Source: Vibrio rhizosphaerae
GTDB taxonomy: Bacteria > Pseudomonadota > Gammaproteobacteria > Enterobacterales > Vibrionaceae
NCBI RefSeq assembly: GCF_024347095.1
Contig: NZ_AP024903.1
Coordinates: 3,348,001 to 3,412,000 of the forward strand
Direction: 5' to 3'
DNA: 64,000 nucleotides
A program made the position numbers and the translations under genes. The notes below the pieces were generated by a model, which did no database searches, was not told the DNA's origin, and saw only the letters and a program-made list of their open reading frames with translations. Positions 1-64,000 of this stretch are shown in pieces; the first letter of the stretch is position 1, and each line of letters starts with the position of its first letter.

Positions 1-153
1 TATTTATATTCTCAAGGCAAGAAAAATGACAAAGCCGTGAAAAATCTAAACTCAGGCTGTTAAACTTCATCATGCTTCAATTCGTACCCTCACCCGTCTG
101 CAAAAAAACAGGCAGGGCGGCTATATTAACACTTTATTTTCGGTCAAAAAATC

Positions 154-759
154 ATGGGAAAACATCGCCAGCCAAACCAGTCACAAAAAAGAGACAAATC
201 AGGCTTTATTCGGATTATTAGTGGGTTGTGGAAAGGCCGAAAATTACCGGTTTATGATGCAGAAGGTCTCAGACCGACCACGGACAGAGTCAAAGAAACC
301 CTGTTTAACTGGTTAGCGACCGATATTCCTCAAGCCCGTTGTCTCGATCTGTTTGCCGGTTCAGGGAGCCTTGGGTTCGAGGCAGCATCACGTCAGGCTG
401 AACAGGTAACTCTCATCGAGAAGAACCCGGCTGCATTTCAGCAACTCAGGCAAAATCAACATGCTTTGTCAGCACAACAGCTCCAAATTATTCAGAGCGA
501 TGCGCTGCTTTACCTCGCCCAACCGCCGGCAGCACCTTACGATATTGTATTTATTGACCCACCATTCCGCCAAGGGTTATTAGAAGAAACACTCCGGTTA
601 CTGGAGCACAACCAATGGCTGCACGAACACGCGATGATTTATATTGAGAGTGAGAAAGAATGGCCAGTCACAGCCATTCCTGCATCTTGGCAACTCTATC
701 GGGAAAAAGTTGCCGGACAAGTATGCTATCGCTTATACCAGAAGGCTCCATCAATCTAG
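154..759 (+). CDS. rsmD: 16S rRNA (guanine966-N2)-methyltransferase RsmD
   Basis: The product methylates N2 of G966 in 16S rRNA on 30S subunits using S-adenosylmethionine. The 201-residue protein is of normal family length. The SAM-binding motif DLFAGSGSLG lies at about residues 65-74 and the N-methyltransferase motif DPPF at about 135-138. The early GLRPTTDRVKETLFNWL stretch is also typical. In related genomes the divergent upstream neighbour is ftsY, which would lie left of this window. An AT-rich TATATT hexamer at about 122 could be its -10 element. Confidence 0.95.
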   Translation: MGKHRQPNQSQKRDKSGFIRIISGLWKGRKLPVYDAEGLRPTTDRVKETLFNWLATDIPQARCLDLFAGSGSLGFEAASRQAEQVTLIEKNPAAFQQLRQNQHALSAQQLQIIQSDALLYLAQPPAAPYDIVFIDPPFRQGLLEETLRLLEHNQWLHEHAMIYIESEKEWPVTAIPASWQLYREKVAGQVCYRLYQKAPSI

Positions 760-768
760 CAGCGAGCC

Positions 769-802
769 GTGGCGGGTTGCAAACGACCTTTTAGCCCGCC
801 AC
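769..802. terminator. Hairpin between converging rsmD and marC-family gene
   Basis: An 8-bp inverted repeat (GTGGCGGG at 769-776, CCCGCCAC at 795-802) lies just after rsmD and overlaps the last codons of the converging gene. There is no clear U tract on either side, so the termination role is a guess from position. Confidence 0.35.
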
Positions 803-1378
803 ATAACTTTTAATGCCATCCAAAAACATCTGTGTTGAAACCATGACCAAAAGTAATCCCATCAAACGCTCGGCAGCTTTCAATCCTCTTTCCCCCAAAA
901 CCCGGTGGAAAAAGTCATAAAACATCAAAATAATCGATGTACCGGTCCATGCCAGAAAAACAGCCAATGCCAGTTCTGGTAACTCGTTGGGCGATTGTGA
1001 AGAAAACACCAGTAACGATGCGATCAAAGACGGACCGGCAATCATCGGCACGGCCATGGGCACAATAAAGGGTTCCTCACCGGCAGCCAATCCTGTAATT
1101 GAACCGGCACTGGGAAAGATCATCTTAATTGCGATGATAAACAGAATCACCCCGCCAGAGATACTCAATGTCTCCGGTGCGACTTTCAGGAAACCCAGTA
1201 TATTTTTGCCGGCAAACAGAAAAATCATCAGAATAAGCAGCGCAAAACACAACTCACGGATTAACACGATACGTCGCCGTTTCGGGTCAAGGTGTTTTAA
1301 GATCGCCAGCACTATCGGGAGGTTGCCAAGCGGATCCATGATCAAAAACATCATGGTCGCGACGGAAAAAATTTCCAT
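791..1378 (-). CDS. yhgN: MarC/YhgN-family inner membrane protein
   Basis: A 195-residue integral membrane protein of the MarC family (E. coli YhgN type), with about six hydrophobic segments. The start MEIFSVATMMFLIMDPLGNLP and the repeat-like half GEEPFIVPMAVPMIAGPS match the two conserved MarC motifs (DPxGxxP and P-A-G-P). The substrate of this family is not established; an exporter role has been proposed. It sits between rsmD and a yhhN-like gene, a neighbourhood also found in enterobacteria. Confidence 0.88.
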   Translation of the reverse strand: MEIFSVATMMFLIMDPLGNLPIVLAILKHLDPKRRRIVLIRELCFALLILMIFLFAGKNILGFLKVAPETLSISGGVILFIIAIKMIFPSAGSITGLAAGEEPFIVPMAVPMIAGPSLIASLLVFSSQSPNELPELALAVFLAWTGTSIILMFYDFFHRVLGERGLKAAERLMGLLLVMVSTQMFLDGIKSYVAG

Positions 1379-1510
1379 ACTTACATCTCAGGTGATTCAA
1401 TAAAAAATGGAGTATAACAACCTGCAAGCAAGATTTCGACGTCCGCGTGAGCTCGTCGGAGTGCTCTATATTCAAGCACTTCCATTCATCAGAGCCTCGG
1501 AAAATTTCGC

Positions 1511-2104
1511 TCAGGGATGAGCTGGCAATACTGCGGCCACAAGCAGACACAAGGCCACTAAAAATCCGCACGTCGTCACTAAAGAGAGTTGATCTAACTT
1601 CTTCTGACCGGGATAGACCATGACCCGGAAGAACACCACAAACCATAGTGCTGCGCCGACAGAGGCTTCCAGAGCATTCCAACTGCGCGCTTGAAGCCAC
1701 CATCCGCTGGCAGACCAAATCAGTCCGAGTAACCCCATCCCCAATACCGCAACAGCAGTCATCCGTTTATCGATATGGGGCAGGAACAGCAGATAAAGAA
1801 CAATGCCGAGTGCAATCAAGGTGATCGGTAACCACCATTGGACCGGGTACAAAATATGTTGCCAAAAGGCCAGACTGAAAGCGCAACAACTCAATAGAAA
1901 GGCAGCAAAGGATAAACGGCATTTGGTTTGACGAAAGAAGGACCAAGTAAAGATCAGACAGCAGCCTAACGCCACTGAACTCCAGACAACTGAAGCACGC
2001 CATTCTGACGTAACACTCCACATTAAGACCAATAATACTGTGGTACAAATGAGCCCCAAATAAAAAGAGAGTCTGTTTGGGTGACCGACATGGCTTTCCT
2101 GCAT
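1511..2104 (-). CDS. yhhN: YhhN-family membrane protein (lysoplasmalogenase-like)
   Basis: A 197-residue, very hydrophobic protein with about seven or eight membrane segments. The middle and C-terminal layout, especially the segment around GASVGAALWFVVFF-like residues 145-165, resembles YhhN/TMEM86. Mammalian members hydrolyse the vinyl-ether bond of lysoplasmalogen; the bacterial role is poorly defined. Location near rsmD and yhgN supports the assignment, since E. coli yhhN is close to rsmD. The N-terminal half is divergent, so the family call is moderate. Confidence 0.65.
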   Translation of the reverse strand: MQESHVGHPNRLSFYLGLICTTVLLVLMWSVTSEWRASVVWSSVALGCCLIFTWSFFRQTKCRLSFAAFLLSCCAFSLAFWQHILYPVQWWLPITLIALGIVLYLLFLPHIDKRMTAVAVLGMGLLGLIWSASGWWLQARSWNALEASVGAALWFVVFFRVMVYPGQKKLDQLSLVTTCGFLVALCLLVAAVLPAHP

Positions 2105-2824
2105 ACAAGCTACCTTCGTGTTGAACAGGTGCTAGTTTATAGCCGTTTCATGAGAAATCCACCGATGGCTTCAAAAACTTGGATCTGAGTAAAGAAGTAA
2201 CCCCGCACTGTATAAAAACAGTACAAAGTCGCAAAAAATCGTCAAAACTAATGGCTCCGTCATGAAACTCCAGTTTTATAAAATAAACCCAAAATACAAA
2301 TGAGCATTTAATCAGTTTTAAATGTTATTAACGACAACGACAAAAAATAAAAATCATTTAAAAACAAATAAATAAAAATAATCACACTGTAAAGACAAAG
2401 ATTAATAAAAACTCAGAGATAATAAATAAAAAAACACATCAGACCACTTAAAAATTACCTTCACACTGCGCCAGTTGATAACTATTGTCAAATACATCGA
2501 TAGAGCAACCAACTTTTTGCTTAAAAAGACCGATAAACCATCCCACCACCTTTAAACCACCAAAACCAACAAGGCTAGATAAACACCACTGTTTAATTGA
2601 TTTTTTTGGAATATAAATCATATAGTTAAACGACAAGAAACGTCTAAAAACCAATATGGAACAAATAACAAACAGCCAAAAATACCACTAAAACTAGCGA
2701 TATCTCACCTCTGAACTCACATAAACATGGTTTTTCAAAGATTTTACAAAATGAATTTGATCAATTATGAAAAAATGGTATTCTGTATAAATATTAGCAA
2801 ACAAATTATAGGAGCAGTGTATTT
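2105..2824. other. AT-rich 720-bp intergenic region upstream of the mini-gene
   Basis: This stretch is clearly more AT-rich than its surroundings, with long A and T runs at 2270-2440. I see no convincing gene in it. A possible 68-codon minus-strand frame (2448-2654) has no ribosome-binding site or recognisable similarity. The right end carries the promoter of the mini-gene at 2825. Confidence 0.6.
2757..2784 (+). promoter_or_regulatory. Sigma-70-like promoter of the 26-codon gene
   Basis: TTGATC at 2757-2762 and TATTCT at 2779-2784 are separated by 16 bp. They lie about 40 bp upstream of the start codon at 2825, in a sensible position for a leader of roughly 30 nt. Assignment is by eye. Confidence 0.5.
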
Positions 2825-2905
2825 ATGATTACGCCATCTCAAAAGCAGGGACTTGTCATGATTGCAGTTATTCTCGGCCTTATGACACTGCCTCTGATTT
2901 ACTGA
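2825..2905 (+). CDS. 26-residue hydrophobic mini-protein, unknown function
   Basis: This small open frame encodes 26 residues: a short polar start (MITPSQKQG) followed by one hydrophobic stretch (about residues 10-26), so it would probably sit in the inner membrane. Evidence that it is real: AGGAG at 2810-2814 ends 10 nt before the ATG, a good promoter lies at 2757-2784, and a 20-bp terminator stem begins 5 nt after the stop codon. It is thus a complete stand-alone transcription unit. The function is not recognisable. The alternative is a small RNA of about 150 nt. Confidence 0.6.
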   Translation: MITPSQKQGLVMIAVILGLMTLPLIY

Positions 2906-2910
2906 TACTT

Positions 2911-2956
2911 GGATAAACAAAAAGGGACGCAAAAGTGCGTCCCTTTTTGTTTATCC
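2911..2956. terminator. Strong bidirectional terminator
   Basis: A perfect 20-bp stem (2911-2930 with 2937-2956) encloses a 6-nt loop AAAAGT. Its arms contain the A and T tracts needed for termination both ways. It separates the plus-strand mini-gene from the converging gene ending at 2964. Confidence 0.88.
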
Positions 2957-2963
2957 AATCATT

Positions 2964-3335
2964 TCATTCAAATAACTTCGCTGACACAAATTCCCAATGG
3001 ATGTAGTAAACCCCTAGCGCAATCAACGTCATAATCATCATCACAGAAAGAGCAGCACGCCAGATAAAACGACTACTCCTTGGCATCAACTCTTTCATAC
3101 ACGCATCATAAGCGTCCAGAAATGCCTCACAATCATCTAATTGATAATCGGTTTCATGTAGTAGCTTATTCCGAACGGTCGCGATATATCTCAGCTTTTT
3201 GATCACATGATGAGGTAATCGGTTCTCACAACTTGAAATCAGTTGGTGCAGTCCTCGCCCTTCAGCATGATATTGAACACGCAGGAGATGCTCCAGCTTC
3301 CGTGTTCTGATAACAACTTTTTCAATCTCTGACAT
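2964..3335 (-). CDS. Membrane-anchored HEPN-like (DUF4145-type) protein
   Basis: A 123-residue protein. Residues 1-90 are a predicted helical domain containing RNKLLH (RNxxxH) preceded by a basic, leucine-rich helix; this is the arrangement seen in HEPN/DUF4145-type domains. A single hydrophobic segment follows near residues 93-113. The start at 3335 is preferred over 3341 because AAGGAG lies 6 nt upstream of it, while it abuts the earlier ATG. No paired nucleotidyltransferase gene is adjacent. RNase activity is possible from the motif but not shown; the family call is by motif only. Confidence 0.6.
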   Translation of the reverse strand: MSEIEKVVIRTRKLEHLLRVQYHAEGRGLHQLISSCENRLPHHVIKKLRYIATVRNKLLHETDYQLDDCEAFLDAYDACMKELMPRSSRFIWRAALSVMMIMTLIALGVYYIHWEFVSAKLFE

Positions 3336-3384
3336 GGCCATCTCCTTGATTTCTCCTCATGCTCAGATACCTATGATGCTGACA

Positions 3385-4389
3385 TTATGGCAACAACCAT
3401 CGAGTCAACCGGAAACGAGCACAGGCCCAGCTCATCATTAAAGCGCCGACATAGCTCATTATAATCCATAATGGGATCACCCAGAGAGGATGCCCTGAGA
3501 AATTTAGCACAAAATGATGCATCGGCCATAAAACCAAGGGATGAAGGATATATATGCCCAAACTATAACGGCTGGTAAACCGGGTCACGGCTTGAAATGC
3601 CGGAGATAAACGATCCCCCCAGTGTCGGCACAGCACAAAAACCATTCCGGCGATCACAATGGTGTTCAGCGTCTTGTAGGACAGCCAACGTTTAACGGTA
3701 TATTCCCCGGCATCCACACTCAGGTGAATCACCATATAAACCGTGACCGCTAAGCCGAGAATTCCCAACAACGCCCAAAGCCAGACATGAACCGCCTCTC
3801 GCGACAAATAGTATCCGAGCAGCAGATAGCCGGAATACAGCCAGAGTGTCGCAGACCAGAAGCCATCCCAATAAAACAGATAAGCAACGGCGCTGCACAA
3901 CCATAGCAACAAATAGCCTTGCGTAAACCATTCATACCGTCTGACAGCCCAGTGAAAGATAGGAATCAAAGCATATAACGGAATAAAGTAATAAAAGAAT
4001 CCCAGATGATAGTAAGTCGCTTCATAGGGCATGTCGAAGAGACGGGTCTTCACCGTATTCCAGTCAAAACCACGGGTATCCCACCCAGACAGATAAGCAT
4101 AGAAAACGGACCAGACCAGAAACGGAATCACAACTTTCAGCACTCTGCGTTGCAGATAGTATTTTCCATCGAAAGGACGCGCATCACCAATAAGAAGCGC
4201 TCCGGAGACCATGATAAATACCGGCACAGCCCAGCGGCTGATGCCATTTAATCCGGCCGCAACTACCCAGTGATCAAACGGAATCACATCAAATTGATGA
4301 CGGAACGGCCCCAAAACATGGATACCAACCACAAACAGAGCTGCCAAAGAACGCAGTAAATCGAAATAGAAAACCCGACTGGGACTCAT
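3385..4389 (-). CDS. Acyltransferase family 3 membrane protein (OafA/WecH-like)
   Basis: A 334-residue polytopic membrane protein with about ten hydrophobic segments, of normal length for acyltransferase family 3. The N-terminal FDLLRSLAALFVVGIHV motif, with the conserved R and H, and the PVFIMVSGALL segment are diagnostic. The family transfers acetyl or other acyl groups to sugars of surface polysaccharides. The overall layout resembles WecH, the enterobacterial common antigen O-acetyltransferase, but no polysaccharide genes are nearby, so the substrate cannot be named. A GAGGAG sequence precedes the start. Confidence 0.85.
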   Translation of the reverse strand: MSPSRVFYFDLLRSLAALFVVGIHVLGPFRHQFDVIPFDHWVVAAGLNGISRWAVPVFIMVSGALLIGDARPFDGKYYLQRRVLKVVIPFLVWSVFYAYLSGWDTRGFDWNTVKTRLFDMPYEATYYHLGFFYYFIPLYALIPIFHWAVRRYEWFTQGYLLLWLCSAVAYLFYWDGFWSATLWLYSGYLLLGYYLSREAVHVWLWALLGILGLAVTVYMVIHLSVDAGEYTVKRWLSYKTLNTIVIAGMVFVLCRHWGDRLSPAFQAVTRFTSRYSLGIYILHPLVLWPMHHFVLNFSGHPLWVIPLWIIMSYVGALMMSWACARFRLTRWLLP

Positions 4390-4604
4390 CTTGAATCTCT
4401 CCTCTTATCTTGTAACTGACTCTAGCGAGAGCGCCCTGTCAGATACAACAATCTGTGGTTATCTTTTGTTCAAGCTTATGTCAGGAATTCATTTTGATAG
4501 AAATGACCGATTAATAAAATCAACTTAACCGAATTTATTTTATGATTCGAGCGACCTATGATGAACAGGAATCAAACAGAATTCAGAAATAGATGGAGTG
4601 TCTT

Positions 4605-5075
4605 ATGAAAACGAATGTCATCGGCTTAGACAGTACAACCAGCCAAAAACTTGCAACATCTTTGAATCAACTCCTCGCCAACTATCAGGTATTTTACATG
4701 AATGTCAGGGGTTACCACTGGAACATTAAAGGACCGGAATTTTTTGAACTTCATACCAAGTTTGAAGAGATCTATACCGATTTGCTGACTAAAATCGATG
4801 AAGTCGCCGAACGGATCCTGACCTTGGGAAGCACCCCGCTACATACCTTTAGTGATTATGTGACACGCTCGGAAATTCAGGAGCATAAACAAGCCTCACA
4901 AGCAAAAGCAACGGTTGAAGGCTTAGTGCAGGGATTCGGAACACTGGTGAAACAACAACGAGAAATTTTGGGGATTGCCGGCGATGCGGGTGATGAAGGA
5001 ACCGCAGCATTGATGAGCGATTATATCAGAGAGCAAGAAAAACAAATTTGGATGTTTAACGCTTGGCTACAGTAA
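4605..5075 (+). CDS. dps: Dps-family ferritin-like DNA-protection protein
   Basis: A 156-residue member of the Dps/miniferritin family, which forms dodecamers, oxidises Fe2+ with H2O2 and can shield DNA. The intersubunit ferroxidase ligands are visible: His38 in YHWNIKGP, His50, Asp65 and Glu69. The start at 4605 is chosen because GGAG at 4595-4598 lies 6 nt upstream; the in-frame ATG at 4593 would include this site. It stands alone, between a divergent acyltransferase gene and a converging EAL-HDOD gene. The N-terminus is short and has few lysines, so strong DNA binding is uncertain. Confidence 0.94.
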   Translation: MKTNVIGLDSTTSQKLATSLNQLLANYQVFYMNVRGYHWNIKGPEFFELHTKFEEIYTDLLTKIDEVAERILTLGSTPLHTFSDYVTRSEIQEHKQASQAKATVEGLVQGFGTLVKQQREILGIAGDAGDEGTAALMSDYIREQEKQIWMFNAWLQ

Positions 5076-5151
5076 AGTGATTGGTTTTCAAAAACAGATA
5101 TCACATCCAAGCTAAATTCTGAGAACGTTCTATGACTATCGGTCTGAGGGG

Positions 5152-6378
5152 TCACACGATATATTGCGCATTATTACTCCAACATAATGCTTCGTGGAGT
5201 GATTGACTGACTTCCTCAACCGATAGACCCATTTTCGCGCTCTCGGTCTCAATCCCGTCCCAGTTACCCCGCTCAAAATGCTCCTGAATCGTGAGCAAAT
5301 CACCAAAAGCCCCCTTGCGCTTCGCTAAGGCTTCTTTAGCCAATTCAGGTAATGGTAGCTGTTCCATTAAATCATCAATGGAAACATCCAAAATCGCATC
5401 GAGCACAGAAAAAAGACCAATCATAAATGCTTGCCCCTTCAGCTCATGAAAAATGTCATGGGATGACATCAGTTGACAGAAGTGAGCACGCTGCAACGAT
5501 AATCGATAGAGTTCTTTTGGCTTGTCTACCGCGATATATGATGCCACGGTCAAAGACACAAACGACTTGAGTCTGTCCTGCCCTAAATAGATGAGTGCCT
5601 GGCGGAAAGATGAGATGCTGACACAAATACGATCTGAAAGTGCATTCACAAAACGTAATAATTTATAAGACAAAGTAACGTCTTGTGAGAGGATCTCTTC
5701 GACGCGTTCAAAGTCCACCTCGGGCTGGCAAACTTCAATAAATAAATTCATTGCTGTCAGATATTCAGGAACCACATAGCGTTTTTTCATCACCTGCGGC
5801 TTTCTGAAGTAATAGCCCTGAAAGAATGAGAAGCCAGCGGCTTTTGTCTGTAGAAACTCTGCTTCCGTTTCTACTCGCTCCGCGAGAAACCGGCACTGAC
5901 ATTTTTCGGCAATTTTTTCCCGGACAAACTGACAAGCCTCATCAACGCCCAAGGCCATAATATCCAGCTTAACAATATGAACATAGGGGAGAAAACGTTC
6001 CCAGGCCGGTGAATAAACGAAATCATCCAGCGCTAATAAATAGCCGTGGCGATGTAAGTCACGAACAACATGATATAACTCATCGGTCGGTTCGCAGGTT
6101 TCTAAAACTTCAACGACAATCCGGTGCTTGGGAAGTGTAAAGGGAAGACGGCGAATCAGGCTTTTATATGGGAAATTGATAAAACAACGTGCGGAACGTC
6201 GATCAGATGAGCGACCGACCGTCAGAAAGTTTTCAGCAATTAAACGATAGGTTGCCCGCTCTGAACTGATATGAGAGGGGAAAGCATTCATTTCTCCGTC
6301 TCGGAAAAGTAACTCGTAGCCTAACGTGACACCTTTTGCATTCAGGATAGGCTGACGGGCAACATATGTATATCGCAT
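5152..6378 (-). CDS. EAL-HDOD domain signalling protein (YuxH family)
   Basis: A 408-residue protein with an N-terminal EAL-like domain (about 1-200) and a C-terminal HDOD domain (about 205-400). The EAL part keeps YELLFR for the EAL signature, INF, VEVLET, LDDF, VKLD, AERVET and FFQGYYF. The usual DDFG glycine is replaced by valine and several surrounding residues diverge. YuxH-type proteins are usually inactive as c-di-GMP phosphodiesterases and act in motility or phosphorelay signalling. The gene starts 9 nt after rhtB ends, so the two are probably co-transcribed. Confidence 0.88.
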   Translation of the reverse strand: MRYTYVARQPILNAKGVTLGYELLFRDGEMNAFPSHISSERATYRLIAENFLTVGRSSDRRSARCFINFPYKSLIRRLPFTLPKHRIVVEVLETCEPTDELYHVVRDLHRHGYLLALDDFVYSPAWERFLPYVHIVKLDIMALGVDEACQFVREKIAEKCQCRFLAERVETEAEFLQTKAAGFSFFQGYYFRKPQVMKKRYVVPEYLTAMNLFIEVCQPEVDFERVEEILSQDVTLSYKLLRFVNALSDRICVSISSFRQALIYLGQDRLKSFVSLTVASYIAVDKPKELYRLSLQRAHFCQLMSSHDIFHELKGQAFMIGLFSVLDAILDVSIDDLMEQLPLPELAKEALAKRKGAFGDLLTIQEHFERGNWDGIETESAKMGLSVEEVSQSLHEALCWSNNAQYIV

Positions 6379-6387
6379 TCTTCGAAC

Positions 6388-7005
6388 CTAGGCTTTTGCC
6401 ACAGCCAATAAAGCGCCACACCCCAAAAATGCGGATCCAAACACCTTATTCAAACGACGTATCACAAATTCCGAGCGAGTATATCGCCTGAGTTTCGCGG
6501 CAAGCGAAGTGTATGTCAGCATCACCAGAGTATCGATGACCATGGTTGTTATACCTAAAATTATAAGTTGTATCACCTGGGGGCCTTCAGGTTGAATAAA
6601 CTGAGGAAAAAGCGCCACCAGAAAAACAATCGATTTTGGATTCGTGAGATTGATCAGCATCGATTTGCGTAGCATAACCCAGGGTTGATACAAAGTCTGT
6701 GATTCAGTCGTGAAAGACGTGCTAGTCTCACGCCATTTTTGAATGCCTAACCAAACAAGGTAAGCGACGCCAACCCACTTAATGATACTAAACGCGAGCA
6801 CGGACTGAGCCACCAACGCTCCGACACCGATGCCCACCAGCAGGATATGAAAGCCCAATCCCAACTGGAGGCCGACAATCGCAAACAGTGATTTGCGGGT
6901 ACCGTAATTAAGGCCATTACTGATAGAATTCACCGTGCCAGAACCGGGAGCCAGACTGAAAATAATTGCCGTGGCTACATAAGCGAGCCAGACGTGTAGT
7001 TCCAT
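6388..7005 (-). CDS. rhtB: RhtB/LysE-family amino acid exporter
   Basis: A 205-residue inner membrane exporter with about six hydrophobic segments. The LysE/RhtB signature is visible at the start (SLAPGSGTVNSISNGLNYG) and in the middle (LINLTNPKSIVFLVALFPQF). RhtB in E. coli exports homoserine and homoserine lactone and lies next to pldB, as here on the opposite strand, which supports the name. AGAGGA precedes the start codon. Substrate specificity is inferred from synteny. Confidence 0.9.
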   Translation of the reverse strand: MELHVWLAYVATAIIFSLAPGSGTVNSISNGLNYGTRKSLFAIVGLQLGLGFHILLVGIGVGALVAQSVLAFSIIKWVGVAYLVWLGIQKWRETSTSFTTESQTLYQPWVMLRKSMLINLTNPKSIVFLVALFPQFIQPEGPQVIQLIILGITTMVIDTLVMLTYTSLAAKLRRYTRSEFVIRRLNKVFGSAFLGCGALLAVAKA

Positions 7006-7075
7006 GGGAATTCCTCTATACTAAAGACGCTTAACACAATACGAATCTTTCATACTATCAGCAATCAGTTGGATT

Positions 7076-8074
7076 ATGAATCAACATAAAATACCGACCT
7101 CCCCTTATACGCAAGAGTTTCTCTTTGAGCAAGCCGTCCGCAACGATATTTCGACGTTCTGGCAGGATAGGCAGGAAGGAACATTGCGTGCATTTGATAA
7201 AAAGAAGCTCTATTGGTGTCGCTTCACTCATCCTGACCACGATCAAATGATACTGATTGCGAACGGACGCATTGAGTCGGTGTGGAAATATCAGGAACTA
7301 CTCTACGATTTATTCCGTCAAGGCTATGATATTTATACCTATGATCATCGAGGACAAGGGTTGTCCGAACGCCTGTGTACCGATAAACAAATCGGCCATG
7401 TCGGAGAATTTCATGACTACGTTCGTGATATGGAGTCCATTCTTGCGCAGACGCTGGTAACCAAATCTTACCGGGCCCGTTTCCTGCTCGCCCATTCAAT
7501 GGGCGGAGCCGTGGTCACGCGCTATATTCAAACCCATCCAGATCATCAATTTGATGCCATGGCACTAACTGCACCGATGTTCGGCGTCCATATGCCTTAT
7601 TTACTACGCCCAATTGCGCTGCCTTTGACTCAGATTTTGTCGGCACTGACATCAGAGCCCAAGTATGCACCGGGTTATCAGGGATATTTGTCCAAACCGT
7701 TTGACAATAATCCGCTGACACACAGCCAGACAAGATACCGTTGGTTCCGGCAGTTGTATGAGAGTCATCCTGAACTGAAATTAGGCGGCCCCAGTGCACA
7801 GTGGATTTGGCAAAGTCTCATGGCGATCAAACAATGCCATCTGCTCACACGACAAGTAACACTGCCGACACTGATTGTTCAGGCCGGAGAAGAAAGCATC
7901 GTCAGCAACTATGCCCAAGATCGGTTTCACCGCAAAGTGTCTAAAACCAACCGTGACTGCGAACTCTTTCGAGTTGAAGGCGCAAAACATGAGTTGTTAT
8001 TTGAAAGCGATCAATACCGGACACCAACTCTGGATGCGATTCTCCGCCATTTTTCATCCCATCGTTCAGCGTAA
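7076..8074 (+). CDS. pldB: Lysophospholipase L2 / monoacylglycerol-lipase-like hydrolase
   Basis: A 332-residue alpha/beta hydrolase of the PldB family, acting on lysophospholipids at the inner membrane. The nucleophile elbow AHSMGG has Ser at about residue 142, the YDHRGQGLS motif is at about 94-102, and a C-terminal His lies in GAKHELLFE near residue 307. Length matches E. coli PldB (340). It is divergent from rhtB and directly upstream of yigL, as in enterobacteria. A short tandem repeat follows the gene. Confidence 0.93.
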   Translation: MNQHKIPTSPYTQEFLFEQAVRNDISTFWQDRQEGTLRAFDKKKLYWCRFTHPDHDQMILIANGRIESVWKYQELLYDLFRQGYDIYTYDHRGQGLSERLCTDKQIGHVGEFHDYVRDMESILAQTLVTKSYRARFLLAHSMGGAVVTRYIQTHPDHQFDAMALTAPMFGVHMPYLLRPIALPLTQILSALTSEPKYAPGYQGYLSKPFDNNPLTHSQTRYRWFRQLYESHPELKLGGPSAQWIWQSLMAIKQCHLLTRQVTLPTLIVQAGEESIVSNYAQDRFHRKVSKTNRDCELFRVEGAKHELLFESDQYRTPTLDAILRHFSSHRSA

Positions 8075-8114
8075 ACACCGCTGAACACAGCGGATTCGAT
8101 ACCAAAACAGACCA

Positions 8115-8138
8115 GAGGAAAAGAGGAAAAGAGGAAAA
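8115..8138 (+). repeat. Three tandem copies of GAGGAAAA
   Basis: Three exact head-to-tail copies of the 8-mer GAGGAAAA lie between pldB and yigL, followed about 16 nt later by a pyrimidine-rich run (8154-8173). The purine and pyrimidine runs could pair weakly as a terminator. Copy number would be prone to slippage. Confidence 0.55.
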
Positions 8139-8235
8139 GGGATATGATCGATTTTACCCTCTTCTTCCCCTTTATATTTTCGTAAAATAGTCAATAACGC
8201 AGTTCTGCATGACATTTCGATCAAATGAGGATTTT

Positions 8236-9060
8236 ATGACGCTGATCAGCAAAGATATTCGCATTGTTGCTTCTGATCTCGATGGGACATTACTCGCTCC
8301 GGACCATAAGTTAAGCCCATTTACAAAGAGCACACTGAAAGACCTCCATCAGAAAGGGTATACCTTTATCTTTGCTACCGGACGTCATCATGTTGATGTC
8401 GCCGGCATCCGTGAAATTGCAGGCATTCCTGCGTTCATGATTACCTCGAATGGTGCCCGGATCCACAGCCCGGATAATCAATTGATGTTCAGCCGTAATG
8501 TTCCGAAAGATTGGATCCAAGATTTGGTTGATGTCTGTAAACATGACCCGGATATTTTTATCCACATATATCATGATGATCAATGGCGACTCAGCAATGT
8601 CGACGAAGCAACTCAGCGATATCACAATGAATCCAAGTTCACGTTTCAGATGTTTGATCCGGAAAATCCCCCCTTGGATAACGTGGCAAAAGTATTCTTC
8701 ACCCACAAGCATTCCAGCCACGAAGCTCTGGTACACTACGAGGAGATTCTCAAGCAACGCTTCGCAGGGAATGTGACCATTGCATTTTCCAGCCCCTGCT
8801 GCCTTGAAGTGATGGGACCGGAGATTTCAAAAGGCCACGCATTACAGGTGGTTGCCAACTCCCTCAACCATACACTAGATCATTGTATCGCCTTTGGTGA
8901 CGGGATGAATGATATTGAAATGTTGTCTATGGCTGGTCGCGGCCTCGTGATGAAAACAGCCCATGAAAAAGTCTTGTCAGCCTTACCGAAAATTGAGCGC
9001 ATCGGGAGCCATGCCGACGATGCTGTTGCCCATTATCTTCACCAACACTTGCTGCAGTAA
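8236..9060 (+). CDS. yigL: HAD-family Cof-type phosphatase YigL
   Basis: A 274-residue HAD hydrolase. Motif I is ASDLDGTLL, motif II is FATGRH, and the C-terminal motif IV is FGDGMNDIEML. E. coli YigL dephosphorylates sugar phosphates and pyridoxal phosphate and helps survival under phosphosugar stress. The start at 8236 is preferred to 8209 because GAGG lies 5 nt upstream of it and it matches the usual N-terminus. It follows pldB as in E. coli, and faces the NRPS operon across a hairpin. Confidence 0.92.
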   Translation: MTLISKDIRIVASDLDGTLLAPDHKLSPFTKSTLKDLHQKGYTFIFATGRHHVDVAGIREIAGIPAFMITSNGARIHSPDNQLMFSRNVPKDWIQDLVDVCKHDPDIFIHIYHDDQWRLSNVDEATQRYHNESKFTFQMFDPENPPLDNVAKVFFTHKHSSHEALVHYEEILKQRFAGNVTIAFSSPCCLEVMGPEISKGHALQVVANSLNHTLDHCIAFGDGMNDIEMLSMAGRGLVMKTAHEKVLSALPKIERIGSHADDAVAHYLHQHLLQ

Positions 9061-9097
9061 CACACAAACCTTCGTCTTATTGGGCAGTCGTTGTCTA

Positions 9098-9132
9098 TCC
9101 ACCAGCAATCAATATTCGGGAGTGCTGGTGGA
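9098..9132. terminator. Hairpin between yigL and the NRPS gene
   Basis: A perfect 10-bp stem (TCCACCAGCA at 9098-9107 with TGCTGGTGGA at 9123-9132) has a 15-nt loop. It lies between two converging genes, so it may reduce read-through, but there is no U tract. Confidence 0.5.
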
Positions 9133-9175
9133 CATGTCGGCTGCTGACAGGATAGAACAACAGACTCACCAGCAT

Positions 9176-12100
9176 TCAGTTGGCTGATAGCGGTGTCGCC
9201 ATATGGAGCAGAGCACCGGCGTCACCACATCCGGCCCGATGCCCGCTATCAAGGTTCGGAGCATCGATCGGCACGGCCGAGTCAGGGTCTGAGGTATAGT
9301 GTCGTAGCGCAATCATGGGCTGCTCAATAATCTGAATCAGCAGGTGTTCAAACAGCCGAGCCAGACGCTGAGGTGAATATCGTGTTGACCGATACGCAAT
9401 CAGCACTTCCAAAGATTCACCGGGCGTCACAAAAACGGTCAGCGGTAAATGGGTATAACCCCGGTTTTCCATCGCGGTCAGTTTCATGCCGTGATAATCG
9501 AGACTAAACCAATGCTCATCATTCGGATAGTTATCCACTGACAACATGGTATCAAACCAACATGCCTCCCCGGTCAGTTGTCCGATTTCATTCAATCCCA
9601 ACATATCATGTTCACAGAGATGAATCTGTTCCGACTGAACCGCTTTCATCTGTTCAATGAGCGAGCGATTTTTTTGGAGCCGAATCCGGACGGGAATCGT
9701 ATTGGTAAACAGGCCGACATAAGATTCTATCCCCTCAATATTACAAAATCGTCCAGAAACCGGAGAACCGAAAATAACGTCTTCACGTCCACTGAGATCC
9801 CCCAAAATCAGCCCCCATACTCCCTGCATCAACGAATTGATGGTTAAACCGTGATGCTGGCAAAGTGTCGTCAGCTTCTGGGTCATCTGAGGCGACAACT
9901 GAAAAGACACATCACCAACCTGCGCTGAAGGGGATTCATTCTGATAGATCAGGGTCGGCTGTGCGCCAGCCAATACCTGTGACCATACTTGTCTGGCAAC
10001 CGATTTATCCCGTGACGCTAATTGTCGAATCACGCTGGCATAACGCTCCGGGCTTTGCGGGGCTGCTAACGCTGCGGCCGCCACATAAGCCTGCAGCAGA
10101 TCCCGAAGCAAGATCGGTATCGACCACCCATCAATCACCAGATGGTGTTCAGACAAAAATAGCGTATGCTGATTGTCATGATGATGCACCAATACGGCAT
10201 AAAGTAGTGGCTGACGGGTATCCTGCATATCAAAAGGACGCAAAACTTCCCGGGATTCAATGGTCGCCAGCATCGCATCTTGCTCCTCATCAGACCAAGC
10301 ATTCAGAGAGCAAGTTTCCAGCGGCCATAAGCTTGTTCCTTGTTCCGCGGGGTCAAGCGTGATTTGAGGCAATACCTGCACCGCCTGATCTAAAATATGA
10401 ACATCAAAACGAGCCAGTAACTGCGGGTGACGTAATACAACGTTATTCAGCGCTTGCTGCAAACGCTGTACATCCATGTCCCCCACAAACTGCATCTTTG
10501 TCAGTGCGTTATAGTTACTCTGTTGACCACAGGCACGCACATGAGACAGCAGGCCATTCTGTACCGGTAAAGTCGGAATAATGTCATGAATTGCACCATA
10601 TGCTGCCGTGAACTGCGCCCGGAGATCGTCACTGATCACGATATGCGCAGCAGAGCTCTCCTCACGCGTAACACTCGCATGAGGATAACGGTCAATTTTC
10701 AGGGCTATCTTTTCCAGCGTCTTCTCGACAAAGATATCTTTGACTTTCAAGAGGTATCCTTGCTGACGGATTCGGTTGACCAAGGCCATTGCTGAAATGC
10801 TGTCACCACCGAGAGAGAAAAAGTCATCTTCCGCAGAGATTACCGAGCCCCCGAATAGTGACAAAGCTTCCTGACATAACAATCGTTCGCTAGCCGTCTG
10901 CGGGGCTCGACCAAGACATCGAGTCACCGACAGAGGCATGGCAGCCAACGCTTTGCGGTCAATTTTACCGCTCGCATTAATCGGCATCTCAGCGATAATC
11001 TCAATGACCGAAGGCACCATGTAATCAGGCAGAATCTGGGCAAGTGCCGCCAACAAATGCTCACTACGAAGTTGACTGACATGGTCAGGCACCGCGACAC
11101 AAAATCCAATCAATCGGTGTGTCCCCGCAAAAGGCTGCGCCACAACAACTGCCTGAGCAACACCTTGCTGAAGCGATAAGGCGTTTTCCACTTCTCCCAA
11201 CTCGATCCGATAGCCGCGAATTTTTACCTGATCATCACAACGCCCGATAAAAGCAAGTTGCCCCTTTTCAGACCAACACACCAGATCTCCGGTACGATAC
11301 ATCACATCACCGGCAACAAATGGATCGGCGACAAAGCGTTCTGCGGTCATCCCGGGTTGATTTAAATATCCCTGCGCCATCCCCGCACCAGCAAGATAAA
11401 GCTCTCCGACACTCCCTGTCGGTACCGGTGTCAGCGTTTCATCCAAAACATAGGTGCGCGTATTGGCGATAGGGCGACCGATCACTGGAGTATCATCCGC
11501 TTTAAAACTGGCACTCACGGCATCAACCGTATATTCCGTTGGCCCATAAAAGTTTTCAACGATCAGAGCAGGATACTCTTTCACCTTTTGCCACAACTTA
11601 TGAGGAACCGCTTCACTACCGACTAAGACAAGTGTCGGTACATGTGACATGGTCATCAGTCCGGCTTCCAGCATCTGATAAAACAGCGAAGGGGACAAAT
11701 CTAAAGCGTCAATCTGATCTTGCCCGACCAACCGAGCCAGCTCAAACGCATCCCGACGTTGCTCATTCGAATAGAGATACAAGGTATGTCCGTGAATCAT
11801 CCATAAAATTTGCTCCCAGGATGCATCGAAAGAAAAAGAGGTGGTATGAGCCGCCCGGACAATGGGACAATCACGGACTTGTCGCAACTGCGACAGCGCC
11901 CGTTCAAAAATGGTCTGTCTATGAGACAGCGCGAGATTCAGTAACGCACCATGATGATTTAAAACCCCTTTCGGTTGACCGGTCGAACCGGATGTAAAAA
12001 TAATATAAGCAGTATCCTTTCTTTGCGGTGCAGGATAATCCGAGGGGAAATCTTGACGGACAGACAACAAGGTTTCGAATCGCCACAGCACCATAAGCGA

Positions 12101-12652
12101 TGGTTCTGTCAGTGCTTGTTGTAAAGCAGACGACGGATTTGCATCGATCAGTACACCACGGGGACGCGCTTGTTCCAGCATCGCCTCAATTCGTTCCTGC
12201 GGGTAATCCGGATCAATGGGGAGATAAACGGCACCACATTTCATCACCGCCAGCAGCGCAATCACGGCATTCCCGGTTCTCGGTAACGCAACCCCAATCA
12301 CATCACCATGCCGGACACCGCCTTGCAAGAGGCTCGCCGCAACGGTATTGATCTGCTCATTCAATTGCGCGAACGTCCATGATGACTGGCTGTCGGACAA
12401 TGCCAGTCGTGACGGAAATGATTCGACTTGCTGTTTTAGCAGGTCAAGAATGGTTTGGTACTCCGCGGGAAGGACGAGTGCCGTACCGGCAGACCATGGC
12501 TGAATATCGAGTTGAGCCGCCGGTATGCGTGATGTGAAGTTCAATGCGTGCGCGGCCGACTCCGAGTCTTTTACAAAATCAACGTTTTCAGGCGGTCTTA
12601 CTGCCTGTGACCATAATGACATTGATTCATCAATAACATTACTCATAGACAT
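9176..12652 (-). CDS. Single-module nonribosomal peptide synthetase, A-PCP-C order
   Basis: A 1158-residue synthetase. The adenylation domain (about 55-570) has all core motifs: [11 protein letters not shown] at 219-229, NFYGPTE at 367-373, YRTGDL at 452-457 and the catalytic lysine in NASGK (563). The carrier domain has GGDS with the phosphopantetheine serine at 618. A condensation domain follows (about 690-1130) with an intact HHLVIDG at 836-842. There is no thioesterase, reductase or upstream condensation domain, so the product is not released in the usual way. The last domain may join the loaded residue to a free amine or to a carrier on another protein. It is the third gene of an operon with a PPTase and an MbtH-like gene, 12 nt after the latter. 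AGGA precedes the start. The substrate is unknown. Confidence 0.92.
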
Positions 12653-12664
12653 AGCGATAATTCC

Positions 12665-12877
12665 TCATGAATTCAGTCCAGAGAGATGAACATGCTGCCA
12701 GTTTTGTTCGATATAACTGAGACAGGCAGATTTATCTTCCGGACCGAAAATCGCTTGCCAGCCTTGGGGGACCGGATTGGATTCTGGCCACAGGCTATGC
12801 TGACCACGGTCATTGGTCAGCACGAGAAATTGATGATTCACATCATCAAACGGATTGGTATATTTTTTATCATTCAT
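12665..12877 (-). CDS. MbtH-like protein, NRPS adenylation partner
   Basis: A 70-residue MbtH-family protein, exactly the usual length when started at 12877. The family signature is visible: NPFDD, the SLWPESNPVPQGW block and CLSYIEQNW. These proteins bind adenylation domains and are needed for their solubility or activity. Its place directly upstream of the NRPS makes that enzyme the obvious partner. A longer start at 12916 has no ribosome-binding site, while GGGTGG lies about 10 nt before 12877. Confidence 0.93.
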   Translation of the reverse strand: MNDKKYTNPFDDVNHQFLVLTNDRGQHSLWPESNPVPQGWQAIFGPEDKSACLSYIEQNWQHVHLSGLNS

Positions 12878-12928
12878 TATTTTTAAGCCACCCTGCCAAC
12901 TAAGGGAAAGATTCATACTTTGTTTACA

Positions 12929-13615
12929 TCAGGCATCCCGTTCAATCTGTATTAATGTCACGAGAGCCTCTTCGAACAACAGATAGTCGCCATGACAAAC
13001 CTGAATGCCGATCTCTTGCTGAAGTGTTTGGGAAAGTTCAAACGTGAAATGTGAATGTTGCGGGTCAAAAGAAACTAATTGTGCATCATGGAAGTCAAGA
13101 TAACGCTTCACTAAAGGATAAAGCGCCTTAAAAAGACTCTCTTTGGCGGAAAACATTAGAGAGATAAACTGCGCTTTAGACCAGTCGGTCTCCTGAAGCT
13201 TCATCTCCCCGGACGTGACAATCATTTTCCCGACCGACTCGCATAGCGTGTCATCCATGATATTTTCGATATCAATCCCGATCGATAATCGCTCCGCGTT
13301 GGTAGACACGGTACAGATCGCTGTATCATCCGTATGCGAGATGGAGCCGATAAATCCATCAGGCCATACCGGAGAACGATGTTCTCCAATCCCAACCCAA
13401 GGTTCAGATGCACCTCGGTGCAGCAAGGCATATTTTGCGGCTATCCTGCCGGCAACAAATTCTGCTTTTCTTTTACTGACCGCGCCGAGCAGGGAGTCAG
13501 GCAAGGTGATACCTTCTTGCACAGCGCCTGCCGGATACTCATCACGCGCATAGCGATTGATAAAAATAGTCTGTCCACCCAGGCATAACTGCTTCTGCCA
13601 GATCAGAAATGTCAT
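12929..13615 (-). CDS. EntD-type 4'-phosphopantetheinyl transferase
   Basis: A 228-residue Sfp/EntD-type enzyme that moves phosphopantetheine from coenzyme A to the serine of carrier domains. The three family motifs are present: the GEHRSPVWPDGFIGSISHT region, IGIDIE and FSAKESLFKALYP. The metal-binding Asp/Glu and catalytic Lys/Glu residues are intact. It heads the operon with mbtH and the NRPS, so it probably activates Ser618 of that NRPS. The ATG at 13615 is chosen over the GTG at 13618; AGGGA lies upstream. Confidence 0.92.
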   Translation of the reverse strand: MTFLIWQKQLCLGGQTIFINRYARDEYPAGAVQEGITLPDSLLGAVSKRKAEFVAGRIAAKYALLHRGASEPWVGIGEHRSPVWPDGFIGSISHTDDTAICTVSTNAERLSIGIDIENIMDDTLCESVGKMIVTSGEMKLQETDWSKAQFISLMFSAKESLFKALYPLVKRYLDFHDAQLVSFDPQHSHFTFELSQTLQQEIGIQVCHGDYLLFEEALVTLIQIERDA

Positions 13616-13618
13616 CAC

Positions 13619-14176
13619 TCATCGTCCCTAAGCTCGTTCATTATATATGCAAATCAATTGAAAATAGGCCTCATGCAATGGCGTAAGCCGTCCCCATCCG
13701 AGCACTTAACCTGATATGCCGAAACAAACATTCATGATTATTTTTCTGAATTTCTTGCTCATACTTGCTGAATCGTTGCACTGCAACAGCAGCCATTAGC
13801 ATACAACCAATACACGTATAAACTCCAATAAAAATCCGTGGAACTCACAGCGGAGATCGCATTATTTCCTATATATCCGACTCATATAGTGTTAGTTCTC
13901 ACGATAACAGACCGTTCGTTCATCCATCAGTTCCTCAATCCCATTCAGAACACCTCAATGTCATCATAAATTCACTGATACTGACGGTGAGGCACCTTCA
14001 CGATTGACACGGTGCAGCACAAGACAACATGACCTGTCTCAGGTCAGGAGCCGTCTCTTAACAACAGGACCTGATTTAATCAGGCGATAAAATGTGGATA
14101 GAGAGAGTTGATGAATAGTGAGGATCGATGATGTGCACCTGACAGGCGGAAACAACCACCTGTCAGGTGCAAAATT
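13619..14176. other. 558-bp intergenic region upstream of the NRPS operon
   Basis: No gene is supported here. On the minus strand TATAAT lies at 13644-13639, about 25 bp from the PPTase start, and could be the operon's -10 element; no good -35 is seen. A 15-bp palindromic site, CCTGATTTAATCAGG, is at 14070-14084 and might be a regulator site. The rest shows no structure I can name. Confidence 0.5.
14134..14171. terminator. 13-bp hairpin downstream of the EVE gene
   Basis: TGCACCTGACAGG (14134-14146) pairs perfectly with CCTGTCAGGTGCA (14159-14171) around a 12-nt loop. It lies 5 nt beyond the stop codon of the minus-strand EVE gene. No U tract follows, so Rho-independent termination is uncertain. 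Confidence 0.55.
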
Positions 14177-14629
14177 TCAACGCTGGGAAAGAATTGCCTG
14201 CCACTCAGCTTCAGTCACAGGCATAATCGACAGTCGATTACCCCGCTGCACCAGAGGCATGTTGGCCAGCTCGGGCATCGTTTTCATGAGAGAAAGAGGA
14301 ATAATTCGCGCCATTTTGCTGACAAAAGCAACATCGACCATCACCCAACGCGGATTTTCAGCGGTTGATTTAGGATCATAAACATCACTGTCAGGGTCGA
14401 ATGCAAAGTGATCCGGATAGGCTTCACGAACCACCTCTGCAATCCCGGCAACCCCGACCTGTTTGCAGGATGAATGGTAGATCAAAACCTGATCCCCCAG
14501 ACGGATTTGATCACGCATCATATTGCGTGCCTGATAATTCCTGACACCTTCCCAACAAGCGCGCTGCTGCACGCGTAAAGTATCAATTGAAAACGTATCC
14601 GGCTCTGTTTTAAATAACCAATATGCCAT
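14177..14629 (-). CDS. EVE-domain protein (THYN1-like)
   Basis: A 150-residue protein that is a single EVE domain. WLFKTEPDTFSID at the start and the central CWEGVRNYQARNMMRD block are the family signature. EVE domains share the PUA fold and can bind modified bases in DNA or RNA; the cellular role of stand-alone bacterial members is not known. It is divergent from the lipoprotein gene at 14691. It is not next to a restriction gene, so no defence link is visible. Confidence 0.9.
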   Translation of the reverse strand: MAYWLFKTEPDTFSIDTLRVQQRACWEGVRNYQARNMMRDQIRLGDQVLIYHSSCKQVGVAGIAEVVREAYPDHFAFDPDSDVYDPKSTAENPRWVMVDVAFVSKMARIIPLSLMKTMPELANMPLVQRGNRLSIMPVTEAEWQAILSQR

Positions 14630-14690
14630 AATGTTATGCTGTTGCTATACGAAACGATGTCTCATTCGGTTAAGGTAAGGAAGATATACC

Positions 14691-15704
14691 ATGAAGCCCT
14701 TGAAAATTCTAATGTTCAGCTCATTGATGTTACTCTTACAAGCCTGTACATCATCAATGGTGTCCTCTCCTGCCGATCATGTTTCTCTGGGGCAGTCAGC
14801 GGAGATTCAGATCCCGCCGGTCATGTTCCGGGGCCAGATTGTGATAGGTCCCCAAACCAGCTCATTTACCCCCTGTAACAGCAACCAGCAATTTTTACTG
14901 ACGTTATCGCCACAACAATTTCAAACCCTCAGCCAACAGGTTGCCTCACCTTATCAGGCGATCTATGGCGAAATCATTGGTTTCCTTACCGCACCAAGTC
15001 AGACCGGTTACAACGCGGATTTCAGAGCACGATTGATTGCACATCAGCTTAACTATATCTCACAGGATGCGGTCAGAGGTTGTAGCCAACCGGTACAAAA
15101 CACGGAAGCCGAGGGCCAGAAACCAAACTGGCGGGTTCGTATGACATCACCGGAGAATTTGGCGGTGATGTTCGGAAAATCATCGCCTCAGTCGTGGCCT
15201 GTCGCCAATATCAACCACACCGGAGATCAGCGTGTGTATACGGCACCACAGGGGAAATTGACGCTGTCGCCATCACTTTGCCAACTAAATCATCAAGCCT
15301 TATACGGCTGGATGGCAACATTCAATACGCAAAAAGGCCGCTATCGAGGCTGTGCCCGACTGAGTAATCAGGATTCATCCACAGCATGGGGCGCGACTTA
15401 TTATGCAAGCTCAACCCGCCAAGACAACTTTTCCGTGACGTTAACACTCAAAGCGGATCACACCGCTCAAACACTTTATCGCTACCAGAATGATCCGGTG
15501 CCCATTGTGGAAACAGGCTTTTGGCAGGCACTCAATGGCGATCAGATTCAGGTCGTCATGACCCAACATCAACAACAATACTTGCTCTCGCAACGGATTT
15601 TCACCCGTCAGGGCGATCAGCTTCATGCCCCGAAAGAACAAGTCGGTCAACAGATTTACGATATCAGTGAAGGTGGACTCACCCTGTTCCGGAGCCAGCC
15701 ATGA
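14691..15704 (+). CDS. Lipoprotein with NlpE-like C-terminal domain
   Basis: A 337-residue predicted lipoprotein. A signal peptide ends in the lipobox LLQAC with lipidated Cys19. Residues 20-220 are a COG3650-like region of unknown fold. Residues 245-335 (FSVTLTLKADHTAQ onward) resemble the lipocalin-like NlpE domain that in E. coli senses surface and copper stress. A Ser follows the Cys, so outer membrane sorting is expected. An AGGA ribosome-binding site precedes the start. It overlaps the next gene by 4 bp (ATGA), implying translational coupling. Confidence 0.78.
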   Translation: MKPLKILMFSSLMLLLQACTSSMVSSPADHVSLGQSAEIQIPPVMFRGQIVIGPQTSSFTPCNSNQQFLLTLSPQQFQTLSQQVASPYQAIYGEIIGFLTAPSQTGYNADFRARLIAHQLNYISQDAVRGCSQPVQNTEAEGQKPNWRVRMTSPENLAVMFGKSSPQSWPVANINHTGDQRVYTAPQGKLTLSPSLCQLNHQALYGWMATFNTQKGRYRGCARLSNQDSSTAWGATYYASSTRQDNFSVTLTLKADHTAQTLYRYQNDPVPIVETGFWQALNGDQIQVVMTQHQQQYLLSQRIFTRQGDQLHAPKEQVGQQIYDISEGGLTLFRSQP

Positions 15705-16357
15705 AGGCGAATCAACCGCCAGCGCAATCACTGCAACGATGTCCTGACTGTGGGTTAATCTATCAATGTATTTGTCAGGCGATTCCTCGTTGCGAAAGTG
15801 AAATCAAGCTGTCCTTATTGGTTCATGAGCGAGAACTCAACCGGGAGACCAATACCGGACGCTGGCTGGTCCATGCCCTGTCGCAATGTCACTCATACCT
15901 CTGGCAACGCAAACAACCGGATCTACAATTCCGCCACCAGCTGGACGATCCGCAATTTTTTCCGGTGCTGCTCTTTCCGGCACCGCACGCCCTGACCATC
16001 GACGAGATGAACGCGCAAATCAAGACGCAATCTCAGATACATCCCGTCCGGTCGCGCTGCCCCACGCCTCATTTCATTGTGCTGGACGGAACCTGGCAAG
16101 AAGCCCGAAAAATGGAAAGGAAGAGTGACTGGCTGGCAGCGCTGCCCCGCGTGCAGATCACACCCAGTACCACCTCATCTTATCGGTTGAGACGCAATCA
16201 ACAACCGGACTCACTCTGTACACTCGAAGTCGTTGCAGCTTTACTGAATCAACGGGGGGAAAGCAAAGATGCGCAGGCGTTGACGGATTTTCTCCATCAG
16301 TTTATGGACGCCCTGCAAGCAGACAAAACCACTCTTCCGCGAGCTGAATGCGAATGA
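15701..16357 (+). CDS. DTW-domain tRNA-uridine aminocarboxypropyltransferase
   Basis: A 218-residue DTW-domain protein. The N-terminus carries a zinc-ribbon-like C-x2-C-x4-C-x-C pattern (CPDCGLIYQCIC). The signature is VLDGTWQEARKM near 130, followed by SSYRLRRNQQ. Members such as E. coli TapT make acp3U in tRNA from S-adenosylmethionine. The name is by family; which tRNA position is modified cannot be read here. It is translationally coupled to the lipoprotein gene upstream. Confidence 0.85.
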   Translation: MKANQPPAQSLQRCPDCGLIYQCICQAIPRCESEIKLSLLVHERELNRETNTGRWLVHALSQCHSYLWQRKQPDLQFRHQLDDPQFFPVLLFPAPHALTIDEMNAQIKTQSQIHPVRSRCPTPHFIVLDGTWQEARKMERKSDWLAALPRVQITPSTTSSYRLRRNQQPDSLCTLEVVAALLNQRGESKDAQALTDFLHQFMDALQADKTTLPRAECE

Positions 16358-16375
16358 TCCGTGCTTCACAGTCCG

Positions 16376-17092
16376 CTATACAAACGCTAACAAGCTGGAT
16401 AACTGTTCAATTTCAACATCCGGCAGTAATGCCGTCGCCGGCTCTGTACGGATATTTTTCTGCCGGTCATTGAACCAACAGGCGGCGAAGCCATTGATTT
16501 TGGCACCATAGACATCGGTCTTGAGATGATCACCGACATGGAGAATGTGACCAGCAGGCAAATCAAGCATGCGTTGCGCTTTGATAAACAAGTCGGGATA
16601 GGGTTTGGAAAATCCGTCAGGTCCGGCTTGCAGTGTTTGCTGAAAATAGTGTCCCAACCCAATTTTATGCGGATCAACATTGCCATTCGTGACTGAAATT
16701 AACGGTATTTGCCGACTCAATAAAGTCAGCACCCGATGAGTTTCGGCCGGCACGTCGATCTGATGACGCCAGTAGAACATTTCATTGATTGCATCTTCGG
16801 CCGCTTTGCGAGCCTCATCGGCTGCGTACCCCAACCGTATCAGCCCCTGCATCACTTGCTGATAACGCCATTGCGTTACATCATGCATCAACTCAGGGGA
16901 TTGCTGTGCAATATTGGTTTTCAACTGCTGCCACCACTCAACCGGATGCAACGCACTGACCGGATGATTCAAATGCATCCAATCCATCATCTTACGTTCC
17001 AGTTGCCGAATCACCGGGACGTTATCATAAAGTGTATCGTCCAAATCAAAGGTCATCGCCTGAATCGAAGGGAGAGAACGGTAATAAAACAT
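16376..17092 (-). CDS. yigB: HAD-family phosphatase YigB (FMN phosphatase-like)
   Basis: A 238-residue HAD hydrolase with motif I FDLDDTLYDN, motif II ISVTNGN, a motif III lysine near GPDGFSKPYPDLF, and motif IV HVGDHLKTDVYGA. E. coli YigB dephosphorylates FMN among other substrates. It begins 3 nt after xerC ends and closes the lptM-lysA-dapF-DUF484-xerC-yigB run, the conserved gammaproteobacterial order. Confidence 0.93.
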   Translation of the reverse strand: MFYYRSLPSIQAMTFDLDDTLYDNVPVIRQLERKMMDWMHLNHPVSALHPVEWWQQLKTNIAQQSPELMHDVTQWRYQQVMQGLIRLGYAADEARKAAEDAINEMFYWRHQIDVPAETHRVLTLLSRQIPLISVTNGNVDPHKIGLGHYFQQTLQAGPDGFSKPYPDLFIKAQRMLDLPAGHILHVGDHLKTDVYGAKINGFAACWFNDRQKNIRTEPATALLPDVEIEQLSSLLAFV

Positions 17093-17095
17093 GCG

Positions 17096-18025
17096 CTATG
17101 GTTTCCGTTTTTTCTTAGCGCGGGGATGAGCCTGATCATACGCTTGCGCTAAATGCTGAAAATCGAGATGAGTATAGATCTGTGTGGTTGAAATATTTTC
17201 ATGCCCCAATAACTCTTGTACCGCACGCAAATTGTGGCTTGATTCAAGAATATGGGTCGCAAAAGAGTGGCGTAATTTATGGGGACTGATATGACTGGCA
17301 ACCGACTGTTTCATTCCCCACTCTGACATCCGTTTCTGGACATTACGATGTGAGATTCGGTTGCCACGACTGGAAACAAACAAAGCCGGTTCATCCTGAT
17401 GTGCAAGCTGGCTGCGAACCGCCATCCACTGCTTCACCCAGATCACGGCCTGACCGCTAAACGGCACTTTGCGCTCTTTGTTACCTTTCCCGATCACACG
17501 AATTTCACCCAGTCCCAGATGAATATCTTTGACATTGACGCTAACCATTTCCGCCAAACGCAGACCTGCACCGTACATCAGCTCCATCATCGCCCGATCG
17601 CGAATCGCCAGCGGATCCTCTTCGTGAACGTCAAGGAGTTGTGCAACTTCATCAACATCTAAATTTTTCGGTAAGGGGCGCTTCTTCTTCGGTGCCGAAA
17701 CACCTTTGGCCGGATTGGCTGTTAATTCACCTCTTAACACCAGAAAATCCAGAAAACTACGCAATGCAGATAAGCGCGTTGCTAAACTGCTGGCCTTGAT
17801 GCCGTCACGCATCCCCTTTGCTGCCAGTTGTCTGACCCATGCCGAATCCAATTGCTGCCAGTCGGTCACCCCATGCTCAGCCAGATAGGCTGTCATCTGA
17901 GTCAGTTGCTGCTGATAATTCTGACGCGTATATAGACTCAACCCCTTCTCACTTCTCAGGTACTCATAGAAGCGTTGAAGGGGTTGCTGTAATTCATCCG
18001 GTAATCTCAGACTTTGATCATTCAT
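17096..18025 (-). CDS. xerC: Site-specific tyrosine recombinase XerC
   Basis: A 309-residue tyrosine recombinase that resolves chromosome dimers at dif together with XerD and FtsK. All catalytic residues are present: Arg156 (AGLRLAE), Lys180, His249 and Arg252 ([10 protein letters not shown]), His275 (LLGHENIS) and nucleophile Tyr284. The N-terminal SAM-like domain spans about 10-110. Context dapF-DUF484-xerC-yigB identifies it as XerC rather than XerD or an integrase. Confidence 0.96.
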
Positions 18026-18066
18026 GCGACGAACTTATTCATCTCTCTTACTAACCGGTATCATGC

Positions 18067-18774
18067 TTATTTCCATGGCAGAACATGTAATAAATGGGTC
18101 AAGACTTCAGCCAGATAACGCAAGAACAACGTATCCATACTTGGCTGGAAATGACCGCCATCTTCACTGGAAAAAGCCAGCATCCCATGTGTATCTTTAC
18201 TTTTGATCGGTAACACCACGTAAGAACCAAATTCTGGCGCCCCCGAGAATTCCCCAAACAGACCATCCCGATCCGCTTTACGCATTCGACCTAAATAAGC
18301 ACAATTTCCGTTGAAATTGTTGGTTGAAAAACGCTGCCAATAAGCTTGATCCAAGGTGTATTGCGCGGGCGCACCAGACAGACGGATATGTGCTTTCAGC
18401 GATAGTTGTACCGCCTTCTGTTCAATCGCCTCAATCACCTGACTCAGGTGATCGCACCGAAACATCTGTTCCTGCAAATCCATAAATGCATGCAGCGTCC
18501 GATCATTACTCGCAGCCAGAGACATCAAGGCGGTAATTTCTTCCTCAAGCTCTTCAATCCGGTGCCGCTGTCGGTTCAACTGGATGTGGACCAAAGACAC
18601 CGCGCCAAGTTGCTGGTGCGGTAATGCAAGGCGGTCAACCAACGCCGGACGATTCATAAAGAAATCAGGATGATTTTGTAAATAATCAGCCACCACTTCG
18701 GCGGTTAACACATCATTTTCATTAATTTCAGTTTCAGTGTTTGACACAACAACCCTTTCTACAACGTTCTTCAA
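18067..18774 (-). CDS. DUF484 family protein
   Basis: A 235-residue DUF484 protein with the typical start VVADYLQNHPDFFMNRP, a short coiled coil near residues 65-85 and a GAF-like C-terminal part ending in FLRYLAEVLTHLLHVLPW. Function is unknown. It is almost always between dapF and xerC, as here, suggesting shared expression rather than a proven partnership. Confidence 0.9.
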   Translation of the reverse strand: MKNVVERVVVSNTETEINENDVLTAEVVADYLQNHPDFFMNRPALVDRLALPHQQLGAVSLVHIQLNRQRHRIEELEEEITALMSLAASNDRTLHAFMDLQEQMFRCDHLSQVIEAIEQKAVQLSLKAHIRLSGAPAQYTLDQAYWQRFSTNNFNGNCAYLGRMRKADRDGLFGEFSGAPEFGSYVVLPIKSKDTHGMLAFSSEDGGHFQPSMDTLFLRYLAEVLTHLLHVLPWK

Positions 18775-18789
18775 TGATTTCAGTCGCTT

Positions 18790-19620
18790 TCAGCACGCAA
18801 TCTGACCATCATAAATATGTGTGGCTGGCCCGGTCATGTAAAGTGGTTGTCCCGGTCCTTTCCAGCTGATTTTCAGATCGCCACCCGGCAGGTGAACAGT
18901 CACGTTTTCTGCCAGTTGCTCCTGAATAATCCCGACAGCAACCGCGGCACAAGCACCACTACCACAAGCCTGCGTCTCACCCGCACCACGTTCATAAACC
19001 CTTAACCGGATTTCATTGGGATTGACCACCTGCATAAAGCCAGCATTCACGCGTTCCGGAAAACGTTCATGGGATTCGAGTAATGGCCCAAGATGCTCGA
19101 CATTGGCAACATCGACATCCTCCACCGTGGTCACCACATGAGGATTGCCCATACTGACCGCGCCACAAAACAGGGTTTGTTCAGCAATGCGTAAAATATA
19201 GGTCTTTTCTGACTGCTTCGCCTTAAAGGGGATTTTTGCGGGTTCAAATTCTGGCAACCCCATATTCACGGTAATCTGATTGTCATCTTCGACATTCAGA
19301 ATCATCTTCCCTTTCTTGGTGCTGACATGAATACTGTACTTATTCGTCAACCCTTTGAGTCGAACAAAACGCGCAAAACAACGCGCACCATTGCCGCACT
19401 GTTCAACTTCACTGCCATCTGCGTTGAAGATCCGATAGTGAAAATCTGTTTCCGGATCATAAGGCGCTTCGACCAATAACAGTTGATCAAACCCAACCCC
19501 CGTGTGCCGATCCGCCAAGCGACGAATCAGCTCCGGTGAAAAGAAAATATTCTGGGTAATACAGTCAACGACCATGAAATCATTACCCAAACCGTGCATT
19601 TTAGAAAAATGAAAATGCAT
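18790..19620 (-). CDS. dapF: Diaminopimelate epimerase
   Basis: Converts LL- to meso-diaminopimelate for lysine and peptidoglycan. The 276-residue protein started at 19620 ([15 protein letters not shown]) matches family length; a longer frame to 19659 would overlap lysA. The two catalytic cysteines are Cys75 in EQCGNGARC and the one in QACGSGA near 217. It starts 8 nt after the lysA stop, with GGAG inside the end of lysA. Confidence 0.96.
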
Positions 19621-19628
19621 AGGCTTTG

Positions 19629-20882
19629 TTACTCCGGTAAAACACTTTCCAACGCCCACAAGCTACTGAGCGGTTCCCGCTGGCGAACCAGATGAACCTG
19701 TTCGCCATCAACCATGACTTCGGCAGCCCGTGAACGCGTATTATAGTTGGATGACATCACAAACCCGTAAGCACCCGCCGAACGAACAGCCAGCAGATCA
19801 CCTTCTTCCAGCACCAATTCACGCTCTTTACCGAGAAAATCACCGGTTTCACAGACGGGCCCGACGATATCATAAATCAGCGCCTTCCCTTCACGCGGGC
19901 TCACGGGAACAATTTTCTGCCACGCCTGATACAAAGCAGGACGCATCAGGTCATTCATCGCCGCATCAATAATCGCAAAATTCTTATGTTCGGTATGCTT
20001 CAAAAACTCAACTTTGGTCAGTAACACACCCGCGTTCGCGGCAATCGCCCGTCCCGGTTCAAAAATCAGCTCCAGATGTTGGTGATTCTCCAGTCGTGAG
20101 AGTAAGGCTTTGGCATATTCTGCCGGTTGTGGCGGTGTTTCTTGGTTATAGATAACCCCTAACCCACCACCGACATCTAAATGACGAATGTTGATCCCTT
20201 CTGCTGCCAGTTCATCAATCAGCGCCAAGAGGCGATCGGTGGCATCAATGAAAGGATCAATTTGTGTTAACTGCGAACCAATATGGCAATCAATACCACA
20301 CACATCCAAGTGTTCTAATTGATGAGCAAAACGATAGACGTCACGCGCCTGATCAAACGCGATACCGAATTTATTGTCACGGAGCCCGGTCGAGATATAC
20401 GGATGCGTTTTAGCATCAACATCCGGATTAATCCGCAAAGATACCGGTGCTTTGACGCCGAGCGACTGAGCCACACGATTCAGACGATGCAACTCAGATT
20501 CGGATTCAACATTGAAACATTTAATCTTTAATTCGAGCGCCCGCTGCATTTCTGCTTCGGTTTTACCCACACCGGAAAAAACAATTTTCCCGGGGTTGCC
20601 GCCCGCAGCGAGCACACGCTCCAACTCACCGCCAGAGACAATATCGAACCCGGAGCCAAGCCGCGCCAAAACACTCAAAACCCCTAAATTGGAGTTCGCT
20701 TTCACGGCATAACAAACTAAATGTGGATGCGTGCCAACCGCCTGATCAAACGCATTCCAGTGACGTTCAAACGTCGCCTTTGAATAAACGTAAAGGGGAG
20801 TGCCATAGTCCTTTGCCAGTTCTGCGAGACGAACCTCTTCAGCCCATAGCTGTCCATCGTTCTGGTAATTAAAATAATCCAA
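19629..20882 (-). CDS. lysA: Diaminopimelate decarboxylase
   Basis: Last step of lysine synthesis, decarboxylating meso-diaminopimelate with pyridoxal phosphate. The 417-residue protein has the PLP lysine Lys61 in YAVKANSN, the glycine-rich phosphate loop DVGGGLG and the EPGRAI and [10 protein letters not shown] active-site blocks. It lies between lptM and dapF in the conserved order, probably in one operon. Confidence 0.97.
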
Positions 20883-20912
20883 AATATTTTCCTAATGATC
20901 AATGACTAAGGA

Positions 20913-21032
20913 TTAAGGTTGTGATTGGTTTTGCGGTGTATCGTCCTGAGGCATATACAACGGTCCTGTCTGTCCACAACCTGCCAACGCTAACACGCAC
21001 AGCACTAAAAGTGCAGTAAACTTTTTATTCAT
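20913..21032 (-). CDS. lptM: LptM (YifL) small lipoprotein
   Basis: A 39-residue lipoprotein. The signal peptide MNKKFTALLVLCVLALAGC ends in the lipobox LAGC with Cys19 lipidated, followed by the family signature GQTGPLYMP. In E. coli LptM binds the LptD/E translocon and helps LptD oxidative folding. Position immediately upstream of lysA and divergent from cyaY matches E. coli yifL. The Shine-Dalgarno sequence is weak. Confidence 0.93.
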   Translation of the reverse strand: MNKKFTALLVLCVLALAGCGQTGPLYMPQDDTPQNQSQP

Positions 21033-21108
21033 TTTGCATATATCGTGATTATTCATTCAATGCCCCCTATAATCGCACCAGATTCAGGAAAAGCAATAGG
21101 ATGTGAGG

Positions 21109-21423
21109 ATGAACGATACTGAATTCCACCAACTTGTTGATCAAATGCTAGAACAAGTTGAGCAAATGATTGATGACTCAGGCGCCGATATTGACTACGA
21201 GACAACCGGTAATGTCATGACACTGGATTTTGAGGATCGCAGTCAGATTGTAATCAATCGTCAGGAACCCATGCATGAAATCTGGTTGGCATCCAAATCC
21301 GGCGGATTTCATTTCCAGTACACCGATCAACAATGGATTTGCTCTAAAACCGGTCTGGAACTGCTGACGCTAATCCGTCAGGAATGTGAAAAACACGCTG
21401 GAGAATCCATTGATTGGGATTGA
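21109..21423 (+). CDS. cyaY: Frataxin-like iron-binding protein CyaY
   Basis: A 104-residue frataxin homologue that modulates iron-sulfur cluster assembly on IscS/IscU. The acidic first helix (EQVEQMIDDSGADIDYE) and the strand NRQEPMHEIWLASKSGGFHF are family marks. The start at 21109 is preferred because TAGGAT lies about 7 nt upstream and the MNDTEF start matches E. coli; an ATG 6 nt earlier is possible. It is divergent from lptM and converges on cyaA. Confidence 0.95.
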   Translation: MNDTEFHQLVDQMLEQVEQMIDDSGADIDYETTGNVMTLDFEDRSQIVINRQEPMHEIWLASKSGGFHFQYTDQQWICSKTGLELLTLIRQECEKHAGESIDWD

Positions 21424-21541
21424 TGCCAGCGCTATACGGTACATCAATTGATGCCGGAGCCCTGAGGATCGATATGTTTAAGCCCGGGGCTCAATTCAGG
21501 AAGACAAGACACTCAAATTAAAGAACACATAAAAGCGACGT

Positions 21542-24079
21542 TTAGGCGTTTACCGCCTTGGTCGGTATAGCCCCTGAAGACGAGTCACTCCGGTAAGGAA
21601 TGATATAAGTACTGCTGCCATCATCAGCATGGATGACCTGATAATACTGCGGCAAATTGAAGTTGATCAGCTTTGAGGCCACTTTATTTTCATCCAGCAT
21701 CGACGTATAGAAACCGTTCAGACTCGAAATGACCTCATCTTTACTACCGCTAAACTGATGATAGACCTCGACGCGATTCGATTCATCCAGAACATAGATA
21801 TTAAAACCGGTTTCGCTATCTTCGAAGAAAAACTGAATCAATCCCTCGCTGGCAAAACCATCAATCGCTTCAGGCAGATGATAATCCTGTTCCCGATCAA
21901 TCATCATCAATGGTGAGCCTTTGAGCTTATTGGTCGAGATACTGCGATAAAAATCGACTGAATTTTCCAACCGCTGAACAGAGACGCCCCGCCGTTCGAA
22001 AAATAACCCGTACATTTGGCGACCGACACGCAATGCCTTAAAACGACGTCGTTTTTCCAGCTCGATTTCAACCGGCTTCAAACGTAAGTCGATACATTCA
22101 GCCAACAGCTGATAAATGGCATTACGGATCAACCCCCGCAAATTTTTACTGTAGCAAAATACGTCTACTGATTCTGGCGGTAACGCATCCTGATGCATCT
22201 TGCACAATACCGTTTTAAGCGCATCAAGAATCGCCCCTTCCCCTTCGAAATGCAGCGTTCTGACTTCGTGCCATGAATTCCGGTAAACCAAATCAATACT
22301 ACCGACGAGGCAACGCTGTTCCGGCCCAAAGCTTAAAACATCAACCGTTTTTAAATCAACGCGGAGTGATTTCCCTGAAACCACATACGTCGGGTCTTGT
22401 TCAAAATTAATAAACATGGCCAGCTGGCTAATTTCACAAGGGCTGGCGAGTGCATGCATGGTTGGACGACGCTTATGCAAGGAGAATGTATTACGCAAAT
22501 CCCCCACCATCTGATAAAACTTATCAATGTCGAGCTGAGCATCTTGCACAACCGCATGGAGTCTGGTTGACTCGGTGATCAGGCCATTAAAGAATGCCCA
22601 CGCGACCAACTTACTCAAATACTCGTGATGTTCCAGATAGTGCTGTCCCATCATCCGACGCGGCACTAACGGTTGCTTGTAGAGATACCAGCCAGCCGGA
22701 TTACTGCGGTTCTGTTGTACTTCAATAAAAGTCAGGTCGGACTCATGCAAGTCAGGAGAAATCTGCGGATTAAGCAGCGTCACTTTGCCCGGAAGAATTT
22801 CAAAAGCGGCATACAGTTTACGGGAAAGAATCGAAATATCCTGAGGACTAATGGAAGAGGTAATGTCATTACGTCGAGCGAATTGGATCAAATTACGATA
22901 ACTCTGCATCAAAGCATCCAGTAACCCGGTATGCATAAACGCAACTTGCTCGACTTTCCAGTTCCGCCGATTATCCAGTTCAGCGATAATACCTGACGAC
23001 CACTGCCAGATTTGGGTCAGTTCTTCCAAGGCCATCCGGCGCCACGGAACGGAGCCAGCTCCCGGTTCACGAGATAATTTCTCATGCGTTTTCAGATAGA
23101 AGCAACGCCGGACCAGATCTAACCGAGGCTGATCATTAATCCGTTCTAAATAACGGGTCACTTTTTCCAGCATCAGATAATAAGCATCCATCCCATACAA
23201 ATCTGGTTCATGGGTAAAGAAACGGCGCTTAGTATCGATACTTAAGAGTTGAGTATGAGGATATTCCCAAGAATAGGCTTCGAGTAGAATCGCTTTGAGC
23301 ACCGATTTATAAGGTGAATCAATACTCTTATACAACTGCCACAAACTGGCACCGAAGTACTCTTCTGCCGGGATATGATTGAGACGGCCAAAATCAAACC
23401 ATTCACTACAGTTAATGTAAGACTTACGACACAAATGACTGACATATTCGTCGTAACACTCTTCCATCTCTGGCGGCACGATTTGCCACAGAAGACGTTT
23501 GCCAGCCATTCGTACCGCAGAACGGTAGAATTCATCAAGTAATAACAAGTGTTGCGAAGAGCCACAATTTTCACCCGTCATTTCATCGGATTGTTTACAC
23601 CGGAAACGTTGCTCGTCCATGATAAAAAAGTTGGCTTCAACACCTTGTGTCTTTGCCCAGTCCGTCAGCAACAGACACTTATTGGCCAATTTATCCCGAC
23701 GACCAGCACTCATCAGCGAAGAAACGCACACCCAGATATCCAGATCACTGGAGGTACTTTGTCCGATCGAGGAGGTACTTCCCATGGTGTACAGCCCCTG
23801 AATTTCGGGCTCGCTTGAAATTGGGAGACTCTGCCCCAATGCTAGTTCTGTATCGTGAATAAACTGTTGTTGTGCTTCATCCGCTTCAAAGCCCCACACA
23901 CCAAAAGGCACGTCTTGGTCGTAATAACCGGGAATTAAAGGATGATTGAATTGAAAGAATGCAGGAATTAAATGAAAAACACGGCGACTTTGTAGATCCA
24001 TCAGCGCCAACGCACGTTCGGTACGCTGCCGGTTCAGATTATCTAATCTTTTGATTAAAGTCTCGGTGTATGTTTGCAA
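21542..24079 (-). CDS. cyaA: Class I adenylate cyclase, UUG start
   Basis: Makes cAMP from ATP and so feeds CRP. Started at the TTG at 24079 it has 845 residues, close to E. coli CyaA (848). The N-terminal catalytic half has GSTSSIG at about 100-106 and the metal-binding DLD at 112-114; the C-terminal half is regulatory. The TTG is chosen because AAGGA lies 8 nt upstream and because E. coli cyaA also uses UUG at the matching residue. The ATG at 24103 would add eight residues and has no such site. Confidence 0.95.
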   Translation of the reverse strand: MQTYTETLIKRLDNLNRQRTERALALMDLQSRRVFHLIPAFFQFNHPLIPGYYDQDVPFGVWGFEADEAQQQFIHDTELALGQSLPISSEPEIQGLYTMGSTSSIGQSTSSDLDIWVCVSSLMSAGRRDKLANKCLLLTDWAKTQGVEANFFIMDEQRFRCKQSDEMTGENCGSSQHLLLLDEFYRSAVRMAGKRLLWQIVPPEMEECYDEYVSHLCRKSYINCSEWFDFGRLNHIPAEEYFGASLWQLYKSIDSPYKSVLKAILLEAYSWEYPHTQLLSIDTKRRFFTHEPDLYGMDAYYLMLEKVTRYLERINDQPRLDLVRRCFYLKTHEKLSREPGAGSVPWRRMALEELTQIWQWSSGIIAELDNRRNWKVEQVAFMHTGLLDALMQSYRNLIQFARRNDITSSISPQDISILSRKLYAAFEILPGKVTLLNPQISPDLHESDLTFIEVQQNRSNPAGWYLYKQPLVPRRMMGQHYLEHHEYLSKLVAWAFFNGLITESTRLHAVVQDAQLDIDKFYQMVGDLRNTFSLHKRRPTMHALASPCEISQLAMFINFEQDPTYVVSGKSLRVDLKTVDVLSFGPEQRCLVGSIDLVYRNSWHEVRTLHFEGEGAILDALKTVLCKMHQDALPPESVDVFCYSKNLRGLIRNAIYQLLAECIDLRLKPVEIELEKRRRFKALRVGRQMYGLFFERRGVSVQRLENSVDFYRSISTNKLKGSPLMMIDREQDYHLPEAIDGFASEGLIQFFFEDSETGFNIYVLDESNRVEVYHQFSGSKDEVISSLNGFYTSMLDENKVASKLINFNLPQYYQVIHADDGSSTYIIPYRSDSSSGAIPTKAVNA

Positions 24080-24144
24080 GGCGAATATCCTTGGTTGGCT
24101 CATAAATCAACGAACTGATTGCCCTTTGTGCAAAATCGCCGTCA

Positions 24145-24166
24145 AAACGTGATCAATTTAACACTT
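24145..24166 (-). promoter_or_regulatory. Candidate CRP site upstream of cyaA
   Basis: CGTGA-N6-TAACA at 24148-24163 matches the CRP consensus TGTGA-N6-TCACA at 8 of 10 positions, with A/T flanks. It lies about 70 bp before the cyaA start. CRP repression of cyaA is known in E. coli, so autoregulation is plausible. Confidence 0.5.
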
Positions 24167-24485
24167 TATCTATCAATGGTAAAGATATCTCTCCCGGACC
24201 GCCGTGTCGGTTATCCAGAAAATTTAGGGATACTTTTTCGTTGATACATATCTCACTCATATTATCCAATCATCATAGCTTAAACTATAAACAAGAGCTA
24301 CATCACATATTTTAAATTAGACTATGGTCGTATATCTCAAAATTTACAAGTTTTCCTATGCACTTTTTCATTAAGGTACTCCTCTGCGCCACGTCCCATT
24401 TTTCAACCGGTTAGGTGAACTTGGGGATCGAAAAGAACAGTGATAGGATGTGAGCTATCATTTTTCTCTGACCGACTCATAACTT

Positions 24486-25424
24486 ATGACTGATTCATCT
24501 CCGATTCGTATTGCCACCCGTAAAAGTCCGCTAGCCCTTTGGCAGGCCCATTATGTAAAGGATGCGCTTCAGGCTGCTCATCCGGGTCTGGTCGTTGAAC
24601 TGGTCACGATGGTGACGAAAGGAGACGTGATTCTGGATACCCCGCTGGCAAAAGTGGGTGGAAAAGGCCTCTTCGTCAAAGAACTTGAAATCGCAATGCT
24701 TGAAGGCCGGGCCGACCTTGCCGTTCATTCCATGAAAGACGTACCGGTTGATTTTCCACCGGGATTGGGGCTCGTGACGATCTGCGAACGGGGCGATCCG
24801 CGCGATGCGTTTGTCTCCAACCATTATGATGCCTTTGATGAACTGCCCGAAGGGGCGATTGTCGGAACTTGTAGTTTGAGACGTCAGTGTCAGTTAAAAG
24901 AAGCCCGTCCGGATATTGTCGTCAAAGAACTGCGCGGTAATGTGGGGACACGGCTCGGTAAGCTCGACGCCGGTGAATATGATGCAATTATTCTTGCTGC
25001 AGCCGGCCTCAAACGTCTCAATCTTGAAAACCGCATCCGAGCTTATCTGACACCGGAACAATCACTGCCAGCCGTTGGTCAGGGAGCCGTCGGGATTGAA
25101 TGTCGACTCGATGACAGCCGGTTAATTGAACTATTAAAACCGCTGAGCCATCAGGAAACCACGGACCGAGTCCGTTGTGAACGCGCTATGAATACAACCC
25201 TGCAAGGCGGTTGTCAGGTGCCCATCGGTAGTTATGCGTTACTGGAAAATGATCAACTCTGGCTACGGGCACTGGTCGGTGAGCCGGATGGCAGTCAAGT
25301 CATTCGCGGCGAGATCCGAGGACATCGCAACGATGCAGAACAGTTGGGGAAAACGCTTGCCCAACAACTCTTGCAGCGTGGCGCTCAGGAGATCCTGACC
25401 AACCTCTATCATGAGCACGACTGA
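24486..25424 (+). CDS. hemC: Porphobilinogen deaminase
   Basis: Joins four porphobilinogens into hydroxymethylbilane. The 312-residue protein has [13 protein letters not shown] at the start, the active-site Asp in HSMKDVP, the SLRRQCQLK block, and the dipyrromethane-cofactor cysteine in [10 protein letters not shown] near residue 242. It opens the hemC-hemD-hemX-hemY operon, divergent from cyaA as in E. coli. Confidence 0.97.
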
Positions 25425-25426
25425 TC

Positions 25427-26179
25427 ATGTCGGTACTGGTGACACGTCCCGGTAAACCGGGAGAAGCACTCAGCCGTCAACTTCAGGCCGTGGGTATTGC
25501 AGCGGTACATCATCCTTTAATTGAATTTCATGCCGGTTCGGAACTCGATCAACTACCGCTCCGGCTGAAACACTGTGATCTGGTGATCGCCGTCAGTCAG
25601 CAAGCGGTTCTTTATAGTCAGGAATATCTCGACCAAAATGGCTTTTCATGGCCATCTGATATTCGATATCTTGCCATCGGTCAAAAAACCGCACAGCTTC
25701 TAAGTAATTTTACCCAACAGACGGTAAACTATCCCGCTGTGAGCGACAGTGAAAATTTCCTCTCTCTCCCCGAGCTTAACGCCCCCACAGGGTTACGCGT
25801 TGAAATACTGAGAGGAAATGGTGGCCGGGATTTAATCGCCCAACAGCTCAAGTCTCAGGGAGCCTTGGTCAATTATTGCGAAGTTTATCAGCGAGAAATG
25901 CTCCCGTTTAATACTAGGGCTGCCGTTTGCGAATGGCGGAAGGCCGCGGTGGATAGTGTCATCATCACCAGTGAGCAACAACTGCGGTTCTTCGTTACAC
26001 AGATCGCTGAATACGATGCGCCATGGTTATTGGATCAAACATTTTATGTCCCCAGTGAACGGATTGCACATGATGCACATTCTCTGGGAATCAAGCATAC
26101 CATTGCTGTGGGTAGTGCCAGCAATTCAGACTTAGTGGCCGCAATTCTGGCCGAGAAGAATGACAGGAATCATGAATGA
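25427..26179 (+). CDS. hemD: Uroporphyrinogen-III synthase
   Basis: Closes and inverts ring D of hydroxymethylbilane to give uroporphyrinogen III. The 250-residue protein shows the poorly conserved two-lobe pattern with VTRPGKPGEAL at the start, IGQKTAQLL, LRGNGGRDLI and TSEQQLRFF. It starts 2 nt after hemC and overlaps hemX by 4 bp, so expression is coupled. Confidence 0.95.
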   Translation: MSVLVTRPGKPGEALSRQLQAVGIAAVHHPLIEFHAGSELDQLPLRLKHCDLVIAVSQQAVLYSQEYLDQNGFSWPSDIRYLAIGQKTAQLLSNFTQQTVNYPAVSDSENFLSLPELNAPTGLRVEILRGNGGRDLIAQQLKSQGALVNYCEVYQREMLPFNTRAAVCEWRKAAVDSVIITSEQQLRFFVTQIAEYDAPWLLDQTFYVPSERIAHDAHSLGIKHTIAVGSASNSDLVAAILAEKNDRNHE

Positions 26180-27330
26180 CTGATACAAAAAAAGCCGTTA
26201 CCCCAACTTCAGAAGAGAAGCAAGAATCAACCAAATCTTCTTCCGCATCAGCTTCTAAGCCCGAAGCAGCAAAACCTTCCGGCGCAACGTCAAAACCAAA
26301 ATCCGCTGCGTCGGGTGCAAGGCTCAGTAAAATTGCCATCGTGTTAACCCTGCTCACCGGTGGCGGAATCGCTGCATATGTTCAGCACACTATGCACGGC
26401 TATCAGGAACAAATCACACAACTTCAGCAACAACTCAGTCAATCGGTGAGCCAAGTTGAAACACAAGTGACGCAACTCAATCAAAGCATCGATAAAAAAG
26501 CAGCCACCGTTATCAATCAGGTTGATACCCATTTGGGTCAACAACAAAAAAGTATTGATAGCCTGCAACGTGCTCTTGCTGATATCAAAGGACGTCGCCC
26601 GAATGACTGGCTGTTGGCTGAATCTGATTATCTGGTCAAACTTGCCGGTCGCAAACTATTCCTCGAACACGATGTGCTGACCGCGACCCATTTGATGGAA
26701 AGTGCCGATGAACGTATCGCTGCCCTCAATGATCCAAGTCTGGTCTCACTCCGTCAGTCGATGGCCAATGATATCACTAAACTGAAATCTCTCCCCTTGA
26801 TCGATAAAGATGGGCTGGTTTTGCGTCTTACCAGCCTAGAGCAGCTCATTGATAAACTACCATTGGCGAACGCGATTCTGCCTGATGCTCCTCAAGCGCC
26901 AAAACCGCAAGTCAGCGAGGACATCAGCAACTGGCAAGATAACCTACTCACATCACTGAAGAACTTTGCTGAACAATTTATTACTTTCAGAACCCGGGAT
27001 GGCAACGTCATTCCGCTTCTATCTCCGGAACAAGATTTCTACCTGAGAGAAAATCTGAAAGCTAAAATCGAGACTGCGATCAAAGCCATCTACGACGAAA
27101 ATCAGCAAATTTATACCACGGCTTTAGCGATGGCCAATCAATGGTCAGTCTCGTTCCTGAACCCTGACAATGATCAGGTGAAACAGTTTAATCAAGCCAC
27201 TCACACGCTGAGTCAGAAGAAGATTACCGTTCAATATCCGATAAAACTGGAATCTCAACAACCGCTCACCGATCTCATTCATGAGCGCCTGCGTAAACAA
27301 GTTTCCGGGTTGATGCAGGAGGAAGAGTAA
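26176..27330 (+). CDS. hemX: HemX, membrane protein of the hem operon
   Basis: A 384-residue protein with a Ser/Ala/Lys/Pro-rich N-terminal tail (1-50), a single membrane segment near 55-75, a Gln-rich coiled coil (about 78-140) and a periplasmic helical domain. It was once annotated as uroporphyrinogen III methyltransferase, but it has no SAM-binding motifs. Its role is unclear. It overlaps hemD and hemY. Confidence 0.92.
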   Translation: MTDTKKAVTPTSEEKQESTKSSSASASKPEAAKPSGATSKPKSAASGARLSKIAIVLTLLTGGGIAAYVQHTMHGYQEQITQLQQQLSQSVSQVETQVTQLNQSIDKKAATVINQVDTHLGQQQKSIDSLQRALADIKGRRPNDWLLAESDYLVKLAGRKLFLEHDVLTATHLMESADERIAALNDPSLVSLRQSMANDITKLKSLPLIDKDGLVLRLTSLEQLIDKLPLANAILPDAPQAPKPQVSEDISNWQDNLLTSLKNFAEQFITFRTRDGNVIPLLSPEQDFYLRENLKAKIETAIKAIYDENQQIYTTALAMANQWSVSFLNPDNDQVKQFNQATHTLSQKKITVQYPIKLESQQPLTDLIHERLRKQVSGLMQEEE

Positions 27331-28514
27331 TGATTCGAGCCATTTTTCTCTTTGCGGTCCTCGGTATCGGGTTATATGTCGGCACCCAGTATTCCGGTCA
27401 ACAAGGATACGTTCTGATTTCAATTGCGAATAAAACCATTGAGATGAGTGTCACCACACTGATCCTGCTGGTGATTGCTTTACTGGCCGTTCTCTTTGGC
27501 ATTGAGTTTTTGCTTAAAAAGACCCTTCGCATTAGTAGCAGTACGTGGCATTGGTTTGGTTCACGAAAATTGAAACAATCGCGTCGGGATACTAACGAAG
27601 GAATCATCAAACTCATCGAGGGAGACTGGAAACAGGCCGAAAAGAAAGTCACCCGGCTGGCAAAACATCACGATATGCCGCTGCTGTGCTATCTCATTGC
27701 CTCTGAAGCGGCACTCGAACAAGGCAATCAAGAGAAACGGGATCACTACCTGTCTCTTGCCGCGAAACAAGAAAATTCAACGCTGGCCGTCGAGCTTACC
27801 AAGGCAAAGCAGTACACGAAACAACAGCGTTACCAAGATGCACTCAACGTGTTGCGTGAACAGGCTATCCAGTACCCGGACAACCCGGTGGTTGTCAGTT
27901 TGTTGAAGACGGCATATCACCATCTCCGGCAATGGCAACCGCTTCTTGATCTGCTCCCGCAGCTCAGAAAGCTCAAATTAGCCGGAGAAGAAGAAATTTC
28001 TCGTCTGGAAATCGAATCCCGTAGCCACCTCATGGCACAGGCAGCCGCAATCCGAGGCAAAGAAACCCTGACCGAATATTGGAAAGATCTGCCCAAACGC
28101 CTGAAAAACACCCCAGAACTGATGGTAAGCTATGTTCAGTTACTTCTTAAAAATCAAGGTGATGAAGAGGCATTTGCGCTGCTCAAAGAGCATATTAAGA
28201 AACATCCGAACTCGAGCAGTTATCCACTCCTGCCAGAACTCAAACTGGAGACGCGCCAGCCGGTCATCAAGCTGTTACAAGATGTGATTCGCAAAGATGA
28301 GCAACATGCAGAAGCTCACAGTGCTTTAGGACAACTCTACTTGCAGGAAGAAAAGTTACCGTTGGCCCAAGGACATCTGGAAAAAGCGCTGCAAATCAGA
28401 AATAGTATTTCAGATTATCAGTTACTTGCTCAGGTTCTGGAACGACAAAATATGTCGCAGGCAGCTCATGATGTCAGTAAGAAAGCACTCTCACTGATTG
28501 AGCCAACGGCTTAG
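27330..28514 (+). CDS. hemY: HemY, TPR membrane protein of the hem operon
   Basis: A 394-residue protein with two N-terminal membrane segments (about 3-22 and 38-62) and a TPR-like helical domain from about 95 to 390. It is the gammaproteobacterial HemY, not the protoporphyrinogen oxidase of the same name. A role in late haem synthesis has been proposed. Its start shares one base with the hemX stop. A strong terminator follows. Confidence 0.94.
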   Translation: MIRAIFLFAVLGIGLYVGTQYSGQQGYVLISIANKTIEMSVTTLILLVIALLAVLFGIEFLLKKTLRISSSTWHWFGSRKLKQSRRDTNEGIIKLIEGDWKQAEKKVTRLAKHHDMPLLCYLIASEAALEQGNQEKRDHYLSLAAKQENSTLAVELTKAKQYTKQQRYQDALNVLREQAIQYPDNPVVVSLLKTAYHHLRQWQPLLDLLPQLRKLKLAGEEEISRLEIESRSHLMAQAAAIRGKETLTEYWKDLPKRLKNTPELMVSYVQLLLKNQGDEEAFALLKEHIKKHPNSSSYPLLPELKLETRQPVIKLLQDVIRKDEQHAEAHSALGQLYLQEEKLPLAQGHLEKALQIRNSISDYQLLAQVLERQNMSQAAHDVSKKALSLIEPTA

Positions 28515-28520
28515 CTGTAT

Positions 28521-28590
28521 GTTTTAAACTCATCATGGTTTTAACTGAAGCACGGTTTTAATCACATCGTTTTAACCCGACCACGGTTTA
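28521..28590 (+). repeat. Spaced GTTTTAA repeats downstream of hemY
   Basis: GTTTTAA occurs at 28521, 28538, 28555 and 28569, with a partial copy GTTTA at 28586. Spacings are 17, 17, 14 and 17 nt. The array sits between hemY and its terminator and may be a decayed tandem duplication. Confidence 0.55.
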
Positions 28591-28603
28591 GCGAAACCCC
28601 AAC

Positions 28604-28631
28604 AAAAAAGCCAGCTAATGCTGGCTTTTTT
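28604..28631 (+). terminator. hemCDXY operon terminator
   Basis: AAAAAAGCCAGC and GCTGGCTTTTTT form a perfect 12-bp stem with a TAAT loop. The flanking A and T tracts would let it work in both directions, also serving the converging hemN gene. Confidence 0.9.
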
Positions 28632-28717
28632 GTGTCATGGTATCCGTGCAATATGCTTCGTTGCGCAGACACAATGTCGACATCTGCACCGCTCTTATCG
28701 GTCTCATACGAAGGCGG

Positions 28718-30103
28718 TCATATCACCCGGGAAAACTGTTGCTGTCTTGCTCTTTCTCGCAGATAGCGGTCAAAGCACATACAGATATTACGAATTAACA
28801 GACGGCCTTTTGGCGTCACCGTCAACTGCCGCTCACTGACTAACACTAACTCATCTGCGATAAAATGTTCCAAAAGCGCTAAGTCTGACTGGAAATATCG
28901 ATCAAAATCGAGCTGATGAGTACGCTCAATCTGAGTTTTATCGAGCGTAAAATTACACATCAATTGCTTAATCACATCCCGGCGGGCTAAATCATCTTGA
29001 TCCAGTGCGACCCCTTTCCATAGCGCATGACGCTGATGTTCTACTTGCTGATAGTATAATTTCAACTCTTTTTGGTTCTGTGCATAGGCATCCCCGACCA
29101 TCGAGATGGCAGACACACCAAACCCGATCAAATCGCAATCCCCATGTGTGGTATATCCCTGAAAATTGCGATGAAGACAACCCGCTCGTTGTGCAACCGC
29201 AAGATCATCTTCAGGCAACGCAAAATGATCCATACCGATAAACTGATAACCGGCATCGGTCAGCGTTCCAATGGTCATCTGCAAGATTTCCATTCTCTCT
29301 TGCGTGCTCGGCAGAAAATCTTCTTTAATTTTTCGTTGTGCGGCAAACAATTGCGGCATATGTGCATAATTAAAGACAGATAACCGTCCCGGTTTCATTT
29401 CCAGAACCCGTTTCAATGTTCGCGCAAATGAATGTGGTGTCTGCTTAGGTAACCCATAAATCAGGTCAAGGTTAGTCGAACGGAACCCCAATGCCTGAGC
29501 TCGTTCAGCTAAAGCGAAAATGAACGTTTCATCCTGAATTCGATTGATCAGTAACTGGACTTCTTTATTGAAATCCTGAACCCCGATACTTAAACGATTA
29601 AAACCTTCTTGATAGAGATGATCCAGAATATCCAGTTGTATCTCGCGCGGATCAACTTCAATACTGATTTCAGCCTCAGGCTCAAAGTCAAACTCCTGCC
29701 GGATCAATGTCATCAACCGCGTGATTTGAGGTGCAGTCAGAAACGTTGGCGTCCCCCCACCGAAATGCAGTTGAACCACACGGCGACCAGCTAACAGGGA
29801 TGCTCGCTGACGAATCTCAAGCTCCAGCATATCCAGATATTCATCCGCTTTATGGGAATGACGCGTGACGACTTTATTACAACCGCAGTAATAACAAAGC
29901 TTATGGCAAAAAGGGATATGAATATAAAGAGAAAGCGGCCGCTCAGGATACTGAGCACACGCCATATCAAAGTCTGCAATCGTAAATGCTTCATGGAACT
30001 CGACGGCTGTCGGATAAGAGGTATAACGAGGTCCGGAGTAACTATATTTATCCAACATTGCCTGATCCCAGACAACCTGCTGACGAGATACCTGCTGAAA
30101 CAT
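28718..30103 (-). CDS. hemN: Oxygen-independent coproporphyrinogen III oxidase
   Basis: A radical-SAM enzyme that turns coproporphyrinogen III into protoporphyrinogen IX without oxygen. The 461-residue protein has the cluster motif HIPFCHKLCYYCGC (Cys-x3-Cys-x2-Cys) near residue 60, GGGTPT for SAM binding near 113, and the HemN C-terminal domain. Length matches true HemN rather than the shorter HemW. It converges on hemY. Confidence 0.95.
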   Translation of the reverse strand: MFQQVSRQQVVWDQAMLDKYSYSGPRYTSYPTAVEFHEAFTIADFDMACAQYPERPLSLYIHIPFCHKLCYYCGCNKVVTRHSHKADEYLDMLELEIRQRASLLAGRRVVQLHFGGGTPTFLTAPQITRLMTLIRQEFDFEPEAEISIEVDPREIQLDILDHLYQEGFNRLSIGVQDFNKEVQLLINRIQDETFIFALAERAQALGFRSTNLDLIYGLPKQTPHSFARTLKRVLEMKPGRLSVFNYAHMPQLFAAQRKIKEDFLPSTQERMEILQMTIGTLTDAGYQFIGMDHFALPEDDLAVAQRAGCLHRNFQGYTTHGDCDLIGFGVSAISMVGDAYAQNQKELKLYYQQVEHQRHALWKGVALDQDDLARRDVIKQLMCNFTLDKTQIERTHQLDFDRYFQSDLALLEHFIADELVLVSERQLTVTPKGRLLIRNICMCFDRYLRERARQQQFSRVI

Positions 30104-30247
30104 ATTTTATCTTTCCGAATGGGTCGATGAACGCCTATTTTGCCACACTGCGAGACGAACAAGTCAGGCGGCAAAATAGAAATCTATGATTATTGTATGA
30201 AAGTGCTACAGAGATCACCGAATTAACCGCTGTAAGCCTCGCGAGAT

Positions 30248-30736
30248 CTAGATCATTTGAACCTGAATTTGTTGATTCAACGGCTGAATCATATCCTTCA
30301 GTGAGGTCAGCTCTCTGATAATATCATCCTCCAGACGACTCTCAGCTGTCATCCGTTCAAGATTCTGCTGCATCCTTTCTTTCTTAGGCATCGCTTGCCG
30401 TGCATCACCACGAGGCATGTCTTTAACGATATGATAAAGCTCTGAAATCGCGGGAAACCGTTTTTCGAAATCAACACGCTGTTCACCCTGAACATAATCC
30501 ATGATGCAATAAACCCGAATACTGATTTCAGAAAGATCACACTGCCCCTGAATTCCGACCATACAAAGTGTGTTGACGTTCTCGAAAATATTTGCGTTTC
30601 TCTTCTCGATCGCCAACTCTCGATGCTGGGCAATCAATGCCTTTTGCTGCTTCAACTTCACCAGCAGATAGCCGGCATAACTCGCCAGACCTGCAACAAT
30701 CAAGCCCCCAACCATCGCGAGTACAGTCAGATTCAT
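30248..30736 (-). CDS. DUF2489 membrane-anchored protein
   Basis: A 162-residue protein with an N-terminal membrane anchor (about 5-27), then a basic linker and a helical domain with four cysteines or fewer and no known catalytic motif. It matches the DUF2489 type found between hemN and yihI in vibrios. Function is unknown. Eight nt separate it from yihI, suggesting an operon of methyltransferase, yihI and this gene. Confidence 0.82.
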   Translation of the reverse strand: MNLTVLAMVGGLIVAGLASYAGYLLVKLKQQKALIAQHRELAIEKRNANIFENVNTLCMVGIQGQCDLSEISIRVYCIMDYVQGEQRVDFEKRFPAISELYHIVKDMPRGDARQAMPKKERMQQNLERMTAESRLEDDIIRELTSLKDMIQPLNQQIQVQMI

Positions 30737-30744
30737 ATGTCCTC

Positions 30745-31293
30745 CTATTGCTGAAAATCATCCGGATCAAATCCGGTAAATTTCTCCAGAAGTTCGTCAT
30801 CCGATGCGCTTTGCTTGGATTTCATCGCCGGTGACTCAGAGGATACCGCGTCATCCTCCTCTTCATCAAACAATCCAAGCTGTTTCATCAGTTGTTCAAT
30901 TCGATTGAGCTTTTCATCCACATACTGTTGCAGACCGGCCCCGAGCTTTTCTCCACGATCCAATCGGGCAAGTAAAGCATGAAGCTGCGCATCATTTTCG
31001 AGTAAAGCCAGCTCTTGTTCAGCTTGTTCTTGCCGTTTTTCAGCAACAACTTTTGGCTGTGTTTCGACAACGAGCGGAATTTTTTTCTTACTTCCCAAAC
31101 GCGGATCCTGTGCAGTCGAAGCGCTTAATCGGCGTGTACTGCCTGACTCTTCTGAATGACGACTGCCGGTTTTCAAGCCTTTTCTCTTTTTCAGCTTCTT
31201 ACGCAAACGTCCTTCAATATCTGTCTGAGAACGCTGACGAACGACAACGACGTCTGTATTCCCAGATGATCTTACTTTCTTCTTACGGCTCAT
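30745..31293 (-). CDS. yihI: Der GTPase-activating protein YihI
   Basis: A 182-residue, highly charged protein. The N-terminus (SRKKKVRSSG) and the lysine-rich KKLKKRKGLKTGSR stretch are typical, followed by an acidic C-terminal half. E. coli YihI stimulates the GTPase Der and so delays late 50S assembly. Its ATG shares a base with the stop of the upstream methyltransferase gene (TAATG). Confidence 0.93.
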   Translation of the reverse strand: MSRKKKVRSSGNTDVVVVRQRSQTDIEGRLRKKLKKRKGLKTGSRHSEESGSTRRLSASTAQDPRLGSKKKIPLVVETQPKVVAEKRQEQAEQELALLENDAQLHALLARLDRGEKLGAGLQQYVDEKLNRIEQLMKQLGLFDEEEDDAVSSESPAMKSKQSASDDELLEKFTGFDPDDFQQ

Positions 31294-31931
31294 TACTGGC
31301 TTTTCCTCAGTAAAATTACATCACTACCGATAAATTCAATGTCGAGAGCATCTCGTTCTGCCAGGAAGCAGAAAGTCTCTCGGCTAAAAAAGCTTACATG
31401 GGTGAGATCGTTTTTATAATGCCACCTTGTAAACGCATCCAAATCTTTGACCAGCTTGGTCATAATTCCGATATATCCCCCCGGCTTCACGCATGTCAGC
31501 CACTGCTGCCATACTTGACCCGGCGAATATAAGTGTTCAATCACTTCAGTTGCAGTCATAAAATCATACGTTGATTCTAACACCGTCTTCTGAGGGAAAT
31601 AAAAAACATCATATACCGCCATCCGGAACCCTTGTTCTTCCATCATCAAAGAGAGCGTCGGCCCCGGACCACATCCAAAATCTAATCCATGGGCATCAGG
31701 GGGGATCCGCTCAGCCAATGGTTCTGTCAGGCGAGACAAAAATCGCCGATACCCCATATCAGATGGATGATTCTCATGCAGATCATAGATGGATTTTTCT
31801 GATTCTGCATCCAGATGAAATGCAGGTGCAACACTCACTAAATGACATTGGTGACATTGCCAATAATCGCGATGTTTATCCCGATGATAAATCCCCAGCG
31901 ATTCAGCACCGCATAGTGGGCATGAGATCAT
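31293..31931 (-). CDS. Class I SAM-dependent methyltransferase with zinc ribbon
   Basis: A 212-residue protein. Residues 1-35 hold two CxxC pairs (CPLCG and CHQCH), likely a zinc ribbon. The methyltransferase domain has the SAM loop LDFGCGPGPT near residue 81 and LTCVKPGGYIGI later. It belongs to the Methyltransf_23 type; its substrate is unknown. It is coupled to yihI by a one-base overlap, hinting at a translation-related target, which is only inference. Confidence 0.85.
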   Translation of the reverse strand: MISCPLCGAESLGIYHRDKHRDYWQCHQCHLVSVAPAFHLDAESEKSIYDLHENHPSDMGYRRFLSRLTEPLAERIPPDAHGLDFGCGPGPTLSLMMEEQGFRMAVYDVFYFPQKTVLESTYDFMTATEVIEHLYSPGQVWQQWLTCVKPGGYIGIMTKLVKDLDAFTRWHYKNDLTHVSFFSRETFCFLAERDALDIEFIGSDVILLRKSQ

Positions 31932-32055
31932 ATGGACTCTCCTTGTTACGGGATGCGCAACATACCAGAAACTAGCCCGATAGTGGAGTATTTAAGCTTA
32001 TTTTTTCTTCAATCGATGAACTCAGCGGGCTCTGGTTCTCACAAGCGCCGGATAT

Positions 32056-32400
32056 AAAAAAAGCGACAGGAGCCCTGTCGCTTTCTAAACCGTCACCGTA
32101 GTAACGAAAAAGATTCTGGCACATATAGAGATGCGCACAATATTCCTTTTGTTGTTGGTGCTTTCCTTGCAAAAACGTTGTGGTTCGCCATCAATCCTGA
32201 TGAATTTTCACTTTCCCTGAAAACATCATTGTAACGAAGCTCTTCCGTAGCTTGGTTCCATTACATCCCCCACTCCATAGGGCCAAGCAGATCATCCTTA
32301 TCAGACAAACGTCCTGTTTGTCTGCCACTTCAGGATGAGAATTCATCCCTGAAGCAACAGGTAAACTTTACGCTTTCTTCCGACAGAGACAACCCATCAA
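32056..32400 (-). ncRNA. csrC: CsrB/CsrC-family CsrA-sequestering RNA
   Basis: The minus strand reads as a CsrB/CsrC RNA that titrates the translational regulator CsrA. About twelve GGA motifs occur in 350 nt, most as AGGA, AGGGA or CGGA. One lies exactly in the loop of a perfect 9-bp stem (arms CAGACAAAC and GTTTGTCTG, 32302-32324). Another group sits in the CTTCAGG/CTGAAG hairpin near 32320-32350. It ends in an 11-bp hairpin with seven U residues. E. coli csrC has the same location, between engB (yihA) and yihI. The 5' end near 32400 is estimated. The name csrC versus csrB is by synteny only. Confidence 0.85.
32060..32084 (-). terminator. Terminator of the Csr-family RNA
   Basis: GCGACAGG (32063-32070) pairs with CCTGTCGC (32074-32081), extended by three A-T pairs. 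On the minus strand a run of U residues follows down to 32056. Confidence 0.88.
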
Positions 32401-32402
32401 AA

Positions 32403-32418
32403 AATGATTCTGATCACA
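32403..32418 (-). promoter_or_regulatory. Candidate CRP site at the Csr RNA promoter
   Basis: On the minus strand TGTGA-N6-TCATT matches the CRP consensus at 8 of 10 core positions. It lies at the estimated 5' end of the Csr RNA. In E. coli cAMP-CRP lowers CsrB/CsrC levels, so repression is plausible. Confidence 0.4.
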
Positions 32419-32492
32419 TTCCATATGTAATATTAAAAATAATAATAAAATCATAAAATTAAAATCATTATCAGTGTAATCATCAGCTTATC

Positions 32493-32510
32493 TATAGCTG
32501 ATCTCTCACA
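32493..32510 (-). promoter_or_regulatory. Possible VarA/GacA response-regulator site
   Basis: TGTGAG-N6-GCTATA on the minus strand partly matches the TGTAAG-N6-CTTACA sites bound by GacA/UvrY/VarA upstream of csr RNA genes (5 of 6 in the first half, 3 of 6 in the second). It lies about 100 bp upstream of the estimated transcript start. Confidence 0.4.
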
Positions 32511-32614
32511 ATCTACATAGAAAAAAAGGAACCGACCGAAGCTCACAGCATGTGACGCCCTCCCGACCCCAACCCATGACGCCACGTACTTCTGCTCATC
32601 AAGCCGTGATAATG

Positions 32615-32644
32615 TTCCAGATTCTGATCGGAGTCGTGTATAAT
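32615..32644 (+). promoter_or_regulatory. engB promoter
   Basis: TTCCAG at 32615-32620 and a perfect TATAAT at 32639-32644 are 18 bp apart, about 108 bp upstream of the engB start. Confidence 0.5.
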
Positions 32645-32751
32645 CGCCAGCCCCTTGGAATCAGGGGAACGTTTCACAGAGACCTTCTTTAGGGAGATGG
32701 CTGTGATACTATTGCATTCCGGCAAATGATTGATCAACAGCGACAGTGACT

Positions 32752-33420
32752 ATGGAGTCTACCTTGAGTGTAAAAATCCACTATCAAAACACGCACTTTA
32801 TTACCAGTGCCCCGGATATCCGCCACTTGCCGGAAGATGCTGGCATCGAAATCGCGTTTGCCGGACGCTCCAATGCAGGAAAATCCAGTGCTTTGAATCG
32901 CTTGGCAAATCAAAAAAACTTAGCCAAGACCAGTAAGACCCCAGGACGAACGCAGTTAATCAACCTCTTTCAGGTTACCGATGGCTGCCATATTGTCGAT
33001 TTACCGGGGTATGGGTTTGCCCAAGTGCCACCGGAACTGAAGAAAAAATGGCAAAAAGCACTTGGAGAGTATCTGCAAGCACGCCAGTGCTTAAAAGGAC
33101 TCGTGGTTCTGATGGATATTCGCCATCCGATGAAAGATCTCGACCAGCAACTCATCTATTGGGCTGTAGAAAGTCATATTCCGGTTCAGGTTCTGCTGAC
33201 CAAGGCGGATAAGCTCAAAAGCGGTGCCAGAAAAGCGCAGGTGATCAAAATTCGTGAAGCAGCTCTGGCCTTCTGTGGTGACGTCAGCGTCGATGCCTTT
33301 TCTTCGACATCGGGACTGGGCGTTGATGTGCTGCGCCAAAAACTCGATAGCTGGTATGCTCCGGCATTCGCCCATCAGGATGAGCAAGATAGTGATGCCG
33401 ACAGTGCGTCCAATCAATAA
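32752..33420 (+). CDS. engB: Ribosome biogenesis GTPase EngB (YihA/YsxC)
   Basis: Essential GTPase needed for 50S assembly and cell division. The 222-residue protein has the P loop [10 protein letters not shown]2 around KTPGRTQ, G3 [10 protein letters not shown]4 LLTKADK and G5 FSST. The start at 32752 (ATG) is preferred over an in-frame GTG at 32746; neither has a clear Shine-Dalgarno sequence. The C-terminus has an acidic tail. It is divergent from the Csr RNA and converges on spf-polA. Confidence 0.95.
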
Positions 33421-33480
33421 ATCAAATGCTCGAAACGCCGGAAGAAATGACAAAAACAGCGATGCTTTTCTTCCGTGTAT

Positions 33481-33505
33481 AAAAAACCCCGCCATCCTGG
33501 CAGGG
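33481..33505 (-). terminator. Minus-strand terminator without an assigned gene
   Basis: On the minus strand CCCTGCCA-GGA-TGGCGGGG forms an 8-bp stem (one G-U pair) followed by six U residues. The nearest known upstream minus-strand transcript, Spot 42, already ends at 33868, so this terminator implies either read-through control or another small RNA. Confidence 0.75.
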
Positions 33506-33720
33506 TAATGGGAGAGATAATGAACTTCTTCTAATTGTTTTGTTTTTGTGCCCTTACAAGCATCGTTGAATTCATCTGTTTTTTCAATCCTTTCCCACCG
33601 ATATGCCGCAGTCCAAAAAACTCACATAACATTTTGAAAAATATAAATTTTAACCAAAATGTAACACTTTATTTCCCTAATGAAATAACTATTTTGTGAA
33701 GGGTAATTAATTACAGAATC
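33486..33720 (-). ncRNA. Candidate small RNA upstream of the orphan terminator
   Basis: This stretch between engB and spf has no gene but ends in a good minus-strand terminator. The would-be RNA contains GGACTG, AAGGATTG and AGGATGG, the last with GGA in the terminal hairpin loop. I found no clear promoter; the 5' end is a guess. I recall an sRNA near spf being described in Aliivibrio salmonicida but cannot confirm homology. Confidence 0.35.
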
Positions 33721-33867
33721 GTTACATTACTTCATTTGAGAATCTTAACGGCTCAGATGGGGAACCAAGAATTTTTTTAATGATTTGTCGCATGAATAGA
33801 GGGACGGGAATACTTAATGCGGATGGTGGTTCGAATTTTATTGATGAATTACATATACTTAACACAA

Positions 33868-33973
33868 TAAAAAACGCCCCAGTCAAAAACTGACTGGGGC
33901 GGCTGAAACAGCCTAATCCAATAACGTGAAACAAAAGGTCTGAAAGATAGAACATCTTACCTCTGTACCCTAC
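33868..33973 (-). ncRNA. spf: Spot 42 small regulatory RNA
   Basis: The roughly 106-nt minus-strand RNA begins GTAGGGTACAGAGGTAAGAT and shares the conserved 5' two-thirds with E. coli Spot 42, including the TTTCAGACCTTTT region, and ends in the terminator hairpin GCCCCAGTCAG/CTGACTGGGGC followed by U residues. Spot 42 is an Hfq-dependent repressor of catabolic genes, itself repressed by cAMP-CRP in E. coli. It lies between polA and engB as in E. coli. An open frame starting at 33955 matches the start of E. coli SpfP but lacks its stop codon. Confidence 0.96.
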
Positions 33974-34085
33974 GTCATTAAATGTACAATAAACTGATGA
34001 AAAAGAAAACCCATTCTGTAGTTTTTTTTCACTTATTTTAAATCAGACAACATAAGAAACTGATATTTTGTTACTTTTTTTATGT

Positions 34086-34115
34086 AAAAAAAAAGCTGAC
34101 ACTTGTGCGCCAGCT
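34086..34115 (-). terminator. polA terminator
   Basis: On the minus strand AGCTGGCGC-ACAA-GTGTCAGCT forms a 9-bp stem (two G-U pairs) at 34115-34094, followed by eight or nine U residues. It lies about 40 nt beyond the polA stop. Confidence 0.85.
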
Positions 34116-34151
34116 CATAAAAATCATGTCATTTTGGTCAAAAACCCCGAT

Positions 34152-36923
34152 TTAATGGGCCTGTTCCCAGCTATCACCTCGTCCAACCTCTGCAATTAAA
34201 GGCACACGAAGGTCTGCTGCCGACTCCATGAGTTTTTGTATTTTACTTTCAATTTCGGTCAGAGATGACTCTTGGATTTCAAAAACCAGTTCATCGTGCA
34301 CCTGCATCAACAATCGAACTCGCCCTTGTCCTTCTTGCTCAATCCATCCATCCACTAATAACATCGCTTTCTTAATGATGTCAGCCGCTGTTCCCTGCAT
34401 CGGCGCATTGATCGCCGCCCGTTCTGCGGCTTTTCTTCGCATCCCGTTACGCGAACGAATTTCCGGCAGATGTAAACGACGCCCGAACAAGGTTTCGACA
34501 TAGCCCTGCTCACTTGCTTGCGCCCGGGTATCTTCCATGTACTGCATCACCCCGGGATAACGCTCGAAATATTTATCCATATAAGATTGTGCTTCATGGC
34601 GAGGAATCCCGAGTTGTTTGGCCAAACCAAATGCACTCATGCCATAAATCAAACCAAAGTTAACGGCTTTCGCACGACGACGCTGCTCACTGGAGACTTG
34701 ATCAATCGAAATACCTAAAATCTCAGCGGCCGTGGCAGCGTGGATATCTTTCCCTTGCTGGAAGGCATCCAACAGCGACTGATCGCCAGACAGATGGGCC
34801 ATAATTCTCAATTCAATCTGAGAATAGTCAATGGCGACAATCTTCCAGCCGGATTCGGTCACAAAGGCCTGACGAATCCGTCTCCCTTCTTCATTCCGTA
34901 CCGGGATATTCTGTAAGTTCGGATCGGTCGATGACAGCCGTCCGGTTGCTGTCACTGCCTGATGATAAGAGGTATGTACCCGCCCCGTGGCCGGATTAAT
35001 CATTTTCGGCAGTTTATCGGTATAAGTTGATTTGAGTTTCGCCAGACCACGATATTCCAGAATGACCTTCGGTAGCGGATAATCCAGCGCCAGCTCCTGA
35101 AGTACTTCCTCATTGGTCGATGGTGTGCCCGATGGCGTTTTTTTCACCACCGGCAAACCCATTTTTTCAAAGAAGATTTGTTGAAGCTGCTTTGGCGAGC
35201 TCAAGTTAAACGATTCTCCGGCAATCTCAAATGCCTTACTCTCCAGTTCTTCTAAACGCTGAGCAATTTCCTGAGACTGAACATTCAAACGCATGTCATC
35301 GATGTGGACACCTGTTCGCTCCATTCTGGACAACACTGGCACCAACGGCACCTCAATGTCTTGATAAATCTTTAACAGGGTTTCATTCTGCTCCAGATTT
35401 TCCATCAAACGATGGTGCAACCGGAGCGTGACATCCGCATCTTCAGCAGCGTAAACACCTGCTTGTTCCAGATCGATCTGGTTAAATGTCAGTTGATTTT
35501 TCCCTTTGCCGGCAATTTGTTCGAATGAAATACAGCTATGTTGCAAGAAACGCAGCGCCAGACTATCCATATCATGCCGTCCGCCGACACTGTCATATAC
35601 GTAAGAAGCCAGCATGGTATCATGTGCAATACCACGGAGTTCAATGTCATAGCGGGCCAGAATACTCATATCAAATTTCAGGTTCTGCCCGACTTTATGG
35701 CAATTTTCGTCTTCCAGAAGTGGCTTAAGCTGAGCCAATACCCAGTCCCGCTCCAACTGCTGCGGCGCATCCATATAGTCATGTGCGACAGGAACATAGG
35801 CAGCTTCACCTTCTGTAATAGCAAATGAAACGCCGACCAGATTGGCTGTCATATAGTCCAATCCATCCGTTTCTGTATCAAAGGCAAATAAATCGGCATC
35901 TTTCAGCTTCTCTAACCAAGCCATAAAATCAGCTTCATTCAAGATGGTCTGATACTGGCTGCGATCAATATTGACGGCCGATGTATCCATCGTCACTACA
36001 GCCGATTCCGACGCCTGATTCATTTCCGGGCTTCCTTCCGGGCTTTCAAGCAGCTCATTCAACCAGGATTTAAAAGTCAGTTGCCCATACAACTGAATCA
36101 AATCTTCCCGATCAGCCGGGCGTTTAACCAGCGTCTCCAGTGTCTCTTCCAGTTCAACATCCAGTTTAATCGTCGCCAGTTGGTAAGAAAGCCATGCATT
36201 GTCTTTATTATCTTCCAACTTCTGCGCCATCGTCTTAGAACCGCGGAATCCCAAGTCGGCAATTTTATCCAGATTCTGATAGAGCGCTTCGAGACCGCCG
36301 ATCCCCTGAAGCAATGCTGTCGCAGTCTTCTCACCAACGCCCGGAACACCGGGAATGTTATCGACTTTATCGCCCATCAACGCCAGATAATCGATGATCA
36401 GCTCTGGCGGAATCCCGAACTTTTCGATGACGCCTTCACGATCCATCACGACATTGGTCATGGTATTGATCAAAGTAACGTTATCGTTCACCAATTGCGC
36501 CATATCTTTATCTCCGGTACTAATCAGCACCGGAACACCTGCATTGGCAGCTTGGTTCGCAATCGTACCGATCACATCGTCGGCTTCAACCCCCTCTATC
36601 GCGAGTAACGGTAATCCCATCGAACGGATAATCTTATGCAGCGGTTCAATCTGGCAACGTAATTCATCCGGCATCGGTGGACGATGCGCCTTATATTCTG
36701 CGTACATCTCATCGCGGAATGTCTTGCCTTTTGCATCAAATACCACCGCGATCCGCTCCGAAGGATACTGACGCATCATGCTACGGATCATATTAATAAC
36801 ACCATAAACAGCATTGGTAGGGATTTCACCATTACTCATGGTGCTTGGATAAGCATGGAATGCACGATAGAGATAAGAAGAACCGTCAATCAGAATGAGC
36901 GGGTTATCAGGAATATGGGCCAT
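34152..36923 (-). CDS. polA: DNA polymerase I
   Basis: The 923-residue enzyme fills gaps and removes RNA primers. The 5' nuclease domain spans about 1-290 ([22 protein letters not shown]). The 3'-5' exonuclease domain keeps its acidic residues (FDTETDG near 350, AEDADVTL near 495). The polymerase domain has [29 protein letters not shown] and QVHDELVFE. All domains look active. Upstream are a DnaA box and the ryhB gene. Confidence 0.98.
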
Positions 36924-37057
36924 AGTTTCTTGGTATCCGGATGTAGAGGTCTCAAAATTATCTCCTTAGAATGCCATGAGTTCCCTGAGGATGCCATGTT
37001 CTACCGAGTTTTTACTGCAATCCAATCCGACTGAAATCCACAGACAAGACCTATCAT

Positions 37058-37066
37058 TGTGGATAA
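37058..37066 (-). promoter_or_regulatory. Perfect DnaA box upstream of polA
   Basis: TGTGGATAA is the exact complement of the R1 DnaA box TTATCCACA. A second near match, AAATCCACA (7 of 9), is at 37033-37041 in the opposite orientation. They lie about 110-140 bp upstream of the polA start. Confidence 0.5.
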
Positions 37067-37242
37067 GTCTGTTTATAATTTTATTTACACTGAAATAAAA
37101 CTCACAAAAACAGACAAAAATGCAAACATAAGACATTGATATTAAAATATTAAATAAAAGATCTGTGTAAAAAAACATGATCTTTTCGGGATCAATCAAT
37201 GTGGAAAAGTATATCGTTCTGTTAACAAAAACAATCACGCTA

Positions 37243-37465
37243 AAAAAGAAAAAGCGACATCCAAGGGATGTCGCCTAGCATAAGCAAGAAAGTGATACGT
37301 GTGACCAAATCGCTTTCTTATAAAGCTATAAATACACTGGAAGCAATGTGAGCAATGTCGTGTCAAAAAGAAGAGTGCAAGCCCGTAAACACCATCGCAT
37401 TAAGTAACAAACATCAATCGTGCTACATCTCAGCGCGGTGGTGAACTTCCTCATTCCCTAAGACA
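37243..37465 (-). ncRNA. ryhB: RyhB iron-stress small RNA (Vibrio type)
   Basis: The minus strand contains the RyhB core CGACATTGCTCACATTGCTT (within 37336-37362), identical to E. coli RyhB. The transcript of about 223 nt runs from a Fur-overlapped promoter to a 9-bp terminator (GCGACATCC/GGATGTCGC, 37254-37274) with a U tract. Length fits the long Vibrio cholerae RyhB (about 225 nt) rather than the 90-nt E. coli form. RyhB pairs with mRNAs of iron-using proteins under iron starvation. Its neighbour hemB makes haem, an iron sink. Confidence 0.93.
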
Positions 37466-37470
37466 GGTGT

Positions 37471-37500
37471 AATAATAATTATTCTCATTTAATGGGTCAA
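37471..37500 (-). promoter_or_regulatory. ryhB promoter with Fur box
   Basis: On the minus strand TTGACC (37500-37495) and TATTAT (37477-37472) are separated by exactly 17 bp. A Fur-box-like 19-mer, AATGAGAATAATTATTATT (37489-37471), matches 13 of 19 consensus positions and covers the spacer and -10, a repressing position. Confidence 0.88.
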
Positions 37501-37556
37501 GTGTTAAATGAGAAAAAATCTCATTTATTTTTCATGAATACTGTAACTCATTCATA

Positions 37557-37587
37557 AATAAAAAATAAAGGCTGGCACTTGCCAGCC
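37557..37587 (-). terminator. hemB terminator
   Basis: On the minus strand GGCTGGC-AAGT-GCCAGCC (37587-37570) is followed by TTTATTTTTTATT. It lies about 40 nt beyond the hemB stop and isolates hemB from the ryhB promoter. Confidence 0.85.
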
Positions 37588-37629
37588 TTATATCCGTTGT
37601 TTCACGTCATGTGCACATTCACATCAATT

Positions 37630-39026
<1,397 letters not shown>

Positions 39027-39791
39027 ATGATTGATACGCACGCCCATGTTTATGCCCGCGAATTTGACCAGGACCGGCAAGACGTGATTCAACGGGCGCT
39101 GGCACAAGGTGTCGAGATGATCTGTATGCCGAATATCGATCTCGACTCTATCGAACCGATGCTGGCAACCGAGGCCGCCTACCCTGATATCTGTCGTTCC
39201 ATGATGGGATTACATCCATGCTACGTGGATCAACATCTTCATCAGACACTCGATATCATTCATGGATGGTTTGATAAACATGATTTTATCGCTGTCGGTG
39301 AGATTGGGATCGATCTGTACTGGGATACAACCTATCAGGCTGAACAGGAAACCGCTTTTCTTACCCAGCTCGGCTGGGCAAAAGAGAGACAGCTCCCGGT
39401 GGTGATTCATACCCGTAGTTCAATGCAAGAAACCATTCAACTGCTGAGTCAGGCTCAGGATGGATCGCTGCAAGGGGTATTTCACTGTTTCGGTGGCAGT
39501 GTGGAAGAAGCCAAAGCCATTCAGGATTTAGGCTTTCACCTCGGCTTAGGCGGTGTCACGACCTTTAAAAATGGCGGGATGGATCAAGTAGTTCCTCATC
39601 TGGATATGCGGCAAATCATTCTGGAAACCGACTGCCCTTATCTGGCACCGGTGCCGCATCGGGGAAAACGCAATGAACCGGCCTACACGCATCTTGTCGC
39701 CCAGCGAATTGCCGCACTCAAAGAGATTTCGCTTGAAGAAGTGGACCGACTGACCACAGACAATGCGAAACAGTTATTTCAATTGCCCTGA
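39027..39791 (+). CDS. tatD: TatD-family metal-dependent hydrolase
   Basis: A 254-residue TIM-barrel hydrolase. Metal ligands are visible: DTHAH at 3-7, Glu in VGEIGIDLYW near 92, His in VIHTR near 128, His in FHCFGG near 153 and Asp in ETDCPYLAP near 204. TatD proteins act as 3'-5' exonucleases in DNA repair and RNA turnover; they are not part of the Tat translocase. In many relatives tatD follows tatC directly; here a LysR/oxidoreductase pair separates them. Confidence 0.93.
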   Translation: MIDTHAHVYAREFDQDRQDVIQRALAQGVEMICMPNIDLDSIEPMLATEAAYPDICRSMMGLHPCYVDQHLHQTLDIIHGWFDKHDFIAVGEIGIDLYWDTTYQAEQETAFLTQLGWAKERQLPVVIHTRSSMQETIQLLSQAQDGSLQGVFHCFGGSVEEAKAIQDLGFHLGLGGVTTFKNGGMDQVVPHLDMRQIILETDCPYLAPVPHRGKRNEPAYTHLVAQRIAALKEISLEEVDRLTTDNAKQLFQLP

Positions 39792-39832
39792 GCCAAATCT
39801 CGTTACAAGAGAGCCATTCGAGCAAGGAGCGA

Positions 39833-40801
39833 TCACGCATCCCCTTGCTCAAACTGGTACTCAGCCAGCTTTGCTTCAGGAACATGTAACGATTTCTCAC
39901 ACGCAAAAGCACTCAGCAGGTAATCAACTGTGACTTTCACCCGAGGTGCGATCAACGTGCGGTGCGGGTATTGAATCACCATCTCATAACTTCCGGGATC
40001 ATATTGGTCAAAAAGCACGGCTTTTAACTGGCCGCTTTCAAGATATTGCAGCGCATGGTGAATACCAATTTGTGCAATACCAATCCCCGCGACGGCTGCC
40101 TGAACCAATGCTTCTGGCGCAGAAAGTGTCAATACCGCGGGTTGTGGCTCCATCGTAATCAGGCTGCCGTCTTGGCGTTTAAATCCCCACGGATTAATCC
40201 GCCCGCCTAAAAAACGCCGGGCAATCAAACGGTGTCGAATTAAATCCTCCGGTATCGACGGTGCACCATACATAGCCAGATAGTCAGGTGATGCCGCAAG
40301 AACCGTTTTTAACCGGCAAACCGGTCGGGTAATCAACGAAGAATCAACAATCCGTCCCCCCCGAATGGCAATATCATAACCATCATGGATCAGATCCCGC
40401 ATCCGGTCGTCAAAATCCACGTCAACAGTCAATCCCGGATAAAGCTCAAACAATCCGGGTAACACCGGTAATAGATATTCCCGCCCAAAAGCGGCACTGG
40501 TCGCGATCTTGACATGACCATTCATTTCGACCTTTCTTGCCACCAGATTATCAACAGCACTATCCAGTGCTCCCAGAGCAATTCGAGCCTGAGATAAAAA
40601 AAGAGCGCCTTCCTCGGTCAGGTTGATTTTTCTTGTTGTCCGGTTCATCAGGCGGACACCCAGTACCTGTTCCAGACCTGCAATGTTCTTACTGACCGCA
40701 GCCGCGCTGATACCAAGTTTTCTGGCTGCGGCGGAAAAGCTACCGGCATCGGCAGCTTCCACAAATGACAAAATAGCCCTGACATGTTGCGACACGTCCA
40801 T
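39833..40801 (-). CDS. LysR-family transcriptional regulator
   Basis: A 322-residue regulator: winged helix at 1-65 (SFSAAARKLGISAAAVSKNIAGLE) and a periplasmic-binding-like effector domain from about 93. The sequence type is the CrgA/PP1185-like group that often controls redox or efflux genes. It is divergent from the oxidoreductase gene at 41007 with a 205-bp shared region, the usual arrangement for a regulator and its target. Confidence 0.92.
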   Translation of the reverse strand: MDVSQHVRAILSFVEAADAGSFSAAARKLGISAAAVSKNIAGLEQVLGVRLMNRTTRKINLTEEGALFLSQARIALGALDSAVDNLVARKVEMNGHVKIATSAAFGREYLLPVLPGLFELYPGLTVDVDFDDRMRDLIHDGYDIAIRGGRIVDSSLITRPVCRLKTVLAASPDYLAMYGAPSIPEDLIRHRLIARRFLGGRINPWGFKRQDGSLITMEPQPAVLTLSAPEALVQAAVAGIGIAQIGIHHALQYLESGQLKAVLFDQYDPGSYEMVIQYPHRTLIAPRVKVTVDYLLSAFACEKSLHVPEAKLAEYQFEQGDA

Positions 40802-40860
40802 GACGACTCCAGAAATGATTGGTTTTAAAACTCATGATGCCGTCAATTATTAACTTCAAG

Positions 40861-40875
40861 TTGAAAATAGTTCAA
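40861..40875. promoter_or_regulatory. Inverted repeat in the LysR/oxidoreductase control region
   Basis: TTGAA-AATAG-TTCAA is a 15-bp interrupted inverted repeat of the size and T-N11-A form bound by LysR proteins. It lies 60 bp upstream of the LysR start and 130 bp upstream of the target. Confidence 0.45.
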
Positions 40876-41006
40876 CCATATGTGCCATTAAAGTTACAAA
40901 CAAACCTATTCATACTACTCACCTTCACTAAAGTACCGGGCCAGAGGGAGGCCGTCTGCGGACAACGTCTGCCCACCCATTCAGATTCATCTTTGGAGTT
41001 CGACTC

Positions 41007-41531
41007 ATGAAAACACTGGTTATTGTTTCACACCCTTACACAGAGCGGTCCACCGTCATCAAGGCACTTGAAAAAGTGGCACTCAATACAACATCCGTGA
41101 CCGTCAGAAATCTGGACACGCTGTATGGTAAAAATATCAGTCAATTCGATATCGCCACAGAACAGGCAGCCTATGAAAATGTGGACCGGGTCGTGTATAT
41201 GTTCCCGATCCATTGGTTCAACCTGACCCCGATGCTGAAAGCCTATCTCAATGAGGTCTGGACTTATGGCTGGGCATTCGGCCCGGAAGGCAAAGCGCTA
41301 AAAGGCAAAGAAATGCTGATAGTCACCTGTACCGGCGCTGGTGAAAGTACCTATTCACCGACCGGACTGGTTCAAAGTACCATGAAAGAAGTGCTGACCC
41401 CGATGAAAGCCACGGCACTCTATGTGGGAATGACCTTTATTGAACCCTTAGTTTTTCATGAAGCGATGGATATCACGCCCCAAAAGCTGACATCATTTGA
41501 AGATCAGCTCTCACAGCGATTGCTGGCCTGA
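41007..41531 (+). CDS. NAD(P)H-dependent flavodoxin-fold oxidoreductase (KefF/MdaB/YwrO-like)
   Basis: A 174-residue flavodoxin-fold protein. The FMN loop is SHPYTERST near the start, followed by FPIHWFNLTPMLKAYLNEVWTYGWAFG, the signature of the KefF/YwrO quinone-reductase group. Such enzymes reduce quinones or nitro compounds with NAD(P)H. TGGAG precedes the start. It is likely controlled by the divergent LysR gene. Confidence 0.88.
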   Translation: MKTLVIVSHPYTERSTVIKALEKVALNTTSVTVRNLDTLYGKNISQFDIATEQAAYENVDRVVYMFPIHWFNLTPMLKAYLNEVWTYGWAFGPEGKALKGKEMLIVTCTGAGESTYSPTGLVQSTMKEVLTPMKATALYVGMTFIEPLVFHEAMDITPQKLTSFEDQLSQRLLA

Positions 41532-41655
41532 ATTGATTGCCCGAATGGACGGGGCCACCGGTCACAAGCTTCTGCTGTCACTACGTCATGATTTGAGGAC
41601 TTATCCGTCTTGACCAAATGGATTGAAAATGGTGTTCACCGCCATCAACGCCTCT

Positions 41656-42411
41656 TCACGACACATCCTGTTCCTCTTTTTCGGACATGTTTTTATTGTG
41701 ATAGAAACGGGCACAAAAAACACCGACTTCAAACAATAAACAGATGGGAACAGCCAGTAACGTCTGAGAAATGATATCCGGTGGCGTCAGCAGCATCCCG
41801 ACCACAAATGCTCCGACAATGATGTAAGGTCGTTTTTGTTGAAGTGCTTTTGGTGTTGTTGCGCCCGTCCAGCAAAGCAACATGATTGCCACCGGCACTT
41901 CAAACGCAATGCCGAACGCCAGAAATAGCGCCAACACAAAATCAAGATAGCTGGCAATATCGGTCGCAAAAGCAACACCATCCAGTGAAATCGTGGTAAA
42001 GAAGCCAAAGATTAAAGGGAAAACCACAAAATACGCGAATGCGACACCACCATAAAACAGGATAGAACTCGACAATATCAGGGGCATGACCAGCTTGCGT
42101 TCATGTTTGTACAATCCCGGCGCAACAAAAGCCCATATTTGGTAAAGCAGATACGGGACCGTTATAAACAGCGAAACAATCAATGTCAGCTTAAGCGGGG
42201 TAAAAAAGGGCGAGGCAACATCGGTGGCGATCATGGTTGCACCGGCGGGTAGCTGCTCAATTAACGGCCGGGCAATAAACTCATAGATATGATTCGCAAA
42301 GTAGACTAAACCGAGAAATACAACGATAACAGCCACGATGCAACGTAATAATCGGTTACGTAACTCGAGCAGGTGACGAATGAAAGGTTGAGTTTGCTCA
42401 TCAGACGACAT
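41656..42411 (-). CDS. tatC: Twin-arginine translocase subunit TatC
   Basis: The 251-residue receptor subunit of the Tat pathway, which binds the twin-arginine signal peptide. It has six hydrophobic segments and the conserved start [14 protein letters not shown], the periplasmic [21 protein letters not shown] block and the [11 protein letters not shown] segment. It follows tatB after a 69-nt gap in the usual tatABC order. Confidence 0.97.
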
Positions 42412-42480
42412 ATTGACTCCATGTTACGTCAGGGACAGATGACGTCAGACAAACCAATTTAAGCAACATGCGCATCATAG

Positions 42481-42804
42481 CTATTTCGACGGTTTCTCTG
42501 CACGGTCATCATGCGTTGAAGGTTGCTCAACGTCACGTGTGGTGGTATCCACAGATTGATGCGACTGATGTAACTCAGGAAATGGTTCGTTCACTTTGGT
42601 TTGCTCAGCTTGTCGATGCTTGTCTTTGAGCGCTTGTATCTGCAACTCTTGAGACAATTCATGCTGAACACTATTGGCGATCCTTTTCACTGACGCAATC
42701 ACGCGGGCGATACTTCGAATCGCATGTGGCAAGCGCTCCGGCCCCAGCACAACCAAAGCAATCACCGAGATTAATACCAGCTCCCAAAAACCGATATCAA
42801 ACAC
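42481..42804 (-). CDS. tatB: Twin-arginine translocase subunit TatB
   Basis: A 107-residue Tat receptor subunit. One N-terminal membrane helix (MFDIGFWELVLISVIALVVLGPERLP) with the TatB-specific GPERLP hinge, an amphipathic helix to about 60 and a polar, disordered tail. The tail is shorter than in E. coli TatB (171). It starts 6 nt after tatA. Confidence 0.96.
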   Translation of the reverse strand: MFDIGFWELVLISVIALVVLGPERLPHAIRSIARVIASVKRIANSVQHELSQELQIQALKDKHRQAEQTKVNEPFPELHQSHQSVDTTTRDVEQPSTHDDRAEKPSK

Positions 42805-42810
42805 CGAGGC

Positions 42811-43032
42811 CTACTCTTTGTCTTGATGATGCGGAGCAGAAGAAGTGGATTTCTGTTGTACTTCATCTGGTTTTTCACGCTTCGTGTCCGAAGGCTCTTC
42901 ATCCATCGCTTTTCTAAAGCCTTTCACAGCACTGCCCAGATCGCTGCCCATATTCCGCAATTTTTTCGTGCCAAACAGAAGCACCACTATGGCCGCAATA
43001 ATCAGTAATTCAGTAATCCCAATCCCACCCAT
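42811..43032 (-). CDS. tatA: Twin-arginine translocase subunit TatA
   Basis: A 73-residue pore-forming subunit with one membrane helix, the [24 protein letters not shown] hinge and amphipathic helix, and an acidic tail. AAAGGA precedes the start. First gene of tatABC, 44 nt after ubiB, so it may also be transcribed from the ubi genes. Confidence 0.96.
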
Positions 43033-43076
43033 ATCACTATCCTTTTATGCTTCTTCAAACCGTTTAGCAGCGACGC

Positions 43077-44717
43077 TTATCGACGGTAGAACATCCAACT
43101 GACGAACCAGGACATCCCGCCGACCAAGGCTGTACTGATCGACAGATGCGGCTCTTGCCCATTGGCCAAAAAGACCGCTGAACAAATCAGTGCGGTCGCT
43201 CCAATCCCTAAGAAAAATTTCCCCCGGGCCTGATCCCGTTTCACCTGCCGGTAATCCTGATACAGCGCATTGACCCGTTGATTCATCACGCGTCCTTGCT
43301 TGAGACTTTCATAGACCAGTTCTGGCAACTCCGGGAGTTTTTCTACCCAGAATGGCGCCTTCTCGCGGATAGAACGTAATACCGCACCCGGCCCGACCTG
43401 ATCAACCATCCACCGTTCCAAAAACGGCTTGGCTGTTTTCCATAGATCAAGTTGAGGATATAACTGCCGCCCCAAACCTTCCACATACAATAACGTTTTT
43501 TGCAGGAGTACCAGTTGCGGCTGGACTTCCATATTGAAACGACGCGCCGTGTTAAATAAGTTCAACAACACATGGCCGAATGAAATCTCACACAGCGGCT
43601 TGGCAAAAATCGGTTCGCATACCACCCGAATAGCACTTTCGAATGCATCAATATCCGTATCATATGGTACCCAACCGGACTCGACATGAAGTTCGGCAAC
43701 ACGTCTGTAATCACGATTAAAAAACGCCAGAAAGTTTTCGGCTAAATAGCGTTTATCTTCTTTGTTCAGCGTTCCGACAATACCGCAATCTAACCCAATC
43801 CATTGCGGATTTTCAGGATGAGCCGGCTGAACAAATACGTTGCCCGGATGCATGTCAGCATGAAAAAAGCTATCTCTGAACACCTGCGTAAAGAACACAC
43901 TGACACCACGTTCCGCCAACAACTGCATATTAGTGCCGTTTGCCTCTAGTGCTTCCATATCCGAGACCTGAATCCCATAGATGCGCTCCGAGACCATCAA
44001 GGTTTCACTGCTATATTCAGAAATCACCTCTGGAATATAGAGCTCTTCGCTGCCCTCAAAATTACGTCGCAACTGAATCGCATTCGCAGCTTCCCGCCGC
44101 AAGTCGAGTTCATCCTGTAATGTTTTCTCATATTCCCGAACCACCTCAACCGGCTTTAAACGCCGGGTCTCGGGCAGCGCTTTGGCAATGAGGCGTGCCA
44201 TCCGATACATCAGTTTGATATCCGCGGCAATCACCGGCTTGATATCAGGACGAATCACTTTGAGCACCACCTCACGACCATTGGATTTCAATGTTGCAGT
44301 ATGCACCTGAGCAATCGATGCTGAAGCCAGCGGTTCCACCGAAAAATCATCGAACCAAGTCTCTACCGAACCGCCCAGCGCTTTTTCAATCTGTTGCTTT
44401 GCTAAATGACCATCAAACGGTGAGACTTTATCCTGAAGCAACGCCAATTGATCCGCGATATGCGGGGGAAACAGATCCCGCCGGGTAGACATCATCTGAC
44501 CAAACTTAATCCATACCGGTCCCAGCTCTTGAAGCGCCAGACGCAGACGCTCCCCTAATGGTTTTTCCGGATAACGATTCCGCAGCCAGAACAGCGATTT
44601 TCGTGCGAGTAATGGGGCCCGGAACAAGTGATGATCGTCAGGGAGGAATTCATCAAGCCCATATTCCAACTGTACCTTGATGATACGATACAACCGCTTG
44701 ATTTCTGTTGGCGTCAT
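43077..44717 (-). CDS. ubiB: UbiB, ABC1/ADCK-type ubiquinone synthesis protein
   Basis: A 546-residue atypical kinase-like protein needed for ubiquinone synthesis. The N-terminal KxGQ motif appears as [11 protein letters not shown], the ATP-lysine region follows in [10 protein letters not shown], and [11 protein letters not shown] with LDCGIVG form the catalytic and metal loops. Two C-terminal membrane helices anchor it. Its ATG overlaps the ubiJ stop (ATGA). Confidence 0.96.
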
Positions 44718-45319
44718 AGTTTCTCCGTCAGAGACTGAATCCGGCTTTCAAGCCGGGATAACTGACTGTTTACTTCATCAACCTGATCACAAAAATCAAC
44801 CACCTCAAGCGGGCTCGGCGCAACTCGCCACTCTTCCGTCAAGACTTGTGCGATATGGGATTGGTGGCGCTGATGTTGTGTTTGCAGGAAATGACTCAAA
44901 TCTTTGGCGGCCTGCATGACCGTATGCGCGACAACATCGCCGCTCAGGCGCGATAACCACTCTTCCCAATTCGGTTTGCAGTCGGTCATCAGTTGAGAAA
45001 ATTTCTGGGCCAGTTGGATATCACCTTCCAGTATCAACTTATCCTGTTTGATCAGTTGCGTGATGTTTGCCTGCTCTCGTAACTGCGGCAGAATCGATAA
45101 AGTCAGAGACAAATAGCAATCCGGTGTTCCTTCGTACCGCGCTAACACATCAATTTGCTGGCTGAAAACAAACGTCAGTGTTTGATCGAGCTCTTTCAGA
45201 TGAACCTGAATCACATGACCTTTCAGGCGTGCGAGTTGGCGGATCAGAGCAGGGTCATCCTGAATCAATCGGTTCAAAATGGTTTCAATCGTTGCGGTCA
45301 GTAAAGGTACAAATGGCAT
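44714..45319 (-). CDS. ubiJ: UbiJ, SCP2-domain ubiquinone accessory factor
   Basis: A 201-residue protein with an SCP2 lipid-binding fold at about 1-125 and a C-terminal helix rich in Gln and Glu. UbiJ and UbiK form the lipid-carrying part of the soluble Ubi complex. The start at 45319 ([12 protein letters not shown]) is chosen over 45364, which would overlap ubiE; AAGGCGG lies upstream. It lies between ubiE and ubiB as in E. coli. Confidence 0.94.
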
Positions 45320-45332
45320 AGACACCGCCTTG

Positions 45333-46100
45333 TCAGAATTTATAACCACGGTGAAGCGCCACAATACCCGCGGTCAGATTGTAATAACTCACTTGCTCAA
45401 AACCGGCCTCGCTCATCATGCTTTTTAATGTGTCCTGATCGGGATGCATCCGAATCGACTCGGCAAGATAACGATAACTGTCAGCATCATTGGCGATGAG
45501 CTGCCCCATCTTCGGCAAGAGATGGAACGAATATGCATCATAAATCTTAGATAATGGTTCGAACACTGGCTTAGAAAATTCCAGCACCAGCAGGCGTCCG
45601 CCGGGTTTGAGCACCCGAAACATCGAGCGGAGCGCTTGGTCTTTATCCGTAACATTGCGCAGGCAAAAGCTGATGGTAATGCAGTCAAAATAGTTATCAG
45701 GGAACGGTAGTTCTTCCGCATTTGCTTGAACATAATGCACATTGCCGATAATGCCGCTGTCCCGCAGCTTATCGCGACCGACACATAACATTGAATTATT
45801 GATATCTGCCAGTACGACGTGCCCGGTGTCACCCACGATTCGTGAAAATTTTGCCGTCAGATCGCCCGTACCACCGCCCAGATCCAGAATTCGCTGTCCG
45901 GTACGGACACCGCTGCAATCAATTGTGAATCGTTTCCATAGCCGGTGAATCCCTCCGGACATCAAGTCATTCATGATGTCGTACTTCGCTGCAACAGAAT
46001 GAAAAACTTCTGCTACTTTATGCGCTTTCTCCGCTTTGGCGACGGTTTCAAAACCAAAATGGGTCGTTTCTTGATTTTCTGCCATTTTTTCAGATTGCAC
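45333..46100 (-). CDS. ubiE: Ubiquinone/menaquinone C-methyltransferase UbiE
   Basis: Methylates demethylmenaquinone and the ubiquinone precursor DDMQ with S-adenosylmethionine. The SAM motif [11 protein letters not shown] is near residue 71 and the family blocks [16 protein letters not shown] and FSKP are present. A GTG at 46100 gives 255 residues and has AGGT upstream; the ATG at 46085 is an alternative without such a site. First gene of ubiE-ubiJ-ubiB-tatABC. Confidence 0.95.
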
Positions 46101-46245
46101 GCCTTTACCTACCTTGCATGATCGAATAGAAGCCACACATCACATGACCACATCATTCATCATGCTTGATAAACTGATGCCTGATCAACCCATGTGACTG
46201 ACTGATTGGTTGCGCTAGTTTACTGTATCCCCTATCGGATGTCTT

Positions 46246-47946
46246 TCAGCAATCGGCAGATTTTGTGCCGATGGATGTGCTGTGATTTTCCCCGTTCTCT
46301 TCTGCTAAAACCGCGTCAGATGACGTGACATCAGCGTGAGAATGCTCAAATGCTGTTGTCCCGGATAAGCCTTGTTGAGATAAACCTTGCTCTGACAACG
46401 TTTTCGCTGGCGACGGAGGTTCAGCAAACGTTGATTCCGGTGACGTTTCTTCAGACGAGGTATCAGAGACCTCCCGCTGAGATTCATCCACCCACCGGGC
46501 AGCAATTGACCGTTTCACTTCAACGCCTAATTGCTTAAAACTCTCCGCCTGTCGAATTGCGTTACCACGCCCGGTCGACAGCTTGTTCATTGCACTCTGA
46601 TAACTCTGACCGGCCTTCTCTATCGCACCGCCTAAAGTATCCATATCGTCAACAAACAAACGTAGTTTATCGTAGAGTTTGCCCGCTTTCTCCGCAATGA
46701 GCCGGGCATTCTGATTTTGATATTCATTGCGCCATAAATTATCAATGGTGCGTAACGCAACCAGTAATGTGGTTGGACTGACAATGATGATGTTTTGTTC
46801 CATTGCATCTTTAACCAGCGCGGGATCGGCCTGTATTGCCAACTGGAATGCAGGTTCAACCGGAATAAACATCAACACGTAATCTAATGTCTGAATCCCC
46901 TGCAACTGCTGGTAATCTTTCTTGCTCAGGCCTTTTAAATGGGAGCGAATGGCAAGTAAGTGCTCACCGAGGGCTTTATCGCGCGCCACGTCACTCTCGG
47001 CATGGAAATAACGTTCATAGGCCACCAACGCCATTTTTGAGTCGATCACCACCTGCTTCTCACTCGGCAGATTGACAATGACATCCGGTTGATAGCGCTT
47101 CCCGTCCTCATTTTGCAAACTGACCTGCGTCTGATACTCATGCCCTTCACGTAACCCTGATTCCGCCAGAACCCGGGCTAACACAACTTCTCCCCAGTTG
47201 CCCTGCTGTTTATTATCCCCTTTGAGCGCCTGAGTGAGATTCAATGCTTCTTTTGCCATCTGCTCATTGAGACGTTGCAGATTCTTCAACTCGTGCACCA
47301 GTGTATGACGTTCCTTTGCTTCCTGACTGAAACTGTCATTCACCTGTTTTTTAAATCCTTCCAGTTGTAATTTCAGCGGATTCAATAATCCTTCCAGACT
47401 CTGTTTATTCTGCTGATCAACTTTTGCTGTTTTGGCTTCAAACAACTGATTTGCCAACTGCTCAAACTGTTGTTTCAAACGGTCTTCGGCACGTTCCAAC
47501 AGCTGTAACTTTTCTTGGCTGGCAACCATTTGAGCCTGATGTCGCGCTTCCTGTTCACGAAGCTCTCCTTGCAATTGCGCATGCTGCTCCCGCAACCGAA
47601 CCAGCTCATCATTCAACTGAGTCCGCTCTTGCCGCAAGGTGGTCATTTGTCCTAGTTTTTCAGTCGCTGCCATATACTGTCCATGCAGCTGTTTCAGCTC
47701 AGCCATCGCCAGATCATGGGCATCTTCTGATTCATGCAGCTCCGCTTGTGTTTGGCGTAATTGCGTCGTGACCTGAGTCAACACTTGTTCGTGGAGTTGC
47801 TGTTGACTCGCCAGTTGCTGCTGCAGCTGACTGAATTTCAGTTGCATTTTTTGCTTCATCCACCAGCCCGTCATGCCGGCAGAGCCCACAATACAGAGTG
47901 CGGACAACAACAGTAGGGATTGGTTTTCAATAATCCATTGCATCAT
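46246..47946 (-). CDS. rmuC: DNA recombination protein RmuC
   Basis: A 566-residue protein with an N-terminal membrane helix, a long Gln-rich coiled coil (about 30-200) and the RmuC nuclease-like core (GNWGEVVLARVLAESGLREG, PDVIVNLPSEKQVVIDSKMAL). It limits inversions at short repeats; a role in phage defence has also been reported. The C-terminal 90 residues are Ser/Glu/Thr-rich and disordered. The start is uncertain by a codon. Confidence 0.93.
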   Translation of the reverse strand: MMQWIIENQSLLLLSALCIVGSAGMTGWWMKQKMQLKFSQLQQQLASQQQLHEQVLTQVTTQLRQTQAELHESEDAHDLAMAELKQLHGQYMAATEKLGQMTTLRQERTQLNDELVRLREQHAQLQGELREQEARHQAQMVASQEKLQLLERAEDRLKQQFEQLANQLFEAKTAKVDQQNKQSLEGLLNPLKLQLEGFKKQVNDSFSQEAKERHTLVHELKNLQRLNEQMAKEALNLTQALKGDNKQQGNWGEVVLARVLAESGLREGHEYQTQVSLQNEDGKRYQPDVIVNLPSEKQVVIDSKMALVAYERYFHAESDVARDKALGEHLLAIRSHLKGLSKKDYQQLQGIQTLDYVLMFIPVEPAFQLAIQADPALVKDAMEQNIIIVSPTTLLVALRTIDNLWRNEYQNQNARLIAEKAGKLYDKLRLFVDDMDTLGGAIEKAGQSYQSAMNKLSTGRGNAIRQAESFKQLGVEVKRSIAARWVDESQREVSDTSSEETSPESTFAEPPSPAKTLSEQGLSQQGLSGTTAFEHSHADVTSSDAVLAEENGENHSTSIGTKSADC

Positions 47947-48040
47947 GGGAATCAATTCTGTTTCTCAGCATATAGAACTAAAAATGGTATTGCCGGACTG
48001 GATAAATGTCCAGTAGATTTGCGGCACGGCCCCCCCCAAA

Positions 48041-48274
48041 CTAACCACTGATGTCAGGGGGTGTGAGCTGAGCATAGGCGGTTTTGACCGCTTCCAGTGA
48101 TTCATCCGGGATATGAACCACCTGACGGCACTGTTTGCATGTTGTGACCGCAATGCCCATCACCATCCCGGTTTGCCCCAGTAAGTGTACGTTTCTCAAC
48201 TGGAAACGCAGCGCCATCGGGCCACATGACGGACAGATCCCCCAAATTTCGCCACTGCATGTCTCACCCGTCAT
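48041..48274 (-). CDS. Small zinc-ribbon protein, unknown function
   Basis: A 77-residue protein with two cysteine pairs, CPSCG near residue 14 and CKQC near 47, likely a zinc ribbon. The start at 48274 is preferred to 48334 because AAAGGA lies 7 nt upstream. No catalytic motif is present and I do not recognise the family. It stands between rmuC and a divergent transporter gene. Confidence 0.65.
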   Translation of the reverse strand: MTGETCSGEIWGICPSCGPMALRFQLRNVHLLGQTGMVMGIAVTTCKQCRQVVHIPDESLEAVKTAYAQLTPPDISG

Positions 48275-48517
48275 CCGCTTGTCCTTTCTGCTTTGCTTAT
48301 CAGTGATTACGAAAGCGCAAATCTCCGCCGACAAACCTTACCGTCAGATCAACGGGAATCCGAATGAAGTCAAGTGGCCATGCGACCAACATCCCACAAA
48401 CTCATTATTTTGTAACACTTGGATTGATTGTTTATATGACACAAATAACATGCCTGATGAAAGCTTATGTTATGCTCAGGCCATCGAATCAATGGTGGAA
48501 AAATCGGCTTACCCGCA

Positions 48518-49441
48518 ATGAATAACAACATGAACAATGAAAAACAAGCCTTGCTCTTCGGTCTTAGCGCAGTGTTATTGTGGTCCACTGTCGCGACAGC
48601 ATTTAAGCTCACACTGGCACAGCTGACCCCGATTCAAATGCTGACCGTCGCCTGTTTCTCTTCGATTGTTTCGTTGTTGATGATTTGTACCTATCAGCGC
48701 CAGCTCAGGTTAATTTGGCCAACATTCACCGCCAATCCAGTTTATTTCATCGTTTCAGGATTGATTAACCCACTCTGTTATTATCTGATTCTGTTTCAGG
48801 CCTATCACCTGCTTCCCGCCTCTCAGGCCCAGTCGATCAATTATAGCTGGGCCATGACATTAACCCTGATGGCGGCCATTTTTCTGAAGCAAAAAATCCG
48901 TAAGCAAGACTATCTGGCTGCGGGGTTGTGTTATCTGGGGGTCTTAGTGATTGCCACCCGGGGCAACCTGCTGGCACTGGATTTCGAGAGTCCGGTGGGG
49001 GTTGGACTGGCCTTATTATCGACAATTCTGTGGGCTGGCTATTGGATTCTCAATACCCGGAATACGGCGGATCCGGTGGTGAGTCTGTTACTGGGATTCT
49101 TGGTTGCCTTTCCTTGCACGCTGATCCTGTCATTCTACGAGCATGCCGACTGGACGCATATCACCGTCCAAGGCTGGCTCAGCGCCGTTTATGTCGGATT
49201 GTTTGAAATGGGCATTACCTTCTTTCTCTGGCTAAGTGCACTCAAACGTACCCGTCATACCGCCAGAATCAGTAATCTGATTTTTATCTCTCCGTTTATT
49301 TCACTGCTGTTGTTATCGGTGATCATTCAGGAACAGATTCATCCGACGACGATTGTTGGGCTGGTCTGTATTATTGCCGGACTGACGATTCAGCAGGTCA
49401 CGTTCAAACGAGACAAGACCCACCAGTCAACCGCACCATAA
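48518..49441 (+). CDS. DMT-superfamily (EamA) transporter
   Basis: A 307-residue inner membrane protein with ten hydrophobic segments in two EamA repeats. The first has LLWSTVATAFKLTL and the second LLSTILWAGYWILNTR. This superfamily exports amino acids, nucleobase derivatives or other metabolites; the substrate cannot be told. The start is chosen at 48518; an ATG four codons later is possible. Confidence 0.88.
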   Translation: MNNNMNNEKQALLFGLSAVLLWSTVATAFKLTLAQLTPIQMLTVACFSSIVSLLMICTYQRQLRLIWPTFTANPVYFIVSGLINPLCYYLILFQAYHLLPASQAQSINYSWAMTLTLMAAIFLKQKIRKQDYLAAGLCYLGVLVIATRGNLLALDFESPVGVGLALLSTILWAGYWILNTRNTADPVVSLLLGFLVAFPCTLILSFYEHADWTHITVQGWLSAVYVGLFEMGITFFLWLSALKRTRHTARISNLIFISPFISLLLLSVIIQEQIHPTTIVGLVCIIAGLTIQQVTFKRDKTHQSTAP

Positions 49442-49498
49442 ACAAACGAAATGCTTGTTTCATGGGCTTGCCTCTGACGCTTGAGGCAAAGCCGTTGA

Positions 49499-50335
49499 TT
49501 AGGTGATTTGCTCCCGATAGCGTTTGGGACTGACGCCTGACTTCCGTTTAAATACCCGGGAAAAATAGAGGGGATCGGTATAACCGACAATTCGACCAAT
49601 TTGATTGACTGAATAGTTGGTGGTCACCAGCAGTTGTTTGGCCCGGCTGATGCGCTGATCATCCCGCCATTGTGTAATCGTCATCGACATCTCTTCACGG
49701 AACAGATGCCCCAACCGCGAAGGAGACAGACAGATGTGAGAGGCTACCATTTCCATGGTGAAATCCTGATTGAGGTTCTGCGTCATATAATTCATCGCTT
49801 CAATCACGCGTGGATCGAGCGGCTTGCTGACCACATCCGGTTGCAAACTCTTACAGCGAATCAGCAGTTGTTCCAACAGATTGATCGATAAATCACTTCG
49901 GTAAGGTTCATCGGATTTGGCGGTATACTCAATATCGATGAATAAACGCTCCAGATGGTGAATTGTGGTTCGATCCAGCCCGCGGGTGATATACACCCCG
50001 TGTTGCTCATCTTGCCAGTTCAGCCAATCGTGCCAAAAGGCTCTGGGACGAAAATAGACCCAGCGATGAAACCAACACACACTGTCTGGTTTACGATGGT
50101 AATAGTGCGCTGCCGTCGGGGGAAACAGCAGTAAATCACCGGGACCGACACTGATTGCCTGATCACCGGAAAAAAGCGTGCCCTCACCTTTGCTGGTCAG
50201 GTTGATAATATATCCTTTCATGCCATTGGGGCGATCAATGGTAAAATCCAGTTCATCTCCTTCAATAATCGGAGTCAGCCCTGCCACCAAATGTGCATCG
50301 AAGTTATACCCGGGTTTGAGCGGATTGTCTTGCAT
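49499..50335 (-). CDS. araC: Arabinose operon regulator AraC
   Basis: A 278-residue AraC closely resembling the E. coli protein: N-terminal arabinose-binding cupin (GYNFDAHLVAGLTPI, FTIDRPNGMKGYIINLT, WFHRWVYFRPRAFWHDWLNW) and C-terminal two-helix-turn-helix domain ending in YTDPLYFSRVFKRKSGVSPKRYR. It represses and, with arabinose, activates ara promoters. Here it lies downstream of araBDA on the same strand instead of divergent from araB as in E. coli. Confidence 0.95.
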   Translation of the reverse strand: MQDNPLKPGYNFDAHLVAGLTPIIEGDELDFTIDRPNGMKGYIINLTSKGEGTLFSGDQAISVGPGDLLLFPPTAAHYYHRKPDSVCWFHRWVYFRPRAFWHDWLNWQDEQHGVYITRGLDRTTIHHLERLFIDIEYTAKSDEPYRSDLSINLLEQLLIRCKSLQPDVVSKPLDPRVIEAMNYMTQNLNQDFTMEMVASHICLSPSRLGHLFREEMSMTITQWRDDQRISRAKQLLVTTNYSVNQIGRIVGYTDPLYFSRVFKRKSGVSPKRYREQIT

Positions 50336-50490
50336 CCTACATCCTATACTACTTTCCTTTAACGCCTGAGTGTACGCTAACTCTTCGATTTCATACGATT
50401 TAATACTTCACAGTTTCGTATAAAACTTGTTACACCGATTGGTTCTAAAAGCCGCTCTACGCTCCCAAGACGATGACGCAGAACAGTAGG

Positions 50491-51015
50491 CTATGACAGA
50501 AAAATCCACTGTGTGGCAGAAAATGCCTCTCTGAAATGTTGATTCCCGGACGCAACCAGATAATCGCTTGGCCGCTCGTTATTTTGGTGTTGTAGTTGTT
50601 TCAGCCTGTCCTTCACATCGGCAACCGAGCGCGGCTCCGGGCCGTGTTCAGTCTGAATCGCCTGAATATTATGTCGCATATCCAAGCGGGTCGGCACGCG
50701 GTTGCGGGCCATGTATTCGATCACCAATGCATCCGGCTGAAAAGAATAGGTGATACCAAGGGAAAGGGTTTCTTCGAGCTGAACATTACACCACTGCTCA
50801 ATCCGGTTATCTTTGATGCGAAATCGCCAATGAAAATCGTCGGTACTGACGACCTCATCGTTGTTGATGAGCTCTAACCGACCACTAAAAAACAATTTAC
50901 TCTGGGAGAACAACTGAAATACAACCGGTGTATGTGACGCGATTTCCAATTGCCAGTGATCATGAAACAACTGTGCCCGATCAGACACCTGAAATTCATC
51001 CGGGTCTATCTTCAC
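50491..51015 (-). CDS. Unrecognised 174-residue protein in the ara operon
   Basis: I do not recognise this protein. It has no signal peptide or membrane segment. It is predicted to be rich in beta strands with conserved-looking Trp and Asp residues (DDFHWRFRIKDNRIEQW, ITYSFQPDALVIEYMARN), somewhat like sugar-binding beta-sandwich folds. It lies 45 nt after araA on the same strand, so it is probably the last gene of araBDA-x. An aldose mutarotase-like role is a guess; it is too short for classical GalM. Confidence 0.75.
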   Translation of the reverse strand: MKIDPDEFQVSDRAQLFHDHWQLEIASHTPVVFQLFSQSKLFFSGRLELINNDEVVSTDDFHWRFRIKDNRIEQWCNVQLEETLSLGITYSFQPDALVIEYMARNRVPTRLDMRHNIQAIQTEHGPEPRSVADVKDRLKQLQHQNNERPSDYLVASGNQHFREAFSATQWIFLS

Positions 51016-51060
51016 ATTGGCTCCTTATGAGGTGCCTGCCATAGCAGGCACCAATCGGTT

Positions 51061-52563
51061 TTATATCTGGCCATTCAGCCGATAGTACAGGCTGTTATGT
51101 TTCAAATCTTGCTTATACTGACGCAAATCGGTGTGTGAATCGATCAGCGCCATCTCAATGCCAGCAATTTCAGCATAATCAGAGAGCATATCAACCGTCA
51201 CCGCCTGACTGTAGACCGTATGGTGAGCACCACCGCCATAAATCCAAGCTGTTGCAGCAACTTCAAGGCTTGGATGCGGTTCCCACAGCGCATGAGCAAC
51301 CGGTAGATTCGGTAACCCCTGTGGTGGTGTCACGGCATCAACAGTATTCACCAGCATCCGGAAGCGATCACCTAAATCAATCACAGAGACATTCAACGCC
51401 GGGCCAGACTTTCCGGTAAAAATCATCCGGGCAATCTGACAGTCACAACCGATGGTATGACGGTGAATCTCAATTTTTGGCCGAGCGGCGGCAATCGACG
51501 GACAGACTTCAAGCATGTGTGCGCCGAGAACCTGACTCCGCTCACTAAAATTATAAGTGTAATCTTCCATAAAAGAGGTACCGCCCGGCTTGCCTTGGCC
51601 CATGACTTTCATCATGCGGACCATCGCTGCGGTTTTCCAGTCCCCTTCACCGCCATAACCATAACCTTTTTCCATTAAGCGTTGTGTTGCCAGTCCGGGA
51701 AGGTTAGTCAGGCCAGTCAGATTCTCAAATGTATTGGCGAACGCACGTGCGCCTTTTTCAGTCAGAAATTGCTCCATCCCCAATTCAAGGCGGGCTTCCT
51801 GTTTGAGGATGGCCAGCGAATCACGGTCATTGAGTAAACCCGGCGCCATCTCATAAGTTGAAGCATATTCATCAATCAGCGTGGCTACATCATTGTCAGC
51901 AACTGCATTGACGCGCTCGCTCAGCTCACCCAAACCATAGGCATGCACTTCATAGCCAAACTTGATCTGTGCAGAGACTTTATTACCTTCGGTTACCGCA
52001 ACCTGACGCATGTTGTCACCAAAGCGTGCCACTTTCAGTTGCTGCGCTTCTGCAATCCCGACAGCCGCCCGGCACCAATCATCAATCTGACGATGCACCG
52101 CAACATCCTGCCAGTGTCCGGTCACAACTTTCCGGTTGAGGTTCAATCGTGTACCGATAAACCCAAACTCCCGACAACCATGTGCACTCTGGTTGAGGTT
52201 CATAAAGTCCATATCGATATCTTGCCACGGTAGTGCCGCATTAAACTGCGTGTGTAGGTGCAAGAACGGTTTGTTGAGCTGACTCAGACCGGCAATCCAC
52301 ATTTTGGCCGGAGAAAACGTGTGCATCCACAATACCAGTCCCACACAGTCCGGATCATTGTTTGCCCGGCGACACACTTCAAGAATTTCATCCGGTGTTT
52401 TGACAACTTCCTGTTCAGCCACAGTGACCGAAATATCAGCTGCGGCATTCAGTCCGGCAACCATCTCATGACTATCGGCAGCAACACGCTGCAAGACCTT
52501 TGGTCCATATAAATGCTGGGAACCCGTGACAAACCAGATCTGTTTCTTATCGAAAATTTTCAT
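51061..52563 (-). CDS. araA: L-arabinose isomerase
   Basis: Converts L-arabinose to L-ribulose with Mn2+. The 500-residue protein is E. coli length. The start [13 protein letters not shown], the [17 protein letters not shown] block, [17 protein letters not shown] and [11 protein letters not shown] hold the catalytic and metal-binding Glu/His residues. Third in the order araB-araD-araA, 9 nt after araD; E. coli has araB-araA-araD. Confidence 0.97.
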
Positions 52564-52572
52564 CGTGTATCC

Positions 52573-53334
52573 TTATTTTTCGTGATGTTCCTGCTGTCCG
52601 TAATAAGCATTCTTACCGTGTTTACGCAGGTAATGCTTATCCAGCAATGTTTGATTAATGGCATCCACCCCAGCATTGATTTGCAGTGTTTTCAATGCCA
52701 TTGCAGCCACGGTTTCGAGTACAACAGCATTGTGTACCGCCTGATCGGGCGTTGTCCCCCAACTAAACGGGCCATGCTCTTTAACGATGATGCCCGGGAC
52801 GGCAAGCGGCTCTTGTTGCCCGATGGTTTCCACGATCACCCGGCCGGTATTCAGTTCGTAGTCCTGTTGAATTTCAGCATCGGAGAGCGAACGGGTACAC
52901 GGCACATGACCATAGAAATAATCTGCATGGGTGGTGCCTAAAGGAGGAATCGGCTTACCGGCCTGAGCCCAAGACGTCGCATTCATCGAGTGGGTATGCA
53001 CCACCCCCCCGATTTCAGGGTAAGTCCGATAGAGTTCCAGATGGGTTTCGGTATCTGAAGAGGGATTCAGATCGCCTTCTACACGCTGACCGGCCAGATT
53101 GACCACCACCATATTTGCCGGTGACAGATCTTCATAAGCGACCCCGCTCGGCTTAATCACCACCAAGCCGGATTCCCGGTCAACCCCGGAAACATTACCC
53201 CATGTGAAAGTCACGAGATTATGCTTTTGCAAATCCATGTTGGCTTTCCAGACCTGCTCCCGCAGCACATCCATCCGCGCTTTCCACGCCGCATTGACCA
53301 CAAAATCCGGGGTGAAAGAAACATCAATATTCAT
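52573..53334 (-). CDS. araD: L-ribulose-5-phosphate 4-epimerase
   Basis: Turns L-ribulose 5-phosphate into D-xylulose 5-phosphate, linking arabinose to the pentose phosphate pathway. The 253-residue class II aldolase-like protein has [27 protein letters not shown] with zinc-binding His residues, and a further His near TTHADYFYG. It overlaps araB by 4 bp (ATGA). Confidence 0.97.
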
Positions 53335-55040
53335 GCATCCTCCTTTGATAACGAATCATCTAAACGATCCTGAGATAGCTGCTCAAGAGACTGTCCTAAA
53401 TGGCGGTACATGGTGTAGCGCGATTCGCGCAGATTTGACTGGGTCGCTGTCGGGACATAAGTCCGGCTGATCGGGCTTGCCATTTGTGTCTGAGCATCTT
53501 GGGTCGTCGCATAGACACCGGCAGCCACGGCGGCAAAAATGGCGGCCCCCAGCGCACAGCACTGCTCAGATTCAGCCACGACAATTTCCCGGCCAATCAC
53601 ATTGGCACAGGTCTGCATGACATAAGGTGATTTTTGCGAAATCCCGCCAATGGCAATCAGTCGATTGACATCCACACCCTGACTGACAAAGCAGTCGACA
53701 ATCGCTTTCGCACCATGTGCGGTTGCTTCTACCAGTCCGGCAAATAAATCAACCGCGGTCGAGCCAAGATTCAACTCGGCAATTGCACCTTTCAGCCGCT
53801 GATTGGCATTGGGTGTCCGGCGACCATTATGCCAGTCCACCGCCAGCGCCTGATTACCGCCTTCTTCCAAAGCAGCCGCTGCCTGAGTTAATTGCGGGAT
53901 CAGAGCATTCTCAAACTCAGCCAGATCAAAACTGACCTCCGGATGGTCACGCAGATACTGCTCAACCGGCCAGACCAACAGCCGTTTATACCAGGCGTAG
54001 ATATCGCCGAATGCAGATTGCCCCGCTTCCAGCGCCGTCATATTCGGCAAAGCACTGCCCAGCACCTGACCGCAGATCCCGGCGATCGCTTTGTCCGCAA
54101 CCTGTTGGGGATCAACCATCAAAATGTCACAGGTCGATGTACCAATGACTTTGACTAAGTCATGAGCCCCGGCCCCGGCACCGACAGCTCCCATGTGACA
54201 ATCAAACTCACCGACCGCTATGGCAATCCCGGCAGGTAACCCTAGCTGGGCGGCCCACTCATCGGTCAGATAGCCTGCGACCTGATCCGCGGTATAAACA
54301 TCGTGATACATCCGCTCCCGTAATCCGGCCAAAGTCGGTGAAACGGCAGTCAGAAATGCTTCTGAGGGAAGTCCGCCCCATGACTCATGCCACATCACCT
54401 TGTGCCCCGCGGCACAAACGCCCCGGCGTAACTGTTCAGGATGCTGATGACCACTCAGTATGGCGGGAACCCAGTCACACAATTCGACCCAGCTGTAGGC
54501 ATGTTGTGCCACCTCGGCATCTTGTTCACTCACCCAAGCGGCTTTCGCCCAGAACCATTCTGATGAATAAATTCCGCCGACATAACGGGTGTAATCAGGA
54601 AAGTCATTGCTGTGTGCCAGTTGGTTAATCCGTTCAGCCATAGAGACCGAGGTATGATCTTTCCAGAGAATAAACATGGCGTTCGGGTTATCGGCAAACT
54701 CCGGTCGCAGTGCCAATACCTGCCCGTCGGCATCAATTGGCGCGGGAGTTGAACCGGTTGAATCCACCCCGATCCCAACGACCGAGTGCGCGATATCCGC
54801 ACTCACCTGAGCCACAGCATCTTGTATGGCTTGTGTCATTGACTCCAAATAGTCCTTTGGATGATGGCGAAACTGCGATCGTGCCGGTTGGCAGTATTTG
54901 CCCTCTTTCCATCTGGGATACTCTGCTACCCCGGATGCCAACTCAGCACCGGAACGAGCATTGACCAATAAAGCCCGGACTGAATCTGAACCGAAATCCA
55001 AACCAATCACACAGGGCTCACTCTGCTGCCTATTCTCCAT
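53331..55040 (-). CDS. araB: Ribulokinase
   Basis: Phosphorylates L-ribulose. The 569-residue FGGY kinase has [13 protein letters not shown] near the start, [10 protein letters not shown], and the C-terminal [22 protein letters not shown]-binding block. The start at 55040 has GGGGA 6 nt upstream; a frame to 55076 has none. First gene of araBDA, read from the AraC-controlled promoter at 55231-55268. Confidence 0.96.
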
Positions 55041-55230
55041 AACTATCCCCATCTTCAAGTCACCCGCCCCATGCAACGTTTATCTCTGGCGATAAACAAT
55101 CCGCATTGACAAGTCATCATCACGAACCGTTCTTCATCACCACCGATAAATCGTTGCCACTGAGACGGTATCGCAAGCTCACAGTTGATATTCAATGTTG
55201 TCAGTTATAGCGGTGGAACGAAGAAGGGAA

Positions 55231-55268
55231 CATGAACACCGTAGCTAAAAATATGGATAAAAACGCCA
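55231..55268 (-). promoter_or_regulatory. AraC sites araI1-araI2 upstream of araB
   Basis: On the minus strand TGGCGTTTTTATCCATA (55268-55252) matches E. coli araI1 (TAGCATTTTTATCCATA) at 15 of 17 positions. After 4 bp follows TAGCTACGGTGTTCATG (55247-55231), the I2-like half-site with TAGC. The 21-bp direct-repeat spacing equals that of E. coli. A TATAAC near 55206-55211 is a plausible araB -10. Confidence 0.85.
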
Positions 55269-55422
55269 CGACTGTTTTTTTGAGGTTTCGCTTAAAAAAT
55301 ATGCATCTTGAAGATTTATCGCCATATGAGCCATTTAAAATCATATATGCACGAATAAAAGGCTATTTAAATCGAGAATAGTATCATTTTGAGAGCTGAG
55401 TCATGTTGTCTCACGCTATATA

Positions 55423-55439
55423 CATGGACAAAAACGCTA
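55423..55439 (+). promoter_or_regulatory. AraC half-site upstream of araF
   Basis: CATGGACAAAAACGCTA matches the complement of E. coli araI1 at 15 of 17 positions. It lies about 100 bp before araF and 12 bp from a CRP site, so it probably controls araFGH. Confidence 0.75.
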
Positions 55440-55450
55440 CCTTTCATTGC

Positions 55451-55466
55451 TGTGATTTTCATCACT
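55451..55466 (+). promoter_or_regulatory. CRP site upstream of araFGH
   Basis: TGTGA-TTTTCA-TCACT matches the CRP core at 9 of 10 positions, 75 bp before araF. With the AraC half-site beside it, it suggests combined arabinose and cAMP control. Confidence 0.75.
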
Positions 55467-55540
55467 TCAATCCTGCGCGGCTTGTACAAATAATGTGCCC
55501 GAAACACCCCCCTACAATAACCAGTGGATGGAATAGCAAA

Positions 55541-56545
55541 ATGAAGACGATAAGAAAAACACTCGCTGTCGCCGCTTTAGCAGGGACCGCACTCCTCAGT
55601 GCCTCTGCTCATGCTTTCTTTGGTAACGATGATGACACGCTCAAACTCGGTTATCTGGTGAAACAACCTGAAGAGCCTTGGTTCCAGACTGAATGGAATT
55701 TTGCTGAAAAAGCCGGTAAAGAGTATGGCTTTGAAGTGATTAAAATGGCGGTTCCCGATGGTGAGAAAACCCTCAACGCGATTGATACCCTTGCCGCGAG
55801 CGGTGCCAAAGGTTTTGTCATCTGTACCCCGGATCCGAAACTCGGGCCAGCGATTATGGCCAAAGCCAAAAGTTATGATCTCAAAGTGATCACAGTTGAC
55901 GATCAGTTCCTCAATGCCAAAGGCAAACCAATGACGAATGTGCCCTTGGTAATGATGGCTGCCAGTCAAATCGGTCAGCGTCAGGGCCAAGAGCTGTATA
56001 AAGAAATGCAAAAGCGTGGCTGGAACCCGGCCAACAGCGCGGTCATGGCCATTACCGCCGATGAACTGGATACAGCCCGTCGCCGGGTAGACGGCTCGAT
56101 TGCGGCACTGAAAGAAGCGGGCTTCCCTGCCAATCAGATTTATCGTGTCCCCACCAAAACCAACGATATCCCCGGTGCACTCGATGCCGCCAACTCACTG
56201 TTAGTGCAATACCCTAATGTCAAACACTGGCTGGTGGTCGGTATGAACGACAACACTGTTTTAGGTGGTATTCGCGCAACCGAAGGTCAAGGCTTTGATG
56301 CGCAGAATGTCATTGGTATCGGGATTAACGGTGTCGATGCAGTTAACGAACTGGCGAAATCCAAACCGACCGGCTTCTACGGTTCTTTACTGCCAAGTCC
56401 GGACGTTCATGGCTTTAAGAGTATCGAATCGCTGTATAAATGGGTCAAAGATGGTGTCGAACCGAAGAAATTCGTTGAAGTCACCGATGTTGTTCTGATT
56501 ACCCGCGAGAACTACAAAGCCGAGTTGAAGAAAAAAGGACTGTAA
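55541..56545 (+). CDS. araF: L-arabinose periplasmic binding protein
   Basis: A 334-residue binding protein of the AraFGH ABC importer. The signal peptide is MKTIRKTLAVAALAGTALLSASAHA, then the mature part with GYLVKQPEEPWFQTEWNFAEKAGK, ITADELDTARRR and WLVVGMNDNTVLGG, the typical AraF segments. The start at 55541 is chosen because it begins the signal peptide; an upstream frame to 55403 would run through the AraC and CRP sites. Confidence 0.96.
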   Translation: MKTIRKTLAVAALAGTALLSASAHAFFGNDDDTLKLGYLVKQPEEPWFQTEWNFAEKAGKEYGFEVIKMAVPDGEKTLNAIDTLAASGAKGFVICTPDPKLGPAIMAKAKSYDLKVITVDDQFLNAKGKPMTNVPLVMMAASQIGQRQGQELYKEMQKRGWNPANSAVMAITADELDTARRRVDGSIAALKEAGFPANQIYRVPTKTNDIPGALDAANSLLVQYPNVKHWLVVGMNDNTVLGGIRATEGQGFDAQNVIGIGINGVDAVNELAKSKPTGFYGSLLPSPDVHGFKSIESLYKWVKDGVEPKKFVEVTDVVLITRENYKAELKKKGL

Positions 56546-56553
56546 TTTGCGGC

Positions 56554-56577
56554 AGGTGGCACAATGTTGTGCCACCT
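56554..56577. repeat. Palindromic hairpin between araF and araG
   Basis: AGGTGGCACAA and TTGTGCCACCT are perfect complements separated by 2 nt. The hairpin starts 9 nt after the araF stop. Such hairpins after binding-protein genes often protect the upstream mRNA so that more binding protein than transporter is made. Confidence 0.75.
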
Positions 56578-56599
56578 TCTGAACCCACAGGAGGCCACT

Positions 56600-58117
56600 A
56601 TGGCAGCATTGCCCTCTTCTTTAGAGTTTAGTCAGATTTCAAAGCACTTTCCGGGCGTCAAAGCGCTCTCGAATATAAATTTTCGAGTCCAGAGCAGCAG
56701 TATTCATGCGTTGATGGGCGAAAATGGTGCCGGGAAATCGACCTTGCTGAAAATTCTCAGCGGACTCTATCAACCCACAGAAGGACAATTGATCATTGAT
56801 GGTCAGTCCGCTGTATTTTCCTCGACCGTCGATGCACTCAATCACGGGATCGCGATTATCTATCAAGAGCTGAACCTCGTTCCGGAACTCAGCGTGGCGG
56901 AAAATATTTATCTGGGCCAGTTGCCGACCAAAAACGGGTCGGTTGATCGGGACACTCTACACCGCAACGCCCGGGAACAGTTACTGCGACTCGGGGAAGA
57001 TTTTGACCCATCCCGTCCACTGAAAGAATTCTCAATTGGTCAGTGGCAGATGGTTGAAATTGCCAAAGCACTGAGTCGGAATGCACAAATCATTGCCTTC
57101 GACGAACCGACCAGTAGTTTGTCACAGCGGGAAATCCAGAATTTATTTAAAGTGATTCGTGAACTGCGTAATGACGGCAAAATCATTCTTTATGTATCAC
57201 ACCGGATGGAAGAAATCTTCGAGCTGTGTGATGCCATTACCATTTTCAAAGACGGGACGCACGTCCAGACCTTCGATACATTAGCTGATCTCACCAATGA
57301 CCGTCTCGTTGAGCTGATGGTCGGACGGGAAATCAATGATATCTATCACTACCGTGGTCGCGAATATCGGGGCAGCGGACTGAAAATTGACGAACTCATG
57401 GGACCGGGGCTCACCCAACCCGTTTCTCTGGACATTCAGCGCGGAGAAATCCTTGGGCTGTTCGGCCTTGTCGGTGCCGGCCGGACTGAACTGACCCGGC
57501 TGATTTTCGGTGCAGATAAAGCAACCGCCGGTACGATTACCATTCAAGGTGAAACCGTGCGGATTCACTCCCCCGGTGAAGCGATTCGCGCCGGTGTGAC
57601 CCTCTGCCCCGAAGACCGTAAAGCAGACGGCATCGTGCCGATTCTTTCCGTTCGCGAAAACACCAATATCAGCGCCCGGCCTGATTTTCTCAAGTCAGGC
57701 GGACGTATCGACTTTCGCTGGGAAGAGAAAAATGCCCAGTTACAGTGCGATGCACTGAACGTGAAAGCGGCCTCTCTCGACCAACTGATCGGTGAGCTTT
57801 CCGGCGGGAACCAGCAAAAAGTGATTCTTGCCCGCTGGCTCTCGACGGATATGAAAGTCATCCTGCTCGACGAACCGACCCGAGGGATCGATGTCGGTGC
57901 AAAATCTGAAATTTATGAATTGATCTTCAAATTGGCAGAAAACGGTGTCGCCGTACTCGTGGTCTCCAGTGACCTGCCAGAAGTGTTGGGGATTTCCGAC
58001 CGATTACTGGTCATGAAAGACGGGGCAATCTCCGGAGAACTGCAACGCGATCAATTTGACGAACAAACCGCATTACGTCTGGCGATGTTGGGTGCAACCA
58101 ACCCCGTCGCAGCATAG
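56600..58117 (+). CDS. araG: L-arabinose ABC transporter ATP-binding protein
   Basis: The 505-residue double ATPase of the importer. The first ABC half has Walker [10 protein letters not shown] and the second the degenerate GLVGAGRTE, typical of sugar importers. [15 protein letters not shown] and [18 protein letters not shown] mark the second half. AGGAGG lies 5 nt before the ATG at 56600, which rules out the longer frame. Confidence 0.96.
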
Positions 58118-58129
58118 AGGAAATCAGTC

Positions 58130-59119
58130 ATGGCCATTACAACCACCAAACCGAATACCAATGAGACGAAGAAACCGAGCATCGATTTCTCCCACATCTG
58201 GGATAAGTTCGGGATGCTCATTGTATTTGCAGGGCTGTTTCTGCTCTGCGCTTTTTTTGTGCCCTATTTTGCCACCTTCATCAATATGAAAGGATTGGGG
58301 CTGGCGATCTCCATGAGCGGCATGGTCGCTTGTGCGATGTTATTCTGCCTCGCCTGTGGCGACCTTGACCTTTCAGTTGCGTCGGTCATTGCCTGCGCCG
58401 GGGTCGTCACCGCGGTTGCAATTAATGCCACCAGCAGTGTGACCCTCGGCATCATTGCCGGATTATTGTCCGGGGTCTTCTTTGGCCTGATCAATGGCTT
58501 TGTCATCGCCAAACTACAAGTCAATGCCCTGATCACGACACTGGCAACCATGCAGATCGCACGCGGACTGGGTTACATCATCTCGGACGGGAAAGCGGTC
58601 GGGATTACCGAAGAAAGCTTTTTCGCACTGGGTAACTCTTCTGTTCTGGGGATTCCGACACCAATCTGGCTGACGATTATCACGTTTATCATTTTCGCAT
58701 TTCTGCTCAACCGGACAGTTTACGGTCGCAATACACTCGCGATCGGCGGTAACGAAGAAGCAGCCCGTCTGGCCGGGGTCAATGTGGTCAAAACCAAACT
58801 GATTATCTTCACCGTGTCCGGGTTTATTTCTGCGCTTGCGGGTGTGATTCTCGCGGCCCGGATGACCAGTGGTCAGCCGATGACTTCCGTCGGTTTCGAA
58901 CTGGTGGTCATCTCAGCCTGTGTTCTGGGTGGAGTGTCGCTGAAAGGCGGGGTGGGTAAAGTATCTTATGTGATTGCCGGGGTCCTGATTCTGGGTACAG
59001 TTGAGAATGCGATGAACCTGCTCAACATGTCACCGTTCGCACAATATGTGGTTCGGGGCTCGATTCTGTTAGCTGCGGTTATTTTTGACCGTTACAAACA
59101 GCAATCAAGAAAGGTTTAA
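58130..59119 (+). CDS. araH: L-arabinose ABC transporter permease
   Basis: The 329-residue permease, forming the membrane channel of AraFGH. About eight or nine hydrophobic segments and the family blocks CGDLDLSVASVIACAG and LAIGGNEEAARLAGVNV are present. It starts 12 nt after araG. A hairpin with a CCCTCAG/CTGAGGG stem (59160-59184) follows but lacks a U tract. Confidence 0.95.
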   Translation: MAITTTKPNTNETKKPSIDFSHIWDKFGMLIVFAGLFLLCAFFVPYFATFINMKGLGLAISMSGMVACAMLFCLACGDLDLSVASVIACAGVVTAVAINATSSVTLGIIAGLLSGVFFGLINGFVIAKLQVNALITTLATMQIARGLGYIISDGKAVGITEESFFALGNSSVLGIPTPIWLTIITFIIFAFLLNRTVYGRNTLAIGGNEEAARLAGVNVVKTKLIIFTVSGFISALAGVILAARMTSGQPMTSVGFELVVISACVLGGVSLKGGVGKVSYVIAGVLILGTVENAMNLLNMSPFAQYVVRGSILLAAVIFDRYKQQSRKV

Positions 59120-59211
59120 GGTTTCGGCTTAAGCGCCATCTGGCAAATGATTTACAAAGCCCTCAGACAGGAAACTGCTGAGGGTCAGCGTTAGCCTTCA
59201 TGAAGCTTGCT

Positions 59212-59247
59212 ATACTAAAAGTGATAGAATAGTATCACTTTTAGTAT
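59212..59247. promoter_or_regulatory. Operator-like 15-bp inverted repeat of the toxin-antitoxin operon
   Basis: ATACTAAAAGTGATA (59212-59226) and TATCACTTTTAGTAT (59233-59247) are perfect complements around GAATAG. It ends 18 bp before the antitoxin start. Phd/YefM antitoxins bind such palindromes to repress their own operon, so it probably is the operator. Confidence 0.75.
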
Positions 59248-59265
59248 TCCTGTGGAGCGGCTCTC

Positions 59266-59523
59266 ATGAAAGTAGAACTAGTTACATCACTCAAACGTCA
59301 AGCAACGAAGATCCTTGCCGATCTCCACGACACGAAAGAACCCGTGTTGATTACTGAACACGGTAAGCCATCGGCATATCTGGTTGATGTTGATGATTAC
59401 GAGTTTATGCAAAATCGTTTGGCGATTCTGGAGGGGATTGCACGAGGTGAGCGCGCATTAGCTGATGGTAAAATGATGAGTCACGATGAAGCCAGGGACA
59501 AAATGTCAAAATGGCTGAAATAA
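59266..59523 (+). CDS. Phd/YefM-family antitoxin
   Basis: An 85-residue antitoxin. The N-terminal Phd fold has KRQATKILADLHDTKEPVLITEHGKPSAYLVDVDDYE, the family signature; the C-terminal tail is charged and would wrap the toxin. GTGGAG lies upstream of the ATG. It overlaps the toxin gene by 13 bp. It neutralises the toxin and should autorepress through the inverted repeat just upstream. Confidence 0.92.
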   Translation: MKVELVTSLKRQATKILADLHDTKEPVLITEHGKPSAYLVDVDDYEFMQNRLAILEGIARGERALADGKMMSHDEARDKMSKWLK

Positions 59524-59813
59524 TCTGGACGGAGTCAGCACTATCTGATCTTAATGACATCGCTGAATACATCGCACTTGAAAATGTTGTCGCTGCACAG
59601 CAATTGGTTCACATGCTCTTCTCTAAAGTTGAACATCTGGAAAACCTCCCTGAATCGGGTCGCGTTCCGCCCGAGCTAGAACATCTCAGTTATCGTGAAA
59701 TTGTCGTTAATCCGTGTCGGATTTTCTATAAACAAGACAGCGACAAAGTCTTTATTCTGTTAGTCATGCGCGCAGAGAGAGATTTGCGTAAGTTTCTATT
59801 GAGTAAGCAATAA
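59511..59813 (+). CDS. RelE/ParE-superfamily toxin
   Basis: A 100-residue toxin. IIWTESALSDLNDIAEYIALEN at the start, LENLPESGRVPPEL in the middle and RIFYKQDSDKVFILLVMRAERDLRKFL at the end are the ParE-type pattern; ParE poisons gyrase, RelE cuts mRNA. The sequence looks nearer ParE, so gyrase is the likelier target, but activity cannot be read. No frameshift is seen, so the pair looks intact. Confidence 0.9.
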   Translation: MAEIIWTESALSDLNDIAEYIALENVVAAQQLVHMLFSKVEHLENLPESGRVPPELEHLSYREIVVNPCRIFYKQDSDKVFILLVMRAERDLRKFLLSKQ

Positions 59814-59984
59814 CCTTTTGAGTAAGCAATAAGCCTTGCGAATGAGCGACATACAAACGCTATAGCTTTGAATTGAATCGCATTTTTCTCAGTAACCGAC
59901 GTAAAGTGAAGGTTGATGGTGTTCTTTGTTGACACCTTCTTTTATGCTACTGCTATTCATCCACCACTAACTCATGTCGTGATT

Positions 59985-60881
59985 ATGAAAACATTCCTCG
60001 ACCACCTGCCTGAATCGAAACAGCAAGAACTGACCGCCATTTCAACGATTCTGCGTGACACGCTGGAAGACTACCTTCAGGGCAAAACGGGGAGTAAAAG
60101 CGAGTTTCGTATCCTGAAAGTCATCCTGTTTGGCAGTCATGCCAGAGGTGACTGGGTTAACGATCCGGTCAATGGGTATATCAGCGATTACGATATTCTG
60201 GTAATCGTTAACAAAGCAGCACTGGTTGAAGAAGATGTGGTCTGGCAGCGAGCTAAAGAGCAGATTGAGCGCAAAGTGACTTCTGCACCTCTGGGGCTGA
60301 TTGTCCATGACTTGCAGGAAGTGAATGAACGCCTGCAACAAGGGCATTACTTTTTTAAGAGTATTCGTGAAGAAGGGATAGAGCTATTTGCTGCAACACC
60401 AAAACCGCTGGCGGAGCCGGGCGATTTGACCGAGGCCGAAAAACAGGAAATTGCCCGCAAACATTACGCACAGTGGTTTGAAAGCGCAGAGCAATTTTTC
60501 GTTTCCTATAAAGATGATCTCAAACGGCAATGGCTTAAAAAGTCCGCTTTTATGCTTCATCAATCTGCTGAACGCTTTTTGGCCTGTGCCCTGCTCACCT
60601 GTACCAACTACCTGCCCAAGTCCCACAATATCGAAAAGCTCGCAAAGCTGTGCGCCCAAATCGATGCTGAATTTGCAACAATTTTCCCACTTGATAACAA
60701 ATTCCACCGCCGTAGTTTCCGCCGCCTGCAACGGGCGTATATCGAAGCCCGCTATTCAGAACATTATGAAATCACCGCAGAAGAGCTGACCTACCTCGAA
60801 AGTGAAGTGTTACGTCTAAAAGCGTTAGTGGAACAGATTTGTCTCACGCGGCTGGGTTATACTGAGTGTCTGTTGCACTGA
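59985..60881 (+). CDS. Nucleotidyltransferase-HEPN fusion protein
   Basis: A 298-residue protein joining a minimal nucleotidyltransferase (GSHARGDW at 50-57 and DYD at 68-70, about 35-150) with a C-terminal HEPN domain (about 165-290, with FMLHQSAERFLACALL, KSHNIEKLAKLC and YIEARYSEHYEI). Separate MNT and HEPN proteins form toxin-antitoxin pairs in which the MNT AMPylates the HEPN RNase. Here both are one chain. A classical Rx4-6H is not clear; R and H in RYSEH are 4 apart. The start at 59985 fits the domain; frames from 59913 have poor support. It follows the toxin-antitoxin pair. Confidence 0.85.
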   Translation: MKTFLDHLPESKQQELTAISTILRDTLEDYLQGKTGSKSEFRILKVILFGSHARGDWVNDPVNGYISDYDILVIVNKAALVEEDVVWQRAKEQIERKVTSAPLGLIVHDLQEVNERLQQGHYFFKSIREEGIELFAATPKPLAEPGDLTEAEKQEIARKHYAQWFESAEQFFVSYKDDLKRQWLKKSAFMLHQSAERFLACALLTCTNYLPKSHNIEKLAKLCAQIDAEFATIFPLDNKFHRRSFRRLQRAYIEARYSEHYEITAEELTYLESEVLRLKALVEQICLTRLGYTECLLH

Positions 60882-61072
60882 ATTCAAATCAATCCCCCAA
60901 ACAAAGAAAATTATTCCGGAAGAATGATTAGGCTTTTCAGGGTATGGATGCGCTTAAAAGCCGGTTCTGTAAAGCGTGTGATTCTGTCAAACAAAAAGAT
61001 TTTCTGGTGACGCTTGCAAAGATGTAAGCGTCACTGACGCGAAAAACACTCAATAAACCATAGCGGTCAACA

Positions 61073-61468
61073 TTACTGCGTGTATTCAAGAAACATTAAG
61101 GATTGTACTGCACCATCCCGGACATCACTCAGTACAATTTCAGATGTCCCTTTTCTATATGTCCTGTGATGGCTATCTCCAACATATTGTTTCTGGGATA
61201 AGTATGGGAGTAATGTTTTTGTATCTAGGTGACACTCTAGCTGCGTCATCATCGGTTTAGGCCCATCCGCTGAACTATATCTAAACTGAGGCTCGGTCTG
61301 GCAGAGTTCTTTTATACCTATAATCTCTTCAGGCGTTAAAATCAGATAGTCGAGACTATTCTGATTGTATTGGCGCTCTTCAGCAAACTGCATCATCAAG
61401 GCATAAATAAAAATCGACAGGATCAATACAAATACGATAGAAATCGTGACATATGACTTTTTACTCAT
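61073..61468 (-). CDS. Unrecognised single-pass membrane protein
   Basis: A 131-residue protein with one N-terminal hydrophobic helix (about 5-28) and a polar domain with two cysteines (LCQTEP and LECHLD), which could pair in the periplasm. I do not recognise the family. The start at 61468 (MSKKSYVT) fits a basic lead before the helix; a longer frame to 61495 is possible. It converges on the MNT-HEPN gene in a small accessory islet. Confidence 0.6.
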   Translation of the reverse strand: MSKKSYVTISIVFVLILSIFIYALMMQFAEERQYNQNSLDYLILTPEEIIGIKELCQTEPQFRYSSADGPKPMMTQLECHLDTKTLLPYLSQKQYVGDSHHRTYRKGTSEIVLSDVRDGAVQSLMFLEYTQ

Positions 61469-61694
61469 CTCAATGTACCACCTGGTATAATTCACCTTCT
61501 TTGAGAGGTTTTATTGTATTTAAGAAAGGAGGAAGTCGTCCACGAGTTATGCGTCCAGTATTGGGAGGAATGGGATATAAATAGGGTGAGGTAGAATGGT
61601 TTTTATTGTTACCTACTGGGCTGCCTCAATCTACCGAACAATCAGAGACTCCCGATGATTGCCGACGTTAAGTCAGCAACTCAGGAGCCCGGAT
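61469..61694. other. Gap with a possible decayed reading frame
   Basis: No intact gene is supported. On the plus strand a frame ending at 61588 encodes a basic, coding-like tail (GGSRPRVMRPVLGGMGYK), preceded by only about 25 sensible codons. It may be the end of a lost gene or chance. Confidence 0.3.
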
Positions 61695-62180
61695 TTATTT
61701 GTTTTTCCAATCGGTGCTGATGGGATTGGATACGGTATTTTTTTCCAAAGTGTAAGTACCATTTTGCTGTGCGATCGCCTCTCCGGTATCGACAATTGCA
61801 TTCTGGATAAATATGCTTTGCGCATTATCACCCCGGATGAAAGTCAGCTGATGATATGCGGTTTTATTCCCCCAGTCCGGAGAGGGCAAGGATATAAATC
61901 TCACCGTATAGGTTTCATCACTGAAATCCCCTTGCATGACGTAAACACCGTAATGGTTTTCGCCTTGAGAAATGATTTTATATGTCCCGTTGTTATAGTA
62001 ATAAACCTCTGCATCGGGAAACGGCTTTTCGCTGTACATTTTCCGGTAATGAAGCACCTGTTTATATGTTGGCTCACCAAAGTTTACGGTTAACGTCTTC
62101 CCATCATGAGATGTGGTTAACCCTTCTGCATACGCCGAGCAACCTAGCATTAACAAACCCGCTGTTGAAAATATTTTCAC
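61695..62180 (-). CDS. Secreted protein of unknown function
   Basis: A 161-residue protein with a signal peptide (MKIFSTAGLLMLGCSAYA after start-codon reading) and a beta-rich mature part with many aromatic residues. A GTG at 62180 is chosen because AGGA lies 7 nt upstream; a frame to 62255 would add 25 residues before the signal. There are no cysteines in the mature region. I do not recognise the family. It would be periplasmic or exported. Confidence 0.65.
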   Translation of the reverse strand: MKIFSTAGLLMLGCSAYAEGLTTSHDGKTLTVNFGEPTYKQVLHYRKMYSEKPFPDAEVYYYNNGTYKIISQGENHYGVYVMQGDFSDETYTVRFISLPSPDWGNKTAYHQLTFIRGDNAQSIFIQNAIVDTGEAIAQQNGTYTLEKNTVSNPISTDWKNK

Positions 62181-62297
62181 TTGTGATTCCTTCCGTTGAC
62201 TGAATAAATTTTTGTTTTTAAATGTTTTTATGAGTATTGTTGCGCAATTATTCATTGCATAATCACGTCAGTCAAGTTAAACCGGAAGAACCTATAA

Positions 62298-63176
62298 TCA
62301 CGAATTCACCGAATGCAACTGTTGTGCAAGGGTAATAAATGCTTTCACCGCCGGGCTGGCCTGATAGCTGTCTAATACCGCCAGACCAATCCGCCGCTTG
62401 ATTGGCGGTGATAATGGCCGACAAACATAACGCTGCGAATCGCAATCCGGTAACGATGATTCCGCGACGACAGAAATTGCATCGCCGCTTTCAACGAGCG
62501 ACAGAATGCTGAGCAGTTGGGATGTGCGATAGCGAATTTGCGGCTGCAATTTCTCGGCATGAAACAGACGAATCACCCATTCACCGGATCCTGCACCGGT
62601 CAGAATAAACGGATCGTAACACAGGGATGATAACGTCACGGACTCAAGCCGGCTCAAGGGATGTGCCGCAGGCAGTAAAGCAACCATCTGATCATCAAGC
62701 AGCGGGAAGACATCGAGATCATTTTCCGGCAACACCACAAAGCCGACATCCACCCGACGCTCTCTCAACCACTGAGTCACCTGAATATCCGGTCCTTCAT
62801 CGACATAGATTTCGATCCCCGGAAATTTTTGTTGATATTGATGAATAATATGAGGCAGCAAACGGACTGACGAGGTTGGACCAAACGAACCGATACGCAG
62901 CATACCCTGCTTCATCCCCTGAGCATCGGTTGCTTCCTGACGCATGGTTTCGGCCACACCGAGTAACGTACGTGAACGTGCCAGCAGCCGCGCTCCGATA
63001 TCGGTCAGTTCGACACGGCTCTGATGACGGAGGAACAGTTTCACCCCGAGCTCATCTTCTAATGCCTTGATCGCGTGTGAAACCCCTGATTGAGAAATTC
63101 CGAGCCGTTGAGCTGCAATCGTGAAATGCAGGCTATCCGATAGAACCGAAAAAATTTCCAACTGCGTTAATGTCAT
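62298..63176 (-). CDS. LysR-family transcriptional regulator
   Basis: A 292-residue regulator: winged helix at 1-60 (HFTIAAQRLGISQSGVSHAIKALEDELG) and effector domain from about 90 (LRIGSFGPTSSVRLLPHII). It belongs to the CynR/CysB-like branch. It is divergent from the TTC38-like gene at 63319 with a 142-bp shared region, so that gene is the likely target. Confidence 0.92.
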   Translation of the reverse strand: MTLTQLEIFSVLSDSLHFTIAAQRLGISQSGVSHAIKALEDELGVKLFLRHQSRVELTDIGARLLARSRTLLGVAETMRQEATDAQGMKQGMLRIGSFGPTSSVRLLPHIIHQYQQKFPGIEIYVDEGPDIQVTQWLRERRVDVGFVVLPENDLDVFPLLDDQMVALLPAAHPLSRLESVTLSSLCYDPFILTGAGSGEWVIRLFHAEKLQPQIRYRTSQLLSILSLVESGDAISVVAESSLPDCDSQRYVCRPLSPPIKRRIGLAVLDSYQASPAVKAFITLAQQLHSVNS

Positions 63177-63318
63177 AACGACCCCATGAGTAAATGCTCA
63201 TTTCCTTATGAGTGATCATATCGATAAGTATATAAGACCATATGAATCAAATCTTTTCTATGGACTTCCCCATAAAACAACAACGGCTCATAAAACAATC
63301 ATGGCAAAGGAGTGCGGT

Positions 63319-64000
63319 ATGATTTATCAGTCACAACGCCCGACGGATGGCGTTTCATCTCTATGGCCGGAAATCAACGGCTATTTTTTATCTTTTCAGG
63401 AAATCCCTGCACATTGTCGGCCAAAAAATCAAACGCAGCAGACGTTTCATCAACTCTTGGCCGGATTTGACGGCACCATTAGTTGTGAAATCCGAGAGTT
63501 TTATCGTTTTAATTTACATCTTGCTCAAATGAACTGGCGCGAAATCCAAAGACCGGAATTCAAACTCATCTATCAAGCTTGCGAAGCCTGGACGCGGTTT
63601 CAGTATGAACAAGCCTATACCCTGATGAGAGTTCACTTGAAAAGATTTCCGACAGATGTGATTGCGCTGTATATCTTACACATGTTTGAGTTCTGCACCG
63701 GCCGAACCACACGTCTGGTTGATGTGCTGGCACAATGTGAAGCGGCTTTGCCCCGGACACATGATCTCTACCCTTTCTATCTCGCTATCAAGTCTTTCGT
63801 TCTGTGTGAATGCCAGCAATACGAACAAGCATTAGCCGCCGGCTGGGATTCTATCGAAACCTGTCCGGATAATGTCTACGGGATCCATGCGCTTGTCCAT
63901 GTACTGCACGAAACGGAACAATGGGCACAAATTATTGAATTCCTAAATCACCGAACCTCGTCATGGATGAATAATCCGGGGATGAAAATTCACATCTGCT
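63319..64000 (+). CDS. TTC38-like TPR protein, 3' end beyond the window
   Basis: An open frame of at least 227 codons runs off the right edge. AAGGAG lies 6 nt before the ATG. The visible part is helical, with TPR-like repeats, and contains YGIHALVHVLHE, the signature of the TTC38 family, whose human member has no settled function. Typical bacterial TTC38 proteins are about 430-460 residues, so roughly half is seen. The adjacent LysR gene probably controls it. Confidence 0.8.
   Translation, partial: MIYQSQRPTDGVSSLWPEINGYFLSFQEIPAHCRPKNQTQQTFHQLLAGFDGTISCEIREFYRFNLHLAQMNWREIQRPEFKLIYQACEAWTRFQYEQAYTLMRVHLKRFPTDVIALYILHMFEFCTGRTTRLVDVLAQCEAALPRTHDLYPFYLAIKSFVLCECQQYEQALAAGWDSIETCPDNVYGIHALVHVLHETEQWAQIIEFLNHRTSSWMNNPGMKIHIC

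Follow-up and report, generated by a model that had tools for sequence, protein, structure and literature searches.

A small nonribosomal peptide synthetase (NRPS) operon of Vibrio rhizosphaerae, a member of the ruber/gazogenes group, preserves the middle piece of an iron-scavenging assembly line, probably in a new role, the joining of one amino acid to a partner. A new role is proposed because both ends of the line have been lost and yet the NRPS is protected by selection. The analyzed stretch of DNA (the window) comprises 64,000 nucleotides, and coordinates are counted from its first base. Overall, we consider it rather likely that the NRPS is a deletion derivative of a siderophore line that depends on a shared 4'-phosphopantetheinyl transferase (PPTase), loads an arginine-type substrate and hands it over in trans through its condensation (C) domain.

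The operon encodes a PPTase, an MbtH-like protein and an A-T-C synthetase

Three open frames on the minus strand (9176-13615), separated by gaps of 12 bases each (PPTase/MbtH and MbtH/NRPS), encode an EntD-type PPTase, an MbtH-like protein and a single NRPS with adenylation (A), thiolation (T) and C domains. The features are as follows.

13619-13900, minus strand: operon leader, conserved non-coding (putative promoter/5' region; six-genome alignment)
12929-13615, minus strand: EntD-type 4'-phosphopantetheinyl transferase (frame to 13618, ATG at 13615; Pfam 4PPT_N and ACPS)
12665-12916, minus strand: MbtH-like protein (PF03621, 84.7 bits)
9176-12652, minus strand: A-T-C nonribosomal peptide synthetase, 1158 aa (Pfam and homologues)
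12473-12652, minus strand: N-terminal 60 residues of the NRPS, degenerate stub at the former starter C position (dN/dS, V. mangrovi homologue)
10964-12436, minus strand: adenylation domain (Pfam, code DAEDLGFVDK, maximum-likelihood (ML) tree)
10703-10849, minus strand: thiolation (carrier) domain (Pfam; GGDS at 10799-10810)
9296-10585, minus strand: condensation domain, homologue of a second-module C (Pfam, ML tree; HHLVIDG at 10127-10147)
9179-9292, minus strand: C-terminal tail beyond the C-A linker, at the place expected for A2-T2-TE (dN/dS, alignment to the C2-A2 linker of relative G141)

The initial annotation had described a PPTase, MbtH and A-PCP-C unit, with A first, C last, no thioesterase (TE) or reductase and intact catalytic motifs, and the frames, Pfam matches and motifs bear this out. 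In the NRPS, Pfam places AMP-binding at residues 73-430, AMP-binding_C at 487-563, PP-binding at 602-650 and Condensation at 690-1119, and detects no TE, reductase, starter C, A2, T2 or docking domain. The motifs FTSGSTG, YGPTE, YRTGD, GKIDRK, GGDS and HHLVIDG of the NRPS and GSISH, GIDIE and SAKESLFKAL of the PPTase are all intact. Pfam matches of the MbtH-like protein and the PPTase are both above their cut-offs, and the former is 53% identical to the MbtH protein of a siderophore cluster in G102 (G numbers denote genomes of the comparison set). Among 227 genomes of the genus, six carry the PPTase-MbtH-NRPS set, counting this one. With the NRPS described here, the five sister proteins share 80-84% identity; each adjoins MbtH and PPTase genes, and the surroundings are alike in the sister genomes (for G195, as judged by the listed PPTase-side flank). 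Flanking frames, some of which we take to be pldB, yigL and other housekeeping genes, include no entA, entB, entC or entE gene beside the NRPS, in agreement with the earlier statement that no other biosynthetic gene lies near the operon. Among the papers listed for siderophores or NRPSs of V. gazogenes or V. ruber, none concerns the operon, as judged from titles and opening lines of abstracts.

The A-domain pocket code is DAEDLGFVDK, with position 239 also readable as W, and is identical to that of the complete siderophore synthetases of G042 and G081. Aspartate is present at positions 278 and 331, from which a polar or basic substrate had been suggested; homology to the G042 and G081 lines now backs a cationic one. 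The substrate is thus likely a cationic amino acid and probably arginine, though it may instead be lysine or ornithine. No experimentally assigned match to the code was found in the sources covered, and the papers listed for the code letters were unrelated. When the G081 NRPS was used as a protein query, the 120 matches listed contained one Vibrio name (V. diabolicus, 98%) and otherwise mostly actinomycete lines, with no named siderophore product.

Origin of the A-T-C synthetase from a siderophore assembly line is well supported

Sequence comparison shows the three NRPS domains to be homologous to A1, T1 and C2 of trivanchrobactin/turnerbactin-type synthetases, whose domain order is C-A-T-(E)-C-A-T-TE. 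A1 domains of complete siderophore synthetases share 52-56% identity with the A domain, which is at most 38% identical to the other A domains compared. Likewise, the C domain shares 45-50% identity with C2 of complete synthetases, 44-47% with related T-C-A-T-TE proteins and at most 30% with those elsewhere. In ML trees, the A domain groups with A1 of siderophore synthetases (100/100; a long branch, c2850_A1, was flagged near this clade) and the C domain groups with second-module C domains of siderophore synthetases (100/100; VibH and AmbB themselves lie outside the set of this tree).

The Vibrio relative G141 carries entC-entE-entB-PPTase-MbtH-NRPS(C-A-T-C-A-T-TE)-exporter, with the PPTase, MbtH and NRPS genes in the same order as here. 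The homologue in V. mangrovi (1364 aa) retains only the starter C domain's C-lobe and lacks the HHxxxDG lobe, and this remnant, which aligns to residues 207-476 of the G141 protein (31%, E 6e-35), is a fossil of the starter C deletion. Because of the A1/T1/C2 homology, the complete G141 line in the same order and the V. mangrovi remnant, descent of the operon NRPS by deletion from a larger siderophore line is well supported. Homology, gene order, the fossil C-lobe, the intact motifs and purifying selection on all three domains are direct observations, whereas the direction of change is inferred: the ancestor would have been a catechol siderophore cluster of order ...entB-PPTase-MbtH-NRPS(C-A-T-C-A-T-TE), and in the ruber/gazogenes/mangrovi line the 2,3-dihydroxybenzoate (DHB) genes, the starter C and A2-T2-TE would have been lost, leaving PPTase-MbtH-[A-T-C].

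The PPTase probably serves assembly lines throughout the genome

The PPTase is 37% identical to E. coli EntD, 35% to the PPTase of the G141 siderophore cluster and 39-43% to those of G142, G102 and G098. It scores 104.9 bits against the NCBIfam EntD equivalog, below the cut-off of 169, and by this model it is related to EntD and not EntD itself. Besides AcpS, two PPTases were found in this genome: one belongs to a pigment-like cluster, and the operon PPTase is the sole EntD-like enzyme among the three; the complete siderophore cluster has no PPTase gene. This genome inventory suggests that the operon PPTase probably serves all assembly lines of the genome, including that cluster, and the operon is consequently not the self-contained unit described initially. 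Removal of the operon could therefore silence several products together. One further PPTase-family match is present in each of G131 and G068, so the sole EntD-like status is not general in the clade.

The shortened synthetase is under purifying selection

Between this genome and the five others, dN/dS is 0.10-0.12 for A, 0.05-0.13 for T and 0.10-0.11 for C, compared with 0.10-0.12 for A1, 0.07-0.12 for T1 and 0.12-0.15 for C2 of the complete paralogue (NG86 estimates, rough at these distances, with dS of 0.6-2.4 over the paralogue's domains). Values are 0.33-0.66 for the N-terminal stub and 0.20-0.59 for the weakly conserved C-terminal tail. The A-T-C region is under purifying selection as strong as that on the complete paralogue and is not dead. 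The initial annotation had named a fragment of a larger known line, broken by deletion, as the case against its reading; the trees, together with the V. mangrovi remnant, show such a fragment, but the protein is maintained and not decaying.

Seven C-domain sites (703-705, 845, 1013, 1029 and 1032) are invariant in 11 C2 relatives and altered in 7/7 A-T-C rows, with replacements that differ between rows in some cases, a pattern that would fit a changed substrate channel. A-T-C proteins keep 94/115 of the C2-invariant sites; in left-out controls, the figures are 94/121 for the T-C-A-T-TE group, 94/101 for G141 and 94/97 for complete lines of the clade. The A-T-C change therefore lies within the range of a relative and is by itself no proof of a new acceptor.

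Candidate reactions and acceptors of the A-T-C synthetase

Homology and the pocket code suggest that the A domain, with MbtH, would activate a cationic amino acid (L-Arg being the likeliest) for loading onto the T domain, which the PPTase would prime along with, probably, other NRPS and PKS carriers. The C domain would then pass the free aminoacyl group, which would no longer carry a DHB cap, to an acceptor provided in trans. This acceptor would be either a free amine, giving an aminoacyl amide released without a TE, or the aminoacyl carrier of another line. The VibH- or AmbB-like transfer proposed initially is retained as far as an AmbB-like hand-over in trans is possible, but by descent the C domain belongs to the second-module clade (100/100) and is not of VibH or AmbB type.

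Partner systems were sought, as had been recommended. The chromosome contains seven other regions with Condensation matches, one of them a 2685-aa NRPS 1.7 kb beyond the right end of the window and about 52 kb from the operon. The flanking frames include no partner NRPS, and none of the genome's thioesterase matches is an A-T-TE protein; outside other clusters, the only stand-alone T found in the genome is an 81-aa frame, taken as the fatty acid ACP. A carrier partner is therefore not obvious. Four NRPS systems are present in 6/6 short-form genomes (by frame lengths; in G131 the largest is broken up into shorter frames), so co-occurrence singles out no partner. A complete siderophore line of 2820-2894 aa is present in all six. 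An A-T-C protein of another cluster in the same genome (L030:8269-11325) has the same domain order but only 31% (A) and 21% (C) identity and was set aside.

Two readings deny the proposed history or its outcome. Separate acquisition of an AmbB-kind A-T-C protein unrelated to siderophore lines would account for the identical domain order, but is contradicted, and in practice refuted, by the trees, identities, G141 gene order and V. mangrovi C-lobe; we give it almost no credence. It is also improbable that the PPTase alone matters and that A-T-C and MbtH are passengers heading for loss: the PPTase is the sole EntD-like one found in the genome and both NRPS ends are already gone, but purifying selection on A, T and C equals that on the complete paralogue and the NRPS frame is open in 6/6 genomes and in V. 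mangrovi.

Within the preferred reading of a derivative acting in trans, the acceptor could be of two kinds. Release of an arginyl-amine by condensation with a free diamine or polyamine is possible, if still tentative. Such a ligase, similar in logic to VibH and glidonin synthesis, would need no TE, in keeping with the lack of any TE, downstream carrier or orphan partner found and with the altered C-domain sites, and published work on glidonin describes a termination-module C domain condensing T-bound Ala with putrescine (PMC10587159). Against it, the C domain is by descent of the carrier-accepting type and not VibH-like in sequence. That same ancestry, from a type accepting a carrier-bound amino acid in complete lines (Ser by analogy to TnbF), favors transfer to the carrier-bound amino acid of another NRPS, yielding a carrier-bound dipeptide; the acceptor may, for example, be the Ser bound to the final carrier of that complete siderophore line, which accompanies the short form in all six genomes, and transfer in trans is described for AmbB (PMC8968710). 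We regard this alternative as somewhat doubtful, given the lack of a Pfam docking domain, the weakly conserved tail, the poor iron chelation expected of a Ser product without DHB, the background-level Fur-like matches at the operon in this genome and the uninformative co-occurrence.

More speculatively, and in our view unlikely in its full form, double-ended deletion of a triscatechol synthetase may have given one Vibrio clade a new free-standing ligase of arginine:amine (or arginyl transfer) type, with C re-tuned to an uncapped donor and aminolytic release. In three other Vibrio genomes, the family would have been shortened in another way, to T-C-A-T-TE, with the old T1 now serving as aryl carrier. 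New NRPS functions arising by module loss have so far mostly been deduced from the end products. One genus here offers complete, half-deleted and fully deleted forms together, and the shortest is still under selection, which makes the change of a carrier-accepting C domain into an amine-releasing or trans-acting one testable. If the ligase reading is true, these genomes hold a natural record of NRPS lines cut down to new functions.

Comparison with known systems

VabF and CbsF (trivanchrobactin/vanchrobactin and chrysobactin) were compared by published descriptions, which assign CbsF an E domain. The three domains of the operon NRPS have their homologues in A1, T1 and C2, both in the genome's own VabF-like line (C-A-T-E-C-A-T-TE) and in the G042 and G081 lines; the pocket code is shared with the latter two, and MbtH adjoins the NRPS gene. 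In contrast to VabF/CbsF, the operon is without a starter C, E, A2-T2-TE, adjoining DHB genes and, by consensus scan, a Fur-like site above background. TnbF (turnerbactin) and FreF (frederiksenibactin) have T followed directly by C without an E domain, as does the operon NRPS, which differs in missing both line ends. TnbF is a complete two-module line with a TE, whose first-module code DSDDGGLVDK shares 6/10 letters with the operon A domain (PMC3795760), and FreF, the frederiksenibactin synthetase, is described without an E domain (PMC8480324).

AmbB of Pseudomonas aeruginosa likewise has A, T and C without a TE, and like it the operon NRPS would need an acceptor in trans. The partner of AmbB is AmbE (PMC8968710), whereas no counterpart was found here. 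AmbB is not close by descent: a PDB search gave 31.7 bits for AmbB, 72.6 for AmbE and 173.9 for PvdL. No chain named VibH was found among 57 PDB matches at E<=10. VibH, a stand-alone C domain, and glidonin C13 use an amine acceptor without a TE, a logic possible for the operon C domain. C13 lies in termination module 13 of a long line (PMC10587159).

Operon regulation and leader

Fur sites were assessed by consensus scan only. The best match in the operon of this genome is 12/19, equal to background, compared with 16/19 in this genome's complete siderophore cluster and only 13/19 in the entC/entA gap of G141. Four sisters also reach 12/19, while in G195 a match of 14/19, absent from the others, lies some 430 bases upstream. 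For this genome the scan thus lends no support to Fur control of the operon. For the leader, all Rfam matches are far under gathering scores, RNA structure z-scores are +0.52 and +1.33, and 1/85 predicted pairs has changes on both sides. A cysteine-codon leader peptide, considered by eye from the leader alignment, was dropped as its start codon is lost in G195. The leader was matched in 6/227 genomes, including this one, and over 302 columns (window 13600-13900, first coding bases included) the six align with 94% mean column identity.

An intact three-gene operon in six Vibrio genomes

The PPTase-MbtH-NRPS operon described in the initial annotation is borne out by its open frames, the Pfam domain order and the presence of all core motifs sought in its proteins. 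The three genes are spaced 12 bases apart on the minus strand:

12929-13618, minus strand, PPTase (open frame, ATG at 13615)
12665-12916, minus strand, MbtH-like protein (open frame)
9176-12652, minus strand, 1158-amino acid NRPS (open frame; Pfam A, T and C domains)

The NRPS domain order is A-T-C and Pfam detects no TE or reductase domain in the protein. Its downstream neighbor is convergent and ends at 9060, leaving a gap of just 115 bases. The nearest named homologues belong to Vibrio sp. MEBiC08052, V. gazogenes, V. ruber and V. mangrovi. Among 227 Vibrio genomes, at the threshold used, this short form is present in six including the window genome and a long relative in one (G141). MbtH and PPTase genes adjoin the NRPS gene in all five sister genomes and the gene neighborhood is shared (for G195, the PPTase-side flank alone is listed), so the operon was most likely inherited within one clade.

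Domain kinship and gene order point to a truncated siderophore synthetase

Each domain was compared with NRPSs of the window genome, of related Vibrio and with E. coli EntF. The A domain shares 52-56% identity with the first A domain of the catechol siderophore synthetases of G141, of two further Vibrio (G042, G081) and of the window genome, and at most 38% with the remaining A domains. For the C domain, identity is 45-50% with the second C domain of these four synthetases and 44-47% with a pair of T-C-A-T-TE proteins, no other C domain compared exceeding 30%. Maximum-likelihood trees of 38 A and 33 C domains both place the A-T-C protein within the siderophore family with 100/100 support, a long branch (c2850_A1) near its clade being flagged by the tool in the A-domain tree. 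Searching the PDB with the C domain at E ≤ 10 returned 57 matches, including PvdL (173.9 bits), AmbE (72.6 bits) and AmbB (31.7 bits), with VibH not named among them. The VibH- or AmbB-like logic initially proposed is thus not reflected in sequence kinship as judged from these PDB matches, neither protein being included in the trees.

In G141 the gene order is entC-entE-entB-PPTase-MbtH-NRPS followed by an exporter (the ent genes and exporter being what we take these sequences to be) and the NRPS is organized as C-A-T-C-A-T-TE. The order PPTase-MbtH-NRPS is common to this siderophore cluster and the window operon. The V. mangrovi homologue, represented by its protein sequence alone, is 1364 amino acids long and carries about 250 residues ahead of the A domain that align to G141 residues 207-476, the rear of the starter C domain (31% identity, E 6e-35), while the HHxxxDG lobe is missing. 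In the window clade some 60 residues are all that is left of this remnant, as an N-terminal stub, and the A-T-C C-terminus falls just past the C-A linker. The G141 order, the fossil lobe in V. mangrovi and the end after the C-A linker argue that the A-T-C protein arose by deletion from a synthetase for a DHB-amino acid-Ser siderophore. Descent from a larger known line is the outcome that the initial annotation had set as refuting its own interpretation.

The A-T-C protein is under constraint and not a dead remnant

Comparing the window genome with the five others by NG86, dN/dS spans 0.10-0.12 (A domain), 0.05-0.13 (T) and 0.10-0.11 (C), whereas the N-terminal stub has values of 0.33-0.66 and the tail of 0.20-0.59. 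The complete paralogue in the same six genomes, a trivanchrobactin-like siderophore synthetase, gives 0.10-0.12 for the module-1 A, 0.07-0.12 for the module-1 T and 0.12-0.15 for the module-2 C domain. NG86 is rough at the dS values involved, which are 0.6-2.4 across the paralogue domains and reach 1.7 for the T domain of the A-T-C protein. All three domains, C included, are therefore constrained like the complete line, and the A-T-C protein is not a dead remnant.

The C domain retains 94 of 115 sites invariant across 11 module-2 C domain relatives. Leaving out other groups in the same count gave 94/121 (T-C-A-T-TE proteins), 94/101 (G141) and 94/97 (the clade's complete lines), so the amount of change lies within the range of the relatives. 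Altered sites include 703-705, 845 (directly behind HHxxxDG), 1013, 1029 and 1032, changed in all seven short-form rows, although the replacing residue can differ between rows. Only where these changes sit, not how many there are, gives a hint that the donor or acceptor may be new.

Proposed substrate and reaction

The A-domain pocket code is DAEDLGFVDK, with W possible at position 239 in a gapped alignment and the final Lys read from the alignment, not extracted. An identical code is found in the four named homologues and the complete lines of G042 and G081; G141 and the window genome's complete line each differ by one change. The same by-eye reading on EntF yields DVWHFSLVDK, the Ser code reported in PMC3795760. 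That report gives DSDDGGLVDK for the TnbF Orn domain and lists CbsF (Lys) and VabF (Arg) as its closest known codes at 60%. Together, pocket and published codes make a basic amino acid the likely substrate, in keeping with the initial hint at a polar or basic residue. Arg would be the first choice because vanchrobactin is described as the product of a Vibrio (PMC5524678).

The PPTase would prime the T domain, the A domain with MbtH would load the basic amino acid and the C domain would pass it to an acceptor. A carrier-bound acceptor has a precedent in AmbB, described as handing Ala to AmbE-bound Glu (PMC8968710). For an amine acceptor, the precedent is the C13 domain of the glidonin line, described as joining T-bound Ala with putrescine (PMC10587159). 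Thioesterase and carrier-domain matches in the window genome revealed no partner for the A-T-C protein, which slightly favors an amine.

The operon PPTase probably serves several assembly lines

The window genome contains 46 carrier-domain matches and three ACPS family matches: a putative AcpS, the operon PPTase and a 306-amino acid protein in a cluster that we take to be prodigiosin-like, for which NCBIfam returned no prodigiosin name. The complete trivanchrobactin-like cluster (L035:362-8824 and surroundings) encodes the C-A-T-E-C-A-T-TE synthetase, its own MbtH, an enterochelin-esterase-like protein and ent-like genes; no PPTase was found in it. In each of the five other Vibrio checked that have such a cluster, a match of AcpS size is accompanied by a single further match, located within about 20 kb of the cluster. 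The operon PPTase is probably shared among assembly lines of the window genome. Two short-form sisters (G131, G068) have one extra PPTase-family match each, so this reading need not hold there.

Upstream region

13619-13900, conserved non-coding leader of about 280 bases (94% mean column identity, six genomes)

The leader has zero matches at E ≤ 0.001 in the remaining 221 of 227 genomes, and its predicted RNA folding shows no more structure than shuffled sequences. A 19-base scan upstream of the operon in the window genome found no Fur-like site above background, the best score being 12/19, a value of at least 12 occurring in 148 of 318 window stretches. A score of 16/19 is found ahead of the esterase gene of the complete cluster. 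The scan is weak since G195 reaches 14/19 about 430 bases upstream and the entC/entA gap of G141 a maximum of just 13/19.

Other assembly lines

Siderophore clusters in G142, G102 and G098 (L090, L091, L092) are arranged as entC-entE-entB-PPTase-NRPS with a T-C-A-T-TE NRPS missing the module-1 C and A domains. EntB is just 219 amino acids long and without an aryl carrier in G102 and G098; in G142 the carrier end is present and the DS serine motif missing. The first T domain has presumably turned aryl carrier, shifting the product towards an enterobactin-like compound.

In the window genome, a 2685-amino acid NRPS (C-A-T-C-A-T plus two thioesterase matches) lies 1.7 kb past the window's right end (L040:8721-16778), with an open frame of equal length in all six short-form genomes. 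L030:2191-13086 encodes A-T, C-A-T-C, A-T-C and A-T proteins, this second A-T-C being only distantly related to that of the operon; G068 has frames matching L030 lengths (1448 and 1025 amino acids). The G068 copy of the operon A-T-C (L016:1498-5103) reaches 1201 amino acids through a low-complexity insert (SLSTS, KREST repeats) in the front of the A domain. At L036:10455-16797 a C-A-T protein precedes one of KS-T-TE organization, and a C-domain frame of 1083-1092 amino acids is present in all six short-form genomes.
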